From positions 1 to 64,000 of the forward strand of contig JAFGBM010000001.1 of assembly GCA_016933155.1 (NCBI GenBank): a stretch of DNA of 64,000 bases, read 5' to 3'. A model generated the notes under the pieces. The model saw nothing but the letters and a program-made list of their open reading frames with translations, was not told the DNA's origin and made no database searches. Both the position numbers and the translations under genes were made by a program. The stretch comes from Demequinaceae bacterium. GTDB taxonomy: Bacteria; Actinomycetota; Actinomycetes; Actinomycetales; Demequinaceae. Shown here one piece after another: positions 1 through 64,000 of the stretch. Each line of letters starts with the position of its first letter. The stretch's first letter is position 1.

Positions 1-36
1 CGCCTCCAGCTCCGCCTCCAGCTCCGCCTCCAGCTC
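1..36. repeat. 12-bp tandem repeats in the HsdS spacer helix (ELEA-coding)
   Basis: Three perfect copies of the 12-mer CGCCTCCAGCTC, continuing to the window edge. On the minus strand they encode ELEA repeated in the central helix between the two DNA-recognition domains. In the EcoR124 family, gain or loss of such 12-bp units (TAEL repeats) changes the spacing of the bipartite target. The full copy number is hidden by the edge. Confidence 0.85.
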
Positions 37-588
37 GGTGAAGCGGTCCAGTATTGCCACAATCTCACGCTGCACCTCAAGTGGCGGCACCGGGACTCGA
101 ACCTGGAGGAACTTCGCCTTCGAGATGTTGAACCTCGTCACGCCGTTCGCGGTCAGATTGATTTGCCTTCGGAGCGACGGCGACCGAAACAGATGTTTGG
201 AGTAATCAGGATGGAGCAGAGCCACGTCGGCAGGACGAAACCCGAAGCAGAAACTGTTCAGGTAGAGAGCTTCTGGGGGTTCGCCAGTGACGGCCGCTGA
301 CATTCCACACTCGTCCCTGGTTTCAGACGACGTCGTGAAGAGCACATCGCCGTACCTGACTCGGTTCTGCCTTTCTCCCTCTTCGAAAGTCACGAGGTCA
401 TCGGGCATGACGTTGACCGCGGAGTTCCAGTAAACGTTCACGTACGAAACGAACCGCGCATTCCCGGCAGCGAAGTGCGACTTCGTCTTGCCGGAGAGCC
501 CCGAGTAGAGAGTGCCAAGGTCGCCAATGGTCTTGAACTCCACTCCATCGGGGCACAGTTCCGCGATCAGATCATCGATCCGACTCAT
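1..588 (-). CDS. hsdS: Type I restriction-modification specificity subunit HsdS (partial, N-terminal 196 residues)
   Basis: Specificity subunit of a type I restriction-modification enzyme; it binds HsdM and determines the DNA sequence recognised. The gene runs off the left edge, so only the N-terminal part is seen. The protein opens MSRIDDLIAELCPDGVEF, a common opening in this family, followed by one target recognition domain (about residues 15-165) ending FNISKAKFLQVRVPVPPLE, then the start of the central helical spacer with the repeated tetrapeptide ELEA. The start codon overlaps the stop of the upstream Mrr-like gene as ATGA (585-588), so translation is probably coupled. The second recognition domain must lie left of the window. 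No hsdR gene is visible, and it may also lie to the left. The family call is firm; recognition specificity cannot be read from sequence. Confidence 0.93.
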   Translation of the reverse strand, partial: MSRIDDLIAELCPDGVEFKTIGDLGTLYSGLSGKTKSHFAAGNARFVSYVNVYWNSAVNVMPDDLVTFEEGERQNRVRYGDVLFTTSSETRDECGMSAAVTGEPPEALYLNSFCFGFRPADVALLHPDYSKHLFRSPSLRRQINLTANGVTRFNISKAKFLQVRVPVPPLEVQREIVAILDRFTELEAELEAELEA

Positions 589-1499
589 GAGAAGAAGTCC
601 TCGTCGACCTCGACTATGCGGTGGGTCTGCTTGACCTGAACCCCAACCTCGTGGCGGATCATGAGTTCGGCGAGTCTCTGGCCGTCGATGAGAATGACCC
701 GCGCGTGTGCCGTCGCCGAATACCTCTTCGCATCGGAGGTGAAGCGCCCCGTCGTGATGAAGATTCCGCCGTCGGCCTTGCCACTGATGGCTCCGACGAA
801 GGCCTGCACTTCAGGCGCCCCCACGGCTGTATCTAGGGCGTATCGCTTGGCTTGCACATAGAGCTTGTTCACACCGAGGGCATCTTGATCGATGATTCCG
901 TCGATGCCCCCGTCACGCGCTAATCGAGTTGGGGCGCCGGACCCATGCGCGCCGCCATAGCCCATGGCGAGGAGCAAGTCCACGACGGCCCTCTCAAAGA
1001 ACTCGGGCTCTTGGCCGTGTAGTCGAGTGAGGAGGTCGGCGGCCACATCGGCGTGAATGCGTGCAACGCCCTGCTCGACTTGCTCCGTCGGGTCGAGTTG
1101 CTCCGCGGCAGTGGGCGTCTCGATCCTCTTGTCTCCGTCACCTCCCGGTGCTTTCGTCATCCACCACTCGTCGCCGGGCTTGGCGAACGATCGCAGCTCG
1201 AGTTCAGTGATTCCCAGCGGGTGTTTCGCGAGGAGCCCCCGTCCCATCTCGGTGATGGTGTACAAGCCTCGCTGCGGGCGAGTCAACGCACCGACTCGCG
1301 TGAGGTACGACGCCGCCCAACCGATGCGGTTTTCCGACTTCAACTGCCCCGAAGGCAGGGTCTCGGCTCGCTGCTCAGGGGTGAGGACGGAGACGTCTGC
1401 CACGTCCCGACGAAGTTCGCGAAACGAGCGAGTACTGCCATCGCTCAGCACCTGAAGCATGGGGATCATGAACTCGTCCCAACTGGGCAACCCCTTCAT
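585..1499 (-). CDS. mrr: Mrr-like restriction endonuclease (type IV-type nuclease) embedded in a type I operon
   Basis: A 304-residue protein with the two-part architecture of Mrr: an N-terminal winged-helix DNA-binding domain (about residues 1-95, with SFRELRRDV and GLYTITEMGRGLL) and a C-terminal PD-(D/E)XK nuclease domain (about 155-290). The catalytic block reads RDGGIDGIIDQDALG then VQAKRY, giving the conserved D and Q-x-K, followed by GGIFITTGRFTSDA. E. coli Mrr cuts modified DNA and is normally a stand-alone gene. Here it sits between hsdM and hsdS and overlaps both by ATGA junctions (1496-1499 and 585-588), so all three are probably made from one message in similar amounts. It may restrict foreign DNA together with the HsdM/HsdS methyltransferase or be an independent passenger. 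Confidence 0.9.
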   Translation of the reverse strand: MKGLPSWDEFMIPMLQVLSDGSTRSFRELRRDVADVSVLTPEQRAETLPSGQLKSENRIGWAASYLTRVGALTRPQRGLYTITEMGRGLLAKHPLGITELELRSFAKPGDEWWMTKAPGGDGDKRIETPTAAEQLDPTEQVEQGVARIHADVAADLLTRLHGQEPEFFERAVVDLLLAMGYGGAHGSGAPTRLARDGGIDGIIDQDALGVNKLYVQAKRYALDTAVGAPEVQAFVGAISGKADGGIFITTGRFTSDAKRYSATAHARVILIDGQRLAELMIRHEVGVQVKQTHRIVEVDEDFFS

Positions 1500-3058
1500 T
1501 CCTTCACCCCTTCGAGGTCGGCAACGATCGCATCGATCTGGGTTCGGAGTTCCTGCTGGCGAGCGACGATCTGCGCGATCCTCGCGTTCAGCGCGGTGAT
1601 GTCCACGGCCTCGCGGGTGTCCTCCTGCTCGACGTACGATGACACCGCGATGTTGTAGCCGTTCGCCGCGATGTCGCTATGGCCCACCAGCCGCGCGAAG
1701 TGCTGCGCATCCTCGCGCGCCATGAAGGCGTCGAGAATCCGCTGGCGGTTCGCGTCCGTCAACTTGTTCTTGTTCCCCCCGCGCACGAACTCGGCCGAGG
1801 CGTCAATGAACAGGATATTGTTGTCCGTCTTCGACTTCTTGAGCACGATGATGCACGTGGCGATGGTGGTGCCGAAGAACAGGTCGGGCGGCAACTGGAT
1901 GACCGCGTCCACATAGTTGTTGTCGATCAGGTACTTGCGGATCTTCTGTTCCGCGCCGCCGCGGTACAACACGCCGGGGAACTCGACGATGGCCGCCGTG
2001 CCGTTGACCGCGAGCCAACTGAGCATGTGCATGGTGAAGGCGAGGTCCGCCTTGCTCTTGGGTGCGAGTACCCCGGCTGGCGAGAAGCGCTCGTCGTTGA
2101 TGAGCAGTGTGTTGCTATCGCCCTCCCAGTTGGTGGAGTACGGCGGGTTCGACACGATAGCCTCGAAGGGCTCGTCGTCCATGTGGGCCGGTTCGAGGAG
2201 AGTGTCACCGTGCGCGATGTTGAACTTCGCGAAGTTGATGTCGTGCAGGAACATGTTGATGCGGCACAGGTTGTAGGTGGTCAGGTTGATCTCTTGACCG
2301 AAGAAACCCTGACGGACGTTGTCCCGTCCGAGCACCTTGGCGAACTGAAGGAGCAGGCCACCGGAGCCGCACGCCGGGTCGTAGACCTTGTTGACCTCGG
2401 TCTTGCCCACCACCGTGATGCGGGCCAGCAGCTCGGAGACCTCCTGCGGCGTGTAGTACTCGCCGCCGGACTTACCCGCGCTCGACGCGTACATGGCCAT
2501 GAGGTACTCGTAGGCGTCGCCAAACGCGTCGATGGTGTTGCTCGAGAACTCACCGAGGTTGAGGTCGCCGATCGCGTCGAGCAACTTGGCGAGTCGTTCG
2601 TTGCGCTTGATGACCGTGGGGCCGAGCTTGTTGCTGTTGACGTCCAGGTCGTCGAAGAGGCCCTTGAGGTCGCTCTCGCTCTCGGTCCCTACCGCCGAGG
2701 CCTCGATGTTCGTGAAGACGCGTGCGAGCGTTTCGTTGAGGTTGCTGTCCGACCGCGCCCGCTGGCGGACGTTCACGAACAACTCGCTCGGCAGGATGTA
2801 GAAACCCTTCTCCGCCACGGTCTCCGCGCGGCCGAACTCGGCGTCGGCGTCGGTCAGGCGTGCGTACTCGAATTCGGCCTTGCCCGCCCTGCGCTCCTCC
2901 GCGTTGATGTAGAGGGCGAGATTCTCGGAGATGAAGCGGTAGAAGAGCATGCCGAGCACATACGTCTTGAAGTCCCAGCCGTCCACGCTTCCGCGCAGGT
3001 CGTTCGCGATGCGCCAGATCGTCTTGTGGAGTTCGGCGCGTTGCTGCTCTCTGGTCAC
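1496..3058 (-). CDS. hsdM: Type I restriction-modification methyltransferase subunit HsdM
   Basis: N6-adenine DNA methyltransferase subunit of a type I system, acting with HsdS. The HsdM N-terminal helical domain begins near TREQQRAELHKTIWRIANDL; the AdoMet-binding motif DPACGSGG is near residue 229 and the catalytic NPPY near residue 305. I chose the GTG at 3058 because AGGAAGGGG lies about 10 bases upstream and the homologous region begins there; the reading frame continues upstream to 3292, but that extension overlaps the divergent gene and looks unrelated. The resulting 520 residues match the usual HsdM size. Its stop overlaps the mrr-like start as ATGA. Confidence 0.95.
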   Translation of the reverse strand: MTREQQRAELHKTIWRIANDLRGSVDGWDFKTYVLGMLFYRFISENLALYINAEERRAGKAEFEYARLTDADAEFGRAETVAEKGFYILPSELFVNVRQRARSDSNLNETLARVFTNIEASAVGTESESDLKGLFDDLDVNSNKLGPTVIKRNERLAKLLDAIGDLNLGEFSSNTIDAFGDAYEYLMAMYASSAGKSGGEYYTPQEVSELLARITVVGKTEVNKVYDPACGSGGLLLQFAKVLGRDNVRQGFFGQEINLTTYNLCRINMFLHDINFAKFNIAHGDTLLEPAHMDDEPFEAIVSNPPYSTNWEGDSNTLLINDERFSPAGVLAPKSKADLAFTMHMLSWLAVNGTAAIVEFPGVLYRGGAEQKIRKYLIDNNYVDAVIQLPPDLFFGTTIATCIIVLKKSKTDNNILFIDASAEFVRGGNKNKLTDANRQRILDAFMAREDAQHFARLVGHSDIAANGYNIAVSSYVEQEDTREAVDITALNARIAQIVARQQELRTQIDAIVADLEGVKE

Positions 3059-3221
3059 CAAGCACCCCTTCCTGCGACCGCCTTGTCGTCTCGCGACCCG
3101 CATGGCTGCTTCCGAGCCTAGCGGGAAGGGGTCACAATGGCTCAGGCACTCGCCTGTGTTGTCGGCTCCATTAGGTTCTCCAGTTGCGTCTTTTCCCCCA
3201 CAGGACGAAGATGGTTCCATC
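3059..3221. promoter_or_regulatory. Divergent intergenic region between hsdM and a nuclease-like gene
   Basis: 163 bases separate the two divergent starts. The hsdM ribosome-binding site AGGAAGGGG (minus strand) lies at its left end. Promoters for both directions must lie here, but I see no convincing -35/-10 pair or palindrome. Confidence 0.4.
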
Positions 3222-3785
3222 ATGGAAGCATTCGAACAGTTCGTCGCCCTCGCCATCGAGACCGAGGGATTTGTCGTTTCTGGACCGCACAAGTTCAGGG
3301 TGACGAAGCGAACCGCGAAGCAGGCCTACGACGAGTCTCAGACTCACGGGTATGAAGTCGATCTCGTCGGGGCCCGCTCCGACCGCCTCGTCCTCGCCAC
3401 CGTCAAATCCTTCTTCGGATCCGGAGGGGTGAAGGCCGCCGACGTCATCGGCACTGGGAAGAACGCATCTTGGTACCGCATGCTGAACGACGTATCGATG
3501 CGAGACGAGATCGTCTCGCAGGCCACCCACCATCTCGGGTACCGCGTCGACCAAGTCGAACTTAGGCTCTACGCGGGCAAGTTCGGTGGTGTCGAGCACC
3601 AGCGGGCGATTCGGGAGTGGTGCGCGACCCAAGTCGTAGGTGCCAGTTCGATCAAGGTGTTCAGCGCAGATGAGGTCGTCGACGCCGTACGACCGCTCGC
3701 CGACCAGAGGCAGTATCGCGACAACCCCGTGATCGTGTCGATGAAGGTACTGCTTGCGGCTGGGGCCCTAAAGCCCCGCGACTAA
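3222..3785 (+). CDS. Putative PD-(D/E)XK-like nuclease-related protein, divergent from hsdM
   Basis: A 187-residue soluble protein with no family I can name. The start is the ATG at 3222 (MEAFEQFVALAIETEGF); the frame is open upstream but that part is antisense to hsdM. Around residues 40-65 it reads GYEVDLVGARSDRLVLATVK, a beta-strand pattern with a D and a distal K resembling a PD-(D/E)XK nuclease core, although the position two before the lysine is T rather than D or E. A later segment (YRVDQVELRLYAGKF) is also strand-rich. Its position head-to-head with the restriction operon suggests a DNA-defence accessory role. A terminator follows at 3938-3964. The nuclease link is tentative; that the gene is real is likely. 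Confidence 0.7.
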   Translation: MEAFEQFVALAIETEGFVVSGPHKFRVTKRTAKQAYDESQTHGYEVDLVGARSDRLVLATVKSFFGSGGVKAADVIGTGKNASWYRMLNDVSMRDEIVSQATHHLGYRVDQVELRLYAGKFGGVEHQRAIREWCATQVVGASSIKVFSADEVVDAVRPLADQRQYRDNPVIVSMKVLLAAGALKPRD

Positions 3786-3937
3786 TGACGTCGACCACTG
3801 GTGGTGCCAGCTGTCCAGATCCGACTTCAGGAGCCACCAGTTGCCCTCCACCGTCGGCAAGTACACCAAACCGCAACCTTGGTGATCCACAGGTCTTACC
3901 CGGGACCGTCTCTGTCAGGTATCCTGGCACCACACCA

Positions 3938-3964
3938 CCCGGCGCCTCTGGCGTCGGGTTTTCT
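3938..3964 (+). terminator. Rho-independent terminator after the nuclease-like gene
   Basis: The stem CCCGGCGCC / GGCGTCGGG with loop TCT is followed by TTTTCTCTT. One position in the nine-pair stem is a wobble or mismatch. It lies about 150 bases after the stop at 3785 and faces the right way to end that transcript. Confidence 0.7.
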
Positions 3965-4030
3965 CTTGCCCTGGCCATAGCCTCACTGGGATGGGCGTGC
4001 GACAATATTGTTGCGTCGAGCAATCGCCCA

Positions 4031-4089
4031 GCGAAGTGAGCCTGGCTGGCGTCCGGACGGACGACTTGCCAGGCTTCGCGCTTTCCCGG
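4031..4089. repeat. Hairpin repeat, copy 1
   Basis: Contains AGCCTGGC (4039-4046) and GCCAGGCT (4068-4075) as perfect inverted arms around a loop with GTCCGGACGG, preceded by GCGAAGTG and followed by TCGCGCTTTC. The same arrangement recurs at 5817-5877 and, decayed, at 6697-6720. Confidence 0.7.
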
Positions 4090-4101
4090 GGGCCTCCCGA
4101 G

Positions 4102-4144
4102 CCCGCCTGGTTCAAGGCCAGTGCCGCGCGGAGCCCGTCGGCAA
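4102..4144 (-). pseudogene. Remnant of the 3' end of a mazF-type toxin gene
   Basis: 43 bases match 6753-6795, the end of the toxin gene at 6758-7084, at 40 of 43 positions. On the minus strand it still encodes ADGLRAALAL, identical to the toxin C-terminus, but the stop codon is lost. As at the intact locus, a hairpin repeat lies immediately on the left. It is a leftover of a second copy of that locus. Confidence 0.75.
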
Positions 4145-4164
4145 GGAAGCTAGACTCCCCTCCC

Positions 4165-4605
4165 ATGACCCGGCGTCGGCAGCCCCTGACCTTCTTCCTC
4201 CTCGGCGTCGCCCTGTGGGTCGTCGTCGACTGGGGCACCGCGGGCGGATTCCGCCCCTCCTACTTCGCCTCCTACATGCCGGCCCTGCTCGTCTTCTACC
4301 TCGGCTGTCCCGCGGTCTTCACGTACCTGGTGTTCCGGCGGCGGGTGGGCACCCGAGGCCTGATCGTCGCCACCCTCGTCGAGATCGTCGTCGTCGAGGT
4401 GATCTTCACGGGTAACCCGTGGCTCACGAGCGTGCCGCTCCTGTTCGTCGGCATCCCGCTCGCGATCGCGGTCTATGCGCCCCTGACGTTCTTCCCCTTG
4501 TGGATCGTGCGGGGCGAGATGGGGCGGCATCGCCGGCTAGTGTGGGCGCTCGTCGCGGTTGAGGCGGCGGTCACGTTCCTCACGGTCGCGGGGGCGGGTG
4601 GGTAG
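4165..4605 (+). CDS. Small four-helix membrane protein, unknown function
   Basis: 146 residues starting MTRRRQPLTFFLLGVALW. Four hydrophobic segments are visible (about residues 8-26, 36-55, 66-84 and 88-115), plus a final one near 122-142, so it is an inner-membrane protein of four to five helices with no charged catalytic motif. The reading frame continues upstream through the repeat and mazF remnant but is not protein-like there. A 37-base piece of this gene (4444-4480) recurs at 7544-7580, so it belonged to a duplicated segment. I do not recognise the family. Confidence 0.7.
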   Translation: MTRRRQPLTFFLLGVALWVVVDWGTAGGFRPSYFASYMPALLVFYLGCPAVFTYLVFRRRVGTRGLIVATLVEIVVVEVIFTGNPWLTSVPLLFVGIPLAIAVYAPLTFFPLWIVRGEMGRHRRLVWALVAVEAAVTFLTVAGAGG

Positions 4606-4650
4606 CGACCCGGGGCGGTCGATGCCGACCGATACCGGCCGAAACCTGGA

Positions 4651-5122
4651 TCACCGTGAACTCCATGGCGGCATGGCGTCGAGCACAGTGTTGGCGACCA
4701 TGACCAGTTCCTCGACCACTGTGAGGGCTTCCGCGATCTCCTCAATGGTGACCGGATGCTCGTCCGCGCTCGGATATTCGAGCCGATTGCGACGCGAACG
4801 CAGGCGATTGAGTCGGCGAATGTCTGGCCCGAGGGGCGGATCAAGCTGTGCGGCGACGGCCTCGATGACGGCGATGTGCCCACCACGACTCGTCGGCCGA
4901 AGGCCCTGGTTCTCCAGGACCGCCGTCAGCGCTCGTCGGCCAGCGTCATAGACGAGGACGAACGCCGCAGTCGGATCCGTGGGCGACACGAGCCGACGCG
5001 ACGAAACCTCGAGCCTGGGCGATGAGCGAGTCTGCGTGTTTCCGGTTTGCCGGGACAATCTCAAGACGACCGTCGGCGATCAGGCGTTCGATCGTCGGCC
5101 TCCCCTGCTCCCAGCGCAGCAT
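4651..5122 (-). pseudogene. HEPN-domain toxin of an MNT/HEPN module, frameshifted
   Basis: HEPN proteins pair with minimal nucleotidyltransferases (MNT) in toxin-antitoxin modules. Two frames together make one HEPN protein. From ATG at 5122 the first frame reads MLRWEQGRPTIERLIADG and continues to ARGFVASARVA; the remainder, from TDPTAAFVLVYDAGRRAL to the stop at 4651, is in the next frame. Dropping one base from the GGG run at 4981-4983 joins them into one ORF of about 157 residues. The C-terminal part carries RSRRNRLEYP, the position of the HEPN RNase-type motif. The first 62 bases overlap the MNT gene. It could be a genuine knock-out or a one-base sequence error. Confidence 0.8.
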
Positions 5123-5705
5123 CGTCGTCCCGTTCGGTCGTCAGGCTTACCAGTGGCCCCGACCGTACGTGGGAGAGGAACGGATCGTCGTCCGCCGCCC
5201 TCCAGCTGTGGACAGAGACCTGGTGAATGGTGACGTCGGACATCAGAGCCGCCTGAGCCGCGGCCTCGACCCCATCCAGATCGTCCCTCGACGCGTCGCC
5301 GACCACCAGAACGTCGACATCCGCCGGAACCCTGCCGGCACGCCCAACGAAGCGCGCCGCCCACGACCCGTAGATGTACGCCTCGGCCACATCGGGCACC
5401 GCGGCAAGAAGGTCGGCAAGGACCGGCTCTGGGCCGTATGTGGCCGCGAGCAGGTTGGCGAGGGGGGCGGCGAGCCGGTGACTCGTGTCGGCGCGGAGGA
5501 GTCGAACGTTGCCTACCCGACGTTCGGCGAGGAGGCCCGCCTCGGTGAGACGGTTGGCCTCGTGGTGCACGGTCTTGACGCTCGTGCCGAGGGCGTGGGC
5601 GAGGTCCGTGAGGCTGTGCTCGGATTCCGGGTGGAGGTAGAGCCGGGCGAGTAGCCGTCCCTGGAGTTGGGAGCGGAGCAAGGGGAGCAGGGGTGGGACT
5701 CTCAT
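5061..5705 (-). CDS. Winged-helix MNT-type nucleotidyltransferase (antitoxin of the HEPN/MNT module)
   Basis: 214 residues in two domains. An N-terminal winged helix (about 15-72, with SLTDLAHALGTSVKTVHHEANRL-type recognition helix) is followed by a minimal nucleotidyltransferase domain with G113-S114 in IYGSW and the metal-binding pair D129/D131 in PADVDVLVVGD. MNT proteins neutralise their HEPN partner, in studied cases by transferring nucleotides onto it. The HEPN gene follows directly, overlapping by 62 bases. The N-terminal DNA-binding domain and the palindrome at 5710-5725 just upstream suggest self-regulation. A TATATT box ends 7 bases before the ATG, so the message may be leaderless. 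The partner is frameshifted, so this antitoxin may stand alone. Confidence 0.85.
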   Translation of the reverse strand: MRVPPLLPLLRSQLQGRLLARLYLHPESEHSLTDLAHALGTSVKTVHHEANRLTEAGLLAERRVGNVRLLRADTSHRLAAPLANLLAATYGPEPVLADLLAAVPDVAEAYIYGSWAARFVGRAGRVPADVDVLVVGDASRDDLDGVEAAAQAALMSDVTIHQVSVHSWRAADDDPFLSHVRSGPLVSLTTERDDDAALGAGEADDRTPDRRRSS

Positions 5706-5709
5706 AACT

Positions 5710-5725
5710 GGTAATATATCTTACC
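5710..5725. promoter_or_regulatory. Palindromic operator/promoter of the MNT gene
   Basis: GGTAATATATCTTACC has five-base inverted arms GGTAA/TTACC and overlaps the minus-strand -10-like TATATT (5713-5718) just before the MNT start at 5705. A likely target of the MNT winged helix. Confidence 0.55.
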
Positions 5726-5816
5726 CTTTGCGAGATGCGCGAGGGATTCGATGTCGACACCCTCTTAGACCCTTGCCGCGGGTTGCGTAGAATGGCAGGT
5801 GCGAGGGGCAGTAGCC

Positions 5817-5877
5817 CCGAGAAGTGAGCCTGGCAGCCTTCCGGACGGTGGGCCCGCCAGGCTTCGCGCTTTCTCGG
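5817..5877. repeat. Hairpin repeat, copy 2 (best preserved)
   Basis: An outer stem CCGAGAA (5817-5823) / TTCTCGG (5871-5877) and an inner stem AGCCTGGC (5827-5834) / GCCAGGCT (5856-5863) enclose a loop with TTCCGGACGG. It lies between the divergent MNT and Phd-type genes. The paired stems suggest a folded RNA or a small mobile or REP-like element; no coding capacity. Confidence 0.7.
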
Positions 5878-5913
5878 CCAAGTTCCGGATCTTGACGATC
5901 ATGCCCCGCCAGC

Positions 5914-5939
5914 ACGATGTCAGACATCGTGACTATACT
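5914..5939 (+). promoter_or_regulatory. Operator palindrome and -10 box of the Phd-VapC module
   Basis: A perfect 17-base palindrome ACGATGTCAGACATCGT (5914-5930) is followed by TATACT (5934-5939), seven bases before the ATG at 5947. Transcription would begin at or next to the start codon, giving a leaderless message, and a repressor on the palindrome would block the promoter. Typical for antitoxin autoregulation. Confidence 0.7.
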
Positions 5940-5946
5940 GACTGAC

Positions 5947-6234
5947 ATGATCGAACACGTCACCATGCGCCGCCTCTCGCGCGAACCCGCTGCGGTCTTG
6001 GAGCAACTCGCCCACGCCCCCCGCGGGCTCATCGTCACGCGGGACGGCATCGAGATCGCGCGCATCACGCCTCTCAGCCCGATCGAACGGGCCTGGCGCG
6101 ACGCCATGCGGGACGCCGGCCACGACCCCGACGCGTTCACGGGAGTCACGGGCGAGCCACTCGAACTCGCCCCCGACGACGGCCGTCCCTCCCTGTCCCA
6201 ACTGCTCGCCGACCAGCGCGACGACGAGCGGTAG
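5947..6234 (+). CDS. Phd/YefM-type antitoxin
   Basis: 95 residues. The N-terminal half (MRRLSREPAAVLEQLAH then RGLIVTRDGIEIARITPL) has the Phd/YefM DNA-binding fold pattern; the C-terminal half is polar and likely wraps the toxin. The start at ATG 5947 is chosen because a -10 box ends seven bases before it; an in-frame ATG at 5917 lies inside the operator palindrome. The PIN toxin gene follows after five bases. It should neutralise that toxin and repress the operon with it. A decayed relative is at 11104-11560. Confidence 0.85.
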   Translation: MIEHVTMRRLSREPAAVLEQLAHAPRGLIVTRDGIEIARITPLSPIERAWRDAMRDAGHDPDAFTGVTGEPLELAPDDGRPSLSQLLADQRDDER

Positions 6235-6239
6235 CCGAC

Positions 6240-6656
6240 ATGATCTACCTCGATGCGAGTGCCCTCGTCGCCCTCGTCGCGCCTGAAACCCGCACGTCCG
6301 CGCTCGACGCATGGCTCACCGATGTCGGCGACGACCTCGTCACCAGCCAACTCTCCATCACCGAGGTCGCCCGCGCCATCGTGCGCGCTGGCCAACCCGA
6401 CACGGCGGAACGCGTCGCTCACATCGGCGGGCTCGCGTTGCGTGCCGGATCGCGCGAAATCCGCGCCCTCCCCGCCACGGCGGACGTGTTCACCGCCGCG
6501 GGGAGACTGGCGCCGCCCACCCTACGAAGCCTCGACGCCATCCACCTCGCCACCGCCCTCGCGCTCGGGCCCGCCCTCCGCGCCCTCGTCACCTACGACA
6601 CGCGCCAGGCCGACGCCGCCCGCGCCCTCGGACTCGTCGTCCACGCACCCTCGTAG
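6240..6656 (+). CDS. vapC: VapC-type PIN-domain ribonuclease toxin
   Basis: 138 residues, a complete PIN domain. The acidic residues of the active site are visible: D5 (MIYLDASALV), E42 (SITEVARAI), D99 (RSLDAIHLATAL) and D120 (LVTYDTRQADAARAL). VapC toxins cleave specific RNAs, often tRNA or rRNA, with Mg2+. The size is normal and nothing suggests inactivation. Directly downstream of its Phd-type antitoxin (five-base gap), so the two form one operon. Target cannot be predicted. Confidence 0.92.
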   Translation: MIYLDASALVALVAPETRTSALDAWLTDVGDDLVTSQLSITEVARAIVRAGQPDTAERVAHIGGLALRAGSREIRALPATADVFTAAGRLAPPTLRSLDAIHLATALALGPALRALVTYDTRQADAARALGLVVHAPS

Positions 6657-6696
6657 CCTGCGACGTGGGCGAGATTGCCTGTCCACCACGTGCCGG

Positions 6697-6720
6697 TGTG
6701 AGCCCTCCAGGTTTCGCGCT
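6697..6720. repeat. Hairpin repeat, copy 3 (decayed)
   Basis: GTGAGCCCTCCAGG followed by TTTCGCGCT matches both ends of the hairpin repeat, with the centre deleted. It lies next to the mazF stop, in the same relative place as copy 1 lies to the mazF remnant. Confidence 0.5.
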
Positions 6721-6757
6721 CTATAGGAGGAGATTGGCGCCTAGCGATCGGCCCCGC

Positions 6758-7084
6758 CTAGCTCAAGGCCAGCGCCGCGCGGAGCCCGTCGGCAACCTTG
6801 AGCATCACCGAAGGCGACAGGGCGCCCGCGAGGCGGTGGACATCCTCGGGGTAGAGGGGCTCGATGTCATCGCAGAGGACGTACCCGACGCAGCACTCGC
6901 CGTCGGGGATACGGATCGCCGTGCGCACGTGCTGCTTGTCCGACGTCGTGATGCGCACCGCGAGCGACGTCCCGAGAGCTCCGTTGCGGGCGTTGTTGGA
7001 CACGATCAGGTAGGGCTTCTCGCTCTCCAGTCCGGGCAGCATGGCGAAGTACACCTGTCCGCGGATGAACGAGATCGTGCTCAC
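6758..7084 (-). CDS. PemK/MazF-family mRNA interferase toxin
   Basis: 108 residues with the MazF beta-barrel pattern: FIRGQVYFAMLPG at the N-terminus, KPYLIVSNNARN, VRITTSD and VGYVLCDDIEPL. MazF toxins cut RNA at short sequence motifs. The upstream gene (7088-7342, three-base gap) is the probable antitoxin. The C-terminus ADGLRAALALS is also found in the remnant at 4102-4144, so the module was once duplicated. Appears intact. Confidence 0.88.
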   Translation of the reverse strand: MSTISFIRGQVYFAMLPGLESEKPYLIVSNNARNGALGTSLAVRITTSDKQHVRTAIRIPDGECCVGYVLCDDIEPLYPEDVHRLAGALSPSVMLKVADGLRAALALS

Positions 7085-7087
7085 CGG

Positions 7088-7342
7088 CTAGTCCCTGGAG
7101 TGCCGGGGCGCCGCCCCGCGGCGCGCGTCGTGGTAGGCGCGGTAGTCCTCGTCCTCCGCTAGGGTCGCGTAGCCGGCGACATCGGAGAGCTCCCTGACGC
7201 GTTCGAGCCCCGCCTCGAACACCGCACGGGCGAGCCGAGCCTCCGAGGCGTCGGCGGCCGGGGCGCCGGGCAGGGCGCGAAGGGTCTCGGGCGACTTCCG
7301 GAGCAGGGCAAGATCCTCAAGGTCCTTGCGGGTCACCGGCAT
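7088..7342 (-). CDS. Probable antitoxin of the downstream MazF-type toxin
   Basis: 84 residues from ATG 7342 (MPVTRKDLEDLALLRKSPETL). This start has a purine-rich site GAAGAGG at about eight bases; a longer frame to 7399 has no such site. The protein is acidic and helical, and the domain is not one I can name. Its place immediately before the toxin, on the same strand with a three-base gap, is the evidence for the antitoxin role. Confidence 0.75.
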   Translation of the reverse strand: MPVTRKDLEDLALLRKSPETLRALPGAPAADASEARLARAVFEAGLERVRELSDVAGYATLAEDEDYRAYHDARRGAAPRHSRD

Positions 7343-7405
7343 GGAAAGCCTCTTCTCTCGGAGGGGCGAACGTGGAGCGGTGTCGTCAACGGTGGGCATG
7401 CATCA

Positions 7406-7434
7406 ATTGTGCGGCACGTTGTGCGGCATGACAA
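7406..7434 (-). promoter_or_regulatory. Promoter of the MazF-type module with overlapping direct repeats
   Basis: Read on the minus strand: TTGTCA (7434-7429), 17-base spacer, CACAAT (7411-7406). On the plus strand the same stretch holds TTGTGCGGCA twice, 12 bases apart, plausible binding sites for the antitoxin. Confidence 0.5.
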
Positions 7435-7543
7435 GCGGCACGCTCGCGACTGTACGTGAGATAGGCATGAGTCGCCGTCGACCACCCGCGAATGGTGGAT
7501 GGAACCTTGGCGTGTAGTGACCGTGGACATCAGTGCAGACACG

Positions 7544-7580
7544 TTCGTCGGCATCCCGCTCGTGATAGCGGTCTACGCGC
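7544..7580 (+). pseudogene. Fragment of the membrane-protein gene at 4165-4605
   Basis: 37 bases match 4444-4480 at 34 positions, in the same orientation and exactly 3100 bases away; the encoded residues are FVGIPLVIAVYAP. Nothing on either side matches. It is a scar of the same rearrangement that scattered the mazF tail and hairpin repeats. Confidence 0.65.
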
Positions 7581-7584
7581 CGAT

Positions 7585-8070
7585 CTATGCCTCGGGGTCG
7601 CACTTGCTGAGGTCGGTCTCTGCGAGCGGGGAGCCGTCTTCAATGAGGTAGGTGACCTCGAGGATCACGGGCTCGGTGCCCTCGTTCTTGCCCTCGTGCA
7701 CGTATCCCGCACCCTCGAGGATCGCGTCGCCCACCCCGTACTCGTGGACCCCCGAGGCGTAGATGGGCGCGTAGTGCGTGAGGGTGCCCTGCGTGACGAC
7801 GGCGATGAGGTTGCCGTCGTGACAGTGGGGCCCCGTGCCTTCGCCCGGCTGGATGATGACCTTTCGGAAGGCGACGTCGACCGGCCCTTCGAGATCGATC
7901 TCGATGCCGGCCTCCCGCGTCCCGTCGCCCTGGTCGATGACCGAGACGGGCGGGGGCGTCGAGGAACATCCCACGAGCGCCAGTGCCCCGGCGACGAGTA
8001 GGAGGGCGGACGACGCTCGGCGGGCGAGGCGCCTCGGGGCGTGTGGGGCTATGGGGGTGTGTGAGGTCAT
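7585..8070 (-). CDS. Cupin-domain lipoprotein
   Basis: 161 residues. The N-terminus has arginines, a hydrophobic stretch (ALLLVAGALALVGC) and a lipobox with cysteine near residue 35, so it should be anchored outside the membrane. The rest is one cupin barrel: PGEGTGPHCHDGNLIAVV gives the first motif with metal-binding histidines, and GDAILEGAGYVHEGKNEG the second. Cupins of this type bind a metal and a small ligand; substrate unknown. It stands alone, with fragments of other genes between it and the MazF module. Confidence 0.85.
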   Translation of the reverse strand: MTSHTPIAPHAPRRLARRASSALLLVAGALALVGCSSTPPPVSVIDQGDGTREAGIEIDLEGPVDVAFRKVIIQPGEGTGPHCHDGNLIAVVTQGTLTHYAPIYASGVHEYGVGDAILEGAGYVHEGKNEGTEPVILEVTYLIEDGSPLAETDLSKCDPEA

Positions 8071-8174
8071 TGGGGAACCGTAACAAGCGGGACTCCGTCA
8101 ACCAAGACCCTTGAGCCCCCGCACCTCCCTCCGTTGCAGTACATTTCAGTTGAACATTCGAAAGGGGGTGCGCT

Positions 8175-8714
8175 GTGAGCGGTCCCGAAATGCCCGGTCG
8201 TGTTGGCGCAAGCGCTGGCGGGTTCCCGTGGAAGTTGCTGACGATGGCTGGCCTCGCATCGATCGCCGCCCTCGCCGTAATCGTCGCGGCGCTCTATTTC
8301 GCAACCGACCTGTTCCGATCGGACGACTCCGTCAACCCCGGCGACTCCGGCAACCCCGGGGGAAACGCCACCATCGAGGGCTACTTCACCCGGCAGGACC
8401 TCGTCGATCCCTCCCTGGGGAGCGCGTGGTACTTCGACCCCGCAACCGGCCTCGCCACCTACTACGCCTACTGGGAACCGGGAACATGTGACTTCTTCGA
8501 GCCAGGAACCGGGCCGTACTCGGTGGTGGGTGGCGGCCTCGTCCTGAACGGCACGTGGCAGGCCACGCTGAGCGGCGACGGACGGTCGTTCGTCCTCGAC
8601 CTGCCCGGCATGTGGAGCGGCGACGACTCGGAGGGCGTCGCAGGCCCCAACATGACGGTCGTGAACGGACCCAGCGGCACCTACGTGGCGTCGTCCGGCT
8701 GCCCCGCACCGTAG
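8175..8714 (+). CDS. Membrane-anchored extracellular protein, unknown function
   Basis: 179 residues starting at GTG 8175, chosen because AAAGGGGG lies seven bases upstream. A short cytoplasmic start is followed by one transmembrane helix (about residues 22-45) and an extracellular part with Gly/Asn/Asp-rich linker (DSVNPGDSGNPGGN) and a small beta-rich domain containing two cysteines (CDFFEPGTG and the C-terminal SGCPAP) that may pair. No family recognised. Monocistronic by spacing. Confidence 0.75.
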   Translation: MSGPEMPGRVGASAGGFPWKLLTMAGLASIAALAVIVAALYFATDLFRSDDSVNPGDSGNPGGNATIEGYFTRQDLVDPSLGSAWYFDPATGLATYYAYWEPGTCDFFEPGTGPYSVVGGGLVLNGTWQATLSGDGRSFVLDLPGMWSGDDSEGVAGPNMTVVNGPSGTYVASSGCPAP

Positions 8715-8756
8715 CCGCGCTTTCGCGATCCGACGCTCCGTGGTTACGCTCGCTTC

Positions 8757-10532
8757 ATGACCGCCACCCCTACTACCCCCTACCGCCACTTCCGGACCGC
8801 GGTCTACTGCACCGTCGGCGACGTCCTCCACATGGAGGACCACTCCTGGCGCGACCGGGCCCTCACCCACCTCCGGCGCTCCCTCCACGTCGACAAGGTC
8901 TACCTCGAGTCGTTCCGGTCGATGGAGACGGCGAGCCGGGAGACCCTCATCGAGGCCCGAGACTTCTTCGTCTCGGAGGGCATCGAGGTCGCCGGAGGCA
9001 TCACCACGAGCCTCGCCACTACCCCCGAATGGGACTTCCTCTCCCTCTGCTACTCCCGCGAAGAACACCGCACCATCCTCCGCGACGTCGCCGCGCTCAC
9101 CGCGTCCGTCTTCGACGAGATCATCCTTGACGACTTCTTCTTCACCAACTGCACATGCGCCGCCTGCGTCGACGCCCGGGGGGACCAGACCTGGGCAGAG
9201 TTCCGGCTCGCCCAGATGGACGAGGTCGCCCGCGCCCTCGTCGTCGAACCGGCCAAGGAGGTCAATCCCGCCTGCCGCGTCGTCGTCAAGTACCCCAACT
9301 GGTACGAGCACTTCGACGGCGCCGGATACAACCTCGACTCCGGGCGCACCGTCTTCGACGGCGTCTACACCGGGACCGAGACCCGCGACGCCGTCTACAC
9401 CGCCCAGCACCTTCCGCCCTACCTCGGCCACGGCATCCTGCGCTATTACGAAAACATCCACCCCGGGCGCAACGGCGGCGGCTGGGTGGACCCGTTCCAG
9501 GCGGGCAACCTCGACCGGTACGGGCAGCAGCTCCGTCTCACCCTGCTCGGCGGGGCGGAGGAGATCACCCTGTTCTGCCTCGGCGTGATCGTCGACTGGA
9601 GCACCGAGTTCGACGACTCCCCCACGTCCGCCGGCGCGTTCGTTCCCGTCGCCGGGACCGTCTTTGACACGTGCGACGCCGTGCTCGGCGAGCTCGGCAC
9701 GCCCGTCGGCGTCGCCGCCTACCGCCCCCTGCGCGCCAAGGGCGAGCCCCTGCTCCACCAGTACCTCGGCACGGTTGGGGTGCCGGTCGAGATGACGCCC
9801 GAGTTCCCGACGGACGCTCCGGTTGTCCTGCTGACGGAGGGGGCGGCGGCCGACGACGACCTAGTGGCGAAGATCGAGGCTCGGCTCGCGGCGGGCGGAC
9901 GGGTGGTCGTGACGTCCGGCCTGGCGCGGGCGCTTCAGGGTCGGGGGCAAGCAGGCAAGAGGCTCGACCGGATCGCCGCGTTCGACTGCACCGACAGGAA
10001 GGTGCTGACGGACACCTTCACCGACTTCGCCGACGTCTACCGCTCGGCCGAGCCCATCCTGATGCCGCAGATCTCGCCGGCCACCAATGGGATCAGCGAG
10101 GAACTGACCTGCCTCAAGGGCGAGAACGGCTTCCCGCTCCTCCTCCGCGCGATCGTCGGCCCCGGGCTGCTCTACGTGCTCGCCGTCCCCGACGTCCCGA
10201 CCGACCTCTACCACCTCCCCCGCGAGATCGTCACCCACCTTCGGCGGGTCTTGTCCACGGGGCTGCCGCTCCACGTCGCGGGCGCACCCAAGGTCGGGGT
10301 GTTCGTGTACGACAACGACACGTGCGTCGTCGAGTCCTTCCTGCCGCACCGGACGCGGGCCGAGGTCGTCGTCCACCGGGTCGACGCCACGCTCACCGAC
10401 CTCGCGTCGGGGAAGGTCCTGACCGGGGCGTCGACGGGCGGCGGAGTGGATGGCGGCCCGGGCGAGACCCGTATCCCCCTCGACCTGTACCCCAACTCCT
10501 TCCGCGCCTTCCGCATCGGCCCCGCGAACTAG
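8757..10532 (+). CDS. Large cytoplasmic protein with glycosidase-like TIM-barrel features, unknown substrate
   Basis: 591 residues, no signal peptide or membrane helix. The N-terminal half looks like an alpha/beta barrel of the hypothetical glycosyl hydrolase type: strands ending VYLESFRS, GIEVAGGITTSL, DEIILDDFFFTNC, RVVVKYPNWYEHF and ITLFCLGVIV, with acidic residues at strand ends (E, DD) that could be catalytic. A CTCAAC cysteine cluster follows DDFFF. The C-terminal third (from about 340) resembles a beta-galactosidase-trimerisation-like or glutaminase-like fold followed by a beta-sandwich. TACGCT ends six bases before the ATG, suggesting leaderless translation. A carbohydrate-active enzyme is plausible, but I cannot assign a family with certainty. 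Confidence 0.75.
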   Translation: MTATPTTPYRHFRTAVYCTVGDVLHMEDHSWRDRALTHLRRSLHVDKVYLESFRSMETASRETLIEARDFFVSEGIEVAGGITTSLATTPEWDFLSLCYSREEHRTILRDVAALTASVFDEIILDDFFFTNCTCAACVDARGDQTWAEFRLAQMDEVARALVVEPAKEVNPACRVVVKYPNWYEHFDGAGYNLDSGRTVFDGVYTGTETRDAVYTAQHLPPYLGHGILRYYENIHPGRNGGGWVDPFQAGNLDRYGQQLRLTLLGGAEEITLFCLGVIVDWSTEFDDSPTSAGAFVPVAGTVFDTCDAVLGELGTPVGVAAYRPLRAKGEPLLHQYLGTVGVPVEMTPEFPTDAPVVLLTEGAAADDDLVAKIEARLAAGGRVVVTSGLARALQGRGQAGKRLDRIAAFDCTDRKVLTDTFTDFADVYRSAEPILMPQISPATNGISEELTCLKGENGFPLLLRAIVGPGLLYVLAVPDVPTDLYHLPREIVTHLRRVLSTGLPLHVAGAPKVGVFVYDNDTCVVESFLPHRTRAEVVVHRVDATLTDLASGKVLTGASTGGGVDGGPGETRIPLDLYPNSFRAFRIGPAN

Positions 10533-10658
10533 GGCCGGGGAACCGACCCCGCAAGTCGGGCTTCCCATCGTCGGGGCACCCACGTAGTCTGAGGGCACAA
10601 ATGCCGCAAAGGGGTGAGGGCTCCGCACGGCGAGAACTCGAACTCTAGGGAGTGGCGG

Positions 10659-11069
10659 ATGAATCTGACACGTAGGACATACTTCGGGATCACCGGAGGC
10701 ATTCTCATCATGCTCTCGGTCTTCCTGACCGCAGAGGGCGCCGAATTCGACACGAAGGCCCTCAATTTCACGGAGAACCTCTTGCTCTTCGTGGCCGGCA
10801 TCGGAGTGCTCGTGTTCGCCCGTCTGGGTCGCCGCACCCTCGCTGCGTACTCGGCGGTCGCGGCCACCACCCTCGGCACGCTCCTGGTGATCGACTTGCT
10901 CCGCGCCGGAACGCTCGACCTGACGGTGAAGCTCGTCGCCCTCATCGGCGGCATCGCGCTTGCCCTCATGGCGTCGATCGGCGGAGACCTCATGACCTAC
11001 ATCGCCCCCACCCGGGACGTGTCGTCCGTCAAGACCACGAGGAGCAAGACCGCGACCTCCACGAAGTAG
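10659..11069 (+). CDS. Small four-helix membrane protein (paralogue of 30416-30751)
   Basis: 136 residues from ATG 10659 with AGGGAG six bases upstream. Four hydrophobic helices (about 8-26, 38-56, 63-82 and 87-108), then a basic Thr/Ser/Lys tail. The pattern GGILI, a polar loop with T/N residues, FVAGIGVLVFARLGRR, and IALALMASIGG recurs in the protein at 30416-30751. In both places the gene is next to a toxin-antitoxin locus: here a decayed Phd-VapC pair follows after 34 bases. Function unknown. Confidence 0.75.
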   Translation: MNLTRRTYFGITGGILIMLSVFLTAEGAEFDTKALNFTENLLLFVAGIGVLVFARLGRRTLAAYSAVAATTLGTLLVIDLLRAGTLDLTVKLVALIGGIALALMASIGGDLMTYIAPTRDVSSVKTTRSKTATSTK

Positions 11070-11103
11070 CGCGGGAGGGGCGCGGGTGAGAGCCACGCCC
11101 CCT

Positions 11104-11560
11104 CGGCGGTCTTGGAGCAACTCGCCGACGCTCCGCGGGGGCTCATCGTCACGCGCGATGGCGTCGAAATCGCACGCCTCACACACCGGAGCCGCAAACG
11201 GAAGCCCTCAACGCGTGGCTTGCGGACGCAAGCTCCGAACTCGTCACCAGCCAGATCTCCATTACCGAAGTCTCCCGAGCCGTCCTGCGCTACGGTCACC
11301 CCGAGGCGGCAGAGCGGATTGCCCAACTGGGCGGGCTCGCCTTGAGGGCCGGAGCGCGCGATGTCGTCGCCCTTCCCACCACTCCCGACGTCTTCATCTC
11401 CGCGGGAAGGCTGCCACCGCCCACCGTCCGGAGCCTCGACGCCATCCACCTGGCCACCGCCCTCGCGCTCGGACCCTCCCTCCGCGCCCTCGTCACCTAC
11501 GACACACGTCAAGCCGACGCCGCCCGCTCCCTCGGGCTCGTCGTGCACGCGCCCATATAG
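11104..11560 (+). pseudogene. Decayed Phd-VapC module: antitoxin and toxin fused by an internal deletion
   Basis: The left part still encodes AVLEQLADAPRGLIVTRDG, nearly identical to the antitoxin at 5947-6234; at about 11180-11186 it jumps into the toxin frame with PEPQTEALNAWLAD and continues to the normal VapC end (RSLDAIHLATALALG, LVTYDTRQADAARSLG). Compared with the intact copy, about 200 bases are missing: the antitoxin C-terminus and the toxin N-terminus with catalytic D5. Both copies have CGCCT at the break, so short homology may have driven the deletion. The antitoxin start is also gone. A late ATG could make only the last 72 residues. Confidence 0.85.
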
Positions 11561-11578
11561 TCCTATCACCTACCCCCC

Positions 11579-12433
11579 CTAGTAGCACTGGAGGATCATC
11601 CAGGCCCGGTCGAACCGCCCCGCCTCGATATCGTCCCGGCACATCCAGAAGTAGAGGCAGCCGGAATCCCCCCACATCAGCCCGGCATCCTCCTCCGAGG
11701 CGACCTGCAAGAGGTGGACCCACTCCCCCGCCCCGGCCTTCCACTCCTCGAGGCGCGGGTCCCGGTAGGCCTGGGCGTCGCCCGCAGGCACGCCCGCGTG
11801 CGCGACGATCTCGCATTCGAGGGCCATGTCACCCTGGATGAGGTCCGGATGCCCGCCGAGAAGGCTCCTCTCAGCCCACCCCAACTCGTTGGCCAGATCG
11901 ATGAGGGCCTCGCCCCACTCCTCGTCCTCTTGATCGGTCAGGTTACGCGACGGGAAGTCCATGGCCATGGGCGACGGAAGGGTGACGGTGGGCTCGGTGT
12001 TGAGGGCAACGGCGGGAAGACGCCACTCGTCGGCGAGGTCGGCGGGGAAGTCGGCCGCGATGGAGGCCTCGGGGTCCTCCGTGTAGACGACGGCAAAGGA
12101 GCCTCGGTCCGTCGGATCGAAGCCCCATGCCTGACCCTCGATGTCGTAGAAAAACGAGAGGAGACCCGTCGCCGGAAGCCCGAGCACGGTGGTGGCCCCG
12201 TGAAGCGGGTCGAGCCGGATCTGGGCGACTAGCGATAGCGGGGTTCCGTCCTTGCGCGGCCACTCGACGCCGGGGGCGAGGATCGGACGCCCCCCGAGCC
12301 TGGACGACGCCGATGCCGGATCGGTTTCGGTGGTGGGCTTGAGGAGGGTGGCGGGCTTGGCGTGGCCGAGGATCTCGTCGACCTTGGGAAGGCCGGCGGC
12401 CTTGAGCCGGATGGCGAGGGAGTCGAGGTTCAC
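11579..12433 (-). CDS. DUF1963 (YwqG-like) protein
   Basis: 284 residues, soluble. The sequence has the YwqG/DUF1963 pattern: SSRLGGRPILAPGVEWP near the N-terminus, LVAQIRLDPL, LLSFFYDIEG, LLGGHPDLIQGD, and the C-terminus DSGCLYFWMCRDDI followed by WMILQCY. Members are small beta-rich proteins of unknown role, sometimes with immunity-protein relatives. The start is GTG 12433; TAGCAT ends six bases before it, arguing for a leaderless message. The preceding gene on the same strand (12443) ends nine bases away, so the two may also be co-transcribed. Confidence 0.88.
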   Translation of the reverse strand: MNLDSLAIRLKAAGLPKVDEILGHAKPATLLKPTTETDPASASSRLGGRPILAPGVEWPRKDGTPLSLVAQIRLDPLHGATTVLGLPATGLLSFFYDIEGQAWGFDPTDRGSFAVVYTEDPEASIAADFPADLADEWRLPAVALNTEPTVTLPSPMAMDFPSRNLTDQEDEEWGEALIDLANELGWAERSLLGGHPDLIQGDMALECEIVAHAGVPAGDAQAYRDPRLEEWKAGAGEWVHLLQVASEEDAGLMWGDSGCLYFWMCRDDIEAGRFDRAWMILQCY

Positions 12434-12442
12434 CCCACGATG

Positions 12443-14026
12443 CTAGCCGGACTCGGGAAAGGGATGTGGGTTGTCCACAGCCGCCTTGGCCGCCGACGTG
12501 GCCATTCTGCGCCGAGCGATCACGATGACCACCACCGCCGTCACAACCCCCGCCACGGCGGGAACCCACGGGCTCCACTCCGACCGATAGAGCACGGTGG
12601 CGATCACCCCTGCGGCCAGGCCCCCGAGGCATGACCACGCAATGGCCTTCCCGATGTATCGATCGGGAAGGCGTGAGAGCAAGGACGCGCCGTACCCCAG
12701 GAAGGCCGATCCCGCCACCAGGAATCCGAGGGCAAAGGGCCGATTCTCTACCGCCGTGTTCTCGATCGCGAACACGTCCCAGCCGAAGTCCTTTCCGGTG
12801 AAGGGGTAGATCACCATCCAGAAAAAGAAGGCCACCCCAAGCGCAGCGGTGGCCGTCCCGCTGAACCATGCAGGACTATGCCTTTTAATCCCATGAGGCG
12901 GCACGACCGCAAGGGAGAGGAACGACATCAGGGCTAGGAACACCCCCCACACGATCCCCTGGGGAACCGGCGTCGGAATGGCTCCCTTGGGAGGGGGAAT
13001 GCTCTCTGGCGTGTCATGCAGCCAACTCTGCGCCTCGTGCCAGGTCTCATCGGGGAAACGGGCCACCAGGCTGTTCGTCCCGTTCCCTACGACGACGAAG
13101 TATCCATCGTCGGACTCGAAGACGACGAGGGCCCCATCCGAAGCATTCTCACCTTCTCCCAGATAGGGCAACCTGGAATCGGGGGTGATGGGGACTGTCC
13201 CCTTCTCGGGCCAGACGACGTACCACGTCTCACCACCGTCGAGCGTCTGGTCCACCCCCCAGACGACCGCGGAGTTTCGGTAGCAGACGTTTGGATCATC
13301 CGCGACACAATCCTCGGTTGCGCGGGTGATCAGCCCGGGGGGAGGAAAACTCTCGTTTTCGGCCGGGGTGAGCCACCGAAAATGGCGACCGTCGGACGAT
13401 GATGCCCAGCGGATCTCATCGTCACCGGCACCCTCGTATTCTTCCCCCATGGTGACGCCGACGTAGACCTGGCCATCCCACTCGGCCACTTGGAAGACGC
13501 TCTGGCCACTCGGGCTGCTTGTCGCGGCGACGGCGAGGGTGGCGAGGGGGACGAGGATGAGGGCTCGGGCCCGGGCGAGGGTTCGGGCGTGGGTGACGGC
13601 GCGGGCGTGGGTGAATGCCCACCAGGCGAGGACGAGGACGGGCAGGGCCAGCAGGTCGGTCGCGTCTTGGCGGACGACGCTGGGTCCGGCCACCGCCGTC
13701 CACACGGCCGACGCGGTCGTCGCCCCGATGGCGGTCGCCTTGACAAGGGTGAAGAGAAGACCGACCGTCGCGAGGCTGGCCGCTGCCACCACACCCGGCC
13801 GCAGACGCGGGGCGAGCGCAGCCACCACTACGGCCACCAGCGCGGGAGCGAACACCAGCCCCGCGACATCGGACAACTTCCCCGTCCACCACGACCCAAA
13901 CTCGGCCTTGAGGACGTGATCATTGAGGAGCAAGATCACGAGCCCGGCAACGCAAACCGGATGGGCGAGCCATGCCAGCGCCCCCCGGAGTGCGTCCCGG
14001 CCCTCGGCTGCCTCACTCCAGTGCAT
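12443..14026 (-). CDS. Polytopic membrane protein with an extracellular BNR/sialidase-like insert
   Basis: 527 residues. An N-terminal membrane block (about residues 18-160, four to five helices) is followed by an extracellular region (about 175-345) with WASSSDGRHFRWLTP and VDQTLDGGETWYVVW, the Asp-box (S-x-D-x-G-x-x-W) pattern of BNR repeats in beta-propellers. The C-terminal block (about 355-510) has five more helices. The tail is basic. Function unknown; an extracytoplasmic sensor or binding role is a guess. The next gene on this strand (DUF1963) starts nine bases downstream. Confidence 0.78.
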   Translation of the reverse strand: MHWSEAAEGRDALRGALAWLAHPVCVAGLVILLLNDHVLKAEFGSWWTGKLSDVAGLVFAPALVAVVVAALAPRLRPGVVAAASLATVGLLFTLVKATAIGATTASAVWTAVAGPSVVRQDATDLLALPVLVLAWWAFTHARAVTHARTLARARALILVPLATLAVAATSSPSGQSVFQVAEWDGQVYVGVTMGEEYEGAGDDEIRWASSSDGRHFRWLTPAENESFPPPGLITRATEDCVADDPNVCYRNSAVVWGVDQTLDGGETWYVVWPEKGTVPITPDSRLPYLGEGENASDGALVVFESDDGYFVVVGNGTNSLVARFPDETWHEAQSWLHDTPESIPPPKGAIPTPVPQGIVWGVFLALMSFLSLAVVPPHGIKRHSPAWFSGTATAALGVAFFFWMVIYPFTGKDFGWDVFAIENTAVENRPFALGFLVAGSAFLGYGASLLSRLPDRYIGKAIAWSCLGGLAAGVIATVLYRSEWSPWVPAVAGVVTAVVVIVIARRRMATSAAKAAVDNPHPFPESG

Positions 14027-14083
14027 CGTTGCCTCCTAAACCCGACCCTAGCGTCCCGAAACCCAGCGCCGCGTGTCGTGCAA

Positions 14084-14168
14084 CCAAACCGTGACCTGGC
14101 GTCGCCAAACCGTGATCCCCCGCTGACGCGATGTGATATTGCCCATTCCGGGGGGGGACGAAATGGGC
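14084..14168. promoter_or_regulatory. Direct repeats and inverted repeat in a divergent promoter region
   Basis: CCAAACCGTGA occurs at 14084-14094 and 14105-14115, start to start 21 bases, two helical turns. GCCCATT (14141-14147) and AATGGGC (14162-14168) form an inverted pair. They lie between the divergent starts at 14026 and 14213, so they may be operator sites; the regulator is unknown. Confidence 0.4.
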
Positions 14169-14212
14169 ACTTCTCCGCTACGGTGATGCCTAGAGGCGGA
14201 AGGAGCAGGCAG

Positions 14213-14761
14213 ATGATGACGATCGGACGCCGGACCCGGAGGTTCCTCGGGTGGGAACTAGCGGCGATCTCCCTCTTTCATGCCGCGGTGCTCATCTGGG
14301 GAGCGGCCACGTGGTCCCGACACATTGACGAGGCGTTGGAGGCCGAGTTCGGGGAACTCGCCCCCTTCGTGGACTGGTCATCCAGGGGGGCTCCGGTGGA
14401 GTTCATCATGGCCGTGTTGGCGGCCCTTGCGGGCGTGGGATGGATCCTCGTAGCGGAACGCGGATACCTGGCGCCCTACGTCGAGGACTGGCGGGGACGG
14501 GCCGCGCTTGTGGGGGGCGGGGCGATCTGCCTGGCCTATGCCACGGCGGCCATCGTGCCCTTCCTCAACTTCGTCACCACCCCTGAGATCGAAATCGAAC
14601 GCCTCCCCTCCTGGGACGCCCTCGGAGCATGGGGCGACGCCTCCTTCGTCCTGATGTTCCTCGTGGACGTCGTGGTCGTGGCATGGTGGGCCGTGAATCG
14701 GTGGCGCGAACCCCAGACCAAGCGAGCCCCCAAGCCCCACTTCCTCCCGAAACCCGATTAG
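14213..14761 (+). CDS. Membrane protein, about four helices, unknown function
   Basis: 182 residues from ATG 14213, preceded at seven bases by GGAAGGAG. Hydrophobic segments lie near residues 14-32, 64-82, 100-120 and 146-164, with a basic C-terminus (KRAPKPHFLPKPD). No family recognised. The frame is open far upstream, but that part is antisense to the neighbouring membrane-protein gene and is not used. Confidence 0.72.
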   Translation: MMTIGRRTRRFLGWELAAISLFHAAVLIWGAATWSRHIDEALEAEFGELAPFVDWSSRGAPVEFIMAVLAALAGVGWILVAERGYLAPYVEDWRGRAALVGGGAICLAYATAAIVPFLNFVTTPEIEIERLPSWDALGAWGDASFVLMFLVDVVVVAWWAVNRWREPQTKRAPKPHFLPKPD

Positions 14762-14917
14762 GTCCAGGAGGCCTGGCCAAGGCCCTCGGCCGCATGCTGG
14801 GTTGGAGCAAACGGGTACGTATCGGACGTATCTTCGTTCTCGCTGAGACAGGACGCCTCCTCGGTGATACGTTCGCCCTAGATGCGCTTGGTGAGTATCA
14901 CGGAGGGGAAACGGACC

Positions 14918-17908
14918 ATGATCGCATTCCGACAGGCACCCGATTTCGAGTCGAGTCCCACCACACAACCACGACGGATCGCGAGCCTGGTCGCCATCGG
15001 CGCCGCGTTCGCCTTGGTGTTGGGCACGAGCGTCCCGGCCACCGCAACAGTTGACCCCTCCCCCACTCCGACCGACCCCTCTCCCAGTCCCACGGTTGAA
15101 CCCGTACCCATCGTGGCCGAAGCCCTCCAGAGCCTGGAGGGCGCCGATGCCTCATTCGACAACCTCGGCGGGTACTTCGTCTATGGGAATGTCACCGGCA
15201 GTTCCACACACCTGGTATTGGTCGAGATTCTCGAGACTCCTCAGTACGGCGAGACCGGGACCTTCACCGTTCGATACACCTGGCTGGGCGGGGAGACGCT
15301 GATCAACTCGACCGGCTACCGGATGCTTGGCACATCGGGCAAGGCGGTCGGCGTGGCCCCGCCCACGAACGGCAACAGCGGTGACATGCGCTTCTACCAC
15401 GAGGCCGCCTGGGGGACGACGAAGCCCGCCATCGGCACAACCCGCATCGCCTCCGTCACCATAGTCGGGGAGGAGGGGCTCGGATGCGCGGTCAACAGCC
15501 TCGCCCTCGGGTCACCCGGCTATTGCGAAAGCGGCATCCGAGCGCCGATGTATCTCCCGCCGGGCAACCCCAACATCCCGATCTCCGAACCGGAGGAATT
15601 CGTCTATGTGGCCTTGGGCGATTCGTACCAGTCGGGGGAGGGAGTCGGGAACTCCATCGACAGTGCTTCCGCCTATCTCTGGTCTGCATACGAGAACGGA
15701 CTCAACTATCCGCTCCGCGTGGGTCCGCAGGAGAACACCTACACACCCCAGGTATCGGAAGACGGGAACGGCTGCCATCGAGCCCTGAACAACTATGCCA
15801 AGCTCAACGCAAACCTGCTCGAGCCCGGGGCCCCGGTCACGCTCATCGATGTGACGTGCAGTGGTTCCAGCATCGAGCCCACCGGCGGCGGTAAACCTCC
15901 GATCGTCGGCGTCGTCGGAATAGGGGTGTCGTCCGACAGCCAGGTGCGCCAAGCGATCACCCGTCTCGAAGCCGCGGGGTTGGATCCAGCCGATGTCGAC
16001 CTGGTGACGGTGGGGATGGGCGGCAACGACGCCGAATTCGGTGAAATCATCAAAACCTGCCTTGTCCCGAACCTGTTGCGCAGACTCGTCTACGCGTACC
16101 CCGACTCGCCCGGGGAAATCGAATTTCTCACCGGACTGGTGGCAAGTTGCGCCAACTACGACAAACTCATCGCGAAGACTGACCCGGCGATCGAGGCGCT
16201 TCAACCCAAGGAGGAGTGGGCTCAAGAACAACTGCTTGAGGCGTTCCCGAACGCCCGAATCCTGCAGGTGAACTACCCCGACATCCTCCCCGTCGGCAGT
16301 ACCGCGCCGGCCTGGTGCGGGGGTTTCCGCCGGGAAGACCTGGACTTCGCCCGATCGAAGATTGCGAGGATTGAGGATGCCATCAACGCCAGCATCATCG
16401 CGACCGGCTCGTCAAGGCTGGAGCTCGTCGATCTCGAAAGCGCCCTCGGACCAAACGCGTTGTGCCCGGGAGGCGACCAGCAGGCTTATGCGGTAGCACT
16501 GTCAGAAGCCAACATCGAGGCCGAACTCGCTCGGCTCCTCAATCTCGACGGCAACGGCGACGCCTCTGCCAGGACGAAGCTCGATGTGCTCGTCCGCCAG
16601 TACCTGGACGTGCGGGCTTGTGTCGGGAACAAGCTCAACCCTTTCGATGGCGACTGCGACTGGGATCTGGAGACGAGCGAAGTCTCAGACGCCGCCGACG
16701 ACCTCATGGCGTACCTCGGATCCGAGGAGATGCTGACCACCATCTTCGCCAACGTGATTCAGGAGCCTGGCCCTGAAGCCGAATCCGATGCTTTGCGTTT
16801 CGATCGGACGAGGGGCCTCTTCCACCCCAACGCCGCAGCCCAATCAGTCATCGCCTGCTACCTTCTCGCGGCATACAAAGGGGAGCCTCCCGTTGACTGT
16901 CTCGCCGACCCGGGTCCGGGCGTGGACGATCCTGCCAGCACCGTCGACGGCGTCCCCACTCGGCTCAATCCTCTCATCGCACCGGTCGGCGAGGAGCTCG
17001 AGATCGTGGCGAGCGGATTCTCACCCGGCTCCCTCGTCGAAATCACGCTGAAATCCGACCCGGTCGATCTCGGGGAACACGTGGCCGACTCCAGCGGTCA
17101 GGTGGAGTTGGCCATACTGGTTCCCGACACCTCCCCGGGCGTGCACATCCTTCAGATGTCTGGCATCGGGACGGGTGGAGTCCAGGTCGTCAACGAGATC
17201 AAGCTCGAGATTCCCGGCTATCCGGAACCCGGTGGCAGCTATGGCGTGTACCTAGAGGGATTCAACGTCGACAGCTATGCCGACGGCGTCATCGAGTACA
17301 TTGACGTGACTTACCTCGGGATACACTTCACGACCATTCCCGACGAAGAGGGAGGCATCTTCCTCGACCTGCCCGTTCCCGACAACAGCGGTGTCGTCAC
17401 GGTGACGGCGGTGAGCCAGTTGACCGGGAAGTCGGTCGAGCGAATTCTCGTCATCGACAACCCCGACGACCTCAGGCTTGCCGCTTGGGGCGGTTCTACA
17501 TCGGCGCCGCCTGCATGGAACACCTCCAAGGCGGGCCAGACCGTCAAGGTGACCTTCCAGGTACTCGACGGGCAGGGCCAACCCGTTGATGACCCGTCGG
17601 TCCTCTCCCTGCGGAGTTATTCCATCGATTGCCAGACCGGTGCCGACCTCGGAGGCATGGAGCCGGCAGAGCACCCCCGCCATTCAGGCTTGAAGTACAA
17701 GGGCGGCGGCTGGTGGCAGGCCAGCTGGAAGACAGACCCGGGTTACACCGGAACCTGCCGAACATTCTCAGTTGTCATCGACAATGGTGGTAGACACGAC
17801 CTATGGTTCCAATTCCGATTGCGGCCTTCACACGAGTCCTGGCGGTTGCCGTGCTACTGGTCATGGATGCATCTTGCGCGGTGGATCCGAACCCTTCTGC
17901 CGGAGTAG
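14918..17908 (+). CDS. Secreted SGNH/GDSL hydrolase with C-terminal Ig-like region
   Basis: 996 residues. The ATG at 14918 is preceded by GGAGGGG; a Sec signal peptide follows (RRIASLVAIGAAFALVLG, cleavage after a TATA region), then a Pro/Thr/Ser linker. Residues about 225-660 form an SGNH hydrolase: the nucleophile in GDSYQSGEG near 235, the GGND block near 367, and the late FHPN histidine near 635. Such enzymes remove acyl groups from lipids or polysaccharides. The remainder looks like two or three beta-sandwich domains (ITLKSDPVDL..., TVTAVSQLTGKS...), the last ending GTCRTFSVVID. The final 29 residues after FQFR overlap the next gene and look unlike protein; a stop codon may have been lost. 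Confidence 0.88.
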   Translation: MIAFRQAPDFESSPTTQPRRIASLVAIGAAFALVLGTSVPATATVDPSPTPTDPSPSPTVEPVPIVAEALQSLEGADASFDNLGGYFVYGNVTGSSTHLVLVEILETPQYGETGTFTVRYTWLGGETLINSTGYRMLGTSGKAVGVAPPTNGNSGDMRFYHEAAWGTTKPAIGTTRIASVTIVGEEGLGCAVNSLALGSPGYCESGIRAPMYLPPGNPNIPISEPEEFVYVALGDSYQSGEGVGNSIDSASAYLWSAYENGLNYPLRVGPQENTYTPQVSEDGNGCHRALNNYAKLNANLLEPGAPVTLIDVTCSGSSIEPTGGGKPPIVGVVGIGVSSDSQVRQAITRLEAAGLDPADVDLVTVGMGGNDAEFGEIIKTCLVPNLLRRLVYAYPDSPGEIEFLTGLVASCANYDKLIAKTDPAIEALQPKEEWAQEQLLEAFPNARILQVNYPDILPVGSTAPAWCGGFRREDLDFARSKIARIEDAINASIIATGSSRLELVDLESALGPNALCPGGDQQAYAVALSEANIEAELARLLNLDGNGDASARTKLDVLVRQYLDVRACVGNKLNPFDGDCDWDLETSEVSDAADDLMAYLGSEEMLTTIFANVIQEPGPEAESDALRFDRTRGLFHPNAAAQSVIACYLLAAYKGEPPVDCLADPGPGVDDPASTVDGVPTRLNPLIAPVGEELEIVASGFSPGSLVEITLKSDPVDLGEHVADSSGQVELAILVPDTSPGVHILQMSGIGTGGVQVVNEIKLEIPGYPEPGGSYGVYLEGFNVDSYADGVIEYIDVTYLGIHFTTIPDEEGGIFLDLPVPDNSGVVTVTAVSQLTGKSVERILVIDNPDDLRLAAWGGSTSAPPAWNTSKAGQTVKVTFQVLDGQGQPVDDPSVLSLRSYSIDCQTGADLGGMEPAEHPRHSGLKYKGGGWWQASWKTDPGYTGTCRTFSVVIDNGGRHDLWFQFRLRPSHESWRLPCYWSWMHLARWIRTLLPE

Positions 17909-18300
17909 TCACCGCCCCGAACGACCCCTGCCGACCCGGAGAGGGGGTCACGGCCGAACTCGGCGACCCCCTTCGCGTCTCGGGCCGGTACGCGACCTTC
18001 ACCACCGACGGGAGCGGTATATGGGTCACCGCACGGAAATACCTCGAGGGCGGAGTGCTGGACCCCAAGGAGGGCCGGGGTGAGGTCTGGGTCGGACCGG
18101 CCTCCAGTCTGCCCACCTATGACGAGCAGACGGGTGGAGTGCTCGGAGACGTCTTCGCCGAGAGTCGCACCTACGAAGGGCAGTGGACCTTCCTGGCCCT
18201 CCCCCCGGGCGACTACTGGCTGATGACCGGTTGGGGTTTCGATGTGGTCATCCAAAGCTGTCAACCAGGCGGAATCAGCAACGCGATTCCTGACGCGTGA
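17803..18300 (+). CDS. Putative lipoprotein, unknown function
   Basis: 165 residues. A hydrophobic N-terminus (FTRVLAVAVLLVMDASC) ends in a lipobox-like MDASC with the cysteine near residue 25, so lipid anchoring outside the membrane is likely. The mature part has two further cysteines (DPCRPGEG and VIQSCQPGG) and short beta-strands, with a hint of a carboxypeptidase-regulatory-like fold (FLALPPGDYWLMTGWGFD). The first 106 bases overlap the 3' end of the SGNH hydrolase gene in another frame, an unusually long overlap. Starts at ATG 17803; a later start would lose the signal. Confidence 0.65.
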   Translation: MVPIPIAAFTRVLAVAVLLVMDASCAVDPNPSAGVVTAPNDPCRPGEGVTAELGDPLRVSGRYATFTTDGSGIWVTARKYLEGGVLDPKEGRGEVWVGPASSLPTYDEQTGGVLGDVFAESRTYEGQWTFLALPPGDYWLMTGWGFDVVIQSCQPGGISNAIPDA

Positions 18301-18334
18301 TGCTACCCGCTACTCCAACGCACCCGGCACCCGA

Positions 18335-20599
18335 CTAGGACACCATCGCCGTCGTCAGCCGGGGCGAGTCCCGGCCGATGACGTGAACGTCGCCCACGAG
18401 TACCACCGAAGCCTCGACTGAGCGCTCCGCGCTCGTCCCCACCCAGACCTCAACCGTTCGGGGCTCGACCACTCGGGCGAAATCGGGATTGGAGTACGCC
18501 AGGCGCGCGGTCGGGATCTCGAAGGAGACCGTCGCCGACGCCCCCGGTCCCAGGGAAACGCGCGTGAAGCCCAAGAGCTGCGCGATAGGGCGAGTGACCG
18601 AGGCGTAGCGGACACGGCCGTAGACCTGGACGACGTGTTCCCCCGCCGCCGCCCCGGTGTTGGCGACCTTGACCGACGCCTGTATGGCCCCATCGGTCGG
18701 GGCCCTGTCCGGAACCTCGAGGCCGGAGTAGGCGAAGGTGGAGTAGCCCAGGCCGAAACCGAAGGGCAGGGTCGGCGTGCCGTCTAAGACCGTGACAGCA
18801 TCCCCGATGCCGAGCGGCGGGTGGAGATACGAATACGGCTGGGCGCCGACCGATGTCGGCATGGATACGGGGAGACAACCCGAGGGATTGATCGCGCCCG
18901 ACATTATGCGGGCCAAGGCTCGCGCCCCTTCCTCCCCGGGGAAGAAGGCCTGGAGCACCGCCGCACACCGCTCCAGCGCCCAGCCGATGGCATAGGGCCG
19001 ACCCGTGAGGAGGACGAGCACGACGGGGGTGCCGGTGTCGAGCACCTCCTCGATGAGGCGCCGTTGCACTCCGGGCAGCTCGAGGGAATCCCGATCACAT
19101 CCCTCCCCCACGGTGCCGCGCCCAAACAGTCCCGCCCGATCCCCCGCGGCGATGATGGCGACATCCGCCTCCTTCGCCGCGGCCACGGCCTCGGCGATCC
19201 GGGAAACGTCGTCGCTGTCGATGTCGCAGCCGTCCGCCATCGTGACGGTTCCGTCGAACTCCTCGCGGATGGCATCCACGACCGATGGCACCTCGAAGCC
19301 GAGAGGCGTCCCCGGTCGTTGGGCGAGCACATGGTTGACGTAGGAATAGCAGCCGAACATGGAGGCGGGCCGGTCCATGTTGGGCCCGATGGCCGCAATA
19401 CTCCGCCCCGTGGCCTTCGGAGCCAGCGGGAGGATTCCATTGTTCGACAATAGAATGACGCTCTTCCCCGCCATCTCGAGGGCGAGGGCCCGATGCTCGG
19501 GCGAGTCGAGATCGATTCCTGTCGGGGGGTCTCCGGCAAAGTCCGCATCGAGGAGGCCGAGTTCCTCCTTCTGGGTGAGCACGCGCAAGACGGAGCGGTC
19601 GACCGTCTCCAGCGAGACCTCTCCCACCTCGATGGCCTCGACCAGGGGACCGAGGTAGGCGTCACCCGAGGGAAGCTCGACGTCGATTCCCGCATTGATC
19701 GCCAGGGCTGCGGCCTCACGCCTGTCCTTGGCGACCTCGTGCAAAAGGTGGAGGAATGCGACACCGAAGTAGTCCGCGACCACGACGCCGTCGAAACCCC
19801 ACTGATCCCGAAGCAGGTCGTTGAGCAACGACCGATCCCCGGCGATGGCCACGCCGTCGACGTCCGTATAGGAATGGAGCACGCTCTTGGCGCCACCGTC
19901 ATGGATCGCCATCTCAAAGGGCAGGAGATAGACGTCGGTGAATTCCCGCGGGCCGACGCTCACCGGAGCGAAGTTCCGTCCAGCTTTGCTCCCCGAGTAA
20001 CCGGCGAAATGCTTGACCGTGGCGTGAACGCCGGAGGACTGCAGGCCGCGCACGAATCCTGTGCCGATCACGCCGATGAGGTAGGGGTCCTCGGAAATGC
20101 ACTCGTCGACCCTCCCCCACCGAGGGTCGCGGACGACGTCGAGCACCGGGGCCAGGCCCTGATGTATCCCCAGCGCGTGCATGTCCCGGCCGATGAGGGC
20201 CGCCATCCGCTCGACCGTGTCGGGATCGAAGGACGCCCCCCAGGCCAAAGGAGTGGGGAAGGTGGCCGCGGTCCAGGCCGCCAACCCCGTCAGGCATTCC
20301 TCATGGACGATGGCGGGAATCCCCGGTCGGGTCTCGGAGATCAGGCGCCGTTGCTCGGACCACAGCCACGCGGCCCTCTCCTCGGGATCGTATGGCGCTG
20401 TGCCATACACTCGGGTCAGGTGGCCGAGGCCATCCTTGCTCGCCACATCCAGGCGACCGTGCGGGCTGACCTCTCCCTGGAGCGGGGCCACAACATCCCC
20501 GTCCTCGTCCTGCCAGAAGCCGACGAGTTGGGCGAGCTTCTCCTCGAGGGTCAAGGTGGCGAGGATGTCTCGGACTCGGGTCGAATGCTTCTCGCTCAT
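18335..20599 (-). CDS. Glycoside hydrolase family 3, probable beta-xylosidase/beta-glucosidase
   Basis: 754 residues from ATG 20599; the open frame upstream overlaps the permease gene and is not protein-like. GH3 domains in order: N-terminal barrel (about 5-330) with KHFAGYSGSKAGRN near 198 and the nucleophile aspartate in VVADYFG near 276; the alpha/beta sandwich domain (about 370-600, GRGTVGEGCDRDSLELPG, GRPYAIGWALERC, FFPGEEGARALARI); and a fibronectin-like C-terminal domain (about 650-745). No signal peptide, so it works inside the cell on imported oligosaccharides. Last gene of the binding protein-permease-permease-GH3 operon. Next to xylA/xylB, so xylo-oligosaccharides are the best guess; sequence alone does not separate xylosidase from glucosidase. 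Confidence 0.88.
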   Translation of the reverse strand: MSEKHSTRVRDILATLTLEEKLAQLVGFWQDEDGDVVAPLQGEVSPHGRLDVASKDGLGHLTRVYGTAPYDPEERAAWLWSEQRRLISETRPGIPAIVHEECLTGLAAWTAATFPTPLAWGASFDPDTVERMAALIGRDMHALGIHQGLAPVLDVVRDPRWGRVDECISEDPYLIGVIGTGFVRGLQSSGVHATVKHFAGYSGSKAGRNFAPVSVGPREFTDVYLLPFEMAIHDGGAKSVLHSYTDVDGVAIAGDRSLLNDLLRDQWGFDGVVVADYFGVAFLHLLHEVAKDRREAAALAINAGIDVELPSGDAYLGPLVEAIEVGEVSLETVDRSVLRVLTQKEELGLLDADFAGDPPTGIDLDSPEHRALALEMAGKSVILLSNNGILPLAPKATGRSIAAIGPNMDRPASMFGCYSYVNHVLAQRPGTPLGFEVPSVVDAIREEFDGTVTMADGCDIDSDDVSRIAEAVAAAKEADVAIIAAGDRAGLFGRGTVGEGCDRDSLELPGVQRRLIEEVLDTGTPVVLVLLTGRPYAIGWALERCAAVLQAFFPGEEGARALARIMSGAINPSGCLPVSMPTSVGAQPYSYLHPPLGIGDAVTVLDGTPTLPFGFGLGYSTFAYSGLEVPDRAPTDGAIQASVKVANTGAAAGEHVVQVYGRVRYASVTRPIAQLLGFTRVSLGPGASATVSFEIPTARLAYSNPDFARVVEPRTVEVWVGTSAERSVEASVVLVGDVHVIGRDSPRLTTAMVS

Positions 20600-20607
20600 G
20601 GGGCCGC

Positions 20608-21498
20608 CTATCCCTTCACCGCTCCGGTCAGGCCGTCGACGATCCGCCGCTCCATCACGGTGAAGAACGCCAGGGCGGGCAGCATGGCCAACGAGGTGTA
20701 AGCCAGAATGGCGGCCGTATCGGAAGAATAGCGGGTCTGGAACTGCTGGACCCCGAGGGGCAGGGTGTGTCCGGCCGCATCGCCCTGGAGGACGAGCAGG
20801 GGCAGCAGATAGGCGTTCCAGCTTGCCACGAAGGCGAGCACCCCGACGGTGATGATCGCCGGCTTGGCCAGGGGGAGGAGGATGCGCCAGAAGAATCCCA
20901 CTCGGGTGAGGCCGTCCATCTCCGCGGCCTCCTCGACCTCCTTGGGCAGGGCCTTGAGGAACGGACGCATGATGATGATGGTGATCGGGAGCTGGAACGC
21001 GACCTGCGGGATGATCACCCCCCAGACGCTTCCGATGAGTCCGAAGTCCCTCAGCAGGAGGTAGAGAGGCAGGGCCGCGACCCCGATCGGGAACATGAGG
21101 CCAAGCGTGAAGATCACGTAGAGCACGCCCTTGAACTTGAAGTTGTACCGCGCGATGGGATAGGCGGCCATGGTCCCCAGCAGGACGACACCCACGGTCG
21201 TGCCCGCTGCGACGATGATGCTGTTGAGCATCTGATGCCAGAAGATCGACGAGGTCAGCACGTCCCGATACTTGAAGAAGACCCACGGGTCCGGAAGCCC
21301 GGCCGGGTTTTCCGCCAACTGCCCAGTGGTCCGGAACCCTCCAAGCACGACGTAGAGGATGGGCACGAGGGTCACGGCCACGGCGCTCAGCCCTACGGTG
21401 ATGGCCAGGAGCTTGCCGTAATCGAAACCCGAACGGCCGTAGTCCGCATCGACTCCATCCTTCTCTTGCTGCTCGGTCTGCTCTGTCACGGCGCTCAT
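20608..21498 (-). CDS. ABC sugar transporter permease (MalG type)
   Basis: 296 residues, six membrane helices. The cytoplasmic loop that docks on the ATPase is present as EAAEMDGLTRVGFFWRILLP (EAA motif). A polar Gln/Glu-rich N-terminus precedes the first helix. It pairs with the permease encoded just upstream (gap 4 bases). The GH3 gene starts eight bases downstream. The partner ATPase is not in this cluster; carbohydrate ABC systems of this type often share one MsiK-like ATPase encoded elsewhere. Confidence 0.92.
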   Translation of the reverse strand: MSAVTEQTEQQEKDGVDADYGRSGFDYGKLLAITVGLSAVAVTLVPILYVVLGGFRTTGQLAENPAGLPDPWVFFKYRDVLTSSIFWHQMLNSIIVAAGTTVGVVLLGTMAAYPIARYNFKFKGVLYVIFTLGLMFPIGVAALPLYLLLRDFGLIGSVWGVIIPQVAFQLPITIIIMRPFLKALPKEVEEAAEMDGLTRVGFFWRILLPLAKPAIITVGVLAFVASWNAYLLPLLVLQGDAAGHTLPLGVQQFQTRYSSDTAAILAYTSLAMLPALAFFTVMERRIVDGLTGAVKG

Positions 21499-21502
21499 CC
21501 CG

Positions 21503-22513
21503 TCACCTCCTCTTGCCTTCGTCGATGTTGTCGCGGCGGAGCACGAAGACCATGTACAGGAGTGCCGCGATCAGGGATAGGAAGAACAGGATGACGGCGA
21601 CGGCGCTTCCGTAGCCGTACTGGCTGCGCATGAATCCGTATTGGAACATGTAGGTCGCGATCGTGTTCGAGGCACCCGCCGGTCCGCCACGGGTGAGCAC
21701 CCAGACCATGTCGAAGAGTTGGATCGATCCGATGATCGACAGGAACATCCACACGCGGATCGTCGGGGCGATGAGGGGGATGTTGATGCGCCTCTGAATC
21801 TGCCACCAACTCGCGCCGTCGATGGCCGCGGCCTCCTGCAGGTCCTTCGGTACGCCGGAGAGCCCGGCCAAAAACAGGATGATGGCCAGCCCGATGTACT
21901 TCCATGAGACGACGAAGAAGACCGTCCACATGACGAGATTCAGGTCGGCCAGCCACAGTTCGCGCAGGCCGCCCAATCCCAGGTTCTCCATCCAGGCGTC
22001 CAGGGGCCCGTGGGGCTGGAGGATGAGGAGCCAGAGGACCGCGGTGATGACTTCCGAGAGGATGTAGGGGGCGAAGATCACCATGCGCATGAAGCTCCGA
22101 CCCCGGAACTTTCGGTTGAGCACCAGGGCGACCGCGAGCGCCACGGGCAACTGAACCAGGAGCGACATGACGATGACGAAGAGGTTGTTCCTGAGCGCAT
22201 GGACGAAAGCGCTGTCGCCAAACGCCCGTCTGTAGTTGTCGAGCCCGATGAAATTGTCGAGATCCTCGATGCCATTCCAATTGTAGAAGCTGTAATAGGC
22301 CGCGAGGCCGACGGGAAGCACCACGAAGATCAGGAAGACCAGGAGCGCCGGTCCGGTGAAGAGCGAGATCTCGCCCCACTTGCGCGCTGTGCCGCGCCGC
22401 CGGACCTGCTCGGGTGTCCGGGTCTTCTTCTCGGGCTTCGTCTCGGAGTCGGACCCCGCCGACATGGTGTCGGCGGGGTCCGGCCGAGTGCCCGAGGCTT
22501 CCTTCGTTTGCAC
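21503..22513 (-). CDS. ABC sugar transporter permease (MalF type)
   Basis: 336 residues, six helices after a charged cytoplasmic N-terminus of about 55 residues. The EAA loop reads LQEAAAIDGASWWQIQRRI. GTG at 22513 is taken as start, with GCGAGG upstream; a later ATG at 22465 is possible, since the extra residues are only charged linker. Forms the heterodimeric channel with the following MalG-type protein and takes sugar from the binding protein encoded 30 bases upstream. Confidence 0.92.
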   Translation of the reverse strand: MQTKEASGTRPDPADTMSAGSDSETKPEKKTRTPEQVRRRGTARKWGEISLFTGPALLVFLIFVVLPVGLAAYYSFYNWNGIEDLDNFIGLDNYRRAFGDSAFVHALRNNLFVIVMSLLVQLPVALAVALVLNRKFRGRSFMRMVIFAPYILSEVITAVLWLLILQPHGPLDAWMENLGLGGLRELWLADLNLVMWTVFFVVSWKYIGLAIILFLAGLSGVPKDLQEAAAIDGASWWQIQRRINIPLIAPTIRVWMFLSIIGSIQLFDMVWVLTRGGPAGASNTIATYMFQYGFMRSQYGYGSAVAVILFFLSLIAALLYMVFVLRRDNIDEGKRR

Positions 22514-22543
22514 GGGGAGCCTCGCTTTCGAGATACCTACTGC

Positions 22544-23854
22544 CTACTGGTTGGCCGCCGCCTCGGTCATGTCATCGACGACATCCTGGGCCGTGCCAAT
22601 GCCTGCGAAGATCTCCACGATCGCGGCGTTCATCGCAGTTCCGATGTTGTTCCCATAGGTGGTGTCGAGCCACAACTGAACATACCCGGCGTTTCCGGCG
22701 ACCTCCGCAAGCTCCACGAGGTTCGCGTCGGTCACGGATGACGCCGCATTGGGAGCAACCGGCAGACCGCCGACGACCTCCGCGAAGCGCCGCTGGACGT
22801 CATCGCTGCTGATGTATGCAAGCAGCTCTGCACATTCCGCCGGAGCGTCCACATAGCAAGAGAACCCATCGCCACCACCAAGTGCGGCGGTCGGGTCACC
22901 TTTTCCTCCGGTTGTTGCGGGCATCGGGAACCATCCCAGGTCGGCATTCAGGGCGTCAACGTCAATACCCTCGTCGGCAAGGATGCCGCGGAGGACGAAG
23001 ACGTTCCAGTGACCCATGAGTTCCATGGCCGCATTGCCCGTGGCGAGCTGCCCGGCCGAGCTCGTCGCGCCCTGCTGGGCGCTCGTTGCCAGGAAGCCTT
23101 CGTTGAAGGGATCGACGGCCAGGAAGTCCTCGAGCTGCTGCCCGGCTTCGACGAAGCACGGGTCGGAGAAGTCGAGGGATATGCCCGACGCCTGGAGGAC
23201 ATCCTTGCTGCACTGACGCAGGGCAAAGTTGTACCACCAGTGAGCGGCAGGCCAGTTGTCGAAGGCACCAACGGCGATCGGGGTGATGCCGGCGGCCTTG
23301 AGGGCCTCGACAGCGTCCACGAGTTCGTCCATGGTGGCCGGTTCGGAGTCGATGCCAGCTGCCTCAAACAACGACGGGCGGTACCAGATCCCCTCCACAC
23401 CGAAGGTGTAGGGAAGACCGTAGACCTTGTCCTGGTAGCTCCACGGAGCAACTGCGCCGCCGAGGCGGTCGATGTCATCAGCAAGAACATCGGTTAGGTC
23501 CATCAGGTGGCCGGCGTCGACCTGCTGGGCAAGTTCGCCTCCGCCCCACTGCTGGAACAGATCGGGGGCGTCCCCGGACTGAAGCGCAACGGGAATACGC
23601 GTGCGCTGAAGGTCCTCGTTCTGAATCGCCTCGATCTCAATGGTCACATGCGGGTTTGCGGCTTCAAACTCTTCCGCGACGTCCGCCCAGAAAGTGAGGA
23701 GCGGGTCGTTGTTGCCGTTGTGCCACCACGTGAGAGTGACCGGCGCGTCGGAAGCCGACGGGTTTGTCTCGGTCGAGTCGCTGCAGGCACTGAGCGCCAG
23801 CACTGAGGATGCCAGTGCCACGCCAGCAACGACGCGGGTAATGTTCGCCATCAT
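22544..23854 (-). CDS. ABC sugar transporter substrate-binding lipoprotein
   Basis: 436 residues from the first of two adjacent ATG codons (23854), with AAAGGA about eight bases upstream. The N-terminus is a lipoprotein signal (VAGVALASSVLALSAC). The mature protein is a family 1 solute-binding protein: VTLTWWHNGNNDPLLTFWADV, SGDAPDLFQQWGGGEL, KVYGLPYTFGVEGIWYRPSLF. It captures an oligosaccharide outside the membrane for the two permeases downstream. First gene of the operon, and a LacI-type operator lies 72 bases upstream of its start. The ligand cannot be read from sequence, but the surrounding xyl genes point to xylose oligomers. Confidence 0.92.
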   Translation of the reverse strand: MMANITRVVAGVALASSVLALSACSDSTETNPSASDAPVTLTWWHNGNNDPLLTFWADVAEEFEAANPHVTIEIEAIQNEDLQRTRIPVALQSGDAPDLFQQWGGGELAQQVDAGHLMDLTDVLADDIDRLGGAVAPWSYQDKVYGLPYTFGVEGIWYRPSLFEAAGIDSEPATMDELVDAVEALKAAGITPIAVGAFDNWPAAHWWYNFALRQCSKDVLQASGISLDFSDPCFVEAGQQLEDFLAVDPFNEGFLATSAQQGATSSAGQLATGNAAMELMGHWNVFVLRGILADEGIDVDALNADLGWFPMPATTGGKGDPTAALGGGDGFSCYVDAPAECAELLAYISSDDVQRRFAEVVGGLPVAPNAASSVTDANLVELAEVAGNAGYVQLWLDTTYGNNIGTAMNAAIVEIFAGIGTAQDVVDDMTEAAANQ

Positions 23855-23920
23855 TTGGGGTCCTTTCCCTCTCCTTTGACTTGGTCGAACACCGGCAGTC
23901 TTGCAGTCTGCATAGATATT

Positions 23921-23964
23921 TGTCAAACGTTATCGATAACGTTATGGCAGAAACGCGCTAGTAT
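23921..23964. promoter_or_regulatory. Bidirectional control region with perfect 18-bp LacI-type operator
   Basis: AACGTTATCGATAACGTT (23926-23943) is a perfect palindrome with the central CG typical of LacI-family sites. It touches a minus-strand TTGACA (23926-23921) for the transporter operon and lies where the -35 of lacI would be; TAGTAT (23959-23964) ends six bases before the lacI ATG. The regulator at 23971 should therefore repress both itself and the transporter operon. Confidence 0.8.
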
Positions 23965-23970
23965 TCCCGC

Positions 23971-24981
23971 ATGAGCCAGTTCTCCCGTGTGAAGCTCGCC
24001 GATGTCGCCGAACGTGCCGGCGTGTCCGTCGCCACGGTGTCCAAAGTCGTCAATCGCCGTTATGGCGTCGCCCAAGCCACGATCTCAAGGGTTCAGGAGG
24101 CCATCGACGAACTCGGATACGCGGGCAACATCAGCGCCTCGAGCCTCAGGAGCCACCGGACCAATGCGCTGGGGATCCTGGTCGCCGAGTTCGAGCCGTA
24201 CAGCGCTGAACTCCTCAAGGGGGTCTCCCGGGCGGCCCGGGGCGCCGACTACGAGATCCTCGCCTACACCGGAGGCCAGGCAGAGGGCTGGGAAAGACGT
24301 TCCCTCGCCCGACTCGGCGGCACCCTCATCGATGGCGCGATCATGGTCACCCCAACGGTCGTCGGGGTCAGGACCAGCATTCCCGTCGTCGCCGTCGACC
24401 CGCACGAAGGCCCGACCGAGTTACCCACGGTCGACTCCGACAGCCTTCGCGGAGGTCGGCTCGCCACCCGACACCTCATCTCGTTGGGACATCGGCACAT
24501 CGCACTGCTCTCGGGACGCGCCGACCTCGATTCGGCTCGACTGCGCAAGGAGGGATTCCGCATCGAGATGGCGGAAGCGGGCATCCCCGTCGACGAGGCC
24601 CTGGTGATCGAAACCTCCTTCCAGCCCGATCTCGCGGCGACAGCCGCTCACCGGCTGCTGACCATGGCGAATCCCCCGACGGCGATCGTCTCGGCGAACG
24701 ACATCACCGCCCTGCAGGTGATGGAGGTGGCCCGCAAGTTGGGGATGCGCGTCCCCGAGGACGTGTCCGTGATCGGATTCGACGACATTCCCGATGCCGC
24801 GGCTGGGACCCCTCCCCTGACGACCGTTCGTCAGCCGCTCCAGAAAATGGGCGAGGAGGCCATGCACATGCTTCTGGATCTCCTCCAAGGAGTCGAGAGG
24901 CCGCTTCACCTCCGCCTCGATGTGGAACTCATCGAACGCTTCTCCTGCGCGGCCCCGCGCGTAAGGCAGGGGGTTGGCTAG
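23971..24981 (+). CDS. LacI-family transcriptional regulator of the sugar operon
   Basis: 336 residues. The N-terminal helix-turn-helix reads [22 protein letters not shown], with hinge helix [15 protein letters not shown], followed by a periplasmic-binding-like sensor domain (about 62-330, with [46 protein letters not shown]). It binds DNA as a dimer and releases when a sugar binds. The start at ATG 23971 fits a leaderless message. It is divergent from the binding protein gene, with its likely operator between them, and ends convergently with xylB in overlapping stops (CTAG, 24978-24981). Confidence 0.93.
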
Positions 24982-26405
24982 CCGTAGAAGGCTGCCACCG
25001 CGGAGTCATAGCGTTCCCGTATCTCGGCACGGAAGTCCGGAGCCGGTCGTGCCGACATCTCGACCGGCCAAGCCGGTCGTTTCCCGGTGAGGGCCCATCC
25101 GGCCTGGACGGCGGCCCCCAGGGCGACATACTCCCCGGGGATGGGAACCTCGATCGAGGCATCGACCACCTGCGCCGCAATGCTCTGGACCGCCTCGCTC
25201 TGCGCGGCCCCGCCAATCAGGAGCACCCGCTCGACGGCGACCCCCAGATCTGTGAGAGCCACCAGACCGGCTCCGACGCCGCACAGCATCCCTTCACAGG
25301 CCGCGCGCGCCAACGTCGTCGGCGTGAAGTTCCCCAAGGTCAAGCCCACCAGGGTCGCGGTCGCATCCGGGAGGTTCGGGGTGCGCTCACCCTCGAAGAA
25401 GGGGACGAGAACGGGAGAGGAGCCGACGGGAGCCGACAGGGCGAGACGTCCCAGTTCGTCGTGGTCGACGCCGAGGATGCGGGTGAAGGCGTCGAGCACG
25501 CGGGCGGCGTTCAGGGTCGCGACGAGGGGAAGGAAGAGTCCGCTGGCGTCGGCGAAGCCGGCGACGGTCCCCGAGGGATCGATGACGGGCTCGTTGGAGA
25601 CGGCAAAAACTGTCCCCGATGTTCCTATGGACAGGGCCACATCCCCACCCGCGGCTCCAAGCCCGAGCGCCGCGCCGGCGTTGTCCCCGCACCCCGGGCC
25701 GATGACGATTCCGGGAATCGAGTCCGGGACGCCTGCCGCACCGGTGCCGATGGCCTCGGACGGCCCGACGATCCTGGGAAGGACGGCATCATGCCCGAGC
25801 GCGGCGATCAGGATCTCGCGGTCGTATTCCCCGCTTGAGGGAGAGAAATAGCCTGTGCCCGAGGCATCCGACCGGTCGGTCGCCAATTCCTCCAAGTCGG
25901 GGCCCAGAGGACTGTCCCCCTCCGGGCCGAATCCCCTCAGCCGCCACGTCAACCAGTCGTGGGGAAGGGCGACGGCCGCCACCCGTGCGGCGTTGTCCGG
26001 CTCGGCATACCTGAGCCACCGCAGCTTGGTCGAGGTGAAGGACGCCACCGGCACCAGGCCGGTCCGGGCGGCCAACGCATCAGCGCCGAATTCCTGGGTC
26101 AGGTCCTCGGCTGCGGTGGCCGATCGCGTGTCGTTCCACAGGAGGGCATCCCGGATGACCCGGCCCCCGCCGTCGAGGACGACCATTCCGTGCTGCTGTC
26201 CGCCGATCGAAATCGCGTCGACGTCGCCGAGGCCGCCCGCATCCTCGAGGGCCTCCCGCAAGGCCATCCACCAGTGCGCGGGGTCCACCTCCGTGCCGTC
26301 CGGATGGCGCGCCCGACCGGCCCGAACCACCCGACCGGAATCGGCGTCACGGATGACGACCTTGCAACTCTGGGTCGACGAGTCGACCCCGGCGACCAGG
26401 GGCAT
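24978..26405 (-). CDS. xylB: Xylulokinase
   Basis: 475 residues, FGGY carbohydrate kinase. It phosphorylates D-xylulose to xylulose 5-phosphate with ATP. Visible are the N-terminal phosphate-binding strand [13 protein letters not shown], the xylulokinase signature [12 protein letters not shown] and [17 protein letters not shown], the ATP-site [15 protein letters not shown] and [13 protein letters not shown], and [16 protein letters not shown]. Length is normal. It starts two bases after the xylA stop, so xylA-xylB is one operon. Feeds the pentose phosphate pathway (gnd is also in the window). Confidence 0.95.
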
Positions 26406-26407
26406 GG

Positions 26408-27598
26408 CTAGCGTGCGCCCATGAGGTGCTCAGAAGCCAGCTGCTGGAGCCGGACGAAGCCGAAACCCTTGCCGTTGTAGTACACCTCGGGGTCGAAGTC
26501 CTCGAAGGAACTCGTGTCCGCCAGGAGATCCTTGATGGACTCGCCTGTGCCGAGGGTCGGCTGGGCGAGCTCGCCCTGGCGTGTGGCCACGATGGCCTCC
26601 TGGACCTCTGGATCGGCTCGGAAGGCGGCCGCCCTCTCCTTGAGCAACAGGTACATCCGCATGTTGGCGGCCGCCGATGCCCACACCCCTTCGGAGTCCT
26701 CGGTGCGCGAGGGCTTGTAGTCGAAGTGACGCGGCCCCTCGTAGGCCGGGACGCCACCGGGGCCGCCGTTCTCCAGGAGGTCGACCAGCGAGAAGGCGCT
26801 GTGGAGGTCGCCGTGGCCGAACACCAGGTCCTGGTCGTACTTGATGCCGCGCTGACCGTTGAGGTCGATGTGGAAGAGCTTGCCGTGGAAGAGGGCCTGC
26901 GCGATTCCGGCGGTGAAGTTCAGCCCGGCCATCTGTTCGTGTCCCACCTCGGGGTTCAGGCCCACGAGTTCGGGGTGATCGAGGCTGCCGATGAAGGCCA
27001 GGGCGTGCCCGACCGTCGGGAGGAGGATGTCGCCCCGGGGCTCGTTCGGCTTGGGTTCGATGGCGAACCTGATGTCGTATCCCTGATCGAGGACGTATTG
27101 CCCGAAGATGTTCGCGGCCTCCCGGTACCGTTCGAGGGCGATCCGCACGTCCTTCGAGAAGTCGTACTCGGCGCCCTCTCGACCCCCCCACATGACGAAG
27201 GTCGTCGCGCCGATCTCGGCCGCCAGGTCGAGGTTCCGAAGCACCTTCCGGACGGTGAAGCGGCGGACGGCCCTGTCATTGGAGGTCACTCCCCCGTCCT
27301 TGAACACCGGGTGGGTGAAGGTGTTCGTCGTGATCATGGGGATCGTCATCCCCGTCTCGTCGAGACCCTTCTTCAAAGCGTCGACGGCCTTTCTCCGCTC
27401 ACCCTCCGATGCGCCGAAAGGGAAGAGGTCGTCGTCGTGGAAGGTCATGCCGTAGGCGCCGAGCTCGGACAGCTTGCGGAGCGCGTCGACGGCGTCGATG
27501 GGGGCGCGGGTCGCCGCGCCGAACGGATCCTGGGCGGCCCATCCGATGGTCCACAGGCCGAAAGTGAACTTGTCCTTGGGACTCGGTTTCGGGGACAT
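26408..27598 (-). CDS. xylA: Xylose isomerase
   Basis: 396 residues, the shorter class I type typical of actinobacteria. Converts D-xylose to D-xylulose. Catalytic and metal residues are in their usual strings: [12 protein letters not shown] (the catalytic histidine), [23 protein letters not shown] (metal Glu), [16 protein letters not shown], and [16 protein letters not shown] (metal Asp/His). The start ATG has GAGAAGGAG upstream. Promoter TTGACG-N17-TATGTT on the minus strand (27671-27643). First gene of xylAB; divergent from the mutarotase gene. Confidence 0.97.
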
Positions 27599-27620
27599 GA
27601 CATGCTCCTTCTCACTCGCG

Positions 27621-27677
27621 TTGACATTTAGTTGTTGCAGACAACATATAGTGAAGGCGTGCTACCGTCAACGTCAA
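27621..27677. promoter_or_regulatory. Divergent xylA / mutarotase promoter region with inverted repeat
   Basis: The inverted pair GTTGT/ACAAC (27631-27645) around TGCAG sits inside both promoters: minus-strand TTGACG (27671-27666), 17-base spacer, TATGTT (27648-27643) for xylA, and plus-strand TTGACA (27621-27626) with TATAGT (27647-27652) at a long spacing of 20. It does not resemble the LacI operator at 23926, so a second regulator, perhaps of the ROK/XylR type, is likely. Confidence 0.55.
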
Positions 27678-27732
27678 CCCCCACCGGACAACCTGATCGA
27701 CGGTCCGGATTGACCGGCCGAAAGGACCGATC

Positions 27733-28662
27733 ATGGCCGACGCTATCGCCCTAGCCAACGACGTTTGGCGGGTGGAGGTCACCCCCAACCATGGCGCAAC
27801 CCTCGCCCGGGGACAGCTCCGCCGGAAGGGCGAGTGGGTCGACATCTTGCGTCCGACCCCGGAGAAATCCCGGACCACGGCCCCCGACACTGCCTCGTAC
27901 CCCCTCATCCCCTGGTCCAACCGTCTGCGCGATTCCCTGCTGATCTGGGAAGGCCGGGCCCACCGCCTTCGCCCGTGGCCGGGCGCCACGACGGCCATGC
28001 ACGGCACCGCCTTCGAGTTCCCCTGGGAAGTCACCAACCTCGATCGAGACCGGATCACCCTCTCGTTCGACACGCGCCCGCTCACCGGGGTGAACTTCCC
28101 TTGGGACTTCACATCATCGATCGAGTACCGGCTCGACGCCGACCGCCTGGTGGTCTCGACGACCGTCACCAACGTCGATGACGAAACCTTCCCGGTCGGC
28201 TTCGGGCACCATCCCTACTTCGTCCGCCGGCCTCTCATCGACAGCACAACCCTGGGTCAGGAAGCCGAACTCGGCATCGCCTGCCGCTCCGCCTACCCCC
28301 TTGAGGACGCCCTCGCCGTCGGCCCAGCCGGACCCGTGGACGCCCGGCTCGACTTCCAGGCCAGGCGCACCCTGGGGGAGGCCTTCGTGGACGACTGCCT
28401 GACCGACCGCACACCCGGGCCCGTCGCCACCATCCTCTACCCGGGGGTGGCCGAACTCGTCCTGGAGGCCGATGAGGTCTTCAGCCACGTGGTCGTGTAC
28501 ATCCCCACCGGACAGGGGTTCTTCGCGGTCGAACCGGTCACCCACGCCAACGATGCACTCACGCTCCACGCCCGGGGGATCACCGACCTCGGGGTCCGCG
28601 GCCTCGACCCGGGCCAGACGGTCGACGGCACGTTCTCCATCGCCGCCACCGTCCTAGGCTGA
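27733..28662 (+). CDS. Aldose 1-epimerase (mutarotase)
   Basis: 309 residues, galactose mutarotase-like beta-sandwich. It interconverts alpha and beta anomers of aldoses so that the isomerase gets its preferred form. Landmarks: IPWSNRLRD (substrate Asn/Arg), TAMHGTAFEFPW (first catalytic His), VGFGHHPYFVRR (second catalytic His), and GQGFFAVEPVTHAND (Glu acting as base). ATG 27733 has AAAGGA upstream. Divergent from xylA with shared control region, so a role in xylose use is likely. Confidence 0.92.
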   Translation: MADAIALANDVWRVEVTPNHGATLARGQLRRKGEWVDILRPTPEKSRTTAPDTASYPLIPWSNRLRDSLLIWEGRAHRLRPWPGATTAMHGTAFEFPWEVTNLDRDRITLSFDTRPLTGVNFPWDFTSSIEYRLDADRLVVSTTVTNVDDETFPVGFGHHPYFVRRPLIDSTTLGQEAELGIACRSAYPLEDALAVGPAGPVDARLDFQARRTLGEAFVDDCLTDRTPGPVATILYPGVAELVLEADEVFSHVVVYIPTGQGFFAVEPVTHANDALTLHARGITDLGVRGLDPGQTVDGTFSIAATVLG

Positions 28663-28678
28663 GCGGGATCGCCGAGCC

Positions 28679-29668
28679 CTAGCCCGTGATGATTGTCGCC
28701 GCCTCCTCGGCGTCCTCCGCAGGCAGCGCCCCGAGCGCGAGAGCCCCGGCGTTCTCCTCCACCTGGGCGACCGTCCGGAATCCCGGGATCGGGATCGTGA
28801 GGGAGCTCCTCGCCCAGAGCCACCCCAACGCCCCTTGAGCGAGCGTCCTGCCGTCGCGCGTCAGGATCTCCCGGATGGCGGCCAGCTTGTCGAGGGCCTC
28901 GGGCGTCGCCTTGCCGTCCTTGAAGAGGACCATCCAGCCGGGGGCCTTGCCCCGGACGTCGTCGGGCCCGAGCGGCTTGGACGACGCCGTGTACTTGCCG
29001 GTGAGCAACCCCATCCCGAGGGGGCCCCGGTTGATGCTCGCGAGGTTGAACTCCTCGCACACCGGCAGCACCTCCGGGAGGGGATTGACGACGCAGAAGT
29101 CGTGCTGAATGGACGTGCAGTGCGCGCCCCTGTCGGCCCACGAGCGCGCCCGGTCGGGGAAGTCCGTGCTCCACCCGTACCAGCGGATCTTGCCCTCCTT
29201 CACGAGCCCCTCGAGGGCCTCGATCAGGGGCTCCGCCTTCTCGGCCGGGTAGTCGTTGAGGTGGAACTGGTAGAGGTCGATGTAGTCGGTGCCGAGGCGC
29301 CTAAGGGAGTTGTTGCAGGCCCAGCGGACATAGTCGGGGGAGGCGTCGACGCCGTCCATCTCCTTCTTCTCCTCACAGAACATGTTGCCCCACTTGGTGG
29401 CGATGACCACTTTGTCCCGCTTGCCCTTGAGGGCGGCGCCGAGGACCCGCTCGCTGTGTCCGGCCCCGTAGACGTCGGCGGTGTCGAAGAAGGTGACCCC
29501 CTTGTCCAGGGCGGCGTGGATGGCTCGGGTGGATTCGGCATCGTCGACCTCGCCCCACCCGTAGGGCTGGCCGTCTTTCCCGTGGAAGGGGCCCCCAATG
29601 GCCCAACAACCCATTCCCAGTGCGCTGATCTCGACGCCGGAGCGTCCCAGTGTTCGTGTCATTGTCAT
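28679..29668 (-). CDS. Aldo/keto reductase
   Basis: 329 residues. NADPH-dependent reduction of aldehydes or ketones, cytoplasmic. Typical segments: LGRSGVEISALGMGCWAIGG, FFDTADVYGAGHSERVLG (catalytic Asp and Tyr), VVIATKWGNMF (catalytic Lys), and DYIDLYQFHLND (catalytic His). C-terminal NADPH site near LTIPIPGFRTVAQVEENA. Convergent with the mutarotase gene (16 bases between stops), so not in the xylose operon. Substrate unknown. Confidence 0.92.
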   Translation of the reverse strand: MTMTRTLGRSGVEISALGMGCWAIGGPFHGKDGQPYGWGEVDDAESTRAIHAALDKGVTFFDTADVYGAGHSERVLGAALKGKRDKVVIATKWGNMFCEEKKEMDGVDASPDYVRWACNNSLRRLGTDYIDLYQFHLNDYPAEKAEPLIEALEGLVKEGKIRWYGWSTDFPDRARSWADRGAHCTSIQHDFCVVNPLPEVLPVCEEFNLASINRGPLGMGLLTGKYTASSKPLGPDDVRGKAPGWMVLFKDGKATPEALDKLAAIREILTRDGRTLAQGALGWLWARSSLTIPIPGFRTVAQVEENAGALALGALPAEDAEEAATIITG

Positions 29669-29728
29669 GGACTCAGCATGGTCCCTAGAGTGCGGTCGAA
29701 GTCAAGCCGGGTCGACTGGCTGAATGGG

Positions 29729-29745
29729 TACTACCTGAGTAGTAT
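29729..29745 (+). promoter_or_regulatory. Operator and -10 box of the MazEF module
   Basis: TACTACCTGAGTAGTA (29729-29744) has perfect six-base arms around CTGA. TAGTAT (29740-29745) overlaps its right arm and ends six bases before the ATG at 29752, so the message is probably leaderless and repressed by the ribbon-helix-helix antitoxin. Confidence 0.65.
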
Positions 29746-29751
29746 GGAGGT

Positions 29752-29991
29752 ATGAAGGTGAGCATCAGCCTGTCCGATCGGGATGTCGCCTTCCTCGATT
29801 CCTACGCTAAGGAAAGCGGCCTCGAGTCCCGCTCCGCTGCGGTCCACACCGCCGTGCGCGCTCTTCGGGACACCCAACTCGAGGCGGCCTACACGGAGGC
29901 GTTCAAGGAGTGGGAGGGCTCCGAGGACGAGCATTTCTGGGACGGCACGGTGGCCGACGGGCTCGAGCCTGATGACGGGGGGGCCCAGTAG
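29752..29991 (+). CDS. mazE: Ribbon-helix-helix antitoxin (MazE type)
   Basis: 79 residues. The N-terminal MKVSISLSDRDVAFLDSY followed by SRSAAVHTAVRALR is a ribbon-helix-helix DNA-binding fold; the acidic C-terminus (KEWEGSEDEHFWD) should bind the toxin. ATG 29752 is chosen because it gives the typical family start and lies six bases after a -10 box; GGAGG at 29746-29750 is too close to serve it but could serve a GTG at 29758. The stop overlaps the toxin start by one base (TAGTG). Confidence 0.88.
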   Translation: MKVSISLSDRDVAFLDSYAKESGLESRSAAVHTAVRALRDTQLEAAYTEAFKEWEGSEDEHFWDGTVADGLEPDDGGAQ

Positions 29992-30338
29992 TGCTCCGCG
30001 GGGACATCCGATGGGCGGATCCCGGCCCTGCTACCCCGGGTGAGGCCGCGTGGCGCCGTCCGGCCGTCGTCGTCTCCAACAACGGCGCGAATGCTGCCTC
30101 AGTCCGGAGCGGGCGCGGGGTCGTGACCGTCATCCCGCTGACCAGTCACACCGCGACACTGCACCCGTTTCAGGTGCTGCTTCCAGCCGAGGAATGCGGG
30201 CTTGCCGAAACCTCGAAAGCGCAGACCGAGCAGATCCGCGCGCTTTCGGTCACGAAGATTGGCCCCCGCGTCGGAACCGTCCCCCCTCACCTCATGCGGG
30301 AGATCGACGAGGCCCTCCGCACCCACCTTGCGCTCTAG
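29991..30338 (+). CDS. mazF: MazF-type mRNA interferase toxin
   Basis: 115 residues starting at GTG 29991. Pattern of MazF: LRGDIRWADPG, RRPAVVVSNNGANA, VVTVIPLTSHT, QTEQIRALSVTKIG. Endoribonuclease that stops translation when free of MazE. Coupled to the antitoxin by a one-base overlap. It is not closely similar to the toxin at 6758-7084, so the two modules have different origins. Appears intact. Confidence 0.9.
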   Translation: MLRGDIRWADPGPATPGEAAWRRPAVVVSNNGANAASVRSGRGVVTVIPLTSHTATLHPFQVLLPAEECGLAETSKAQTEQIRALSVTKIGPRVGTVPPHLMREIDEALRTHLAL

Positions 30339-30415
30339 GAGCGAACCCTGGCGCACTGCGTCGTCGTGTCGTAACGTCAGAGGTACTTGGCCGGGACAAC
30401 TCAAGGGAGAGAACC

Positions 30416-30751
30416 ATGAGCAAGACCACGCTCGTCGGCGTCGTTGGCGGCATCCTCATCGCGATCAAGGTGTTCCTGGAGGGGAACACCATCACCTTCT
30501 CCTCAGACAACATCAAGGACACGACGTCGCTCGTGCTGTTCGCGTCGGGTGTCGCGGTTGTCATCTTCGCGCTCCTGCGCAACCGCGTCCTCACCGGCTA
30601 CGCCGCGATGGTGGGGTTCACCATCGCCCTCCTCGACATCGTCGAGATGGTGCGGTCGAGTGACGTCGACATCACGGCGCAGTTGGTCGTGCTCGTCGTG
30701 GGCGTGATCCTCGCGCTGATGGCGTCGTCGATCGGGAAGGCGCTGGAGTAG
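30416..30751 (+). CDS. Small four-helix membrane protein (paralogue of 10659-11069)
   Basis: 111 residues from ATG 30416 with AAGGGAGAG upstream. Four hydrophobic helices of about 18 residues: TLVGVVGGILIAIKVFL, LVLFASGVAVVIFALL, YAAMVGFTIALLDIV, LVVLVVGVILALMAS. The same layout and several identical positions (GGILI, ALLDIV/VIDLL, ILALMAS) occur in the protein at 10659-11069. Both genes sit beside a toxin-antitoxin locus. No known domain; function unknown. Confidence 0.75.
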   Translation: MSKTTLVGVVGGILIAIKVFLEGNTITFSSDNIKDTTSLVLFASGVAVVIFALLRNRVLTGYAAMVGFTIALLDIVEMVRSSDVDITAQLVVLVVGVILALMASSIGKALE

Positions 30752-30754
30752 CGC

Positions 30755-31789
30755 CTACCCGAGCAACCGGGCCGTGACCTTCGGGCTCCGGCTGAGGGTG
30801 CGCGTGCGCCCATCGTTGACGATGAGCATCGCGGTACGGGAGCGGTCCTCGGCGATGAGCGCGGTCGCGACCCAGCGCCCGTTCGAGCCCTGTTGTGTCC
30901 GGAACACTCCCGGGAGGGCTTTGGATGCCGCCCACCCCATCGACATGTGGTTCCCTTCGGGGATGACGAACAACCTCTCGATGCTTTCGGGTGAGACGAT
31001 GTCGGCACCTCCGGCGAGGAAGACGTGTTGAATCTTCGCCCAGTCGGCGAGGGTGAGGTGGAGGCGGCCGGCGGGAGTGATGAGGGCCGGATTGTCGCTC
31101 TGGGGGTCGGCGGGGTCGGCGGGTTTTCCCGGGCCTGCGATGAGACCACCGAACATGATCAGTCCGCCCTTGCCCCAGATATCCGGGGGCGCACCCCAGC
31201 CGGCTGAGGTCACCCCGAGCGGCGCGAATATCTCCTCCTGGAGAACCTCCTCGAAGGGCTTCCCCGTGATTCGGTCGATGGCGGCGCCCATGACGGTGTA
31301 ACCGAGATTCGAGTACACGAAGCTCCCGCGGTTCTTCGGCGGGACGGCCAGGGCCTTGACCGCGGCATCGGTGCGCTGTTCGATGAGGGGTCGGTTGTCC
31401 TTCCAGCCAGCGAACATCTCGCGGATGGAGGGGTTGCCCCGCATGCCCGCCTGGCAGGTGTACATCTCCTCGACCGTGGGGCCGTCCCAGCCGGGAGCAA
31501 CGTCGGCCTTGAGATCAGGGAAGAGGTCGGCCACGGGCGTGCCCCACTCGGCTCTCCCCTGTTCGACGAGCCGGGCGTAGAGGAGGGTGTGGATGGACTT
31601 GAAGGTCGAGCCGATGTGCCACCGGTCGGTGAGCTGGACGGGGCCACCACCCGGGCGACGGAGGCCGGAGACGGCGATCGTGGTCTCGCCGTCCGGGGTG
31701 ACGACCGCGGCACCGGCGGCGGTGGAGCCGAGGGTCTGACGGGCCGAATCGGCGATGTCCTGGACGCTGGTTTGAGCCTGGGCGGTCAT
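30755..31789 (-). CDS. Beta-lactamase-family serine hydrolase
   Basis: 344 residues from ATG 31789. Penicillin-binding-protein-like fold: the active-site S-x-x-K is GSTFKS, the Y-x-N is FVYSNLGY, and the third block is near HMSMGW. No signal peptide is visible, so it is probably cytoplasmic, unlike true beta-lactamases; family members include esterases and peptidases. The start overlaps the stop of the HTH gene by ATGA (31786-31789), so the two are co-translated and the regulator likely controls it. Confidence 0.88.
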   Translation of the reverse strand: MTAQAQTSVQDIADSARQTLGSTAAGAAVVTPDGETTIAVSGLRRPGGGPVQLTDRWHIGSTFKSIHTLLYARLVEQGRAEWGTPVADLFPDLKADVAPGWDGPTVEEMYTCQAGMRGNPSIREMFAGWKDNRPLIEQRTDAAVKALAVPPKNRGSFVYSNLGYTVMGAAIDRITGKPFEEVLQEEIFAPLGVTSAGWGAPPDIWGKGGLIMFGGLIAGPGKPADPADPQSDNPALITPAGRLHLTLADWAKIQHVFLAGGADIVSPESIERLFVIPEGNHMSMGWAASKALPGVFRTQQGSNGRWVATALIAEDRSRTAMLIVNDGRTRTLSRSPKVTARLLG

Positions 31790-32349
31790 GAGGGGCTTCC
31801 TTCTTGTTGTGGGATGGAACTGGTGTTGTGGGTGAGGTCCATCGCCGCCGACAGGACGGTGAGGAGAGGGACGACGTGGGCGGGGCGGATGGCGTAGACA
31901 CCGCGCTGGGGTTGATGGACGATTCCGGCGGCGAGCAACTCCTTGAGGTGGTGGAAGAGCTGCCCGGTGCTCCCTTGGCTGGCCCCCGACTGACCCAGGC
32001 GCTCGGCCAGGTTTCCGGTGGCGACTGCGCCATGGACGAGTTCGGCGACGATACGGAGGCGCGGGCCGCTCGCGAGGGCGTTCAGCGCTGCGGCGATGCC
32101 GTCCCCGGCGAACTCGCCCTCCCCCGCCGCTTCGAGCACGTCCTTCCACGTGCGCCGGGTCTGCCAAGCGATGGGGTCTCCCTCGCGGGTGCCGTGGCCC
32201 GAGTAGGTGACGAGGTCGGCATCGGCCGAGTCTCCGAGGTCGAACGGGAACGGGGTGGCGCGAGGGCTTGACGTCTCCATGGCGGCCGCCTCGAGGCGGG
32301 CGACGCGCTCGGCCAGGGCGGCAAGGGCATCGGCTGTCTGGTTATCCAT
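31786..32349 (-). CDS. ArsR-like helix-turn-helix regulator
   Basis: 187 residues. The C-terminal half holds a winged helix: ALASGPRLRIVAELVHG, LAERLGQSGASQGSTGQLFHHLKELLAAGIVHQ. The N-terminal part has a short coiled-coil-like stretch (AERVARLEAAA) and an acidic region that may bind a ligand. The -10-like TAATAC (minus strand) ends seven bases before the ATG, and TTACGGA occurs twice just beyond it (32360-32374), consistent with a leaderless self-regulated message. Likely regulator of the serine hydrolase it overlaps. Confidence 0.82.
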   Translation of the reverse strand: MDNQTADALAALAERVARLEAAAMETSSPRATPFPFDLGDSADADLVTYSGHGTREGDPIAWQTRRTWKDVLEAAGEGEFAGDGIAAALNALASGPRLRIVAELVHGAVATGNLAERLGQSGASQGSTGQLFHHLKELLAAGIVHQPQRGVYAIRPAHVVPLLTVLSAAMDLTHNTSSIPQQEGSPS

Positions 32350-32356
32350 ATCTCCA

Positions 32357-32374
32357 GTATTACGGATTTACGGA
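32357..32374 (-). promoter_or_regulatory. Promoter and direct repeats of the HTH/serine hydrolase operon
   Basis: Minus-strand TAATAC at 32362-32357 ends seven bases before the start at 32349. TTACGGA repeats at 32360-32366 and 32368-32374 with an 8-base period and overlaps this box; a possible binding site of the encoded regulator. Confidence 0.45.
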
Positions 32375-32402
32375 ATATTCGCAAGTCGGGACGCTCATTC
32401 CG

Positions 32403-34640
32403 CTAACTTGACTCCGTCAGTCGGGTCCAACTCCAGGTCATCTGGTCCGCGCTCGGACCAAACCCCTGGATGAACACGATCGATGCCTCCTCAAGACCCT
32501 CAGAATCCACTCCGTCGCATGGCAAGCCCCTCTCGGCAAGGTAGCCCTGAACCTCGATGAAGGTCTCGTGCCCGTTCCTGGCCCCCATCCACAAGCCCGA
32601 GGAGTAGTGGCTAGGAACGACGACTGGAGACTCGTCACGCTCGGCCGTCTCCCTTCCGATGATGACGCCGTCCTCGTTCACCCACGCGAGGGCATGGAAC
32701 ACCGTCGCTCCGACATGGCTGCCGTCATCCTCCGCTGACCACGAACTCGACCACCCGGGATACATCGGGGGCCGATCCCCTGTCACGGTCGTAAGGTCGA
32801 TGGTCGAGGTGATCTTGACCCCTCCCGTGCCGTAGTCGAAGTAGAGAGCATGCTCGCTTGCGTACTCCTCGCCGACGCCGGGCTCAACGGTGGCGGGGAT
32901 TGCGTCCTCTAGTGCTGAGGGAAGGGGTGTGAGGCACTGAAACACTTCTGCCTCGGGCCCCTCGAGGTAGGGCCCATAGTGCATTTCGGAGACATCCGGC
33001 TCGGGTTCGCGGGGCTCGATCGGGAGGGGTCCACAGGCCGCCGCCCAGGTCTTGGTCGGGTCGTAGTACGACGTGATCTCGAAGACCTCTCCGTCCGGGA
33101 GGTTGCTCACCCTCAGCGAGATGCTCGCGATGTCCGTGTAGTCGCGCACGCTGGCCCCCGACTCATCCCAGCCGATGTCCACGACCTGTTCCCGACCGTC
33201 GGTCCAGCGGACGACAGTCTGAACCACGGCTCCATTCGGGACCGCCGACTTCGTGAGGCCCGTACCCCCGAAGCCGATCGAGAGGCCGTGCACCTCGGAG
33301 AGCGTCCTCACGGAGACGCCCGCCGGTACCTCATCGGGAACGACGGTCGTCCACTCGTACGCCAGCCCCGGCCCATAGGGCGACTCAAGGTAGGGGTTTC
33401 CGCTCGCCCCACCGTCTCCAAAGAAATCCAATGCGATATGGGTCCATGTATTGATATCCGGGTATTCAGGGTTGTACAGCGGAAACTGCTGCCCATCGAA
33501 AGTGGTCACAACGTAGGTGCCGTCCGCGTCGGGCTCAATCACCTCGTGAGACCCATCCGGTGCTACGTAGACGAACAGAATCTCCTTGTAGTCTTCATAG
33601 ACACGACCCAGGTACGGGTAGTACTCGCCGTAGGCCTCGGGGTTAGGGGCAGGGTAGGTGCTGAGGTCGCACCAGGGGTAGGCCCCCACGACGGGCGTCG
33701 GGATGGGGCTCGGCTCGCCAACGGTGGGGCTCGGCCCCGTGCAGGCGGCCGCCCAGGTCATTGTCGGGTCGTAGGTCGAGACGATCTCGAAGACCTCCCC
33801 GTCCGGAAGATTGCTCACTCTGGTCGTGACGGACTCCAACCCCACGAAGAAGGCGATCGGCTCCCCCACCCTGTCCCAGGGGATGTCAGACACATCTTCC
33901 CGGCCATCGGTCCACCGGACGACCGTCTGAACGACCGCGCCAGGGGGAACGGCCGACGGGGTCAGGCCAACCCCACCGAAGCCGATCGAAGGAAGGTGCA
34001 CCATTGCGAGGCTGCTCACGGAAACCCCCTCCGGCGCGCTGTTCGGAACAGTCGTGGTCCACTCGAAACCCAAGCGAAGGCCTTCCGGGTCATCGAGGTA
34101 GGGATGGCCAGCGGCGGCAAGTCCATCGCCGGCGTCCCACAAGTCATAGGCCAAGGGCGTCCAGGGCGGCATCATCTGGCCGCCCTCGGAGCCGAGCAGG
34201 GTGTAATTCTGCCCACCTGAGGTGACAATGGAGTACGACCCATCCTGATCGGGCTGAAGCACTTCCTGTCGGCCATCGGGCGCGACATAGACGAATCGCA
34301 TCTCCTCAAAGTCCGCATATACGCGACCCTCGTAGGGGTAGTACTCGCTGTAAGCCCCGGGGTTGGGGACGGGATAGGTGCTGACATCACACCAGGGATA
34401 CCCTCCCGGACCCACTGGGTCGGGCTGCCGGTGAATCGGCAGAACCGCCGACGCCCCCACGGCGAGCCCCGCGATGGCCACGACCGACACAACCCCGGTC
34501 GTGTACGCCCGAATCCGACGGCGTCGGCGGATCACCCCGACCGCCGCCTGGGCCGCCCTCTTCCCGATCCCCCCGGCCGCCGCGAGCGCCCGGGCATGCC
34601 GATCGAAGCCTTCCCTCAGCACGTCGTCGAAGCCTCTCAT
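32403..34640 (-). CDS. Sigma-factor-linked membrane protein with two tandem ectodomains
   Basis: 745 residues from ATG 34640; the frame is open upstream but overlaps the sigma gene. A basic cytoplasmic part of about 45 residues (MRGFDDVLREGFDRHARAL, then GVIRRRRRIRAY) is followed by one membrane helix (VVSVVAIAGLAVGASAVL) and a large outside part. The outside part contains two copies of a roughly 210-residue domain, each opening YPWCD(V/L)STYP and closing with TWAAAC, so each probably has a disulfide. A third distinct domain (about 530-745) follows. Starts two bases after the ECF sigma gene stop. It probably acts as anti-sigma factor or sensor, but no zinc-binding anti-sigma motif is visible. 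Confidence 0.82.
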   Translation of the reverse strand: MRGFDDVLREGFDRHARALAAAGGIGKRAAQAAVGVIRRRRRIRAYTTGVVSVVAIAGLAVGASAVLPIHRQPDPVGPGGYPWCDVSTYPVPNPGAYSEYYPYEGRVYADFEEMRFVYVAPDGRQEVLQPDQDGSYSIVTSGGQNYTLLGSEGGQMMPPWTPLAYDLWDAGDGLAAAGHPYLDDPEGLRLGFEWTTTVPNSAPEGVSVSSLAMVHLPSIGFGGVGLTPSAVPPGAVVQTVVRWTDGREDVSDIPWDRVGEPIAFFVGLESVTTRVSNLPDGEVFEIVSTYDPTMTWAAACTGPSPTVGEPSPIPTPVVGAYPWCDLSTYPAPNPEAYGEYYPYLGRVYEDYKEILFVYVAPDGSHEVIEPDADGTYVVTTFDGQQFPLYNPEYPDINTWTHIALDFFGDGGASGNPYLESPYGPGLAYEWTTVVPDEVPAGVSVRTLSEVHGLSIGFGGTGLTKSAVPNGAVVQTVVRWTDGREQVVDIGWDESGASVRDYTDIASISLRVSNLPDGEVFEITSYYDPTKTWAAACGPLPIEPREPEPDVSEMHYGPYLEGPEAEVFQCLTPLPSALEDAIPATVEPGVGEEYASEHALYFDYGTGGVKITSTIDLTTVTGDRPPMYPGWSSSWSAEDDGSHVGATVFHALAWVNEDGVIIGRETAERDESPVVVPSHYSSGLWMGARNGHETFIEVQGYLAERGLPCDGVDSEGLEEASIVFIQGFGPSADQMTWSWTRLTESS

Positions 34641-34642
34641 GG

Positions 34643-35179
34643 CTACTTCCCTTCCTTGGCCGCGAGCACGTCGGTGCTCTCCGGTTCGTGATCCCAGTCC
34701 AAAGTCACGTCGAGCAGGGGGACGAGTTTGGCCGTGGCGTTGGCGAGGTACCGCTTCACGGTGCCATCCGCGAGCCCGAGGCCTTCGGCGATCTGGGCGA
34801 TCGTGAGGTCGTCGAAGTACCTCATGACGATGCAGACCCTTTCCCGCGGTGCGAGCTCTCTCAGGGCGAGCCTGACGTCGAGGCCGGCATCCAGGTCGGC
34901 GACGGCGGGGTCCCGCGAGAATCCCCGGGTCGTGGCACGAAGCCGGCTGTTCCGGGATCGGGCGCGGTCGATCGCGATGGTCTGCATGGCGCGACGGACG
35001 TAGCCCTCGGCCTCTCCGACCGTGGCGATGCTCCGTCGGCGGGAGAAGCACTTGACGAGGGCGTCCTGGACAAGGTCCTCGGCGTCACCGTCGCGCGAGA
35101 CCAGCATGGCCGCGTACGCGACGAGCCGCACGCCCCGCCGATCGATCAACTCCTCCACCACCGGCTGCCACCCGCTCAT
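34643..35179 (-). CDS. ECF-type RNA polymerase sigma factor
   Basis: 178 residues. Region 2 is at about residues 12-85 (LVAYAAMLVSRDGDAEDLVQDALVKCF, AMQTIAIDRARSR) and region 4 at about 105-160 (LAPRERVCIVMRYFDDLTIAQIAEGLGLADGTVKRYL). It directs RNA polymerase to a small set of promoters, and resembles the SigE-like group found in actinobacteria. The following gene, two bases downstream, encodes its probable membrane partner. An inverted repeat lies in its upstream region (35198-35209). Confidence 0.92.
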   Translation of the reverse strand: MSGWQPVVEELIDRRGVRLVAYAAMLVSRDGDAEDLVQDALVKCFSRRRSIATVGEAEGYVRRAMQTIAIDRARSRNSRLRATTRGFSRDPAVADLDAGLDVRLALRELAPRERVCIVMRYFDDLTIAQIAEGLGLADGTVKRYLANATAKLVPLLDVTLDWDHEPESTDVLAAKEGK

Positions 35180-35197
35180 CCATCTCCCCTTCTGGTC

Positions 35198-35209
35198 TTA
35201 CCCAGGTAA
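35198..35209. promoter_or_regulatory. Inverted repeat upstream of the ECF sigma gene
   Basis: TTACCCAGGTAA with five-base arms, 19 bases before the sigma start at 35179. It could be an operator or part of an autoregulated promoter; there is nothing to name the factor. Confidence 0.35.
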
Positions 35210-35252
35210 ACGGGGCGGGGTGGCGTTTGGTTGTATCGCGATGGAGGCCGTC

Positions 35253-35438
35253 CTACTCGAGGGCGTCCTTCACGTCATCCGGAATCGCATCCTCGACCTT
35301 CTCGGTGACCTTGCTCGTGATGTTCTCTTCGACCGCTTCATCGACCTTGTCCGTCACGGCATCCGTGGCCGTGCCAACCGGATCGGTGACAGCGTCGATA
35401 GCGTTCCGTGCCTTGTCCAGGAACCCACCAAGTCCCAT
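35253..35438 (-). CDS. Small 61-residue amphipathic helical protein, unknown function
   Basis: MGLGGFLDKARNAIDAVTD opens a protein made of repeating Val/Ala/Asp/Lys-rich helical turns (VTDPVGTATDAVTDKV, SKVTEKVEDAIPDDV), with no cysteine or membrane helix. GGAGGG lies six bases before the ATG at 35438, a strong argument that it is translated. Similar tiny proteins in actinobacteria are annotated only as hypothetical or stress-related; none of that can be shown here. Confidence 0.65.
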   Translation of the reverse strand: MGLGGFLDKARNAIDAVTDPVGTATDAVTDKVDEAVEENITSKVTEKVEDAIPDDVKDALE

Positions 35439-35500
35439 GATGCCCTCCGGTGTAATGGCAGCCCTTCATTGGGCCACACGCCTACGGTACGCCGATCATA

Positions 35501-35575
35501 TGGTGGGCGATACTGGGATCGAACCAGTGACCTCTTCCGTGTGAAGGAAGCGCGCTACCGCTGCGCCAATCGCCC
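35501..35575 (-). tRNA. tRNA-Val (anticodon CAC)
   Basis: Cloverleaf with acceptor stem GGGCGAT/ATCGCCC, anticodon stem CTTCC/GGAAG with loop TTCACAC (anticodon CAC), T arm GGTTCGATCC, and encoded CCA end (35501-35503). It differs from the tRNA-Val at 37848-37922 only in the anticodon loop, and is in opposite orientation. Confidence 0.97.
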
Positions 35576-35589
35576 GTCGGCCTGCCATC

Positions 35590-36456
35590 CTATCGCGAGG
35601 GTGGCGGGTCCTGCTCACGGGCCGCCCCAGCCTCGAACACCTCGCGGAGTTTCGCGAGGAGTGGCCCCGGTCGGCACTGCGCCCCGTCGAGGGTCGCGAC
35701 CGGCTGCACCCCCCGGGTCACGGACGTCACGGCCGCCGACGCCTCCCCCTGGAACACCTCGTCGAGGACCTCGTACATCAACTCCCCCGCGTCTGCCGCC
35801 CGGATGGGCAGGCCCGCAGCCGCGCCCCATTCGAGGGCGAGGGAGCGCGCGATCCCCGGAAGGCACCCACTCGCCAAGGGGGGCGTGACGATCTCCCCGT
35901 TCATCTCGATGAAGACGTTCGTGCCCGTGCCCTCGCAGAGGTGCCCCTGGGTGTTCGCCAGCAGGGCCTCGTCGGCGCCCCTGTCGTTCGCGTGGACCCG
36001 GATGAGCACCTGATCCCCCCACGAGGTCGCCTTGATCCCCACCAGGGGTGAGTACTCGTTCCGGCGCCACGGAACCCGGACGGCCTCGCACGTCTTGCGC
36101 AAGGGGGAGTCCGACCCCGCGACGACGATGTACGGATGAGCGGGCACCCTCTCCGTCCCCAGCGGGCCGGGCCCGCCCGCCACCGTCACCCGGAGGCGCG
36201 TCAACTTCCCCTGTCCCGCATCGACAACCGCCCGGATGCCCCCCACGACGATGCCCGGATCCAGGTCGAGGAGGCCGATCCGGGCGAGCGAGTCCTGGAG
36301 GCGCGTCATATGCCGCTGGAGCGCGAAGGGTTCGAGCCGACGCATGGCGATCGTCTCGAACACCCCATCACCCACCGTGAATCCGTGGGCGAGCGGGCTG
36401 ATCACGTTCGTGTTCGGCGGCAGGATCTTTCCCTCGAACCAGACGATGGTAGTCAT
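35590..36456 (-). CDS. pabC: Aminodeoxychorismate lyase (class IV aminotransferase family)
   Basis: 288 residues from ATG 36456. PLP enzyme of the branched-chain aminotransferase fold that splits 4-amino-4-deoxychorismate into 4-aminobenzoate and pyruvate in folate synthesis. Seen are FTVGDGVFETIAM, the catalytic lysine in LVGIKATSW, EALLANTQGHLCEGTGTNVF, and SGCLPGIARSL. The start overlaps the pabB stop by ATGA (36453-36456). The pairing with pabB is the reason to prefer this over a D-amino acid or branched-chain aminotransferase. Confidence 0.9.
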   Translation of the reverse strand: MTTIVWFEGKILPPNTNVISPLAHGFTVGDGVFETIAMRRLEPFALQRHMTRLQDSLARIGLLDLDPGIVVGGIRAVVDAGQGKLTRLRVTVAGGPGPLGTERVPAHPYIVVAGSDSPLRKTCEAVRVPWRRNEYSPLVGIKATSWGDQVLIRVHANDRGADEALLANTQGHLCEGTGTNVFIEMNGEIVTPPLASGCLPGIARSLALEWGAAAGLPIRAADAGELMYEVLDEVFQGEASAAVTSVTRGVQPVATLDGAQCRPGPLLAKLREVFEAGAAREQDPPPSR

Positions 36457-37544
36457 GCGCCCAGTCTTCCCCCTGAGGCCAGCCGAATCAATCGATGCGC
36501 CTTGAGTTCGGTTTCCTTCCACTCGGCCTCGGGGTCGCTCCCCCACGTGATCCCCGCCCCCGTCCCGAAGCGAAGCGTCCCCCCGCCGTCCGGCTCCCAC
36601 CAGAAGGTTCGGATGCCCACGGCGAGTTCGGCGCTATGGGTGTCCGCGTCCACCCAGCCGATCGCCCCGCAGTAGGGGCCCCTCGGCGCCGTCTCCTCCC
36701 TCGCGATAATGCGGAGCGCGCTCGACTTGGGGGCGCCCGACACTGACCCGGGCGGGAACGTCCCCTCCAAGATGGCCGGCCACATCCCGGGGGTCCAGTC
36801 GAACTCGGGGGCAAGGGTCACCTGGACGGTCGACTGGAGGTGGGTGAGACCCGGATGCTCGTGCTCGGCGAGCAACTCCGGCACCCCGACCCGACCCGGG
36901 ACGGCCACACGGGAGAGATCGTTGCGGATGAGGTCCGTGATCATGATGTTCTCCGCCACGTCCTTCTCCAGCATCCCCTCCCCCGGAGCCGCCGTGCCCT
37001 TGATGGGGGACGAGCGGACGGTCGGTCCGTCGATCCCGAGGAACAGCTCCGGCGACGCGGAGACGATCCAGGTGCCGGGATCCTGCCCGACGGCCGGGAC
37101 GACGATGCGGGAGGCATAGCGTGCTGGATTTCCGCGGGCGAGCAACTCCGAGAGGGCCCGCGCGTCCGGCACCCCTCCGGGGGCGTCGGGACCCGCCGGG
37201 AGGGGTGCGCTCAGCACCCGGCACAGGTTGGCCTGGTAGACCTCGCCCTCGCGGATGTCGTCCCTGATCCGGGTCACCCCCGCGACGTACTCCTCCCTGT
37301 CCAGGGACGATGCCCACGACTCGATGGCAGGGCCCTCCCAGCTTCCCTCTCCTGCAGGAGGTTCCTTGACGGCAGGCACCCGTCGGACGTCCTCGAATCG
37401 CCATGCCCGGACGCTTCCCTCGAAGGTGCCGACCAGCACCCAGAAGCCGCCGGAGGCGAGCCTGGAACCCTCGCGCAGCACGTCGATGGACTCTACGACC
37501 TCGGCCGCGCGGATGCCCCGGAACTCCGCTACGCCCGATTCCAT
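36453..37544 (-). CDS. pabB: Aminodeoxychorismate synthase component I
   Basis: 363 residues from ATG 37544 with AGGGGAG upstream. Makes 4-amino-4-deoxychorismate from chorismate and ammonia. The chorismate-binding domain carries RIRDDIREGEVYQANLCR, RSSPIKGTAAPG (the lysine in PIKGT marks PabB rather than anthranilate synthase), NIMITDLIRNDLSRVA, and TFPPGSVSGAPKSSAL. The domain is short at the N-terminus compared with E. coli PabB. No glutamine amidotransferase (pabA) is nearby; a trpG-type subunit may serve it. Confidence 0.93.
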   Translation of the reverse strand: MESGVAEFRGIRAAEVVESIDVLREGSRLASGGFWVLVGTFEGSVRAWRFEDVRRVPAVKEPPAGEGSWEGPAIESWASSLDREEYVAGVTRIRDDIREGEVYQANLCRVLSAPLPAGPDAPGGVPDARALSELLARGNPARYASRIVVPAVGQDPGTWIVSASPELFLGIDGPTVRSSPIKGTAAPGEGMLEKDVAENIMITDLIRNDLSRVAVPGRVGVPELLAEHEHPGLTHLQSTVQVTLAPEFDWTPGMWPAILEGTFPPGSVSGAPKSSALRIIAREETAPRGPYCGAIGWVDADTHSAELAVGIRTFWWEPDGGGTLRFGTGAGITWGSDPEAEWKETELKAHRLIRLASGGRLGA

Positions 37545-37673
37545 CCGTCGCTCCCCTCGTGGCTGGTCCCACGGTATCCCGCGGCGTCTGCGGACGCCAC
37601 GGGCACCCCGCCGGATAGTTGGACTGTCACCCCCCTGGTGGGCTATTGTCATACGGCGTCGTGAATGCGACAC

Positions 37674-37746
37674 GCGGACGTGGCTCAGTTGGTAGAGCAT
37701 CACCTTGCCAAGGTGAGGGTCGCGGGTTCGAATCCCGTCGTCCGCT
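37674..37746 (+). tRNA. tRNA-Gly (anticodon GCC)
   Basis: Acceptor GCGGACG/CGTCCGC, D arm GCTCAGTTGGTAGAGC, anticodon loop in CACCT-TGCCA-AGGTG (GCC), T arm GGGTTCGAATCCC. CCA is not encoded. Confidence 0.97.
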
Positions 37747-37772
37747 CGGAGGGTCGGAAGGTGCGGCCTGAT

Positions 37773-37843
37773 GGTGGAGTGGCCGAGAGGCGAGGCAGCG
37801 GCCTGCAAAGCCGTATACACGGGTTCGAATCCCGTCTCCACCT
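37773..37843 (+). tRNA. tRNA-Cys (anticodon GCA)
   Basis: Acceptor GGTGGAG/CTCCACC, anticodon loop CTGCAAA (GCA), T arm GGGTTCGAATCCC. CCA is not encoded. Lies 26 bases after tRNA-Gly and four before tRNA-Val; probably one transcript. Confidence 0.96.
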
Positions 37844-37847
37844 CGAC

Positions 37848-37922
37848 GGGCGATTGGCGCAGCGGTAGCGCGCTTCCCTGACACGGAAGAGGTCACTGGT
37901 TCGATCCCAGTATCGCCCACCA
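37848..37922 (+). tRNA. tRNA-Val (anticodon GAC)
   Basis: Acceptor GGGCGAT/ATCGCCC, anticodon stem CTTCC/GGAAG with loop CTGACAC (GAC), T arm GGTTCGATCC, CCA encoded (37920-37922). Only the anticodon loop differs from the tRNA-Val at 35501-35575. Confidence 0.97.
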
Positions 37923-37984
37923 CCAGCGGTCACCGCTGGGCGTCTGGGGGCCGTCGGCACGACAGGGAAGGATGGGGACCGGGC

Positions 37985-38917
37985 ATGGCGACGCTGGAAG
38001 TCGACCGGCTTCACAAGTCATACGGCGACATCAAGGCCCTCGACGATTGCTCCTTCGACGTCCACTCCGGCGAGGTCTTCGGGTTCGTCGGTTCGAATGG
38101 GGCCGGCAAGACGACGGCCATGCGCATCATGCTGGGGGTGCTCGCGGCCGACTCCGGCGAGGTCCGGTGGAACAGGAAACGCCTCGACCTGGAGACCCGC
38201 CGCCACGTGGGATACATGCCCGAGGAGCGTGGCCTCTACCCCAAGATGAAGGTCGGCGAGCAGCTGACATACCTCGCGCGAATCCATGGAATGTCGACCC
38301 CGGACGCCGTCGCAGCCGTCGAACACTGGACGGATCGCCTGGGAGTCGGGACCCGACGGGGCGACCACGTGCAGAAGCTCTCCCTGGGGAACCAGCAGCG
38401 GGTCCAACTCGCGGCGGCCCTCATACACAACCCCACGATCCTGGTCCTCGACGAGCCCTTCTCCGGCCTCGACCCCGTCGCCGTGGAGGTCATGAGCCAG
38501 GTCCTCCGGGAACGGGCCGACGAAGGGGTCCCCGTCGTCTTCTCCTCCCACCAACTCGACCTCGTCGAGCGCATCTGCGACCGAGTGGGGATCATCCGCT
38601 CCGGCCGCATGGAGGCGGTCGGCACGGTCGACGAACTCCGGGTCACCGACCGACCCCAATGGCGCCTTGAGTACGGTGGGGACGCTCCCGCCCTGCGCGA
38701 GTGGATCAAGACCCTCCCCGGGGTGAAACTCCTGCCCTCGAAGGGAAAGCCCGGGATCCTCCTCCTCGAGTTCCGGGACGCCCGACCCGGGTCCGAACAG
38801 GAGATCCTCAAGGGCGCCCTGGCCAAGGGTCCCGTCCACGAGTTCTCCCCCGTCCGACCCTCCCTTGTCGACCTCTTCCGCGGCATCGTGTCCTCCGAGA
38901 ACGGAGAGGCAGCATGA
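37985..38917 (+). CDS. ABC exporter ATP-binding protein (NatA-like)
   Basis: 310 residues. ATPase subunit of an ABC-2 type transporter: Walker A GSNGAGKTT near residue 38, signature LSLGNQQRVQLAAAL, Walker B ILVLDEPFSGLDP, and the switch histidine in SSHQLDLVE. A C-terminal extension (about 220-310) is typical of this group. The stop overlaps the permease start by ATGA (38914-38917). Substrate unknown; relatives extrude sodium ions or drugs. Confidence 0.93.
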   Translation: MATLEVDRLHKSYGDIKALDDCSFDVHSGEVFGFVGSNGAGKTTAMRIMLGVLAADSGEVRWNRKRLDLETRRHVGYMPEERGLYPKMKVGEQLTYLARIHGMSTPDAVAAVEHWTDRLGVGTRRGDHVQKLSLGNQQRVQLAAALIHNPTILVLDEPFSGLDPVAVEVMSQVLRERADEGVPVVFSSHQLDLVERICDRVGIIRSGRMEAVGTVDELRVTDRPQWRLEYGGDAPALREWIKTLPGVKLLPSKGKPGILLLEFRDARPGSEQEILKGALAKGPVHEFSPVRPSLVDLFRGIVSSENGEAA

Positions 38918-40128
38918 GCACGGCCCGCACCATCTGGCTCGTCTTCACCCGCGAGTTCAAGGCCCGCATGATGACCAAGGCCAACGTCATCTCGATGGCG
39001 ATCATGCTCACCCTCATCGCCGGGGGGGCCATCACCGCCTCGTACTTCATCAACCAAGAGAGCGGGCCTCCCACCGCCCGCATCGCCCTGGACTCCGCCA
39101 CCTGGGAACTCTCCCCCTTCCTGGTGTCCAGTGCCAAACAGAACGGCTGGGAGCTCGACCTCACTCCCCAGACGGAAGATGAGGCCCGGTCGATCCTCGC
39201 AGGCGAGGTACCCGGATCCGTCCCCCTCGACGCCTTCGTCGGCGGAACTTTCGCCTCCCCCGTCGTCGTCGTGGCCGATCCGGACGACTGGATCATTCAG
39301 GGCATCATCACCGGTGCCATCCAGAACAAAGCCTTCAACGAGGCGATCCTGTCCCTGGGCGGAGACCCGGACGCCATCAGTCAGGCGCTCGCCGACGCCC
39401 AACCCACCATAGAATCCCCCGGCATCTCGGACGAGGAGAAATACGGGCCCGAGTATGGGGTCTCCATGGTCGGGCTCATGCTCCTCCTCTTCGTCCTCAT
39501 CACCGGCGGGAACATGATCGCCATGGGGGTGGTCGAGGAGAAGACCTCGCGTGTGGTGGAGATCCTGCTCGCGACCATCAAGCCCACCCGCCTGCTGGCA
39601 GGGAAGATCCTGGGGGTGGGGGCCTATGGCCTCTTCCAGGTGGCGACCCTGGGCGGGGCGATGGTGACCGCCCTGGTCACCCTGGGGCTCACCAAGGACA
39701 TCGAAGTCAACGTCGGGGGCACCCTCGCCCTCATCATCCTGTGGTTCTTGCTCGGGTATACCGTCTTCGCGCTCCTCTTCGGTGCGTTCGCCTCGCTGGT
39801 GTCGCGCTACGAAGACATCGGAGCCGTCACGACCCCCATGACCTTCCTCGTCCTCATCCCGTTCTATACGGCGCTCTTCCTCGTTCCGGAACAGCCCGAC
39901 TCCGGCCTGGTGCGCATTCTCTCTCAGGTCCCGTTCCTGTCGCCCTTCATGATGACCATCCGGAATGCCCTCGGGACCGTGCCGTGGTGGGAGATGACCC
40001 TGGCCGTCGTCATCACCCTCGCAACCATCCCAGGGCTCATCTGGCTTGCGGCGCGCCTCTACCAGCGCGGCGTGCTGCACACCGGCGGGCGACTCAAGGT
40101 CAGCGAAGCGCTCAAGCGGACGAAGTGA
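38914..40128 (+). CDS. ABC-2 type exporter permease (NatB-like)
   Basis: 404 residues. One N-terminal helix (about 22-42), a large extracytoplasmic domain (about 45-175), then five to six helices (about 178-390), the layout of ABC2 membrane family 3. Segments GVVEEKTSRVVEILLATIKPTRLLAGKILG and FGAFASLVSRYEDIG are typical of NatB-like permeases. Forms the exporter with the ATPase it overlaps. Starts at ATG 38914. Confidence 0.92.
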   Translation: MSTARTIWLVFTREFKARMMTKANVISMAIMLTLIAGGAITASYFINQESGPPTARIALDSATWELSPFLVSSAKQNGWELDLTPQTEDEARSILAGEVPGSVPLDAFVGGTFASPVVVVADPDDWIIQGIITGAIQNKAFNEAILSLGGDPDAISQALADAQPTIESPGISDEEKYGPEYGVSMVGLMLLLFVLITGGNMIAMGVVEEKTSRVVEILLATIKPTRLLAGKILGVGAYGLFQVATLGGAMVTALVTLGLTKDIEVNVGGTLALIILWFLLGYTVFALLFGAFASLVSRYEDIGAVTTPMTFLVLIPFYTALFLVPEQPDSGLVRILSQVPFLSPFMMTIRNALGTVPWWEMTLAVVITLATIPGLIWLAARLYQRGVLHTGGRLKVSEALKRTK

Positions 40129-40173
40129 GCCACCTACCAGCTGCCCGCATCCTCGTCATGCCATGATTCGAGC

Positions 40174-41388
40174 ATGTCTCTTGACCTCAACGTCTACCTA
40201 ACCCGCGTCCCAGACTTGCCGACCGTGACCGAACTGGCTGCGAAGACTCCCGGGATTGCGGTCGATGATCCCTCCGGATGGGAGAATCAGCACCTCGTTC
40301 TCACATCCCGAAAAGCGCATGACCCGATCTACACGCTCGAGGGTCCGTTCCTCGTCGAACCGGAAGACATCCCCGAGGAGGTGACCGCGCGGCTTCTCGG
40401 AGCAAGCCACTTGCTGACGGTCTCGATTCACGTCTCCTCCGAGACCGCTATCAACCTGGGACACGAATTCGCTCGTCGGCTTGCCCGAGCCTTTGACGGA
40501 GCGGTCCACGACACGACGACCGATGAGATCTGGGCCCGGGGGGCTCATCGTGTCGCACCCAAACCAACCCGCGGTGACCGTATCTCTCTGGTATCTGTCT
40601 ACTGGCACACGCTGGCTGAAAACGTCGACACCTTCATGGTGGACTCCTACCTGAACGCATGTCGACGGTACCTCCCCGAGGCGCTACCAAAGAGGTATGG
40701 GGGCTTCGAACCGCTTCAACACAAGCTTTCGGATACCGGCGACGACGGTTTGAAGTCTGCTTGGAAAACGGAGAGCCTTTGGCTAATGTTTGCCGCGAGT
40801 GCCCCTTGCATCTGGGGCAGCTTTTCGGCGAATCCCGCGGTGTGGCCGCAACCAGTTTGGTCACTACACCTGGATCTCCAAGCCGATCCGCTATCTGAGC
40901 CATCCTGGCGCGAGGGCCTCCGAGGCCTCTTCGTCACCTTCGCCGATGAGTTGAAGTGCTTCTTCGCCTCGGCCGAGGTGACACGCAACCACATCTGGAA
41001 TGGCCGCTCTACCGCTTCCGATGGTCTCGAGGAGAACCTGATCTACACCGCCCGGAACGGCCGGTGGCACGGCCTCAAACCGCACCCGACGTGGTGGGCA
41101 TACTACGGTTCGGACTATCGCGCCCTCGTGGAGGGTCATCTCGACCCGGCTCGAATCCAATCCACCGAATTCGGCCTTTTCCACGAGTGGACGGATGAGC
41201 CCACCGATCGCGATACTCTGATCCGGATGGCGAGTCCACGACCTACGTTTCGGCGACGCGACTCTTGGCTCCCCTCTGATCTGCTCGTGACAGTGCTCCC
41301 TGGGGATACTCGCCAACGCTATGTCGAAATCGAGCCGGCAAAGACGATACCGGCCGGTCTCCGCATGAGCCAGGAGGAGGCTGGCTAG
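40174..41388 (+). CDS. Hypothetical protein, unknown function
   Basis: 404 residues, soluble, no signal peptide and no family I recognise. It opens MSLDLNVYLTRVPDLPTV and is rich in Trp, Phe and His in its second half (HIWNGRSTASDGLEENLIY, HGLKPHPTWWAYYGSDY). A stretch near residues 90-125 (HVSSETAINLGHEFARRLA, DGAVHDTTTDEIW) looks like a small alpha/beta module. The composition and codon choice are less GC-biased than in its neighbours, which may indicate acquisition. Immunity-like proteins have similar looks, but there is no direct evidence. Convergent with the membrane protein at 41385 (overlapping stops). Confidence 0.7.
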   Translation: MSLDLNVYLTRVPDLPTVTELAAKTPGIAVDDPSGWENQHLVLTSRKAHDPIYTLEGPFLVEPEDIPEEVTARLLGASHLLTVSIHVSSETAINLGHEFARRLARAFDGAVHDTTTDEIWARGAHRVAPKPTRGDRISLVSVYWHTLAENVDTFMVDSYLNACRRYLPEALPKRYGGFEPLQHKLSDTGDDGLKSAWKTESLWLMFAASAPCIWGSFSANPAVWPQPVWSLHLDLQADPLSEPSWREGLRGLFVTFADELKCFFASAEVTRNHIWNGRSTASDGLEENLIYTARNGRWHGLKPHPTWWAYYGSDYRALVEGHLDPARIQSTEFGLFHEWTDEPTDRDTLIRMASPRPTFRRRDSWLPSDLLVTVLPGDTRQRYVEIEPAKTIPAGLRMSQEEAG

Positions 41389-41831
41389 TCGAGTGCCTTT
41401 CTCGTGAACCACAGCGGTACCACGATCGCCAAGAAGAACACCGAGTTGAACACCACGTTCGGCCACACCCCCCCGAGCGCGGATGCCCCGGTATCGAGCG
41501 CGTACCAACCGCCGATCGCACCCGCCACCGTCCACCAGCCCCATCGCTCCCCCCGGCGGATCGCCACATGCGCAACGCCCCCGATCAGGACGGCCAGGCC
41601 CAGCATCGCCGCCCCCATGACCGAGTACGCCCAGGACTGGAAATCCGCCACCATCGCGTCGGGATCGACGTCCCCCCAAAAGGGCGTATTGAACCAGCCG
41701 TCGATCACGTCGAATGCGGGCGTCTGGTTCCCTAGGGCGATGAACGCCCCGAACGCCGTCGCCACCCCGGCCACCGTGACGAGCCATGAGGCCCAGAACG
41801 ACCGCCGCCTCTGTCTTACTGCAATGTCCAT
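41385..41831 (-). CDS. Four-helix membrane protein, unknown function
   Basis: 148 residues from ATG 41831, chosen because GGAGGAG lies about five bases upstream; a longer frame to 41951 lacks a site. Helices near residues 14-32, 60-80, 92-110 and 120-140; a tryptophan-rich loop (RRGERWGWWTVAG). The stop shares CTAG with the convergent gene. Function unknown. Confidence 0.72.
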   Translation of the reverse strand: MDIAVRQRRRSFWASWLVTVAGVATAFGAFIALGNQTPAFDVIDGWFNTPFWGDVDPDAMVADFQSWAYSVMGAAMLGLAVLIGGVAHVAIRRGERWGWWTVAGAIGGWYALDTGASALGGVWPNVVFNSVFFLAIVVPLWFTRKALD

Positions 41832-41925
41832 CTCTCCTCCATGAGCCTTTCCCCCAAGACTATCGAGACGGGATCCCGACCGCCCTGACAGAATGGCGGC
41901 AGGACCCAAGCGAAGGGAGTCGGCG

Positions 41926-42789
41926 ATGGGCGACAAGGGTAAATGGGCCACCCACCCGAGCGAGAGGCTCCGCGTCAGACCCGGATTCGCGATCGAGGGC
42001 TTCGACCACCGTTCCAGCCCCGGCTGGAAGGGCGACGAGGGCGACGCCGTCGACGAGATGAAGCGTCGCGGCCAGGACCTTTACGACCTCCAGGAGAAGC
42101 TCTTCGCCGAGGCGAAAACGGCCGGAGGCACCCGTTCGGTGCTCCTCGTCCTCCAGGGCATGGACACGGCGGGCAAGGGCGGCATCGTCGGGCACGTCGT
42201 CGGCATGGTCAACCCCTATGGCACGCAGGTCAGGGCCTTCGGGTGCCCCACGGAGGAGGAGCGGAAGCACCACTACCTCTGGCGCATCGAGAACTCTCTG
42301 CCCCTGCCCGGCAGGATCGGCGTGTTCGACCGCTCCCACTACGAACAAGTCCTCGTGGTCCGGGTGGAAAACCTCGAACCTCCGGAAGAGTGGGGCCAGC
42401 ACTACGACGAGATCAACGCCTTCGAGGAGAAGGTCGCGGCCAGCGGCACCGCCATCGTCAAATGCGCCCTGATGGTGTCTCCCGAGGAACAGCTCCGACG
42501 TCTCAAGGACCGCCTGGACGACCCCTCCAAGTACTGGAAGTACAACCCCCAGGACATCGACAAGCGCGCCGCCTGGGACCAGTACATGGAGGCCTACCAG
42601 GACGTCTTCGACCGATGCTCGACGGACATCGCCCCCTGGTATGCGATCCCGGCCGACCACAAGTGGTTTGCCCGGCTCGCCATCGCAGAGTTGCTGACCT
42701 CAACCCTCGAGGGGCTCGCGCCCCAATGGCCGCCAGCGGATTTCGACGTCGCGGAAGAACAGACGCGCATAGGCGCCCTCAAGGGGTAG
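41926..42789 (+). CDS. Polyphosphate kinase 2 family protein
   Basis: 287 residues from ATG 41926 with AAGGGAG upstream. PPK2 enzymes move phosphate between polyphosphate and nucleotides. Walker A is QGMDTAGKGG, Walker B FDRSHYEQVLVV, and the lid region RLKDRLDDPSKYWKY followed by PADHKWFARLAI. The short single-domain form usually phosphorylates AMP or ADP using polyphosphate; which one cannot be told. Diverges from the membrane protein at 41831. Confidence 0.93.
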   Translation: MGDKGKWATHPSERLRVRPGFAIEGFDHRSSPGWKGDEGDAVDEMKRRGQDLYDLQEKLFAEAKTAGGTRSVLLVLQGMDTAGKGGIVGHVVGMVNPYGTQVRAFGCPTEEERKHHYLWRIENSLPLPGRIGVFDRSHYEQVLVVRVENLEPPEEWGQHYDEINAFEEKVAASGTAIVKCALMVSPEEQLRRLKDRLDDPSKYWKYNPQDIDKRAAWDQYMEAYQDVFDRCSTDIAPWYAIPADHKWFARLAIAELLTSTLEGLAPQWPPADFDVAEEQTRIGALKG

Positions 42790-42817
42790 ACGACCCTCCC
42801 TCGGGTACGGTCGAGGC

Positions 42818-43549
42818 ATGAACGCCTCCGAGGCCTCCTTGACCCTTGCCGACCCCACCGGGCGGATCCTGGCCGAGACCCCGTCCGAGGACGATCTCCG
42901 CGCCCTCTACCCCCACCCCCCCGGATTCGTCCGCCTCGGGATGATCGCCGGCGCCCACGGGGAGGCGACCGGGCTGGACGGCTCGAGCCGCACCCTTTCC
43001 GGGCCTGCGGACCTCAGGATCATCCGGGTGCTTCGCGCGGCCGCAGACGTCGTCGTCGTGGGGGCGGCCACCGCGCTCCACGAGAACTACGGCCCCATCG
43101 GGGTGCGGGATCCCCTCGTCGCAACCCGCTCCGAGGACCAACAGCCGACCCCCATCGTCGCCATCGTCAGTTTCTCGGGAACCCTGCCCTCAGGGCTGGG
43201 CCCCGGCAATGCCCTGCTCCTGACGACGTCCGACGCCCCAGCCCTCTCCCTTGCCGACGAGTGGGGGGACTCGCTGGTGCTCGTCGGACGTCACTCGGTG
43301 TCCCCCCACCTCTTGGTGGAAGCGCTGAACGGACGGGGACTGACGCGCATCCTGTGCGAGGGCGGGCCCGCACTCGGGGCCCTGCTCCTCTCCGCTGGCG
43401 TCGTGGGTGACTACTGCCGGACGGACAGCCCCGTGGTAGGCGACGACAGCGGCCCCCTCACCCCGGAGGTCCCTCCGTCATGGGAGGCCGTCCACACCCT
43501 GACGGCCGGGGGCTTCACGATGCGGAGATGGCGCAGCCCGCAAGCGTGA
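42818..43549 (+). CDS. RibD C-terminal domain (pyrimidine reductase-like) protein
   Basis: 243 residues with the dihydrofolate-reductase-like fold of the RibD reductase domain: GSSRTLSGPADLRIIRVLRA, VVVVGAATALHENYGP, and RILCEGGPALGALLLSAGVV. No deaminase domain is attached. Such stand-alone proteins are common in actinobacteria and may reduce a riboflavin intermediate or another substrate. TACGGT ends six bases before the ATG, a leaderless start. The 3' end overlaps the convergent racemase gene by 35 bases. Confidence 0.85.
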   Translation: MNASEASLTLADPTGRILAETPSEDDLRALYPHPPGFVRLGMIAGAHGEATGLDGSSRTLSGPADLRIIRVLRAAADVVVVGAATALHENYGPIGVRDPLVATRSEDQQPTPIVAIVSFSGTLPSGLGPGNALLLTTSDAPALSLADEWGDSLVLVGRHSVSPHLLVEALNGRGLTRILCEGGPALGALLLSAGVVGDYCRTDSPVVGDDSGPLTPEVPPSWEAVHTLTAGGFTMRRWRSPQA

Positions 43550-44225
43550 CGGTTCGACGGGCAAGCGAATCGAGGGCGTCGACGACCTTCGGCCCCATGT
43601 CCCACGCCCCGGCTGCGACCGACAGCTCGGTGCACCCCAGGATGAACGCCTCCGCCCCCCGTGAAGCCACGTCCTCGATCGCCCCGTCGAGGAGTCCCCG
43701 GTCGGCTGGAAGGTTGGCCTTCACCTGGCCGTAGATCAATTCCATGATCCCCTCCTGCTGGCCGTCCGAGGGCACGACGGCCTCCCGTCCCGCCTCCTCC
43801 AGTGCCCGGCGATAGGTCTCCGAGCGGACGGTTCCCGTCGTCGCGAGGACCCCCACCTTGCCCGCCTCCGGAAACATCGTCACCACGTCGTCGACCGCCG
43901 CCCGGACGATGTCGACGACGGGAATCCCCACGGCCCCCTCGATCTCGTCGATGAACACCCGCGCGGTGTTGCAGGGGACGACGATGGCTGACACCCCCAT
44001 GGCCTCGAGCCGGGCGGCGTCGGCCGCGAGCACGGGACCGGGGTCGGGAAGGGACGGGTCGAGGATGTGCCGGGTGCGGTCCGGGATGGACGAGTGCTGG
44101 AGGACGACGAGGTCCGCGTGCTCCTGGTCCGATTTCGCCTCGGTCCACCGGATGACCCGATAGAGGAACTCGGCCGTCGCGGCCGGCCCCAGCCCCCCGA
44201 TGACTCCGATCTCGTGGCGACTCAT
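43515..44225 (-). CDS. Aspartate/glutamate racemase family protein
   Basis: 236 residues from ATG 44225. Cofactor-free racemase with the two catalytic cysteines in VVPCNTARVF and ILGCTELSVAA; N-terminus MSRHEIGVIGGLGPAATAEF, typical of aspartate racemases. It would make D-aspartate (or D-glutamate). The start overlaps the stop of the ATP-grasp gene by ATGA, so both are made together. In Enterococcus faecium an aspartate racemase and an ATP-grasp D-aspartate ligase act together to build the cell-wall cross-bridge; the same pairing is inferred here. Confidence 0.88.
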   Translation of the reverse strand: MSRHEIGVIGGLGPAATAEFLYRVIRWTEAKSDQEHADLVVLQHSSIPDRTRHILDPSLPDPGPVLAADAARLEAMGVSAIVVPCNTARVFIDEIEGAVGIPVVDIVRAAVDDVVTMFPEAGKVGVLATTGTVRSETYRRALEEAGREAVVPSDGQQEGIMELIYGQVKANLPADRGLLDGAIEDVASRGAEAFILGCTELSVAAGAWDMGPKVVDALDSLARRTVTLAGCAISAS

Positions 44226-45454
44226 GCGTCCATCCTCGCCTGCCGGAGGGGATAGTGGCGATGGAACTTGCGGTATTGGTTGAGTTTGTATGCCTGGACG
44301 TACAACCACCGCCGGGGCGAGGGGTCCCTCCACGACCAGAGGGGGTGCGCGAGCCTCCCCGTCAACCACAGAACCAGGACCCGCCAGAACATCCGTCCCC
44401 TGACGTACCGAAGGATGAGGGGGGCGGGAAGGATCGAGTAGGCCTTGCGTCGACCCCGGCGCGAACGAAGATGGGACGCGGCTTGAGGCGCGTATTCGCG
44501 GATCAGGGCGGGAACGGGGTTGTGCCCCGATGCCGTGAGGTAGAAGTTGGACCGCCCGAGGCGGGGGTTGAGTTCGAAGAAGACGTGACGACGGGTGTCC
44601 GGATCCCACTTGACGTCGAAGTTGGCATGCCCCCGCCACCCGAGGCCCTCGGCAAGCCGGCGCACCCCATCCTCGATGTCCGGAAACGGCTCGACGAGGA
44701 TGACGGCCGGGTTGCCCCGGGCTCCCGGGGTGTGCTCCTCGAGGAGCACCCGGCCGACGACGGGTGCCTGGACGCCTCCGGACCCGACGAAGCAGGTGGC
44801 GACCCTCATGTGGTCGTCTCCCCCGCGGATCCTCCTCTGGAGGAGGAACTCCCCCCGGAATCCCGCCTCCCTGGCCTCGACCATCTGGGCCCGCAGGGTC
44901 TCCTCATCGGGCGCGTCGTACACCTTCTGCTTGCCCGCGAAATCGATCGTGTGGAAGTCCGCCGTGCTCGCCGCCTTGGCGACGACCGGATAGGGAAGCG
45001 CCTCCAACTCCCCCACCGGCCGGTCGAGGTCGATGAGGTACGTCTCCGGATACGGCACCCCCAGCCTGCTCGTCGCCTCCCCGAACTCGACCTTGCCCGT
45101 GGCCTTCGCGACCGTCGCCGCATCCGGATAGGGCACGACGATGGAGGGTGCCAAACGGTCGCGATGGCGCACGATCTCCTCGACGAACCAGTCGGCCGCG
45201 CCGAAAAGCATGAGGGTCTCGTCCGGGAACTCCTCCGCGAGCCCATTGACGATACCGACCATGACGTCGCCCTCGCCTATCCGACGATACGGTCGGGCGT
45301 CCAGGATCCTGGAGTGGGCAAACTGGGCGGAGGGCACCGTCGGCAGGAGGATCGATTTCACCCCGAGGGCGGCGTGGAAGGCTCGGGCGATGGAGTAGGC
45401 ACCGATGTCCCCCCCCAGGATGACGGGTTTGATCCCGGACGGCTTCCTGGACAG
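44222..45454 (-). CDS. ATP-grasp ligase, probable D-aspartate (D-amino acid) ligase for peptidoglycan
   Basis: 410 residues. Fold: N-terminal nucleotide-like domain (VILGGDIGAYSIARAFH), central and ATP-grasp domains (PYPVVAKAASTADFHTI, EFLLQRRIRGGDDHMRV, ANFDVKWDPDTRRHVFFELNPRLGRSN with metal-binding E/N). Short loop RSRRGRRKA and aromatic C-terminus follow. The start is uncertain: no ATG or GTG fits, but AGGAGG lies six bases before an in-frame CTG at 45454, right after the gnd stop, so I take CTG. The overlapping aspartate racemase supports D-aspartate attached to a peptidoglycan precursor, as for the enterococcal enzyme. Carbamoyl-phosphate-synthase-like relatives are the alternative. Confidence 0.78.
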   Translation of the reverse strand: MSRKPSGIKPVILGGDIGAYSIARAFHAALGVKSILLPTVPSAQFAHSRILDARPYRRIGEGDVMVGIVNGLAEEFPDETLMLFGAADWFVEEIVRHRDRLAPSIVVPYPDAATVAKATGKVEFGEATSRLGVPYPETYLIDLDRPVGELEALPYPVVAKAASTADFHTIDFAGKQKVYDAPDEETLRAQMVEAREAGFRGEFLLQRRIRGGDDHMRVATCFVGSGGVQAPVVGRVLLEEHTPGARGNPAVILVEPFPDIEDGVRRLAEGLGWRGHANFDVKWDPDTRRHVFFELNPRLGRSNFYLTASGHNPVPALIREYAPQAASHLRSRRGRRKAYSILPAPLILRYVRGRMFWRVLVLWLTGRLAHPLWSWRDPSPRRWLYVQAYKLNQYRKFHRHYPLRQARMDA

Positions 45455-45455
45455 G

Positions 45456-46880
45456 TCACACCTCCTTTTCTGATCGATCGGAGGACCACAGGGTGTGAAA
45501 AGCCCCGTCGACGTCGATCCTGCGGTACGTGTGGGCCCCAAAGAAGTCCCGTTGTGCCTGGATGAGGGCCGCCGGGAGCCGCTCCGTCCGAAGGGCATCC
45601 ACATACGACAGAAGGGAAGAGAAGACCGGGACGGGAATGCCGGAAAGCACCGCCCATGACACGACCCGACGCCAAGCGGCTTCCCCGGCGATCACGGGGG
45701 CCATGTATGGAGGATCCGTCAGAAGAGAGGGGGTCCCGGGATCGTGGATGTTCGCCTCCACAATCGCGTCGAGCAGGCGCGCTCGAATGATGCACCCTCC
45801 CCTCCACACCCGGGCGATGGAGGCGCAATCGAGACCCCATCCGTGCTCATCGGACCCCGCATGGATCAGGTCGAAACCCTGGGCATAGGCCACTCGGGTC
45901 GCAAATTCGAGCGCCTGCCGCACGTCCTCCTGGAATCCTTCGCCTGGGGAATCCGGCTCGGGGGATCCGAGCGCGGCCCTGATGGACTCCCTCTGCTCCC
46001 TCCTGGCGGACAACGCACGGGCGAAGGCAGCCTCTGCCACCCCGGTCGCCGGCACCCCGAGCCCGAGGGCGGCCTGGGCCGCCCACACCCCCGTCCCCTT
46101 GTTGCCCGCCTCGTCGAGGATGACGTCCACGAGGGGGCGACCCGTCCTCGCATCCTCGTGGCGAAGCGCCTCGGCGGAGACCTCCAGGAGATAGGAATCG
46201 AGGCCAGACGCATTCCAGTCGGCGAACGCCTCCCCGATCCTCGGCGCCGTCTCGCCGAGGCCCTCCCGCAGCAGGTGATAGGCCTCGGCGATGAGTTGAA
46301 GGACCGCATACTCGATGCCGTTGTGGACCGTCTTGACGAAGTGCCCCGCACCCCCGGGTCCGACGAGGGCGCAGCACGGTTCCCCGTCGACCCGAGCCGA
46401 GATGCCCTCGAGCATCGGCCGTACGGCATCCCACGCCCCCTGGCCTCCTCCCGCCATGATCGACGGGCCGTGGAGCGCCCCCTCCTCACCGCCGGAGACC
46501 CCGGCCCCGATGAATCGGATGCCCATCGCGGCCAGAGCCTTCTCCCGATTCTCGGTGTCCTCGAAGCGGGCGTTTCCGGCATCGATGATCGTGTCCCCCG
46601 CCTCCATCAAAGGGGCGAGGTCCCGGATGACCGCGTCGGTGGCCCGACCCGCCGGGACCAGGAGGATCACGGCCCGGGGCCGAGCGAGGGCCGCGATGAG
46701 GGATTCGGGATTGGCGCAGTCGACGATACCGCCGACGCCTTCATGCCCCGAGGCGAGATCCCTGCCGAGACCCTGAACGCGATCGTAGACGGCCACCGTC
46801 AGGCCTTGGCGGGCAAGGTTGCGGGACAGGTTTCCACCCATGACGGCAAGCCCGACCACGCCCACCTGAGCCGTCGTCAT
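45456..46880 (-). CDS. gnd: 6-phosphogluconate dehydrogenase (decarboxylating)
   Basis: 474 residues. Oxidises 6-phosphogluconate to ribulose 5-phosphate, CO2 and NAD(P)H in the pentose phosphate pathway. NADP-site GVVGLAVMGGNLSRNLA at the start; substrate motif FIGAGVSGGEEGALHGPSIM; catalytic FVKTVHNGIEYAVLQLI; C-terminal KGTGVWAAQAALGLGVP and WGLDCASIARVWRGGCIIRA, all in order. Normal length. The ATP-grasp gene begins right after its stop. Confidence 0.95.
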   Translation of the reverse strand: MTTAQVGVVGLAVMGGNLSRNLARQGLTVAVYDRVQGLGRDLASGHEGVGGIVDCANPESLIAALARPRAVILLVPAGRATDAVIRDLAPLMEAGDTIIDAGNARFEDTENREKALAAMGIRFIGAGVSGGEEGALHGPSIMAGGGQGAWDAVRPMLEGISARVDGEPCCALVGPGGAGHFVKTVHNGIEYAVLQLIAEAYHLLREGLGETAPRIGEAFADWNASGLDSYLLEVSAEALRHEDARTGRPLVDVILDEAGNKGTGVWAAQAALGLGVPATGVAEAAFARALSARREQRESIRAALGSPEPDSPGEGFQEDVRQALEFATRVAYAQGFDLIHAGSDEHGWGLDCASIARVWRGGCIIRARLLDAIVEANIHDPGTPSLLTDPPYMAPVIAGEAAWRRVVSWAVLSGIPVPVFSSLLSYVDALRTERLPAALIQAQRDFFGAHTYRRIDVDGAFHTLWSSDRSEKEV

Positions 46881-46978
46881 GACCCTCCTTCGCTTCGCAC
46901 CAGCCAGAAATCCAGCCTAAGGGGTGCGTGCCCGCGTGGCGCCACCCCACGACGATGGCCCCGTCCTACCCTCGAAGG

Positions 46979-47542
46979 GTGACCCCCGATCCCTCTGAGG
47001 TTCCGCAGGCCTTCAGGGAAGTGCTGCGGAGCCTCCGGCGTGCCGACGTCAGGGGGGATGTCGTGCTCGTCGAGGCCCCGGCCCCGTCCCGGATCGCCCC
47101 TTACGCGGTCGCCCTGGACGGCGAGATCATCGTCGACGGAAACGCGGCGGCTTCTGGCCGTTTCGTCGTCCTCCACGACCCCGATGGGCAGGAGGCCTGG
47201 AACGGCACGATCCGGGTTGTCGCGCTCGTCAAGGCGGAGGTGGAGCCGGAGGTGGGCACAGACGAGTTGTGGGGCCAGGTGGCCTGGTCCTGGATAGACG
47301 AGGCCCTCTCCGACACTCCCCACGAGGCCCTCGGGGGAACCGTCACCCGGGTCACGAACGAGGCCTTCGGCGACCTCAAGGAGCGGGGACGCACCGTCAT
47401 CGTCGAGATGCGGATCTCCTGGACCCCCCTGGAGACGGACATGACCTCCCACCTCAAGGCGTGGGCGCACCTGCTGGCTTCCTGCGCGGGCGTGCCTCCC
47501 CTTCCCGACGGCGTGACGATGCTTCCGGGGAAGGCCTCGTGA
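46979..47542 (+). CDS. DUF3000 family protein
   Basis: 187 residues from GTG 46979; TACCCT ends six bases before it, so a leaderless start is likely, though ATG codons at 46928 and 46955 are alternatives. Soluble alpha/beta protein conserved in actinobacteria directly before the HRDC ribonuclease D gene; function unknown. Segments FREVLRSLRRADVRGDVVL, SRFAPYAVAL-like region, WGQVAWSWIDEAL and WTPLETDMTSHLKAWAHLL are typical. The stop overlaps the next start as GTGA (47539-47542). Confidence 0.88.
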   Translation: MTPDPSEVPQAFREVLRSLRRADVRGDVVLVEAPAPSRIAPYAVALDGEIIVDGNAAASGRFVVLHDPDGQEAWNGTIRVVALVKAEVEPEVGTDELWGQVAWSWIDEALSDTPHEALGGTVTRVTNEAFGDLKERGRTVIVEMRISWTPLETDMTSHLKAWAHLLASCAGVPPLPDGVTMLPGKAS

Positions 47543-48816
47543 GCGATCGCGACACCGCTGGCAACGACGTCAACGACGTTGAGGAGGCCGAACCCCTCCT
47601 CCTGGCCGCCCCCGAGGACGGGGTCCCGCCGATAACCGACACCCCTGAGGGCCTCGACGACGTTGTCGAGCGGTTCCGGGCGGGAACGGGCCCGGTTGCG
47701 GTCGACGCGGAACGCGCCTCGGGATTCCGGTACGGGCAACGGACCTATCTGGCCCAGTTCAAACGGGAAGGGGCGGGTATCGCCCTGATCGACACGGACG
47801 CCCTCCCCGACCTGTCGGGGCTCTCCCATGCCCTCCTGGACGCCGAATGGGTGCTCCACGCCGCGAGCCAGGACCTGCCAGGGCTGCATGAACTCAACAT
47901 GAAACCCGGGCGTGTCTTCGATACCGAACTCGCGGCCCGGCTGTTGGGGTGGCCGAAGGTGGGCCTCGCCTCCGTCGTCGAGCGCGAATTGGGCTTTGCC
48001 CTGGCGAAGGAACACTCGGCGCAGGACTGGTCCGAGCGGCCCATCCCGGCGGAGTGGCTCGCCTATGCCGCCCTCGACGTCGAACTCCTCCTCGACCTCA
48101 GGGTCAGGCTCGGACGCCACCTGGAGGCTGCGGGGAAGGCCGAGTGGGCTGAGCAGGAATTCGAGGCCGTCCGGAATGCCCCTCCTTCCGCCCCTCGTCC
48201 CGACCCGTGGCGCCACACCTCCGGGACCCACAAACTCAGGGACCGCCGGGCCCTCGCCATCGTCAGGGAACTCTGGAACGCCCGTGAGGAGGTCGCGCGA
48301 GCGAAGGACACCGCACCCGGCCGGATCCTCAGGGATGCGGCGATCGTCGCGGCCGCACTCGCCAAGCCAGCCTCCCTCGCGTCCCTGATCGAGGTGCCGG
48401 AGTGGCGCTCGAAGGGAACCAAGCGGAAAGCGGACCGGTGGTATCCCGCGATCGAGAAGGCCCTCGCCCTTCCCGATACGGCCCTGCCCACCATGCGAGG
48501 CCCCGGAGGTGACGGCCCCCCGCCCCCTCGGCTGTGGTCGGACAAGAGGCCGGAAGCCGACACCAGGTTGAAGGCCGCCAAGGCCGTCGTCGCCCGCCTC
48601 GTCGAACGGCACGCCGTCCCCGCCGAGAATCTCCTGCAGCCCGATGCCCTGCGGAGGCTGTGCTGGGAGTACCAGGGGGGTGGACGCCAGGCCATCGAGA
48701 GGTTCCTGGAGGGAAGGGGGGCCCGTCCCTGGCAGATCTGCCTCGTGGCGGAGCCCCTCGCGAAGGCTTGGGAGGCCATTCGGACCTCGGAGCAACCCCC
48801 AGGAGACCTCGCCTAG
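47539..48816 (+). CDS. rnd: HRDC-domain ribonuclease D
   Basis: 425 residues. 3'-5' exonuclease of the DEDDy type that trims RNA. The catalytic acids are in AVDAERASGFRYG (D, E), LHAASQDLPGL (D) and AYAALDVELLLDL (Y, D). The HRDC helical domain (about 215-295, KLRDRRALAIVRELWNARE, APGRILRDAAIVAAALAKP) follows. Co-translated with DUF3000 by GTGA overlap. Converges with dxs with overlapping stops (48813-48816). Confidence 0.92.
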   Translation: MSDRDTAGNDVNDVEEAEPLLLAAPEDGVPPITDTPEGLDDVVERFRAGTGPVAVDAERASGFRYGQRTYLAQFKREGAGIALIDTDALPDLSGLSHALLDAEWVLHAASQDLPGLHELNMKPGRVFDTELAARLLGWPKVGLASVVERELGFALAKEHSAQDWSERPIPAEWLAYAALDVELLLDLRVRLGRHLEAAGKAEWAEQEFEAVRNAPPSAPRPDPWRHTSGTHKLRDRRALAIVRELWNAREEVARAKDTAPGRILRDAAIVAAALAKPASLASLIEVPEWRSKGTKRKADRWYPAIEKALALPDTALPTMRGPGGDGPPPPRLWSDKRPEADTRLKAAKAVVARLVERHAVPAENLLQPDALRRLCWEYQGGGRQAIERFLEGRGARPWQICLVAEPLAKAWEAIRTSEQPPGDLA

Positions 48817-50756
48817 CGGGCCGCCCCCCCGTCCCGACTGAGCTCCCGGAGGATTGCCTTGACGATGGGGGCCGGCTCGAGCCCGACCTCGGCGAACACC
48901 TCGGGTCGCGAAGCATGGGCGCAGAACTCTCGCGGAACACCACGATGGATCCAGGCGGCCTCCACCCCGGCGCCCCTGGCCGCGGCCTCCCAGGCCTCCC
49001 CCACGCCCCCCTCGACGAGGCCGTCCTCGATGGTCACGACGACCGCGGCCCCTCGAATTGCGGCTGCAAGGCCCGGCGGGGTCGGCACCACCCAGGTGGC
49101 CGTCGCCGCCCGTGCCCCGACTCCCTTCCGTTCGAGGGCCGCCGCGACCTCTCCGGCCGTGGCCGCCATCGCCCCCAGGCCGAACACCACGACCGTCGGC
49201 GAACCGCCCGCCTCTCTGAGGACGTCGATGCCCTTCGGGGGCGCCTTTCCTGGGGGCAGGGCCGGGAGGGGGCCCCCCACCTCGCCCTTGGGGTAGCGGA
49301 TCAGGGTGGGGCCGTCCTCGACCGCGATGGCCTCACGGAAGGCCGCTCGGAGGGTCGGTTCGTCACGAGGGGCGGCGATTCGGATGCCGGGGATGTGCCG
49401 GAAGACCGCGAGGTCCCACACGCCGTTGTGGCTCGGTCCGTCGTCCCCGGTCACGCCGGCCCGGTCGAGCATGAAGGTCACCCCGGCGTGATGGAGGGCC
49501 ACGTCCATCAGGATCTGGTCGAAGGCGCGGTTGAGGAAGGTCGAATACACGGCGACGACCGGGTGCATCCCGGCGAACGCCAACCCCGCCGCGGCGGTGG
49601 CCGCATGCTGCTCGGCGATGCCGACGTCGATGACCCTGTCGGGGAACTCCTCGGCGAGGGGGCATAGGCCCACCGGCTCTTTCATGGCAGCGGTGATCCC
49701 CACGATTTCGGGCCTTTCCCGTGCGGCCCGGAGCATCTCGTCGGCGAACACCGCCGTCCATCCGAACCGGGACGGCTCGATCGGCAACCCGGTCTCCGGA
49801 TGGATGCGCCCGACGGCGTGGAACTTGTCCCCCTCGTGGTTGACGGCAGGTTCATACCCGCGGCCCTTCTCCGTCAGGGCGTGGACGATGACCGGCGCCC
49901 CGAAGTCCCTCGCGTGATGAAGGGCGTGCTCGAGCTGGTGGATGTCATGGCCATCGACGGGTCCGATGTATTTAATCCCCAGGTCCTCGAACAGGCCCTC
50001 GGGGCCGAAGAGGGCCCGCATCCCGTGCTTGACCCTGCGGATGGCCCGGTAGGTCCCCTGGCCGATCCTGCCCCGTTCCGCGAGCGTCCGCTTCCCCCAC
50101 CCGAGGAATCTCTCATACTTGGGGCTCGTCCGGATGTCGTCGAGCCTTTGGGCGAGCCCCCCCATCGTCCGGGCGTAGCTCCTGCCGTTGTCGTTGACGA
50201 CGATGACGATGCGGTCACCGGAGTCGGCCAACTGGTTGAGGGCCTCCCACGCCATGCCCCCGGTGAGGGCACCATCCCCGATGACGGCCACGACGGTCCT
50301 GTCGGTGCGCCCTTGGAGGGTGTTCCCCCGGGCGATGCCGGCGGCCCAGGACAGCGCAGTCGAGGCATGGGAGTTCTCGACGACGTCATGCTCGGATTCC
50401 GCCCGGTTCGGGTAACCGGAGATCCCGCCCTTCTTCCTGAGTTGGGAGAAGTCCTGGCGCCCCGTCAGGAGCTTATGGACATAGGACTGGTGGCCGGTGT
50501 CGAAGACGATGGGGTCGCGGGGGGAGTCGAAGGCCCGATGGATGGCGATGGTGAGTTCGACGACGCCGAGGTTGGGGCCGAGGTGTCCGCCCGTCTTGGA
50601 CACGGCATCGACGAGGTGGGTGCGGATCTCGGCGGCCAGCGTCCTGAGGTCCTCCTGGGAGAGGCCTGTGAGGTCCGCGGGGGACCCGATCGACTCCAAC
50701 ACCCTGCTTGATGACTCCTCGATCGCATCCAAATCGGTGGCACCCGACTTCTTCAC
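48813..50756 (-). CDS. dxs: 1-deoxy-D-xylulose-5-phosphate synthase
   Basis: 647 residues, normal for DXS. First enzyme of the MEP isoprenoid pathway, joining pyruvate and glyceraldehyde 3-phosphate with thiamine diphosphate. The cofactor motif is VIGDGALTGGMAWEALN; GHLGPNLGVVELTIAIH near the N-terminus and DRAGVTGDDGPSHNGVWDL in the transketolase pyrimidine domain. GTG 50756 is the start with GAAGGGA upstream. 15 bases after acnA on the same strand, so probably co-transcribed with it. Confidence 0.95.
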   Translation of the reverse strand: MKKSGATDLDAIEESSSRVLESIGSPADLTGLSQEDLRTLAAEIRTHLVDAVSKTGGHLGPNLGVVELTIAIHRAFDSPRDPIVFDTGHQSYVHKLLTGRQDFSQLRKKGGISGYPNRAESEHDVVENSHASTALSWAAGIARGNTLQGRTDRTVVAVIGDGALTGGMAWEALNQLADSGDRIVIVVNDNGRSYARTMGGLAQRLDDIRTSPKYERFLGWGKRTLAERGRIGQGTYRAIRRVKHGMRALFGPEGLFEDLGIKYIGPVDGHDIHQLEHALHHARDFGAPVIVHALTEKGRGYEPAVNHEGDKFHAVGRIHPETGLPIEPSRFGWTAVFADEMLRAARERPEIVGITAAMKEPVGLCPLAEEFPDRVIDVGIAEQHAATAAAGLAFAGMHPVVAVYSTFLNRAFDQILMDVALHHAGVTFMLDRAGVTGDDGPSHNGVWDLAVFRHIPGIRIAAPRDEPTLRAAFREAIAVEDGPTLIRYPKGEVGGPLPALPPGKAPPKGIDVLREAGGSPTVVVFGLGAMAATAGEVAAALERKGVGARAATATWVVPTPPGLAAAIRGAAVVVTIEDGLVEGGVGEAWEAAARGAGVEAAWIHRGVPREFCAHASRPEVFAEVGLEPAPIVKAILRELSRDGGAAR

Positions 50757-50771
50757 TGTACGTCCCTTCGG

Positions 50772-53468
50772 CTAACGAGAGACGAGCGATCGGAGAACGT
50801 ACTGGAGGATGCCGCCGTTCCTGAAGTAGTCCGCCTCCCCTGGGGTATCGATGCGGACCCTGGCGTCGAATTGGATGAGCATAGGGGAGGAACCGGATGT
50901 ATCGGGCCGGGTCGCCGTGACGGTCAGGGTGCGGGGATGCCTCCCCTCGGAAAAGGCCGCGATCCCTCGGACGGTGAGGCAGCACGTGCCGTCGAGACCG
51001 AGATCCTCGGCCGATTTCCCCTCGGGGAACTCGAGGGGAAGAACCCCCACGCCGATGAGGTTCGAGCGGTGGATCCTCTCGAAACTCTCCGCGATGACGG
51101 CCCGGACGCCGAGAAGGGATGTCCCCTTCGCCGCCCAGTCCCGGGACGAGCCCGTGCCGTACTCCTTGCCCGCCAGCACAATGAGGGGAACCCCCGCCTC
51201 CTTGTATGCCTGCGCGGCGTCGTAGATGGTCGCCTGTTCGCCCGTGAGGAGGTTGGTGGTGAACCCGCCCTCAACCCCGGGAACCAGGCGGTTCTTCAGC
51301 CGGATGTTCGCGAACGTCCCCCGGATCATGACCTCGTGGTTGCCGCGGCGCGACCCGTACGAGTTGAAGTCCCGGCGGTCGACCCCGTGCTCGGTGAGGT
51401 ACACGCCGGCGGGGCTGTCGGCCTTGATGGCACCCGCGGGCGAGATGTGGTCGGTTGTCACGGAATCGCCAAGCCAGGCGAGCACCCTCGCCCCGACGAT
51501 ATCCCGGACGGGTGCCAGCCCCTCCGTCATTCCGTCGAAGAACGGGGGCTTTCGCACATACGTCGATTCGGGATCCCAACGGAAGGTGTCGCCCTCGGGG
51601 GTGGGCAGGGAACGCCACCGTTCGTCTCCTGAGAAGACGTCGGCGTAGTCGGCCTCGAACATGCCCCTGGTGATGGCCGACGCGACGACCTCCTCCACCT
51701 CGGCCGGGCTCGGCCAAATGTCCCGAAGGTAGACGTCCTTGCCGTCCTTGCCCTTGCCGAGGGAGTCGGCCTCGAAGTCGTGATCCATCGTGCCCGCGAG
51801 CGCGTAGGCGATGACGAGGGGCGGGGAGGCGAGGTAGTTCATCTTGACGTCGGGGTTGATGCGGCCTTCGAAGTTCCTGTTCCCGCTGAGGACGGCGGAG
51901 ACGGCGAGGTCGTTGTCGCGGATGGCGGTTGAGACGGCGTCCGGCAAGGGGCCCGAGTTCCCGATGCAGGTGGTGCAGCCGTAGCCGACGAGGTGGAAGC
52001 CGAGCGCCTCGAGGGAGGGCCACAGGCCCGCCTTTTCGTAGTAGTCGGTGACGACCTTCGATCCGGGGGCGAGCGAGGTCTTGACCCAGGGCTTGACCTG
52101 GAGCCCCTTCTCGGCTGCGTTCTTCGCGAGGAGCCCCGCCCCGATCATCACGGACGGGTTCGACGTGTTCGTGCACGAGGTGATCGAGGCGATGACGACC
52201 GCCCCGTCGCCGAGGGCCTGCTTCGTGCCGTCCTCGCCGACGTAGAAGGCCTGCTTGGCGTCGCCGTCCCTGAGCTGCCCCAGATCCTTGGCGAAGTGCG
52301 GCTTGGCGTCGGTGAGCGCGATGCGGTCCTGCGGGCGCTTGGGTCCGGCGATCGAGGGGACGACGGTGCCGAGGTCGAGTTCGACGTACTCGGAGTAGGC
52401 GGGTTCGACGTATCCGGGGGCGGAGGGGTCGTGCCACATCCCCTGCTCGCGGGCGTAGGCCTCGACGAGGGCGAGCCGATCCTCGTTCCTGCCCGTCAGG
52501 CGAAGGTAGTCGAGGGTGACGCTATCGATGGGGAACATCGCGGCCGTCGATCCGTATTCGGGCGCCATGTTGCCGATCGTTGCACGGTTGGCGAGCGGCA
52601 CGGCCCCGACCCCGTCGCCGTAGAACTCGACGATCTTCCCGACGACGCCGTGCCGGCGGAGGAGTTCGGTGATCGTCAGGACGACATCGGTGGCCGTCGC
52701 CCCGATGGGGATCTCGCCGGTGAGTTTGAATCCCACGACCTTGGGGATGAGCATGGACACGGGCTGGCCGAGCATGGCCGCCTCGGCCTCGATTCCCCCG
52801 ACCCCCCAGCCAAGCACGCCGAGGCCGTTGACCATGGTCGTGTGGGAGTCGGTGCCCACGCAGGAGTCGGGGAAGGCCTGGAGGACGCCCGCGACGTCTC
52901 GGGTCGCGACGACCCTCGCCAGGAACTCGAGGTTGACCTGGTGAACGATGCCGGTTCCGGGGGGAACCACCCGGAAGTTGTCGAAGGCCGTCTGAGCCCA
53001 GCGGAGGAGCTGGTAACGCTCATGGTTGCGCTCATACTCGAGATCGGTGTTGATCTGGAGGGCGTCGGAGCGGCCGAAGGCATCGATGACGACGGAGTGG
53101 TCGATGACGAGTTCGGCTGGGGCGAGGGGGTTGATGGCGGCGGGGTCTCCCCCGAGCGCGGCCATAGCCTCCCGCATGGTCGCGAGGTCGACGACGCACG
53201 CGACTCCCGTGAGGTCCTGCATGATGACCCGAGCGGGGGTGAACTGGATCTCCGTCCAAGGCTGGGCCGTGGGGTCCCAGGAAGCGAGGGCGCGGACGTG
53301 CTCGGCCGTGACGTTGACGCCGTCCTCGGTCCGCAGGAGGGCCTCGGCGATCACCTTGAGGCTGTACGGGAGGGGCTCCAGCCCGGGAACGGCGGAGAGT
53401 CGATAGATCTCGTAGTCGGTGTCACCTACTGAGAGCACACCACGGGCACCAAGCGAGTTCGCTCCCAC
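50772..53468 (-). CDS. acnA: Aconitate hydratase
   Basis: 898 residues, AcnA type. [4Fe-4S] enzyme that converts citrate to isocitrate in the TCA cycle. Cluster cysteines: [17 protein letters not shown] and [14 protein letters not shown]. Catalytic region: [46 protein letters not shown] 53468 start with GGAGGAG upstream. Fully intact. Confidence 0.97.
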
Positions 53469-53531
53469 TGCACTCCTCCGGGGTTGGGACTGTCAGTCTA
53501 TCGGGCGCTCCCGCGACGGACTCACGCGGCC

Positions 53532-54635
53532 CTACGCCTGCCACTCCCCATGGATATAGGTGATCTCACCCCCGTTGATGTAGACGAAGTAGTGACGTTG
53601 CCACTGTGGACGGATCTCCTGGGGAAGGTTTAGCACCGCGCGCAGGGAGAGCGCCCCGATCGGCGATTGCTGCGAGAGATACTGAGCGTCCGCAGCGGCC
53701 GGGACGGTCCAGGATCCCGCCTCGTTGTAGCACACGGACTCTGGGTAGTCCGCGACCACCACCGAAGTGGGATGGAAGGCGACCTCCGTCGGACTCGTCT
53801 GCCAGATGCTGCCTATATAGACGCCGTCAGGAAGGACCTCCGGAGCTCGCGAGGGACAATCCGGCTCTAGGGATCCGGACGTTTGCCAGGACCCGGCCGG
53901 TGGAAAGTAGTTCCAGGAGATGTCGTCGGGCAACCCAGAAATTTCGGGATGGAAGGGGTGGCTCGCGTCGGGTTCAGATTCGGGGCCCCAGGGAACCCAA
54001 GGAAGCCCCTCTTTCAACAGTTCGGTGTCGGTGTCGCCGACCCAGGCCTCCACTTGGGTCACGACACCGTCATTGAGAAAGACCCAGACGGCGTTGGAGG
54101 TCTGGGGAAGACCGATGGTCGCCCGAGCCTCGACGACGTTGCCGAAGGAGAATCCGAAAGGATACGGGTTGGGCCAATCCTCAAGGCTTCCGTAGTCAAA
54201 GACATAAATGGCGTCCTCGGACATCGACAGAGTTCGAACGCGGGAGTTATCGTTCGTCACCGTATATCCGTAGCCTAGACACGCGAGGTCGAAGTCGATC
54301 GACGCAGCGCCCCACCTCATGATGTACCCGAACCACTCCCCATCTGGGAGGGTCGTCGCGCTCGACGGGCTGCATCCGGAGCCGTAGTAGTCCTCGCCAT
54401 ACATCCGCCCCTTCCACCCTCCCGCACGGTACCTATCTGCGTAGGTCAGGGCGATGGGCTCGCCAAGCGGCCCTGTGTCGGAAGGGCTTATCGAGGGCGT
54501 GATTCCGGGGTCCACGCTCGTTGTCGGAGACGATCCCATGCTCACCAAGTCCGATGTCGAGGGAAGACCTCCCGGCTCCGAACATCCAGCGAGCAACAAG
54601 ATGAACACACCCGCGGCCCATACATGCCTCCTCAT
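53532..54635 (-). CDS. Lipoprotein, tandem paralogue A
   Basis: 367 residues from ATG 54635 with GGGAGG upstream. Lipoprotein signal (HVWAAGVFILLLAGC). The mature part has cysteines near GSGCSPSSATTLPDG, DFDLACLGYGY, PDCPSRAPEVLPDG and SVCYNEAGSWTVP, giving two internal disulfide-like pairs, and a repeat of the pattern LPDG(V/E)(W/Y). Secreted, membrane-bound, all-beta by look. It shares about half its residues with the next gene (54679-55830) and the order of motifs is identical: a tandem duplication. No known domain. Confidence 0.78.
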   Translation of the reverse strand: MRRHVWAAGVFILLLAGCSEPGGLPSTSDLVSMGSSPTTSVDPGITPSISPSDTGPLGEPIALTYADRYRAGGWKGRMYGEDYYGSGCSPSSATTLPDGEWFGYIMRWGAASIDFDLACLGYGYTVTNDNSRVRTLSMSEDAIYVFDYGSLEDWPNPYPFGFSFGNVVEARATIGLPQTSNAVWVFLNDGVVTQVEAWVGDTDTELLKEGLPWVPWGPESEPDASHPFHPEISGLPDDISWNYFPPAGSWQTSGSLEPDCPSRAPEVLPDGVYIGSIWQTSPTEVAFHPTSVVVADYPESVCYNEAGSWTVPAAADAQYLSQQSPIGALSLRAVLNLPQEIRPQWQRHYFVYINGGEITYIHGEWQA

Positions 54636-54678
54636 AGCGTGCCTCCCAATATCTCCACGGCGACTCCCCTCCACACCG

Positions 54679-55830
54679 CTAGAACTGCCAATGTGCGTGC
54701 ATCTGCGTGACCTCTCCATCGTTGACGTACACGTAGAGATCACCATTCCCCCACCGAGGCCGGATCGACTCGGGAAGACCCAGCACCATGCGCGCCGACA
54801 GGGGGCCGATCACAGATTGCTGCGACAGATACTGCGCGTCCTCGGCCACCGGAATGATCCAGGAACCCGTCTCGCTATAGCAGATCGGCTCGGCGGGCCA
54901 CGACGCATCCACGGAATTCGCCCACTCCGGATGGAAGGCAAGGTCGGTTCCGTTCGACCTCCAGACATGGCCGGCGTAGACGCCATCGGGGAGGGACTCC
55001 GGAGCCTCCTCGTGGCAACCCGGCTGTAGCGGCCCGAACCAGTCGCCGGAACGATCCGGGATCCCGTACTCCCAGACTCCTTCGTCGCTGTCGAACATGC
55101 CTGACGAGTAACTCTCAGCGGCAAAGGGATGGCTGGTCTCGAATCCGGTCTCGGGACCCCAGGGCACCCAGGGAAGGCCGGCGCTGAGCATCTCCTGATC
55201 GGTGTCTCCGACCCATGCCTCGACCTCAGTCACCACCCCGTCGTTGATGCCAAGCCAGACAGCGTCGGACGTCTGAGGAAGACCTATCGTGGCCCGCGCC
55301 TCGACGACGTTGGCGAATGAGTAGCCGTACGGGTAAGGGGACAGTGGCCCCCCGTCGCTGAGGTCCCCCTTTTCAAACGTATACACAGCCTCGTCCGAGA
55401 CGGAAAGAGTGCGGAGATTGGGATTGCTATTCGTCGCCTTGTAGTCGAAGTCCATACAGGCCAGGTCGAACTCGATCGACTCGGCACCCCAACTCTCGAT
55501 GTACCCGAACCAGACCCCGTCCGGAAGGCTCGTCGCGCTCGATGGACTGCATCCCGAACCGTAGAGACGGTCGTCGCGGTTTCTCCTCCTGTCCCAATCT
55601 CCCGCGAAGAACTCGTCTGAGGCATAGTCCCTTCCGGCCGGGATGGGCTCGCCGAGCAGTCCCGTGTCGGGGTACACGTACGCCCACCGAGCATCCAGGT
55701 CGGGGCTCACGCTCTCACTTGGGGATGGGCCAACGCCAATCGATTCGGACGACGAGACGGTACCGTCCGGCTCTGAGCACCCGGCGAGCAGCACAGCACA
55801 CACTCCCGCGACCCAGGCCAGCCTTCTCAT
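54679..55830 (-). CDS. Lipoprotein, tandem paralogue B
   Basis: 383 residues from ATG 55830 with GGAAGGGAG upstream; lipobox in VCAVLLAGC. Same architecture as its downstream neighbour: YGSGCSPSSATSLPDGVWFG, IEFDLACMDFDY, NVVEARATIGLPQTSDAVWL, EAWVGDTDQEMLSAGLPW, PGCHEEAPESLPDGVYAG, AQYLSQQSVIGPL. The strings ARATIGLPQTS, VEAWVGDTD and DAQYLSQQS are identical in the two. Signal-peptide and linker differ. Function unknown. Confidence 0.78.
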   Translation of the reverse strand: MRRLAWVAGVCAVLLAGCSEPDGTVSSSESIGVGPSPSESVSPDLDARWAYVYPDTGLLGEPIPAGRDYASDEFFAGDWDRRRNRDDRLYGSGCSPSSATSLPDGVWFGYIESWGAESIEFDLACMDFDYKATNSNPNLRTLSVSDEAVYTFEKGDLSDGGPLSPYPYGYSFANVVEARATIGLPQTSDAVWLGINDGVVTEVEAWVGDTDQEMLSAGLPWVPWGPETGFETSHPFAAESYSSGMFDSDEGVWEYGIPDRSGDWFGPLQPGCHEEAPESLPDGVYAGHVWRSNGTDLAFHPEWANSVDASWPAEPICYSETGSWIIPVAEDAQYLSQQSVIGPLSARMVLGLPESIRPRWGNGDLYVYVNDGEVTQMHAHWQF

Positions 55831-55922
55831 GCCCGCTCCCTTCCGACGCCCCCGGGAGCGCCCACCACTTGACTCACACTTTAGACCTAGGCAATCTGCC
55901 CACCCGTCGACCGGAGCCACGG

Positions 55923-57170
55923 TCATTCCCCCACGGGGTCGCCCGCAAGCAGCCGCGCAGTGAATCGGGCGACATCGTCGCGGAGGCCCGGGTGGGCGCC
56001 TGGGGCAGGAGTCTCTATCCCGACGAATGCCGCGATCCTCGCCAGGGCGTCGGCCACCACCCCGTCGGCCCCCTTCACCCCCCAGGACTCGCCCTCGGCC
56101 GCTATCGCCTCCGCCGTGATGCGCGAGTGGTCGGACTCTCCCTCGATGGACATGGCGAGGCCACGATGGGCGACGTGGTGGCGGAGCGGCACCATGTCGT
56201 AGGCCGGAGCCAGGGTGGGGCTCGGGAGTCGGCCCGACGCGGGCGGCGCGTGGAGGACGGACAGGTTCTTGGCGTGCATGTCGAGGTTGCCGACGGCGAC
56301 GGCCAGAGTCACCTGGGTGAGGAGGCGCCGACGGGATTCGTTATCTCCGTATGCGCGGAAGACGTCCGCGACCCTGAGGAGGCTGACGGGGCTGCCCTGG
56401 CCCTCGTACTTCATGGCGCCGTACGCCCCGAGGGCCTGGTTCATGTCCTCCTGATGGAGGCGCCCCCCGGGGATGGCGGGGTCGCGGTCGTACCGCTCGA
56501 GGACGAGGGCGCGCACCCCGTCGAAAGACTCGATACGGGTCTCGAAGGCGGAGAGCCCGAGGGCGCGGGCCGCCCTCGCCCCGTACTCCTCGTCGAGGAT
56601 CAGGCCGGGCCTCTCCTCCGGGGACACCTTGACGATGTGGGTGGAGGGGGCACCGTCGTGGACCTGATGCCAGATGTCGCCCACCCGGGCGAGGACGATC
56701 TTGTCCTGAACGCCCCCGAGGGAGGTCCGGCCGGTCAGCCGGTCATTGCCGAGGGGCGCGAGCGAAGCGTCCCGCAGCATCGCGCCGACGGCGGCCTCGG
56801 AGAGCGGCTCGGTTCGGGGTGTTCGGGGCTCCCCTGGGGCTTCGGGATCGTAGATCTGCAGGGCCCCGGCGAGGTCTCGGCCGTAGCGGCGGAGCATCCC
56901 GACGATGTCGTTGGGCTCGAGCCCCGCCTGGCTGGCGAGCCGGGTCAGGAGCCGGCCCTCCGGAAGGAGCTCGGAGAAGAAGTTGCGCCGCCGACCCGCG
57001 TTCCTCGGGGTGGGTCGGGCCTCAAGGGGGATGGACTCCGAGACGATGGTGCTCCCCAGCCCGAAGGCCTCGATCGCCTCGGACGCGGCGACGAAGTCGA
57101 AGGAACGCCAGTCGGTTCCCACGAGGTGGCCCACCGTCACTCCATAGAGCTCGACGACCAGGTCGGCCAC
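55923..57170 (-). CDS. hipA: HipA-family serine/threonine kinase toxin
   Basis: 415 residues. N-terminal subdomain (about 1-110) and HipA kinase core. Landmarks: SLGGVQDKIVLARV (P-loop-like gate), STHIVKVSPEERPGL (the ATP lysine), LHQEDMNQALGAYGAMKY, VAVGNLDMHAKNLSVLH (catalytic D and N), APAYDMVPLRHH (metal-binding D). HipA phosphorylates a glutamyl-tRNA synthetase in E. coli and causes dormancy. The HipB-like antitoxin gene lies three bases upstream. Complete and probably active. Confidence 0.92.
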   Translation of the reverse strand: MADLVVELYGVTVGHLVGTDWRSFDFVAASEAIEAFGLGSTIVSESIPLEARPTPRNAGRRRNFFSELLPEGRLLTRLASQAGLEPNDIVGMLRRYGRDLAGALQIYDPEAPGEPRTPRTEPLSEAAVGAMLRDASLAPLGNDRLTGRTSLGGVQDKIVLARVGDIWHQVHDGAPSTHIVKVSPEERPGLILDEEYGARAARALGLSAFETRIESFDGVRALVLERYDRDPAIPGGRLHQEDMNQALGAYGAMKYEGQGSPVSLLRVADVFRAYGDNESRRRLLTQVTLAVAVGNLDMHAKNLSVLHAPPASGRLPSPTLAPAYDMVPLRHHVAHRGLAMSIEGESDHSRITAEAIAAEGESWGVKGADGVVADALARIAAFVGIETPAPGAHPGLRDDVARFTARLLAGDPVGE

Positions 57171-57173
57171 GAC

Positions 57174-57446
57174 CTACTCCCCCGGTCCAGACGACGGAGT
57201 GGGGCCGGGGTCATCGATCTCGATGCTGTCGATTTCGACCATGAGATGAGCCTGGACGGCCCGGAGCACCTCGAAGAGCCGATCGGTGAAGATCCCCGGC
57301 TTCCCCTTTTCCAGCTCCCACAGCCACCGCTGGCTGATCCCCAACTGACTGGCGAGGTCCCTCTGGCTCATGCCCCTGAGTGCCCTCGCCTGTTGGATCG
57401 CCCGCCCGAGGGCCTGAGGCGTCTCGATGCTTCCCTTGATCCCCAT
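57174..57446 (-). CDS. hipB: HipB-like HTH antitoxin
   Basis: 90 residues from ATG 57446, with AGGAGGT at six bases. Xre-type helix-turn-helix: LGRAIQQARALRGMSQRDLASQLGISQRWLWELE. The tail is acidic and flexible. It should bind HipA and repress the operon at the inverted pair TGACTAC/GTAGTCA around the promoter (57458-57504). The frame is open to 57536 but the extra 30 residues lack a start signal. Confidence 0.9.
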   Translation of the reverse strand: MGIKGSIETPQALGRAIQQARALRGMSQRDLASQLGISQRWLWELEKGKPGIFTDRLFEVLRAVQAHLMVEIDSIEIDDPGPTPSSGPGE

Positions 57447-57457
57447 GAACAACCTCC

Positions 57458-57504
57458 TGACTACATTTTTACAATCATTCCCCTTGCTGTCAATATCGTA
57501 GTCA
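57458..57504 (-). promoter_or_regulatory. hipBA promoter flanked by inverted operator sites
   Basis: On the minus strand TTGACA (57493-57488), 16-base spacer, TAAAAA (57471-57466). Inverted copies TGACTAC (57458-57464) and GTAGTCA (57498-57504) bracket both boxes, as expected for HipB sites that block the promoter. Confidence 0.7.
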
Positions 57505-57651
57505 TTTCGGTGAGAGGGGCCCGGGAACCCTCGCATAGGACCTTAGGCACCGGTCCCCGGCCGAGCCCGCAGTTAGCATGAAACTACCCATGCGTGACGC
57601 GTGGCAGGTGGATCACCCCAAGCCCCGTGGCAACTCGAAGGAGAACGACGG

Positions 57652-58842
57652 ATGACCGTACGCACGCCCATGACCCTGGCCTCGATCGAGGCCGATGCGG
57701 GACTCAAGGCCGCCCTCGCGCTCGACGCCCCCGGGGTCGTCGCCGAGGTGAAGGATTCCGGCCTCAAGGGACGAGGCGGGGCGGGATTCCCGACCGGCCT
57801 CAAGTGGGAGTTGGCCGCGGCCGCCCCATCGTCCGACGGAAAACGATACGTCATCTGCAATGCCGACGAGGGCGAACCGGGCACCTTCAAGGATCGCCTC
57901 ATCCTCTCCGAGTGGCCCGACCTCCTCTTCGAGGGCATGACCATCGCCGGATACGCCATCGGAGCTCAGGAGGGCATCGTCTACCTCCGCCACGAGTACG
58001 CCTACATGATCGAGGCGCTTGAAGGCCGCCTGGAGCGCCGCCGCAAGGCCGGCCTCCTCGGAGACGGCATCCTCGGCAAGAAGGACGTCAGCTTCGACAT
58101 CCACATCCACCTCGGATCGGGCGCCTACGTCTGCGGTGAAGAGACCGCACTCATCGAGAGCCTTGAGGGCAAGCGCGGAGAACCCCGCAACCGTCCCCCG
58201 TTCCCCGTCGTCTCCGGCCTGTTCGGCAAGCCCACGACGGTCAACAACGTCGAGACCTTCGCCTGGATCGCCGCCATCCTCGGCAAGGGCGCGAAGTGGT
58301 TCTCCGCCATCGGGACCGAGCGGTCCAAGGGGCCGAAACTGCTCTCCATCTCCGGCGACGTCGAGCGTCCCGGCGTCTACGAGTTCCCGTTCGGCGTGAC
58401 GATCGCCGAACTCCTCAAGGCGACCGGCGGCGAGAAGGCCAAGGCCGTCATCGTCGGCGGTGCCTCGGGACACTGCCTGCCGCCGTCGGACTTCTCCCGG
58501 GCGATCGCCTTCGAGGACGTCGCCACGGGCGGTGCCGTCATCGTCATCGGCCCGAACCGTGACCTCCTCGACGTCGTCGAGAACATCATGGAGTTCTTCG
58601 TCGACGAGAGCTGCGGCCAGTGCATCCCCTGCCGCATCGGAAACGTCAAGATCCTCGAGGGCATCAAGGCCCTCAAGAAGGGCGAATGCTCCTCCGAGCA
58701 GCTCCTGGACCTGACCGGCCTCGGGGACACCATGCAGGTTTCTTCGAAGTGCGGGCTCGGACAATCCAGCCCCAACGTCTTCCTGTCCATGGTCAGGAAT
58801 TTCGGACATGAAATCCTTGACCGCGCCCCGGCGTCGGCCTGA
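57652..58842 (+). CDS. [FeFe] hydrogenase NADH-binding flavoprotein subunit (NuoF-like)
   Basis: 396 residues from ATG 57652 with AAGGAG upstream. NuoF/HydB-type subunit: FMN-binding LKGRGGAGFPTGLKW, NADH-site CNADEGEPGTFKDR, GSGAYVCGEETALIESLEG, and the [4Fe-4S] set ESCGQCIPCRIGN with a last Cys in SSKCGLGQ. It passes electrons between NAD(H) and the hydrogenase. Unlike longer HydB proteins, it lacks an N-terminal thioredoxin-like and C-terminal ferredoxin part. First gene of the operon; hydA starts 24 bases later. Confidence 0.93.
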   Translation: MTVRTPMTLASIEADAGLKAALALDAPGVVAEVKDSGLKGRGGAGFPTGLKWELAAAAPSSDGKRYVICNADEGEPGTFKDRLILSEWPDLLFEGMTIAGYAIGAQEGIVYLRHEYAYMIEALEGRLERRRKAGLLGDGILGKKDVSFDIHIHLGSGAYVCGEETALIESLEGKRGEPRNRPPFPVVSGLFGKPTTVNNVETFAWIAAILGKGAKWFSAIGTERSKGPKLLSISGDVERPGVYEFPFGVTIAELLKATGGEKAKAVIVGGASGHCLPPSDFSRAIAFEDVATGGAVIVIGPNRDLLDVVENIMEFFVDESCGQCIPCRIGNVKILEGIKALKKGECSSEQLLDLTGLGDTMQVSSKCGLGQSSPNVFLSMVRNFGHEILDRAPASA

Positions 58843-58866
58843 CGGAAACAAAAGGAGAACTGAGCG

Positions 58867-60756
58867 ATGACTACCGAGGTTTCCACCGAGACCGTGACGG
58901 TGACCGTTGACGACATCGAGGTCACGGTCCCCAAGGGCACGAGCATCCTCGAGGCCGCGCGCAAAGCCGGCATCGACATCCCGACCCTGTGCCACCATCC
59001 CGACCTGCCCGACGCCGGCGTCTGCCGCATGTGCGTCGTCGAGGTGGACGGACAGCGCAACCTCCAGGCGAGCTGCGCCTTCCCCCTGACGGACAAGGTC
59101 GAGATCACGACCCACAGCCCCCGCATCCACCAGGCCCGGCGTGACGTCCTCGACCTCATGCTTTCCGAGCACTACGGCAGCTGCCGGACCTGCGTCCGCA
59201 ACGGCAACTGCGAGCTGCAGGACCTGGCGGCGCAGTACGGCTGCGACTATGTCCGGTTCGGCCACAAGACCAAGGCGACCTCCTGCATCGACAACCTCGG
59301 TCCCTCGATCGTCCGGGACATGGACAAGTGCATCCAGTGCCTTCGCTGTGTTCGTACCTGCGCCGAGCTCCAGGGGATCGGCGCCCTCGGCGTCCTCGGC
59401 CGGGGATCCACGACCGAGGTCGGGACCTATCTCGACATCGCGCTGTCTGAGGTCAACTGCATCAACTGCGGCCAGTGCATCAACCGCTGCCCCACTGGAG
59501 CCCTCTCCGCCGTCGACAACACGGACCTGGTCTGGGCAGCCATCAAGGACCCGACCAAGCACGTCGTCATCCAGACCGCCCCGGCGCCCCGTGCAGGCAT
59601 CGGCGAGGAGTTCGGCCTGAAGCCGGGCACCCCGATGACGTGGCAGATGAACACCGCGCTCCGCCGGGTCGGCTTCGACAAGGTCTTCGACACCAACTTC
59701 TCGGCCGACCTCACCATCATCGAAGAAGGCACCGAGCTCCTGCTCCGCCTGTACAAGAACCTCGTCCTGGGAGACACCTCCCAGCCGGTGCCGCAGTTCA
59801 CCTCGTGCAGCCCGGGCTGGATCAAGTACATCGAACACCAGTACCCCGAATACCTCCCGAACCTGTCGACGTGCAAGAGCCCCCAGCAGATGTTCGGCGC
59901 ACTCATCAAGACCTTCTACGCCAAGAAGAACAACATCGACCCCAAGGACATCGTGTCGGTTTCGCTCATGCCCTGCACGGCCAAGAAGTTCGAGACCACG
60001 CGGCCGGAGATGACGGACAGCGGCTTCGCCGACGTCGACTTCGCCCTCACCTCCCGTGAGATCGCCAAGATGATCAAGGAATACGGCCTCGACCTTCCGG
60101 ACATGCCGAAGAGCGACTTCGACGACCCGTTCGGAACCGCCTCGGGATCCGGCGTGATCTTCGGAGCCACCGGCGGTGTCATGGAGGCCGCCCTCCGCAC
60201 CGTCGTCGAACTCGTCCTGGGTATCAAGGTCGAGGACCTCTTCGAGCACGCCGACATCGTTCCCGTCCGCGGATTCGAGGGCGTCCGGTACGTCGAGATC
60301 CAGATCCCCGACAAGGTCGGACCGGTCCCCGCGATCCTGGCCGACCTCGTCCCCGACTGGAACTGGCTCAAGGGCGCGACGCTGAAGGTTGCCGTCGCGC
60401 ACGGCACGGCGAACGCCGAGAAGGTCATGGAGGACATCAAGGCCGGCGGCAAGTTCAGCGAATGCCACTTCATCGAGTTCATGGCCTGCCCCGGGGGATG
60501 CCTTGGAGGCGGCGGCCAGCCGATCCCGACGAGCGAGGCCATCCGCCAGGCCCGCGCCAACGCCATCTACGGCGAGGACGCCGCCTACGGCGAGGAGGGT
60601 CGTGCCCGCAAGAGCCACGAGAACCCGCCCGTCATGAAGCTGTACGAGGAATTCCTCACGGACGGGCCGTGCGGCCACATCAGCCACCACCTGCTCCACA
60701 CCGAATACACGAACCGGGGCACGTTCATCGCCACGAAGACCAAGAAGGAGTCCTGA
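58867..60756 (+). CDS. hydA: [FeFe] hydrogenase catalytic subunit
   Basis: 629 residues. Domains: [2Fe-2S] ferredoxin (about 1-80; CHHPDLPDAGVCRMC...C), His-ligated [4Fe-4S] (HYGSCRTCVRNGNC, near 101), two [4Fe-4S] ferredoxin motifs (CIQCLRCVRTC near 155, CINCGQCINRC near 198), then the H-cluster domain with TSCSPGW near 313, MPCTAKKFE near 367 and MACPGGCLGGGGQP near 538, and the short small-subunit-like tail. Makes or consumes H2. The first H-cluster motif has S where many enzymes have a second C (TSCCPGW). No maturation genes (hydE, hydF, hydG) are in the window. The stop overlaps the next start by one base. Confidence 0.96.
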   Translation: MTTEVSTETVTVTVDDIEVTVPKGTSILEAARKAGIDIPTLCHHPDLPDAGVCRMCVVEVDGQRNLQASCAFPLTDKVEITTHSPRIHQARRDVLDLMLSEHYGSCRTCVRNGNCELQDLAAQYGCDYVRFGHKTKATSCIDNLGPSIVRDMDKCIQCLRCVRTCAELQGIGALGVLGRGSTTEVGTYLDIALSEVNCINCGQCINRCPTGALSAVDNTDLVWAAIKDPTKHVVIQTAPAPRAGIGEEFGLKPGTPMTWQMNTALRRVGFDKVFDTNFSADLTIIEEGTELLLRLYKNLVLGDTSQPVPQFTSCSPGWIKYIEHQYPEYLPNLSTCKSPQQMFGALIKTFYAKKNNIDPKDIVSVSLMPCTAKKFETTRPEMTDSGFADVDFALTSREIAKMIKEYGLDLPDMPKSDFDDPFGTASGSGVIFGATGGVMEAALRTVVELVLGIKVEDLFEHADIVPVRGFEGVRYVEIQIPDKVGPVPAILADLVPDWNWLKGATLKVAVAHGTANAEKVMEDIKAGGKFSECHFIEFMACPGGCLGGGGQPIPTSEAIRQARANAIYGEDAAYGEEGRARKSHENPPVMKLYEEFLTDGPCGHISHHLLHTEYTNRGTFIATKTKKES

Positions 60757-61265
60757 TGCTGACCGTTCCGCCGCAGCTGGCCCCGGAATTCGAGACCCTG
60801 AGCAAGGAGATCGACGCACTCCTCAAGACCCACGGCCGGGGGCGAGACGCCCTCATCCCCGTGCTTCAGGACCTCAGGGAGCGGCACAACGAGATCAGCG
60901 ACCTGGCCATGCAGATCGTCGGAGACCGGCTTCGCGTTCCCGCCGTCGAGGTCCAGGGCGTCGCGACCTTCTACTCGTTCCTCGGGACGGACGCCACCGG
61001 CCAGCACGTGATTCACCTGTGCCGCACCCTCAGTTGCGACATGGCCGGGGCGAAATCGATTGCCAAGACGCTGTCCAAGGAACTCGGCATCAAGTTCGGA
61101 GAGACCACCGAGGACGGTCAGTTCACCCTCAAGTGGTCCAACTGCATCGGGATGTGCGACCAGGCCCCCGCGGCCCTCGTCAACCGCGAGGCCGTCGGCA
61201 ATCTCACCCCCGAACGGGTCAAGGAGATCATCGCCGGGCTCCGGGCGAAGGACGCCAAGAAGTAG
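60756..61265 (+). CDS. [FeFe] hydrogenase NuoE-like subunit
   Basis: 169 residues from ATG 60756, overlapping the hydA stop (TGATG). Thioredoxin-like [2Fe-2S] subunit with cysteines CRTLSC near 88 and CIGMC near 129, and VPAVEVQGVATFYSFL typical of NuoE. It links the flavin subunit and hydrogenase, as in trimeric HydABC/HndACD complexes. Gene order flavoprotein - catalytic - NuoE differs from the common NuoE-first order. Confidence 0.94.
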   Translation: MLTVPPQLAPEFETLSKEIDALLKTHGRGRDALIPVLQDLRERHNEISDLAMQIVGDRLRVPAVEVQGVATFYSFLGTDATGQHVIHLCRTLSCDMAGAKSIAKTLSKELGIKFGETTEDGQFTLKWSNCIGMCDQAPAALVNREAVGNLTPERVKEIIAGLRAKDAKK

Positions 61266-61289
61266 CGATCGGTCCGGTTCCGGCCGGGC

Positions 61290-62219
61290 TCAGACAGCGA
61301 CGGAACCGGCAGACCGGAGAGCCCGGACGAGCGCCCAGGCATAGGCGACGAATCCCGCGGGCATGAGGAGAAGGTAGACCGGGATGTTGGTCTCGACCTC
61401 GGCCCCTGCCCCGTAGGCAACGGTGTAGACGACGGTGGCGAGGGCGGGTATCGCCAGGAACCAGACGAGTTGCCTGACCTTGGTCGGGAAGGCGATCGTG
61501 AGCGGCTCCGTCGGGGGAAGTTCGGGCCCGGTCCGCGCCAAGGCCCTCCAGGTCAGGTACGCGAGCGGCGGCAGGATCACCAACGCCAGCCAGGTGACGA
61601 ATATCCCCGTCACGAGGTACTGGAAGGCGACGAGGCCGAAAACGACCCGGGTTCCGACGACGCTCGGCTCAAAGCCCCTCCTCATGAGTCGAGCGGCGAC
61701 GAGGTAGGCGGGGATGACCAGCACGGTCGCCGCGAACGAGTATGTGGCGAAGGACGCAACCGTCACCTGATGGTCCTCCTCGACCCACCAGTTGATCGCC
61801 CACACCCCGTAGGCGAGGCCTCCGGCGACCCCTATCCACACGAATGGCCGTGTCTGGCCCCGTCGGACGGCCCGATCGACCAACCACCACCCCACCATCA
61901 CCGAGATCAACGCATGCCAGGCCAGAGGGGTGAAGGAGATCGAGAGGGGCACCGCTTCATACATCTTCGTGACGACGATCCCCTCGATGATGAACCCATA
62001 GGCGGCACCCACCAGAAAGACCTGCCACCAGGAGCGGGTCTGAAAGCGCCAGCCGAGCCACAGAACCACGTAGGTGGCGATGGAATAGGTGAACCACACC
62101 CACAGCCATTCGGGCAGCGAATCCTCGGGTCTGACTCGAGCCCAGAACAGCAACTCCGAGAAATAGAAGAAGACGTACCCCATGCTCAGGGCGAGCCCGG
62201 CAGACCTCAGGAACCTCAC
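61290..62219 (-). CDS. Polytopic membrane protein, unknown function
   Basis: 309 residues, eight to nine hydrophobic helices rich in Trp, Tyr and Phe (YVFFYFSELLFW, WLWVWFTYSIATYVVLWLGW, VWAINWWVEEDH). No charged motif or known domain stands out. Convergent with the hydrogenase operon (24 bases between stops), and the TusA-like gene on the same strand ends 11 bases upstream of its start, so it may be the last gene of that operon. Confidence 0.78.
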   Translation of the reverse strand: MRFLRSAGLALSMGYVFFYFSELLFWARVRPEDSLPEWLWVWFTYSIATYVVLWLGWRFQTRSWWQVFLVGAAYGFIIEGIVVTKMYEAVPLSISFTPLAWHALISVMVGWWLVDRAVRRGQTRPFVWIGVAGGLAYGVWAINWWVEEDHQVTVASFATYSFAATVLVIPAYLVAARLMRRGFEPSVVGTRVVFGLVAFQYLVTGIFVTWLALVILPPLAYLTWRALARTGPELPPTEPLTIAFPTKVRQLVWFLAIPALATVVYTVAYGAGAEVETNIPVYLLLMPAGFVAYAWALVRALRSAGSVAV

Positions 62220-62230
62220 GGCTTTCCTCC

Positions 62231-62539
62231 TCAGCGAGTCATCCCCTTCCTCGATGCTAGCGAACTCTCCACAGCGTGCTGGGTCTTTCTGCTCCCCTTG
62301 AGGACCTCAAGACGGACGAGGTAGCCCCCCTCCGGAGCCGGCTCGATCGGGTCAATGGCGTGTCCAGCCCACTCGGCCCATGCAGGGAAATCGATCGCGG
62401 CGGAGTCATCATCGGCACGCACGACCACCGTGGTTCCACGCGAAAGGTAGCGCGTCGACTTCGCGACATGAATGAAGGTGGTCGGGTTCCCCAAGCCCCG
62501 TGCATCGACTTCGACGATGTCGGAAGCACTGCTTGTCAC
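62231..62539 (-). CDS. TusA-like protein lacking the sulfur-carrier cysteine
   Basis: 102 residues. TusA (SirA) fold: VDARGLGNPTTFIHVAKS, VVVRADDDSAAIDFPAWAEWAGHAI and a long polar C-terminus. In TusA the motif is DARGLxCPxP, where C carries a persulfide; here N18 replaces that cysteine and T20 or T21 the second proline. It cannot carry sulfur in the known manner. The start overlaps the upstream cysteine-desulfurase-like gene by ATGA. Fused desulfurase/TusA proteins are known in actinobacteria, so an association of the two products is likely. Confidence 0.82.
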   Translation of the reverse strand: MTSSASDIVEVDARGLGNPTTFIHVAKSTRYLSRGTTVVVRADDDSAAIDFPAWAEWAGHAIDPIEPAPEGGYLVRLEVLKGSRKTQHAVESSLASRKGMTR

Positions 62540-63705
62540 TGCGGAGCCCCCAAACTCAAGCGAACGGAATGGACGGCGCCGATGAGGGCCGCACCGAGAG
62601 CATCTATGTCCTCATCGACAATCCCAGGATGGAGGCCCAGTCGGATTGCTCCGTGCGTCATCGCACCCATCGCCGTGAGGGCAGGGCACGGACCCGATGG
62701 ATGCCGCCCGCAAGTACACCCGCAGCCAACGGCGAAGCCGCATGCATCGAGGGCACGAGCAACGGCAACGGCGTCGGCGTAGACGAAGGACACAGCCGTC
62801 ACGTGGGGCATCTGATCCAGGGGATGTCCGAGTAGAACGGAGTTCGGAATGGACTGAATCGCCCTCCGAAGCCGCGCTGTCGCTGCCGCGACCTTCCTGG
62901 TGGCCTCTTGTCTGCTCGCGTGGCTTTTCCTCAATGCAGCCGCCGCCGCTAATGCCGCCGGGATGCCGACGCTTCCAGTCGCCCATGGCGTCCCGCTCGG
63001 CCAACAGGGAAGCCAGCGCACATTGGGTCGAAGAGCGAGAACGCCGAAACCCCCGGGACCTCCCCAACTCGTCGGATCGGCGAGAAGGGCATCCCACTCC
63101 CGCGGCGGGTCAAGGGGCCCGATGCTCGCGGTCGCGTCAACAACGAGCGGAACCTTCGAGACAGTCGCGGCCGCATGGGCGTCCTCGACGGGCTGGATCG
63201 TCCCCACCTCGCGATTGGCGTGCTGGAGCGCGATGAAAGCCACGTCCACAACCGTCACCGCTCGAATGAGCAGGTCAAGCCTGACCCGCCCATGCTCGTC
63301 GACCGGGATCGAATCGAGGGCGTCCGGCCCTACATGATGGACGGCATCGGTAATCATCGCGGACTCGACAGCCGAGGCGACAACCCGAAACCGGCCGGAC
63401 CGGGCGGCGGCAAGTCCCATGATGAGCCGCTCGGCGGAAACAGCGGGCGTGGGAGCGAAATGGGTGTGAGCCGGGTGAGCGACGAGCAACGCCGCCATCT
63501 CTTCCCGGACGTCGTCAAGCATCTCCTTTGCCCGTCGTCCTTCCGCATGCAGACGAGCCGGATCGGCCCAACCATCGTCAAGCGCGGCAAGGTAGACGTC
63601 CCTCGCCTCCCGGTCGACGGGCATCACACCCACCGCATCTGCGTAGACCCGAGTAGCAGGCATGGTCGAAAGGGTATGTCCGGAAGGTTGCGATTCGGTT
63701 ACCAC
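62536..63705 (-). CDS. Cysteine-desulfurase-like protein without PLP-binding residues
   Basis: 389 residues with the fold pattern of class V aminotransferases/NifS: DGWADPARLHAEGRRAKEML, HANREVGTIQPVED, VVDATASIG, SWGGPGGFGVLAL, IRLGLHPGIVDEDID. Active-site residues are missing: the lysine that binds PLP and the preceding His are T212-S213, and the ring-stacking His is S115. Only D190 remains. The active-site loop has four cysteines CGCTCGRHPSGPC (328, 330, 332, 340), a metal- or disulfide-like cluster. The start is GTG 63705, three bases from the arsC stop; an ATG at 63663 fits the homologous start equally well. Confidence 0.85.
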   Translation of the reverse strand: MVTESQPSGHTLSTMPATRVYADAVGVMPVDREARDVYLAALDDGWADPARLHAEGRRAKEMLDDVREEMAALLVAHPAHTHFAPTPAVSAERLIMGLAAARSGRFRVVASAVESAMITDAVHHVGPDALDSIPVDEHGRVRLDLLIRAVTVVDVAFIALQHANREVGTIQPVEDAHAAATVSKVPLVVDATASIGPLDPPREWDALLADPTSWGGPGGFGVLALRPNVRWLPCWPSGTPWATGSVGIPAALAAAAALRKSHASRQEATRKVAAATARLRRAIQSIPNSVLLGHPLDQMPHVTAVSFVYADAVAVARALDACGFAVGCGCTCGRHPSGPCPALTAMGAMTHGAIRLGLHPGIVDEDIDALGAALIGAVHSVRLSLGAPQ

Positions 63706-63708
63706 GAC

Positions 63709-64000
63709 CTAGGTCGGCTCTCCCTCGAGCCGTTGAAGAAGCGCCGCGGTGTCCTCAAGCAGCCAATCCCGGATCTCCCGAAGGGAATCTAGGTCACCGT
63801 CCACGGGCTCAGGAGCTTCAGCATCGATGTACTCCCTCCCTGGAAGCCTGGGAATGGCCTCGATACATCCGAAGGCAACGACGGTTGTGGCCGCCTGAAG
63901 CATCTCGCGGGCCAGGGGCTTGGGAAACTCCCGGTTGACATCGACCCCGACCTCGCGCAACACAGGGCGCACCCCCGTGTGCAACGTCAAGGCGGGATCG
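63709..64000 (-). CDS. arsC: Arsenate reductase / low-molecular-weight phosphatase family protein (partial, C-terminal part)
   Basis: The right window edge cuts the N-terminus, with the catalytic P-loop. The remaining 97 codons read DPALTLHTGVRPVLREVGV, REFPKPLAREMLQAATTVVAFGC, IEAIPRLPGREYIDAEAP and EIRDWLLEDTAALL, matching the C-terminal half of LMW-phosphatase-type arsenate reductases (the VxxGC motif and PGxxYxDW/A region). These enzymes reduce arsenate using thiols. First gene visible of the arsC - desulfurase-like - TusA-like run. The actual function may be a tyrosine phosphatase. Confidence 0.75.
   Translation of the reverse strand, partial: DPALTLHTGVRPVLREVGVDVNREFPKPLAREMLQAATTVVAFGCIEAIPRLPGREYIDAEAPEPVDGDLDSLREIRDWLLEDTAALLQRLEGEPT

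Follow-up and report, generated by a model that had tools for sequence, protein, structure and literature searches.

Introduction

What is being retained when linked proteins from families of sulfur and arsenate enzymes have each lost the residues of their usual chemistry? This question is raised by three adjoining genes in a Demequinaceae MAG with a genome of 1.89 Mb. The stretch referred to here as the window covers the initial 64 kb of a 77-kb contig from this genome and ends in an operon encoding an ArsC-like protein, a cysteine desulfurase-like (CD-like) protein and a TusA-like protein. As follows from their sequences, none of the three would be capable of the chemistry typical of its family. 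The analysis gives an even chance to the explanation that the three genes are a conserved, co-translated non-catalytic set, likely forming one complex, which is predicted to serve as a metal or Fe-S scaffold. The evidence for this explanation, and for its rivals, is set out below from the layout of the operon to its history among related bacteria and archaea.

Operon layout and genome setting

The three genes are tightly packed (Table 1). The ArsC-like gene ends 3 nt before the start of the CD-like gene, and the stop of the latter overlaps the start of the TusA-like gene by 4 nt. The ArsC-like gene runs beyond the edge of the window and was read whole from the contig (L003:3709-4389), while the CD-like and TusA-like open frames were re-read exactly where the initial annotation had placed them. 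No IscU/SufU gene adjoins the operon; a SufU-like gene is located on another contig (C9). Intact SufS- and IscS-like enzymes are encoded elsewhere in the genome.

Table 1. Positions in the window of the three genes and of two sites in the CD-like protein
Feature	Position	Strand	Remarks
ArsC-like gene	63709..64000 (C-terminal part; whole gene to contig position 64389)	-	226 aa
CD-like (desulfurase-like, IscS/NifS fold) gene	62536..63705	-	389 aa, no PLP lysine
TusA-like gene	62231..62539	-	102 aa, N18 at sulfur-carrier Cys position
Cys loop CGCTCGRHPSGPC (C328-C340) of CD-like protein	62686..62724	-	large alignment
T212-S213 codons of CD-like protein (= His-Lys site in active desulfurases)	63067..63072	-	alignment

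A second species of the same genus, Chersky.27_6 (G001, L040/L202), carries the ArsC-like, CD-like and TusA-like genes in identical order and with the same losses of key residues. These two MAGs are the only ones from which the disarmed three-gene operon is known. In the window, a membrane protein is encoded 11 nt after the TusA-like gene (61290-62219); it matches no Pfam family above cut-off and has no counterpart at the Chersky locus.

Further genes near the operon deserve mention. Positions 57601-61265 hold NuoF-like, [FeFe] hydrogenase and NuoE-like genes in an arrangement like that of a trimeric hydrogenase. A [FeFe] hydrogenase is present in both genomes of the genus, and six Demequina have one in a longer open frame. 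A link between the operon and the hydrogenase was considered and dropped, as the Chersky hydrogenase precedes a gyrB-like gene on a different contig from the operon. Because the two are unlinked in Chersky, the closeness of the window operon to Fe-S enzymes may be chance. At 55923-57536, an apparent HipA-type kinase (415 aa) and a helix-turn-helix partner (120 aa) were recognized, both judged by eye only.

Residue losses in the three proteins

The CD-like protein matches the Aminotran_5 family (E 6e-17; 62.2 bits against a cut-off of 21.5) and, in profile searches, the NifS and IscS models, at scores below the NCBIfam equivalog cut-offs (122 versus 531 bits for NifS, 64 versus 643 for IscS). 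Among PDB sequences, A. fulgidus IscS2 matches it best (E 2e-33). An AF2 model (pLDDT 89.7, pTM 0.89), in which confidence is lower around the Cys loop, reaches TM scores of 0.87-0.90 to IscS structures, among them those of A. fulgidus IscS and of E. coli IscS in complex with TusA, and thus predicts a class V aminotransferase/IscS fold. In the large alignment, T212-S213 occupies the columns of E. coli IscS H205-K206 and S115 that of H104, so that the Schiff-base lysine, the histidine preceding it and the histidine stacking on the PLP ring are all absent, as initially proposed. A 5-residue gap that a small automatic alignment had placed at the PLP site proved false, the larger alignment giving a plain substitution. 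The Asp contacting the PLP ring nitrogen is kept.

The mobile loop of the CD-like protein contains the cysteines C328, C330, C332 and C340. All four had been described as gains; three of them are, and C332 is the active-site Cys retained from the family. C330, C332 and C340 are common to the window and Chersky proteins and form a CxCGx6CP motif, from which C328 stands apart as it is not shared. This loop was found in no other collected sequence beyond these two.

The TusA-like protein clears the Pfam TusA cut-off (33.8 versus 28.6 bits), and its Chersky orthologue is not detected by the same model. The alignment supports the earlier proposal that N18 sits in the column of the sulfur-carrier Cys, the CPxP cysteine being lost, and the Chersky protein is likewise without a Cys at that site (GLDATAL). 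Asp50, which corresponds to Asp51 of E. coli TusA, is retained, as are Trp54 and Gly35.

The leader of the operon had been identified as arsC. Its ArsC-like character stands, with the Phosphatase-like_N and LMWPc domains both above cut-off; the degenerate state of the protein had been missed. Compared with the P-loop pattern Cx5[R/K]S, the sequence CQGNDILSP keeps the cysteine (Cys101) and has Leu in place of Arg/Lys, a change found in both species. The relay motif is GCIEAIP (GCLDQIP in Chersky) instead of GCGDACP; one of its two cysteines, Cys175, is kept and the following relay Cys is lost. By comparison, 18 ArsC homologues from relatives keep R or K in the P-loop and both relay cysteines. 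When the whole class was searched with the ArsC-like protein for a wider spread of the three-gene operon, the best match (E 1e-48) was no closer than ordinary ArsC similarity.

Selection on the operon

Between the window and Chersky, identity amounts to 70% for the ArsC-like, 61% for the CD-like and 48% for the TusA-like protein, with most changes at third codon positions. The corresponding dN/dS ratios are 0.12, 0.25 and 0.31; they are rough since dS exceeds 1, and all lie far below 1. All three genes are thereby shown to be under purifying selection. The TusA-like protein, the fastest evolving, could be the least constrained of the three. The view that the operon does not reflect simple decay, put forward in the initial annotation, is borne out because the operon, with these losses and low dN/dS, recurs in a second species, which also shares C330, C332 and C340.

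History of the losses

Loss of the PLP lysine extends well beyond this genus. The Lys is absent in all inspected members of seven Actinomycetales families, namely that of Demequina and six further ones. At the His-Lys site, every inspected Demequina CD-like protein carries Ala-Asp or a comparable pair, with Asp in most, and across the families the pairs found are diverse (AD, RS, RA, QS, GD, GG and TS, among others). Of the 76 distinct Lys-less sequences, 75 extend to the mobile loop and all of these retain its Cys; the ring-nitrogen Asp is present in 76 out of 76. His-Lys is retained in Nocardioides and Frankia homologues, and an Actinocrinis homologue with Arg-Lys is fused to TusA. The tree groups the Lys-less sequences from Actinomycetales into a single clade (98/95), and the Lys-bearing Nocardioides sequences branch outside it; the simplest reading is therefore a single Lys loss at the base of that clade. 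Homologues that keep Lys and Cys had been named as a sign that this copy might be a recent pseudogene; homologues with His-Lys exist, yet the loss of the Lys is old and clade-wide. The window and Chersky CD-like proteins are sisters (100/100) on a separate long branch.

The losses are layered. The Lys disappeared order-wide first, and the TusA Cys later, in the window genus only, which does not bear out the idea that the two were lost jointly. It is likewise only in this genus that the CxCGx6CP loop was gained and an ArsC-like gene acquired; TusA proteins adjoining CD-like proteins outside it keep their Cys. A gene order of CD-(TusA)-erpA-nadA is found in most genomes of the Lys-less clade, and the three-gene operon of Chersky abuts erpA. 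The TusA gene next door is missing at 16 of the 33 Demequina loci. Moreover, seven near-complete Demequina genomes have the CD-like gene and no TusA anywhere, which argues that the function of the CD-like protein is TusA-independent. The window genome itself has a second Lys-less copy at an erpA-nadA locus (C1:3283-4482; L004), with no TusA beside it, Cys-Asp at the His-Lys site and a normal GSGSAC loop.

Lys-less homologues with a retained loop Cys also occur outside Actinomycetales, in Candidatus Pyrohabitans (His-Arg), another archaeal MAG (His-His) and Dehalococcoidia (His-Thr). With neighbours named by motif and reading, Pyrohabitans (L110:5989-8998) has a row of Lys-less CD, TusA, Lys-bearing CD and IscU-like genes, and in Dehalococcoidia the Lys-less CD gene is preceded by TusA and DsrE-like genes or followed by an IscU-like gene (L115:5133-6990, L117:5600-7853). 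The Lys loss next to TusA in Pyrohabitans is apparently independent. A contig labelled Melainabacteria (L083:4249-5268) carries an actinobacteria-like CD-TusA pair with His-Leu at the PLP site, and its label may be a binning error.

Proposed function and rival explanations

The non-catalytic nature of the proposed scaffold is strongly indicated by the residues that the three sequences lack. According to this explanation, the CD-like dimer would no longer draw sulfur from cysteine and would instead provide a scaffold for docking, in which the Cys loop could hold an Fe-S cluster or a metal ion in the manner of the Lys-less IscS of A. fulgidus. The TusA-like protein would no longer carry sulfur but would serve as a docking subunit, and the ArsC-like subunit would contribute its two remaining cysteines. 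Co-translation and shared loss suggest that the three proteins act together. A metal or Fe-S cluster as ligand of the Cys loop is inferred by analogy with the A. fulgidus protein, with the erpA-nadA neighbourhood and the conservation of the extra cysteines as further grounds. The likeliest setting would be Fe-S maturation or thiol/Fe-S sensing, although Zn, Cu and As(III) would fit the three-Cys loop equally well. A fuller version, with somewhat less than an even chance, holds that enzymes of three unrelated families were disarmed jointly to give one non-catalytic complex with a new Cys-x-Cys-Gly-x6-Cys metal or Fe-S site, built on an order-wide lineage that was already PLP-less.

The main rival is a sulfur relay, in which the loop Cys of the CD-like protein would take persulfide sulfur from an intact SufS/IscS-like enzyme and pass it on, the extra loop cysteines replacing the lost TusA thiol in the window genus. 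Conservation of the loop Cys across the Lys-less clade, often next to a Cys-bearing TusA, is what such a relay would need, and the Pyrohabitans gene row and the intact SufS encoded in the window genome also agree with it. The natural acceptor thiol, however, is the very TusA Cys that is gone in this genus, and the many Demequina loci and genomes without TusA count against it further; the relay is judged rather unlikely. A cryptic enzyme, using the old pockets differently with, for instance, non-covalently bound PLP or another cofactor, would agree with the persistence of the ring-nitrogen Asp in every Lys-less sequence and would suit the predicted intact fold. Such an activity is very improbable, given that the Lys site varies freely and that neither a replacement lysine nor a new conserved catalytic set was seen in the Lys-less sequences.

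As(III) favours three thiolates, a preference that suits a loop with three conserved cysteines. Together with the ArsC-like gene at the head of the operon, this raises the idea of an arsenic or thiol sensor, with As(III) bound by the loop and its binding signalled by the ArsC-like protein. This idea is nevertheless improbable because the ArsC-like P-loop is broken in both species, with its oxyanion-binding Arg/Lys and a relay Cys lost, and because a search for an ACR3 arsenite exporter found none in the window or Chersky genome; additionally, the operon contains no ArsR-type or DNA-binding gene. The role in arsenic chemistry suggested initially is weak for the same reasons, and arsenic detoxification was dropped on the absence of ACR3 from the genomes tested. 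Least probable of all is slow decay, in which a once-useful set is being lost and persists by chance only. Several catalytic residues lost from each protein, long branches in the tree and the poor conservation of the TusA-like protein would all be expected from it, but the frames are open in two species with dN/dS of 0.12-0.31, the genes are tightly packed and the gained cysteines are common to both species.

If the fuller version of the scaffold explanation is true, the operon would represent a new type of scaffold or sensor for Fe-S clusters or metals, built wholly from former sulfur and arsenate enzymes. In any case, it offers a natural example of three linked proteins whose chemistry has been lost and which are retained by selection. 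For the wider clade, the genes are likely annotated as cysteine desulfurases on account of their fold, while the usual Schiff base with PLP is out of reach for every inspected member. Should the loop Cys prove to ligate a cluster, the arrangement seen in A. fulgidus would turn out to be widely used in a major order of bacteria, an idea that can be tested in culturable Demequina.

Comparison with known systems

Among the papers searched, none dealt with Lys-less desulfurases in actinobacteria, and none described a Lys-less clade that spans an order and is paired with TusA. Lys-less IscS is already known from A. fulgidus and Methanosarcina; the disarmed three-gene operon turned up in just two genomes. 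The direct relatives of the window pair are the Actinomycetales CD-TusA pairs beside erpA-nadA, in which the PLP lysine is likewise gone. Unlike the window operon, these keep the GSGSAC loop and the TusA Cys and have no ArsC-like gene. The two-domain architecture of the ArsC-like protein is that of actinobacterial ArsC with an N-terminal helical domain (PDB 3t38), from which it differs in lacking the Arg of the P-loop and one of the relay cysteines. The E. coli IscS-TusA complex (PDB 3lvj; PMC2854127) shares both folds and the conserved TusA Asp51 with the window pair, but its catalytic residues are intact in both partners, whereas the window pair is without the PLP lysine and the TusA Cys.

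The A. fulgidus IscS (IscS2; PDB 4eb5, 4hvk) resembles the window CD-like protein in its IscS fold, its replaced PLP lysine (Ser in the window) and its retained loop Cys. In the archaeal protein, the Lys is replaced by Asp, desulfurase activity is absent and the loop Cys ligates a [2Fe-2S] cluster on IscU; a Lys-less IscS has been noted in Methanosarcina as well (PMC7585200). The two differ in that the partner of A. fulgidus IscS is IscU, whereas the window protein has TusA-like and ArsC-like neighbours and extra cysteines in its loop.
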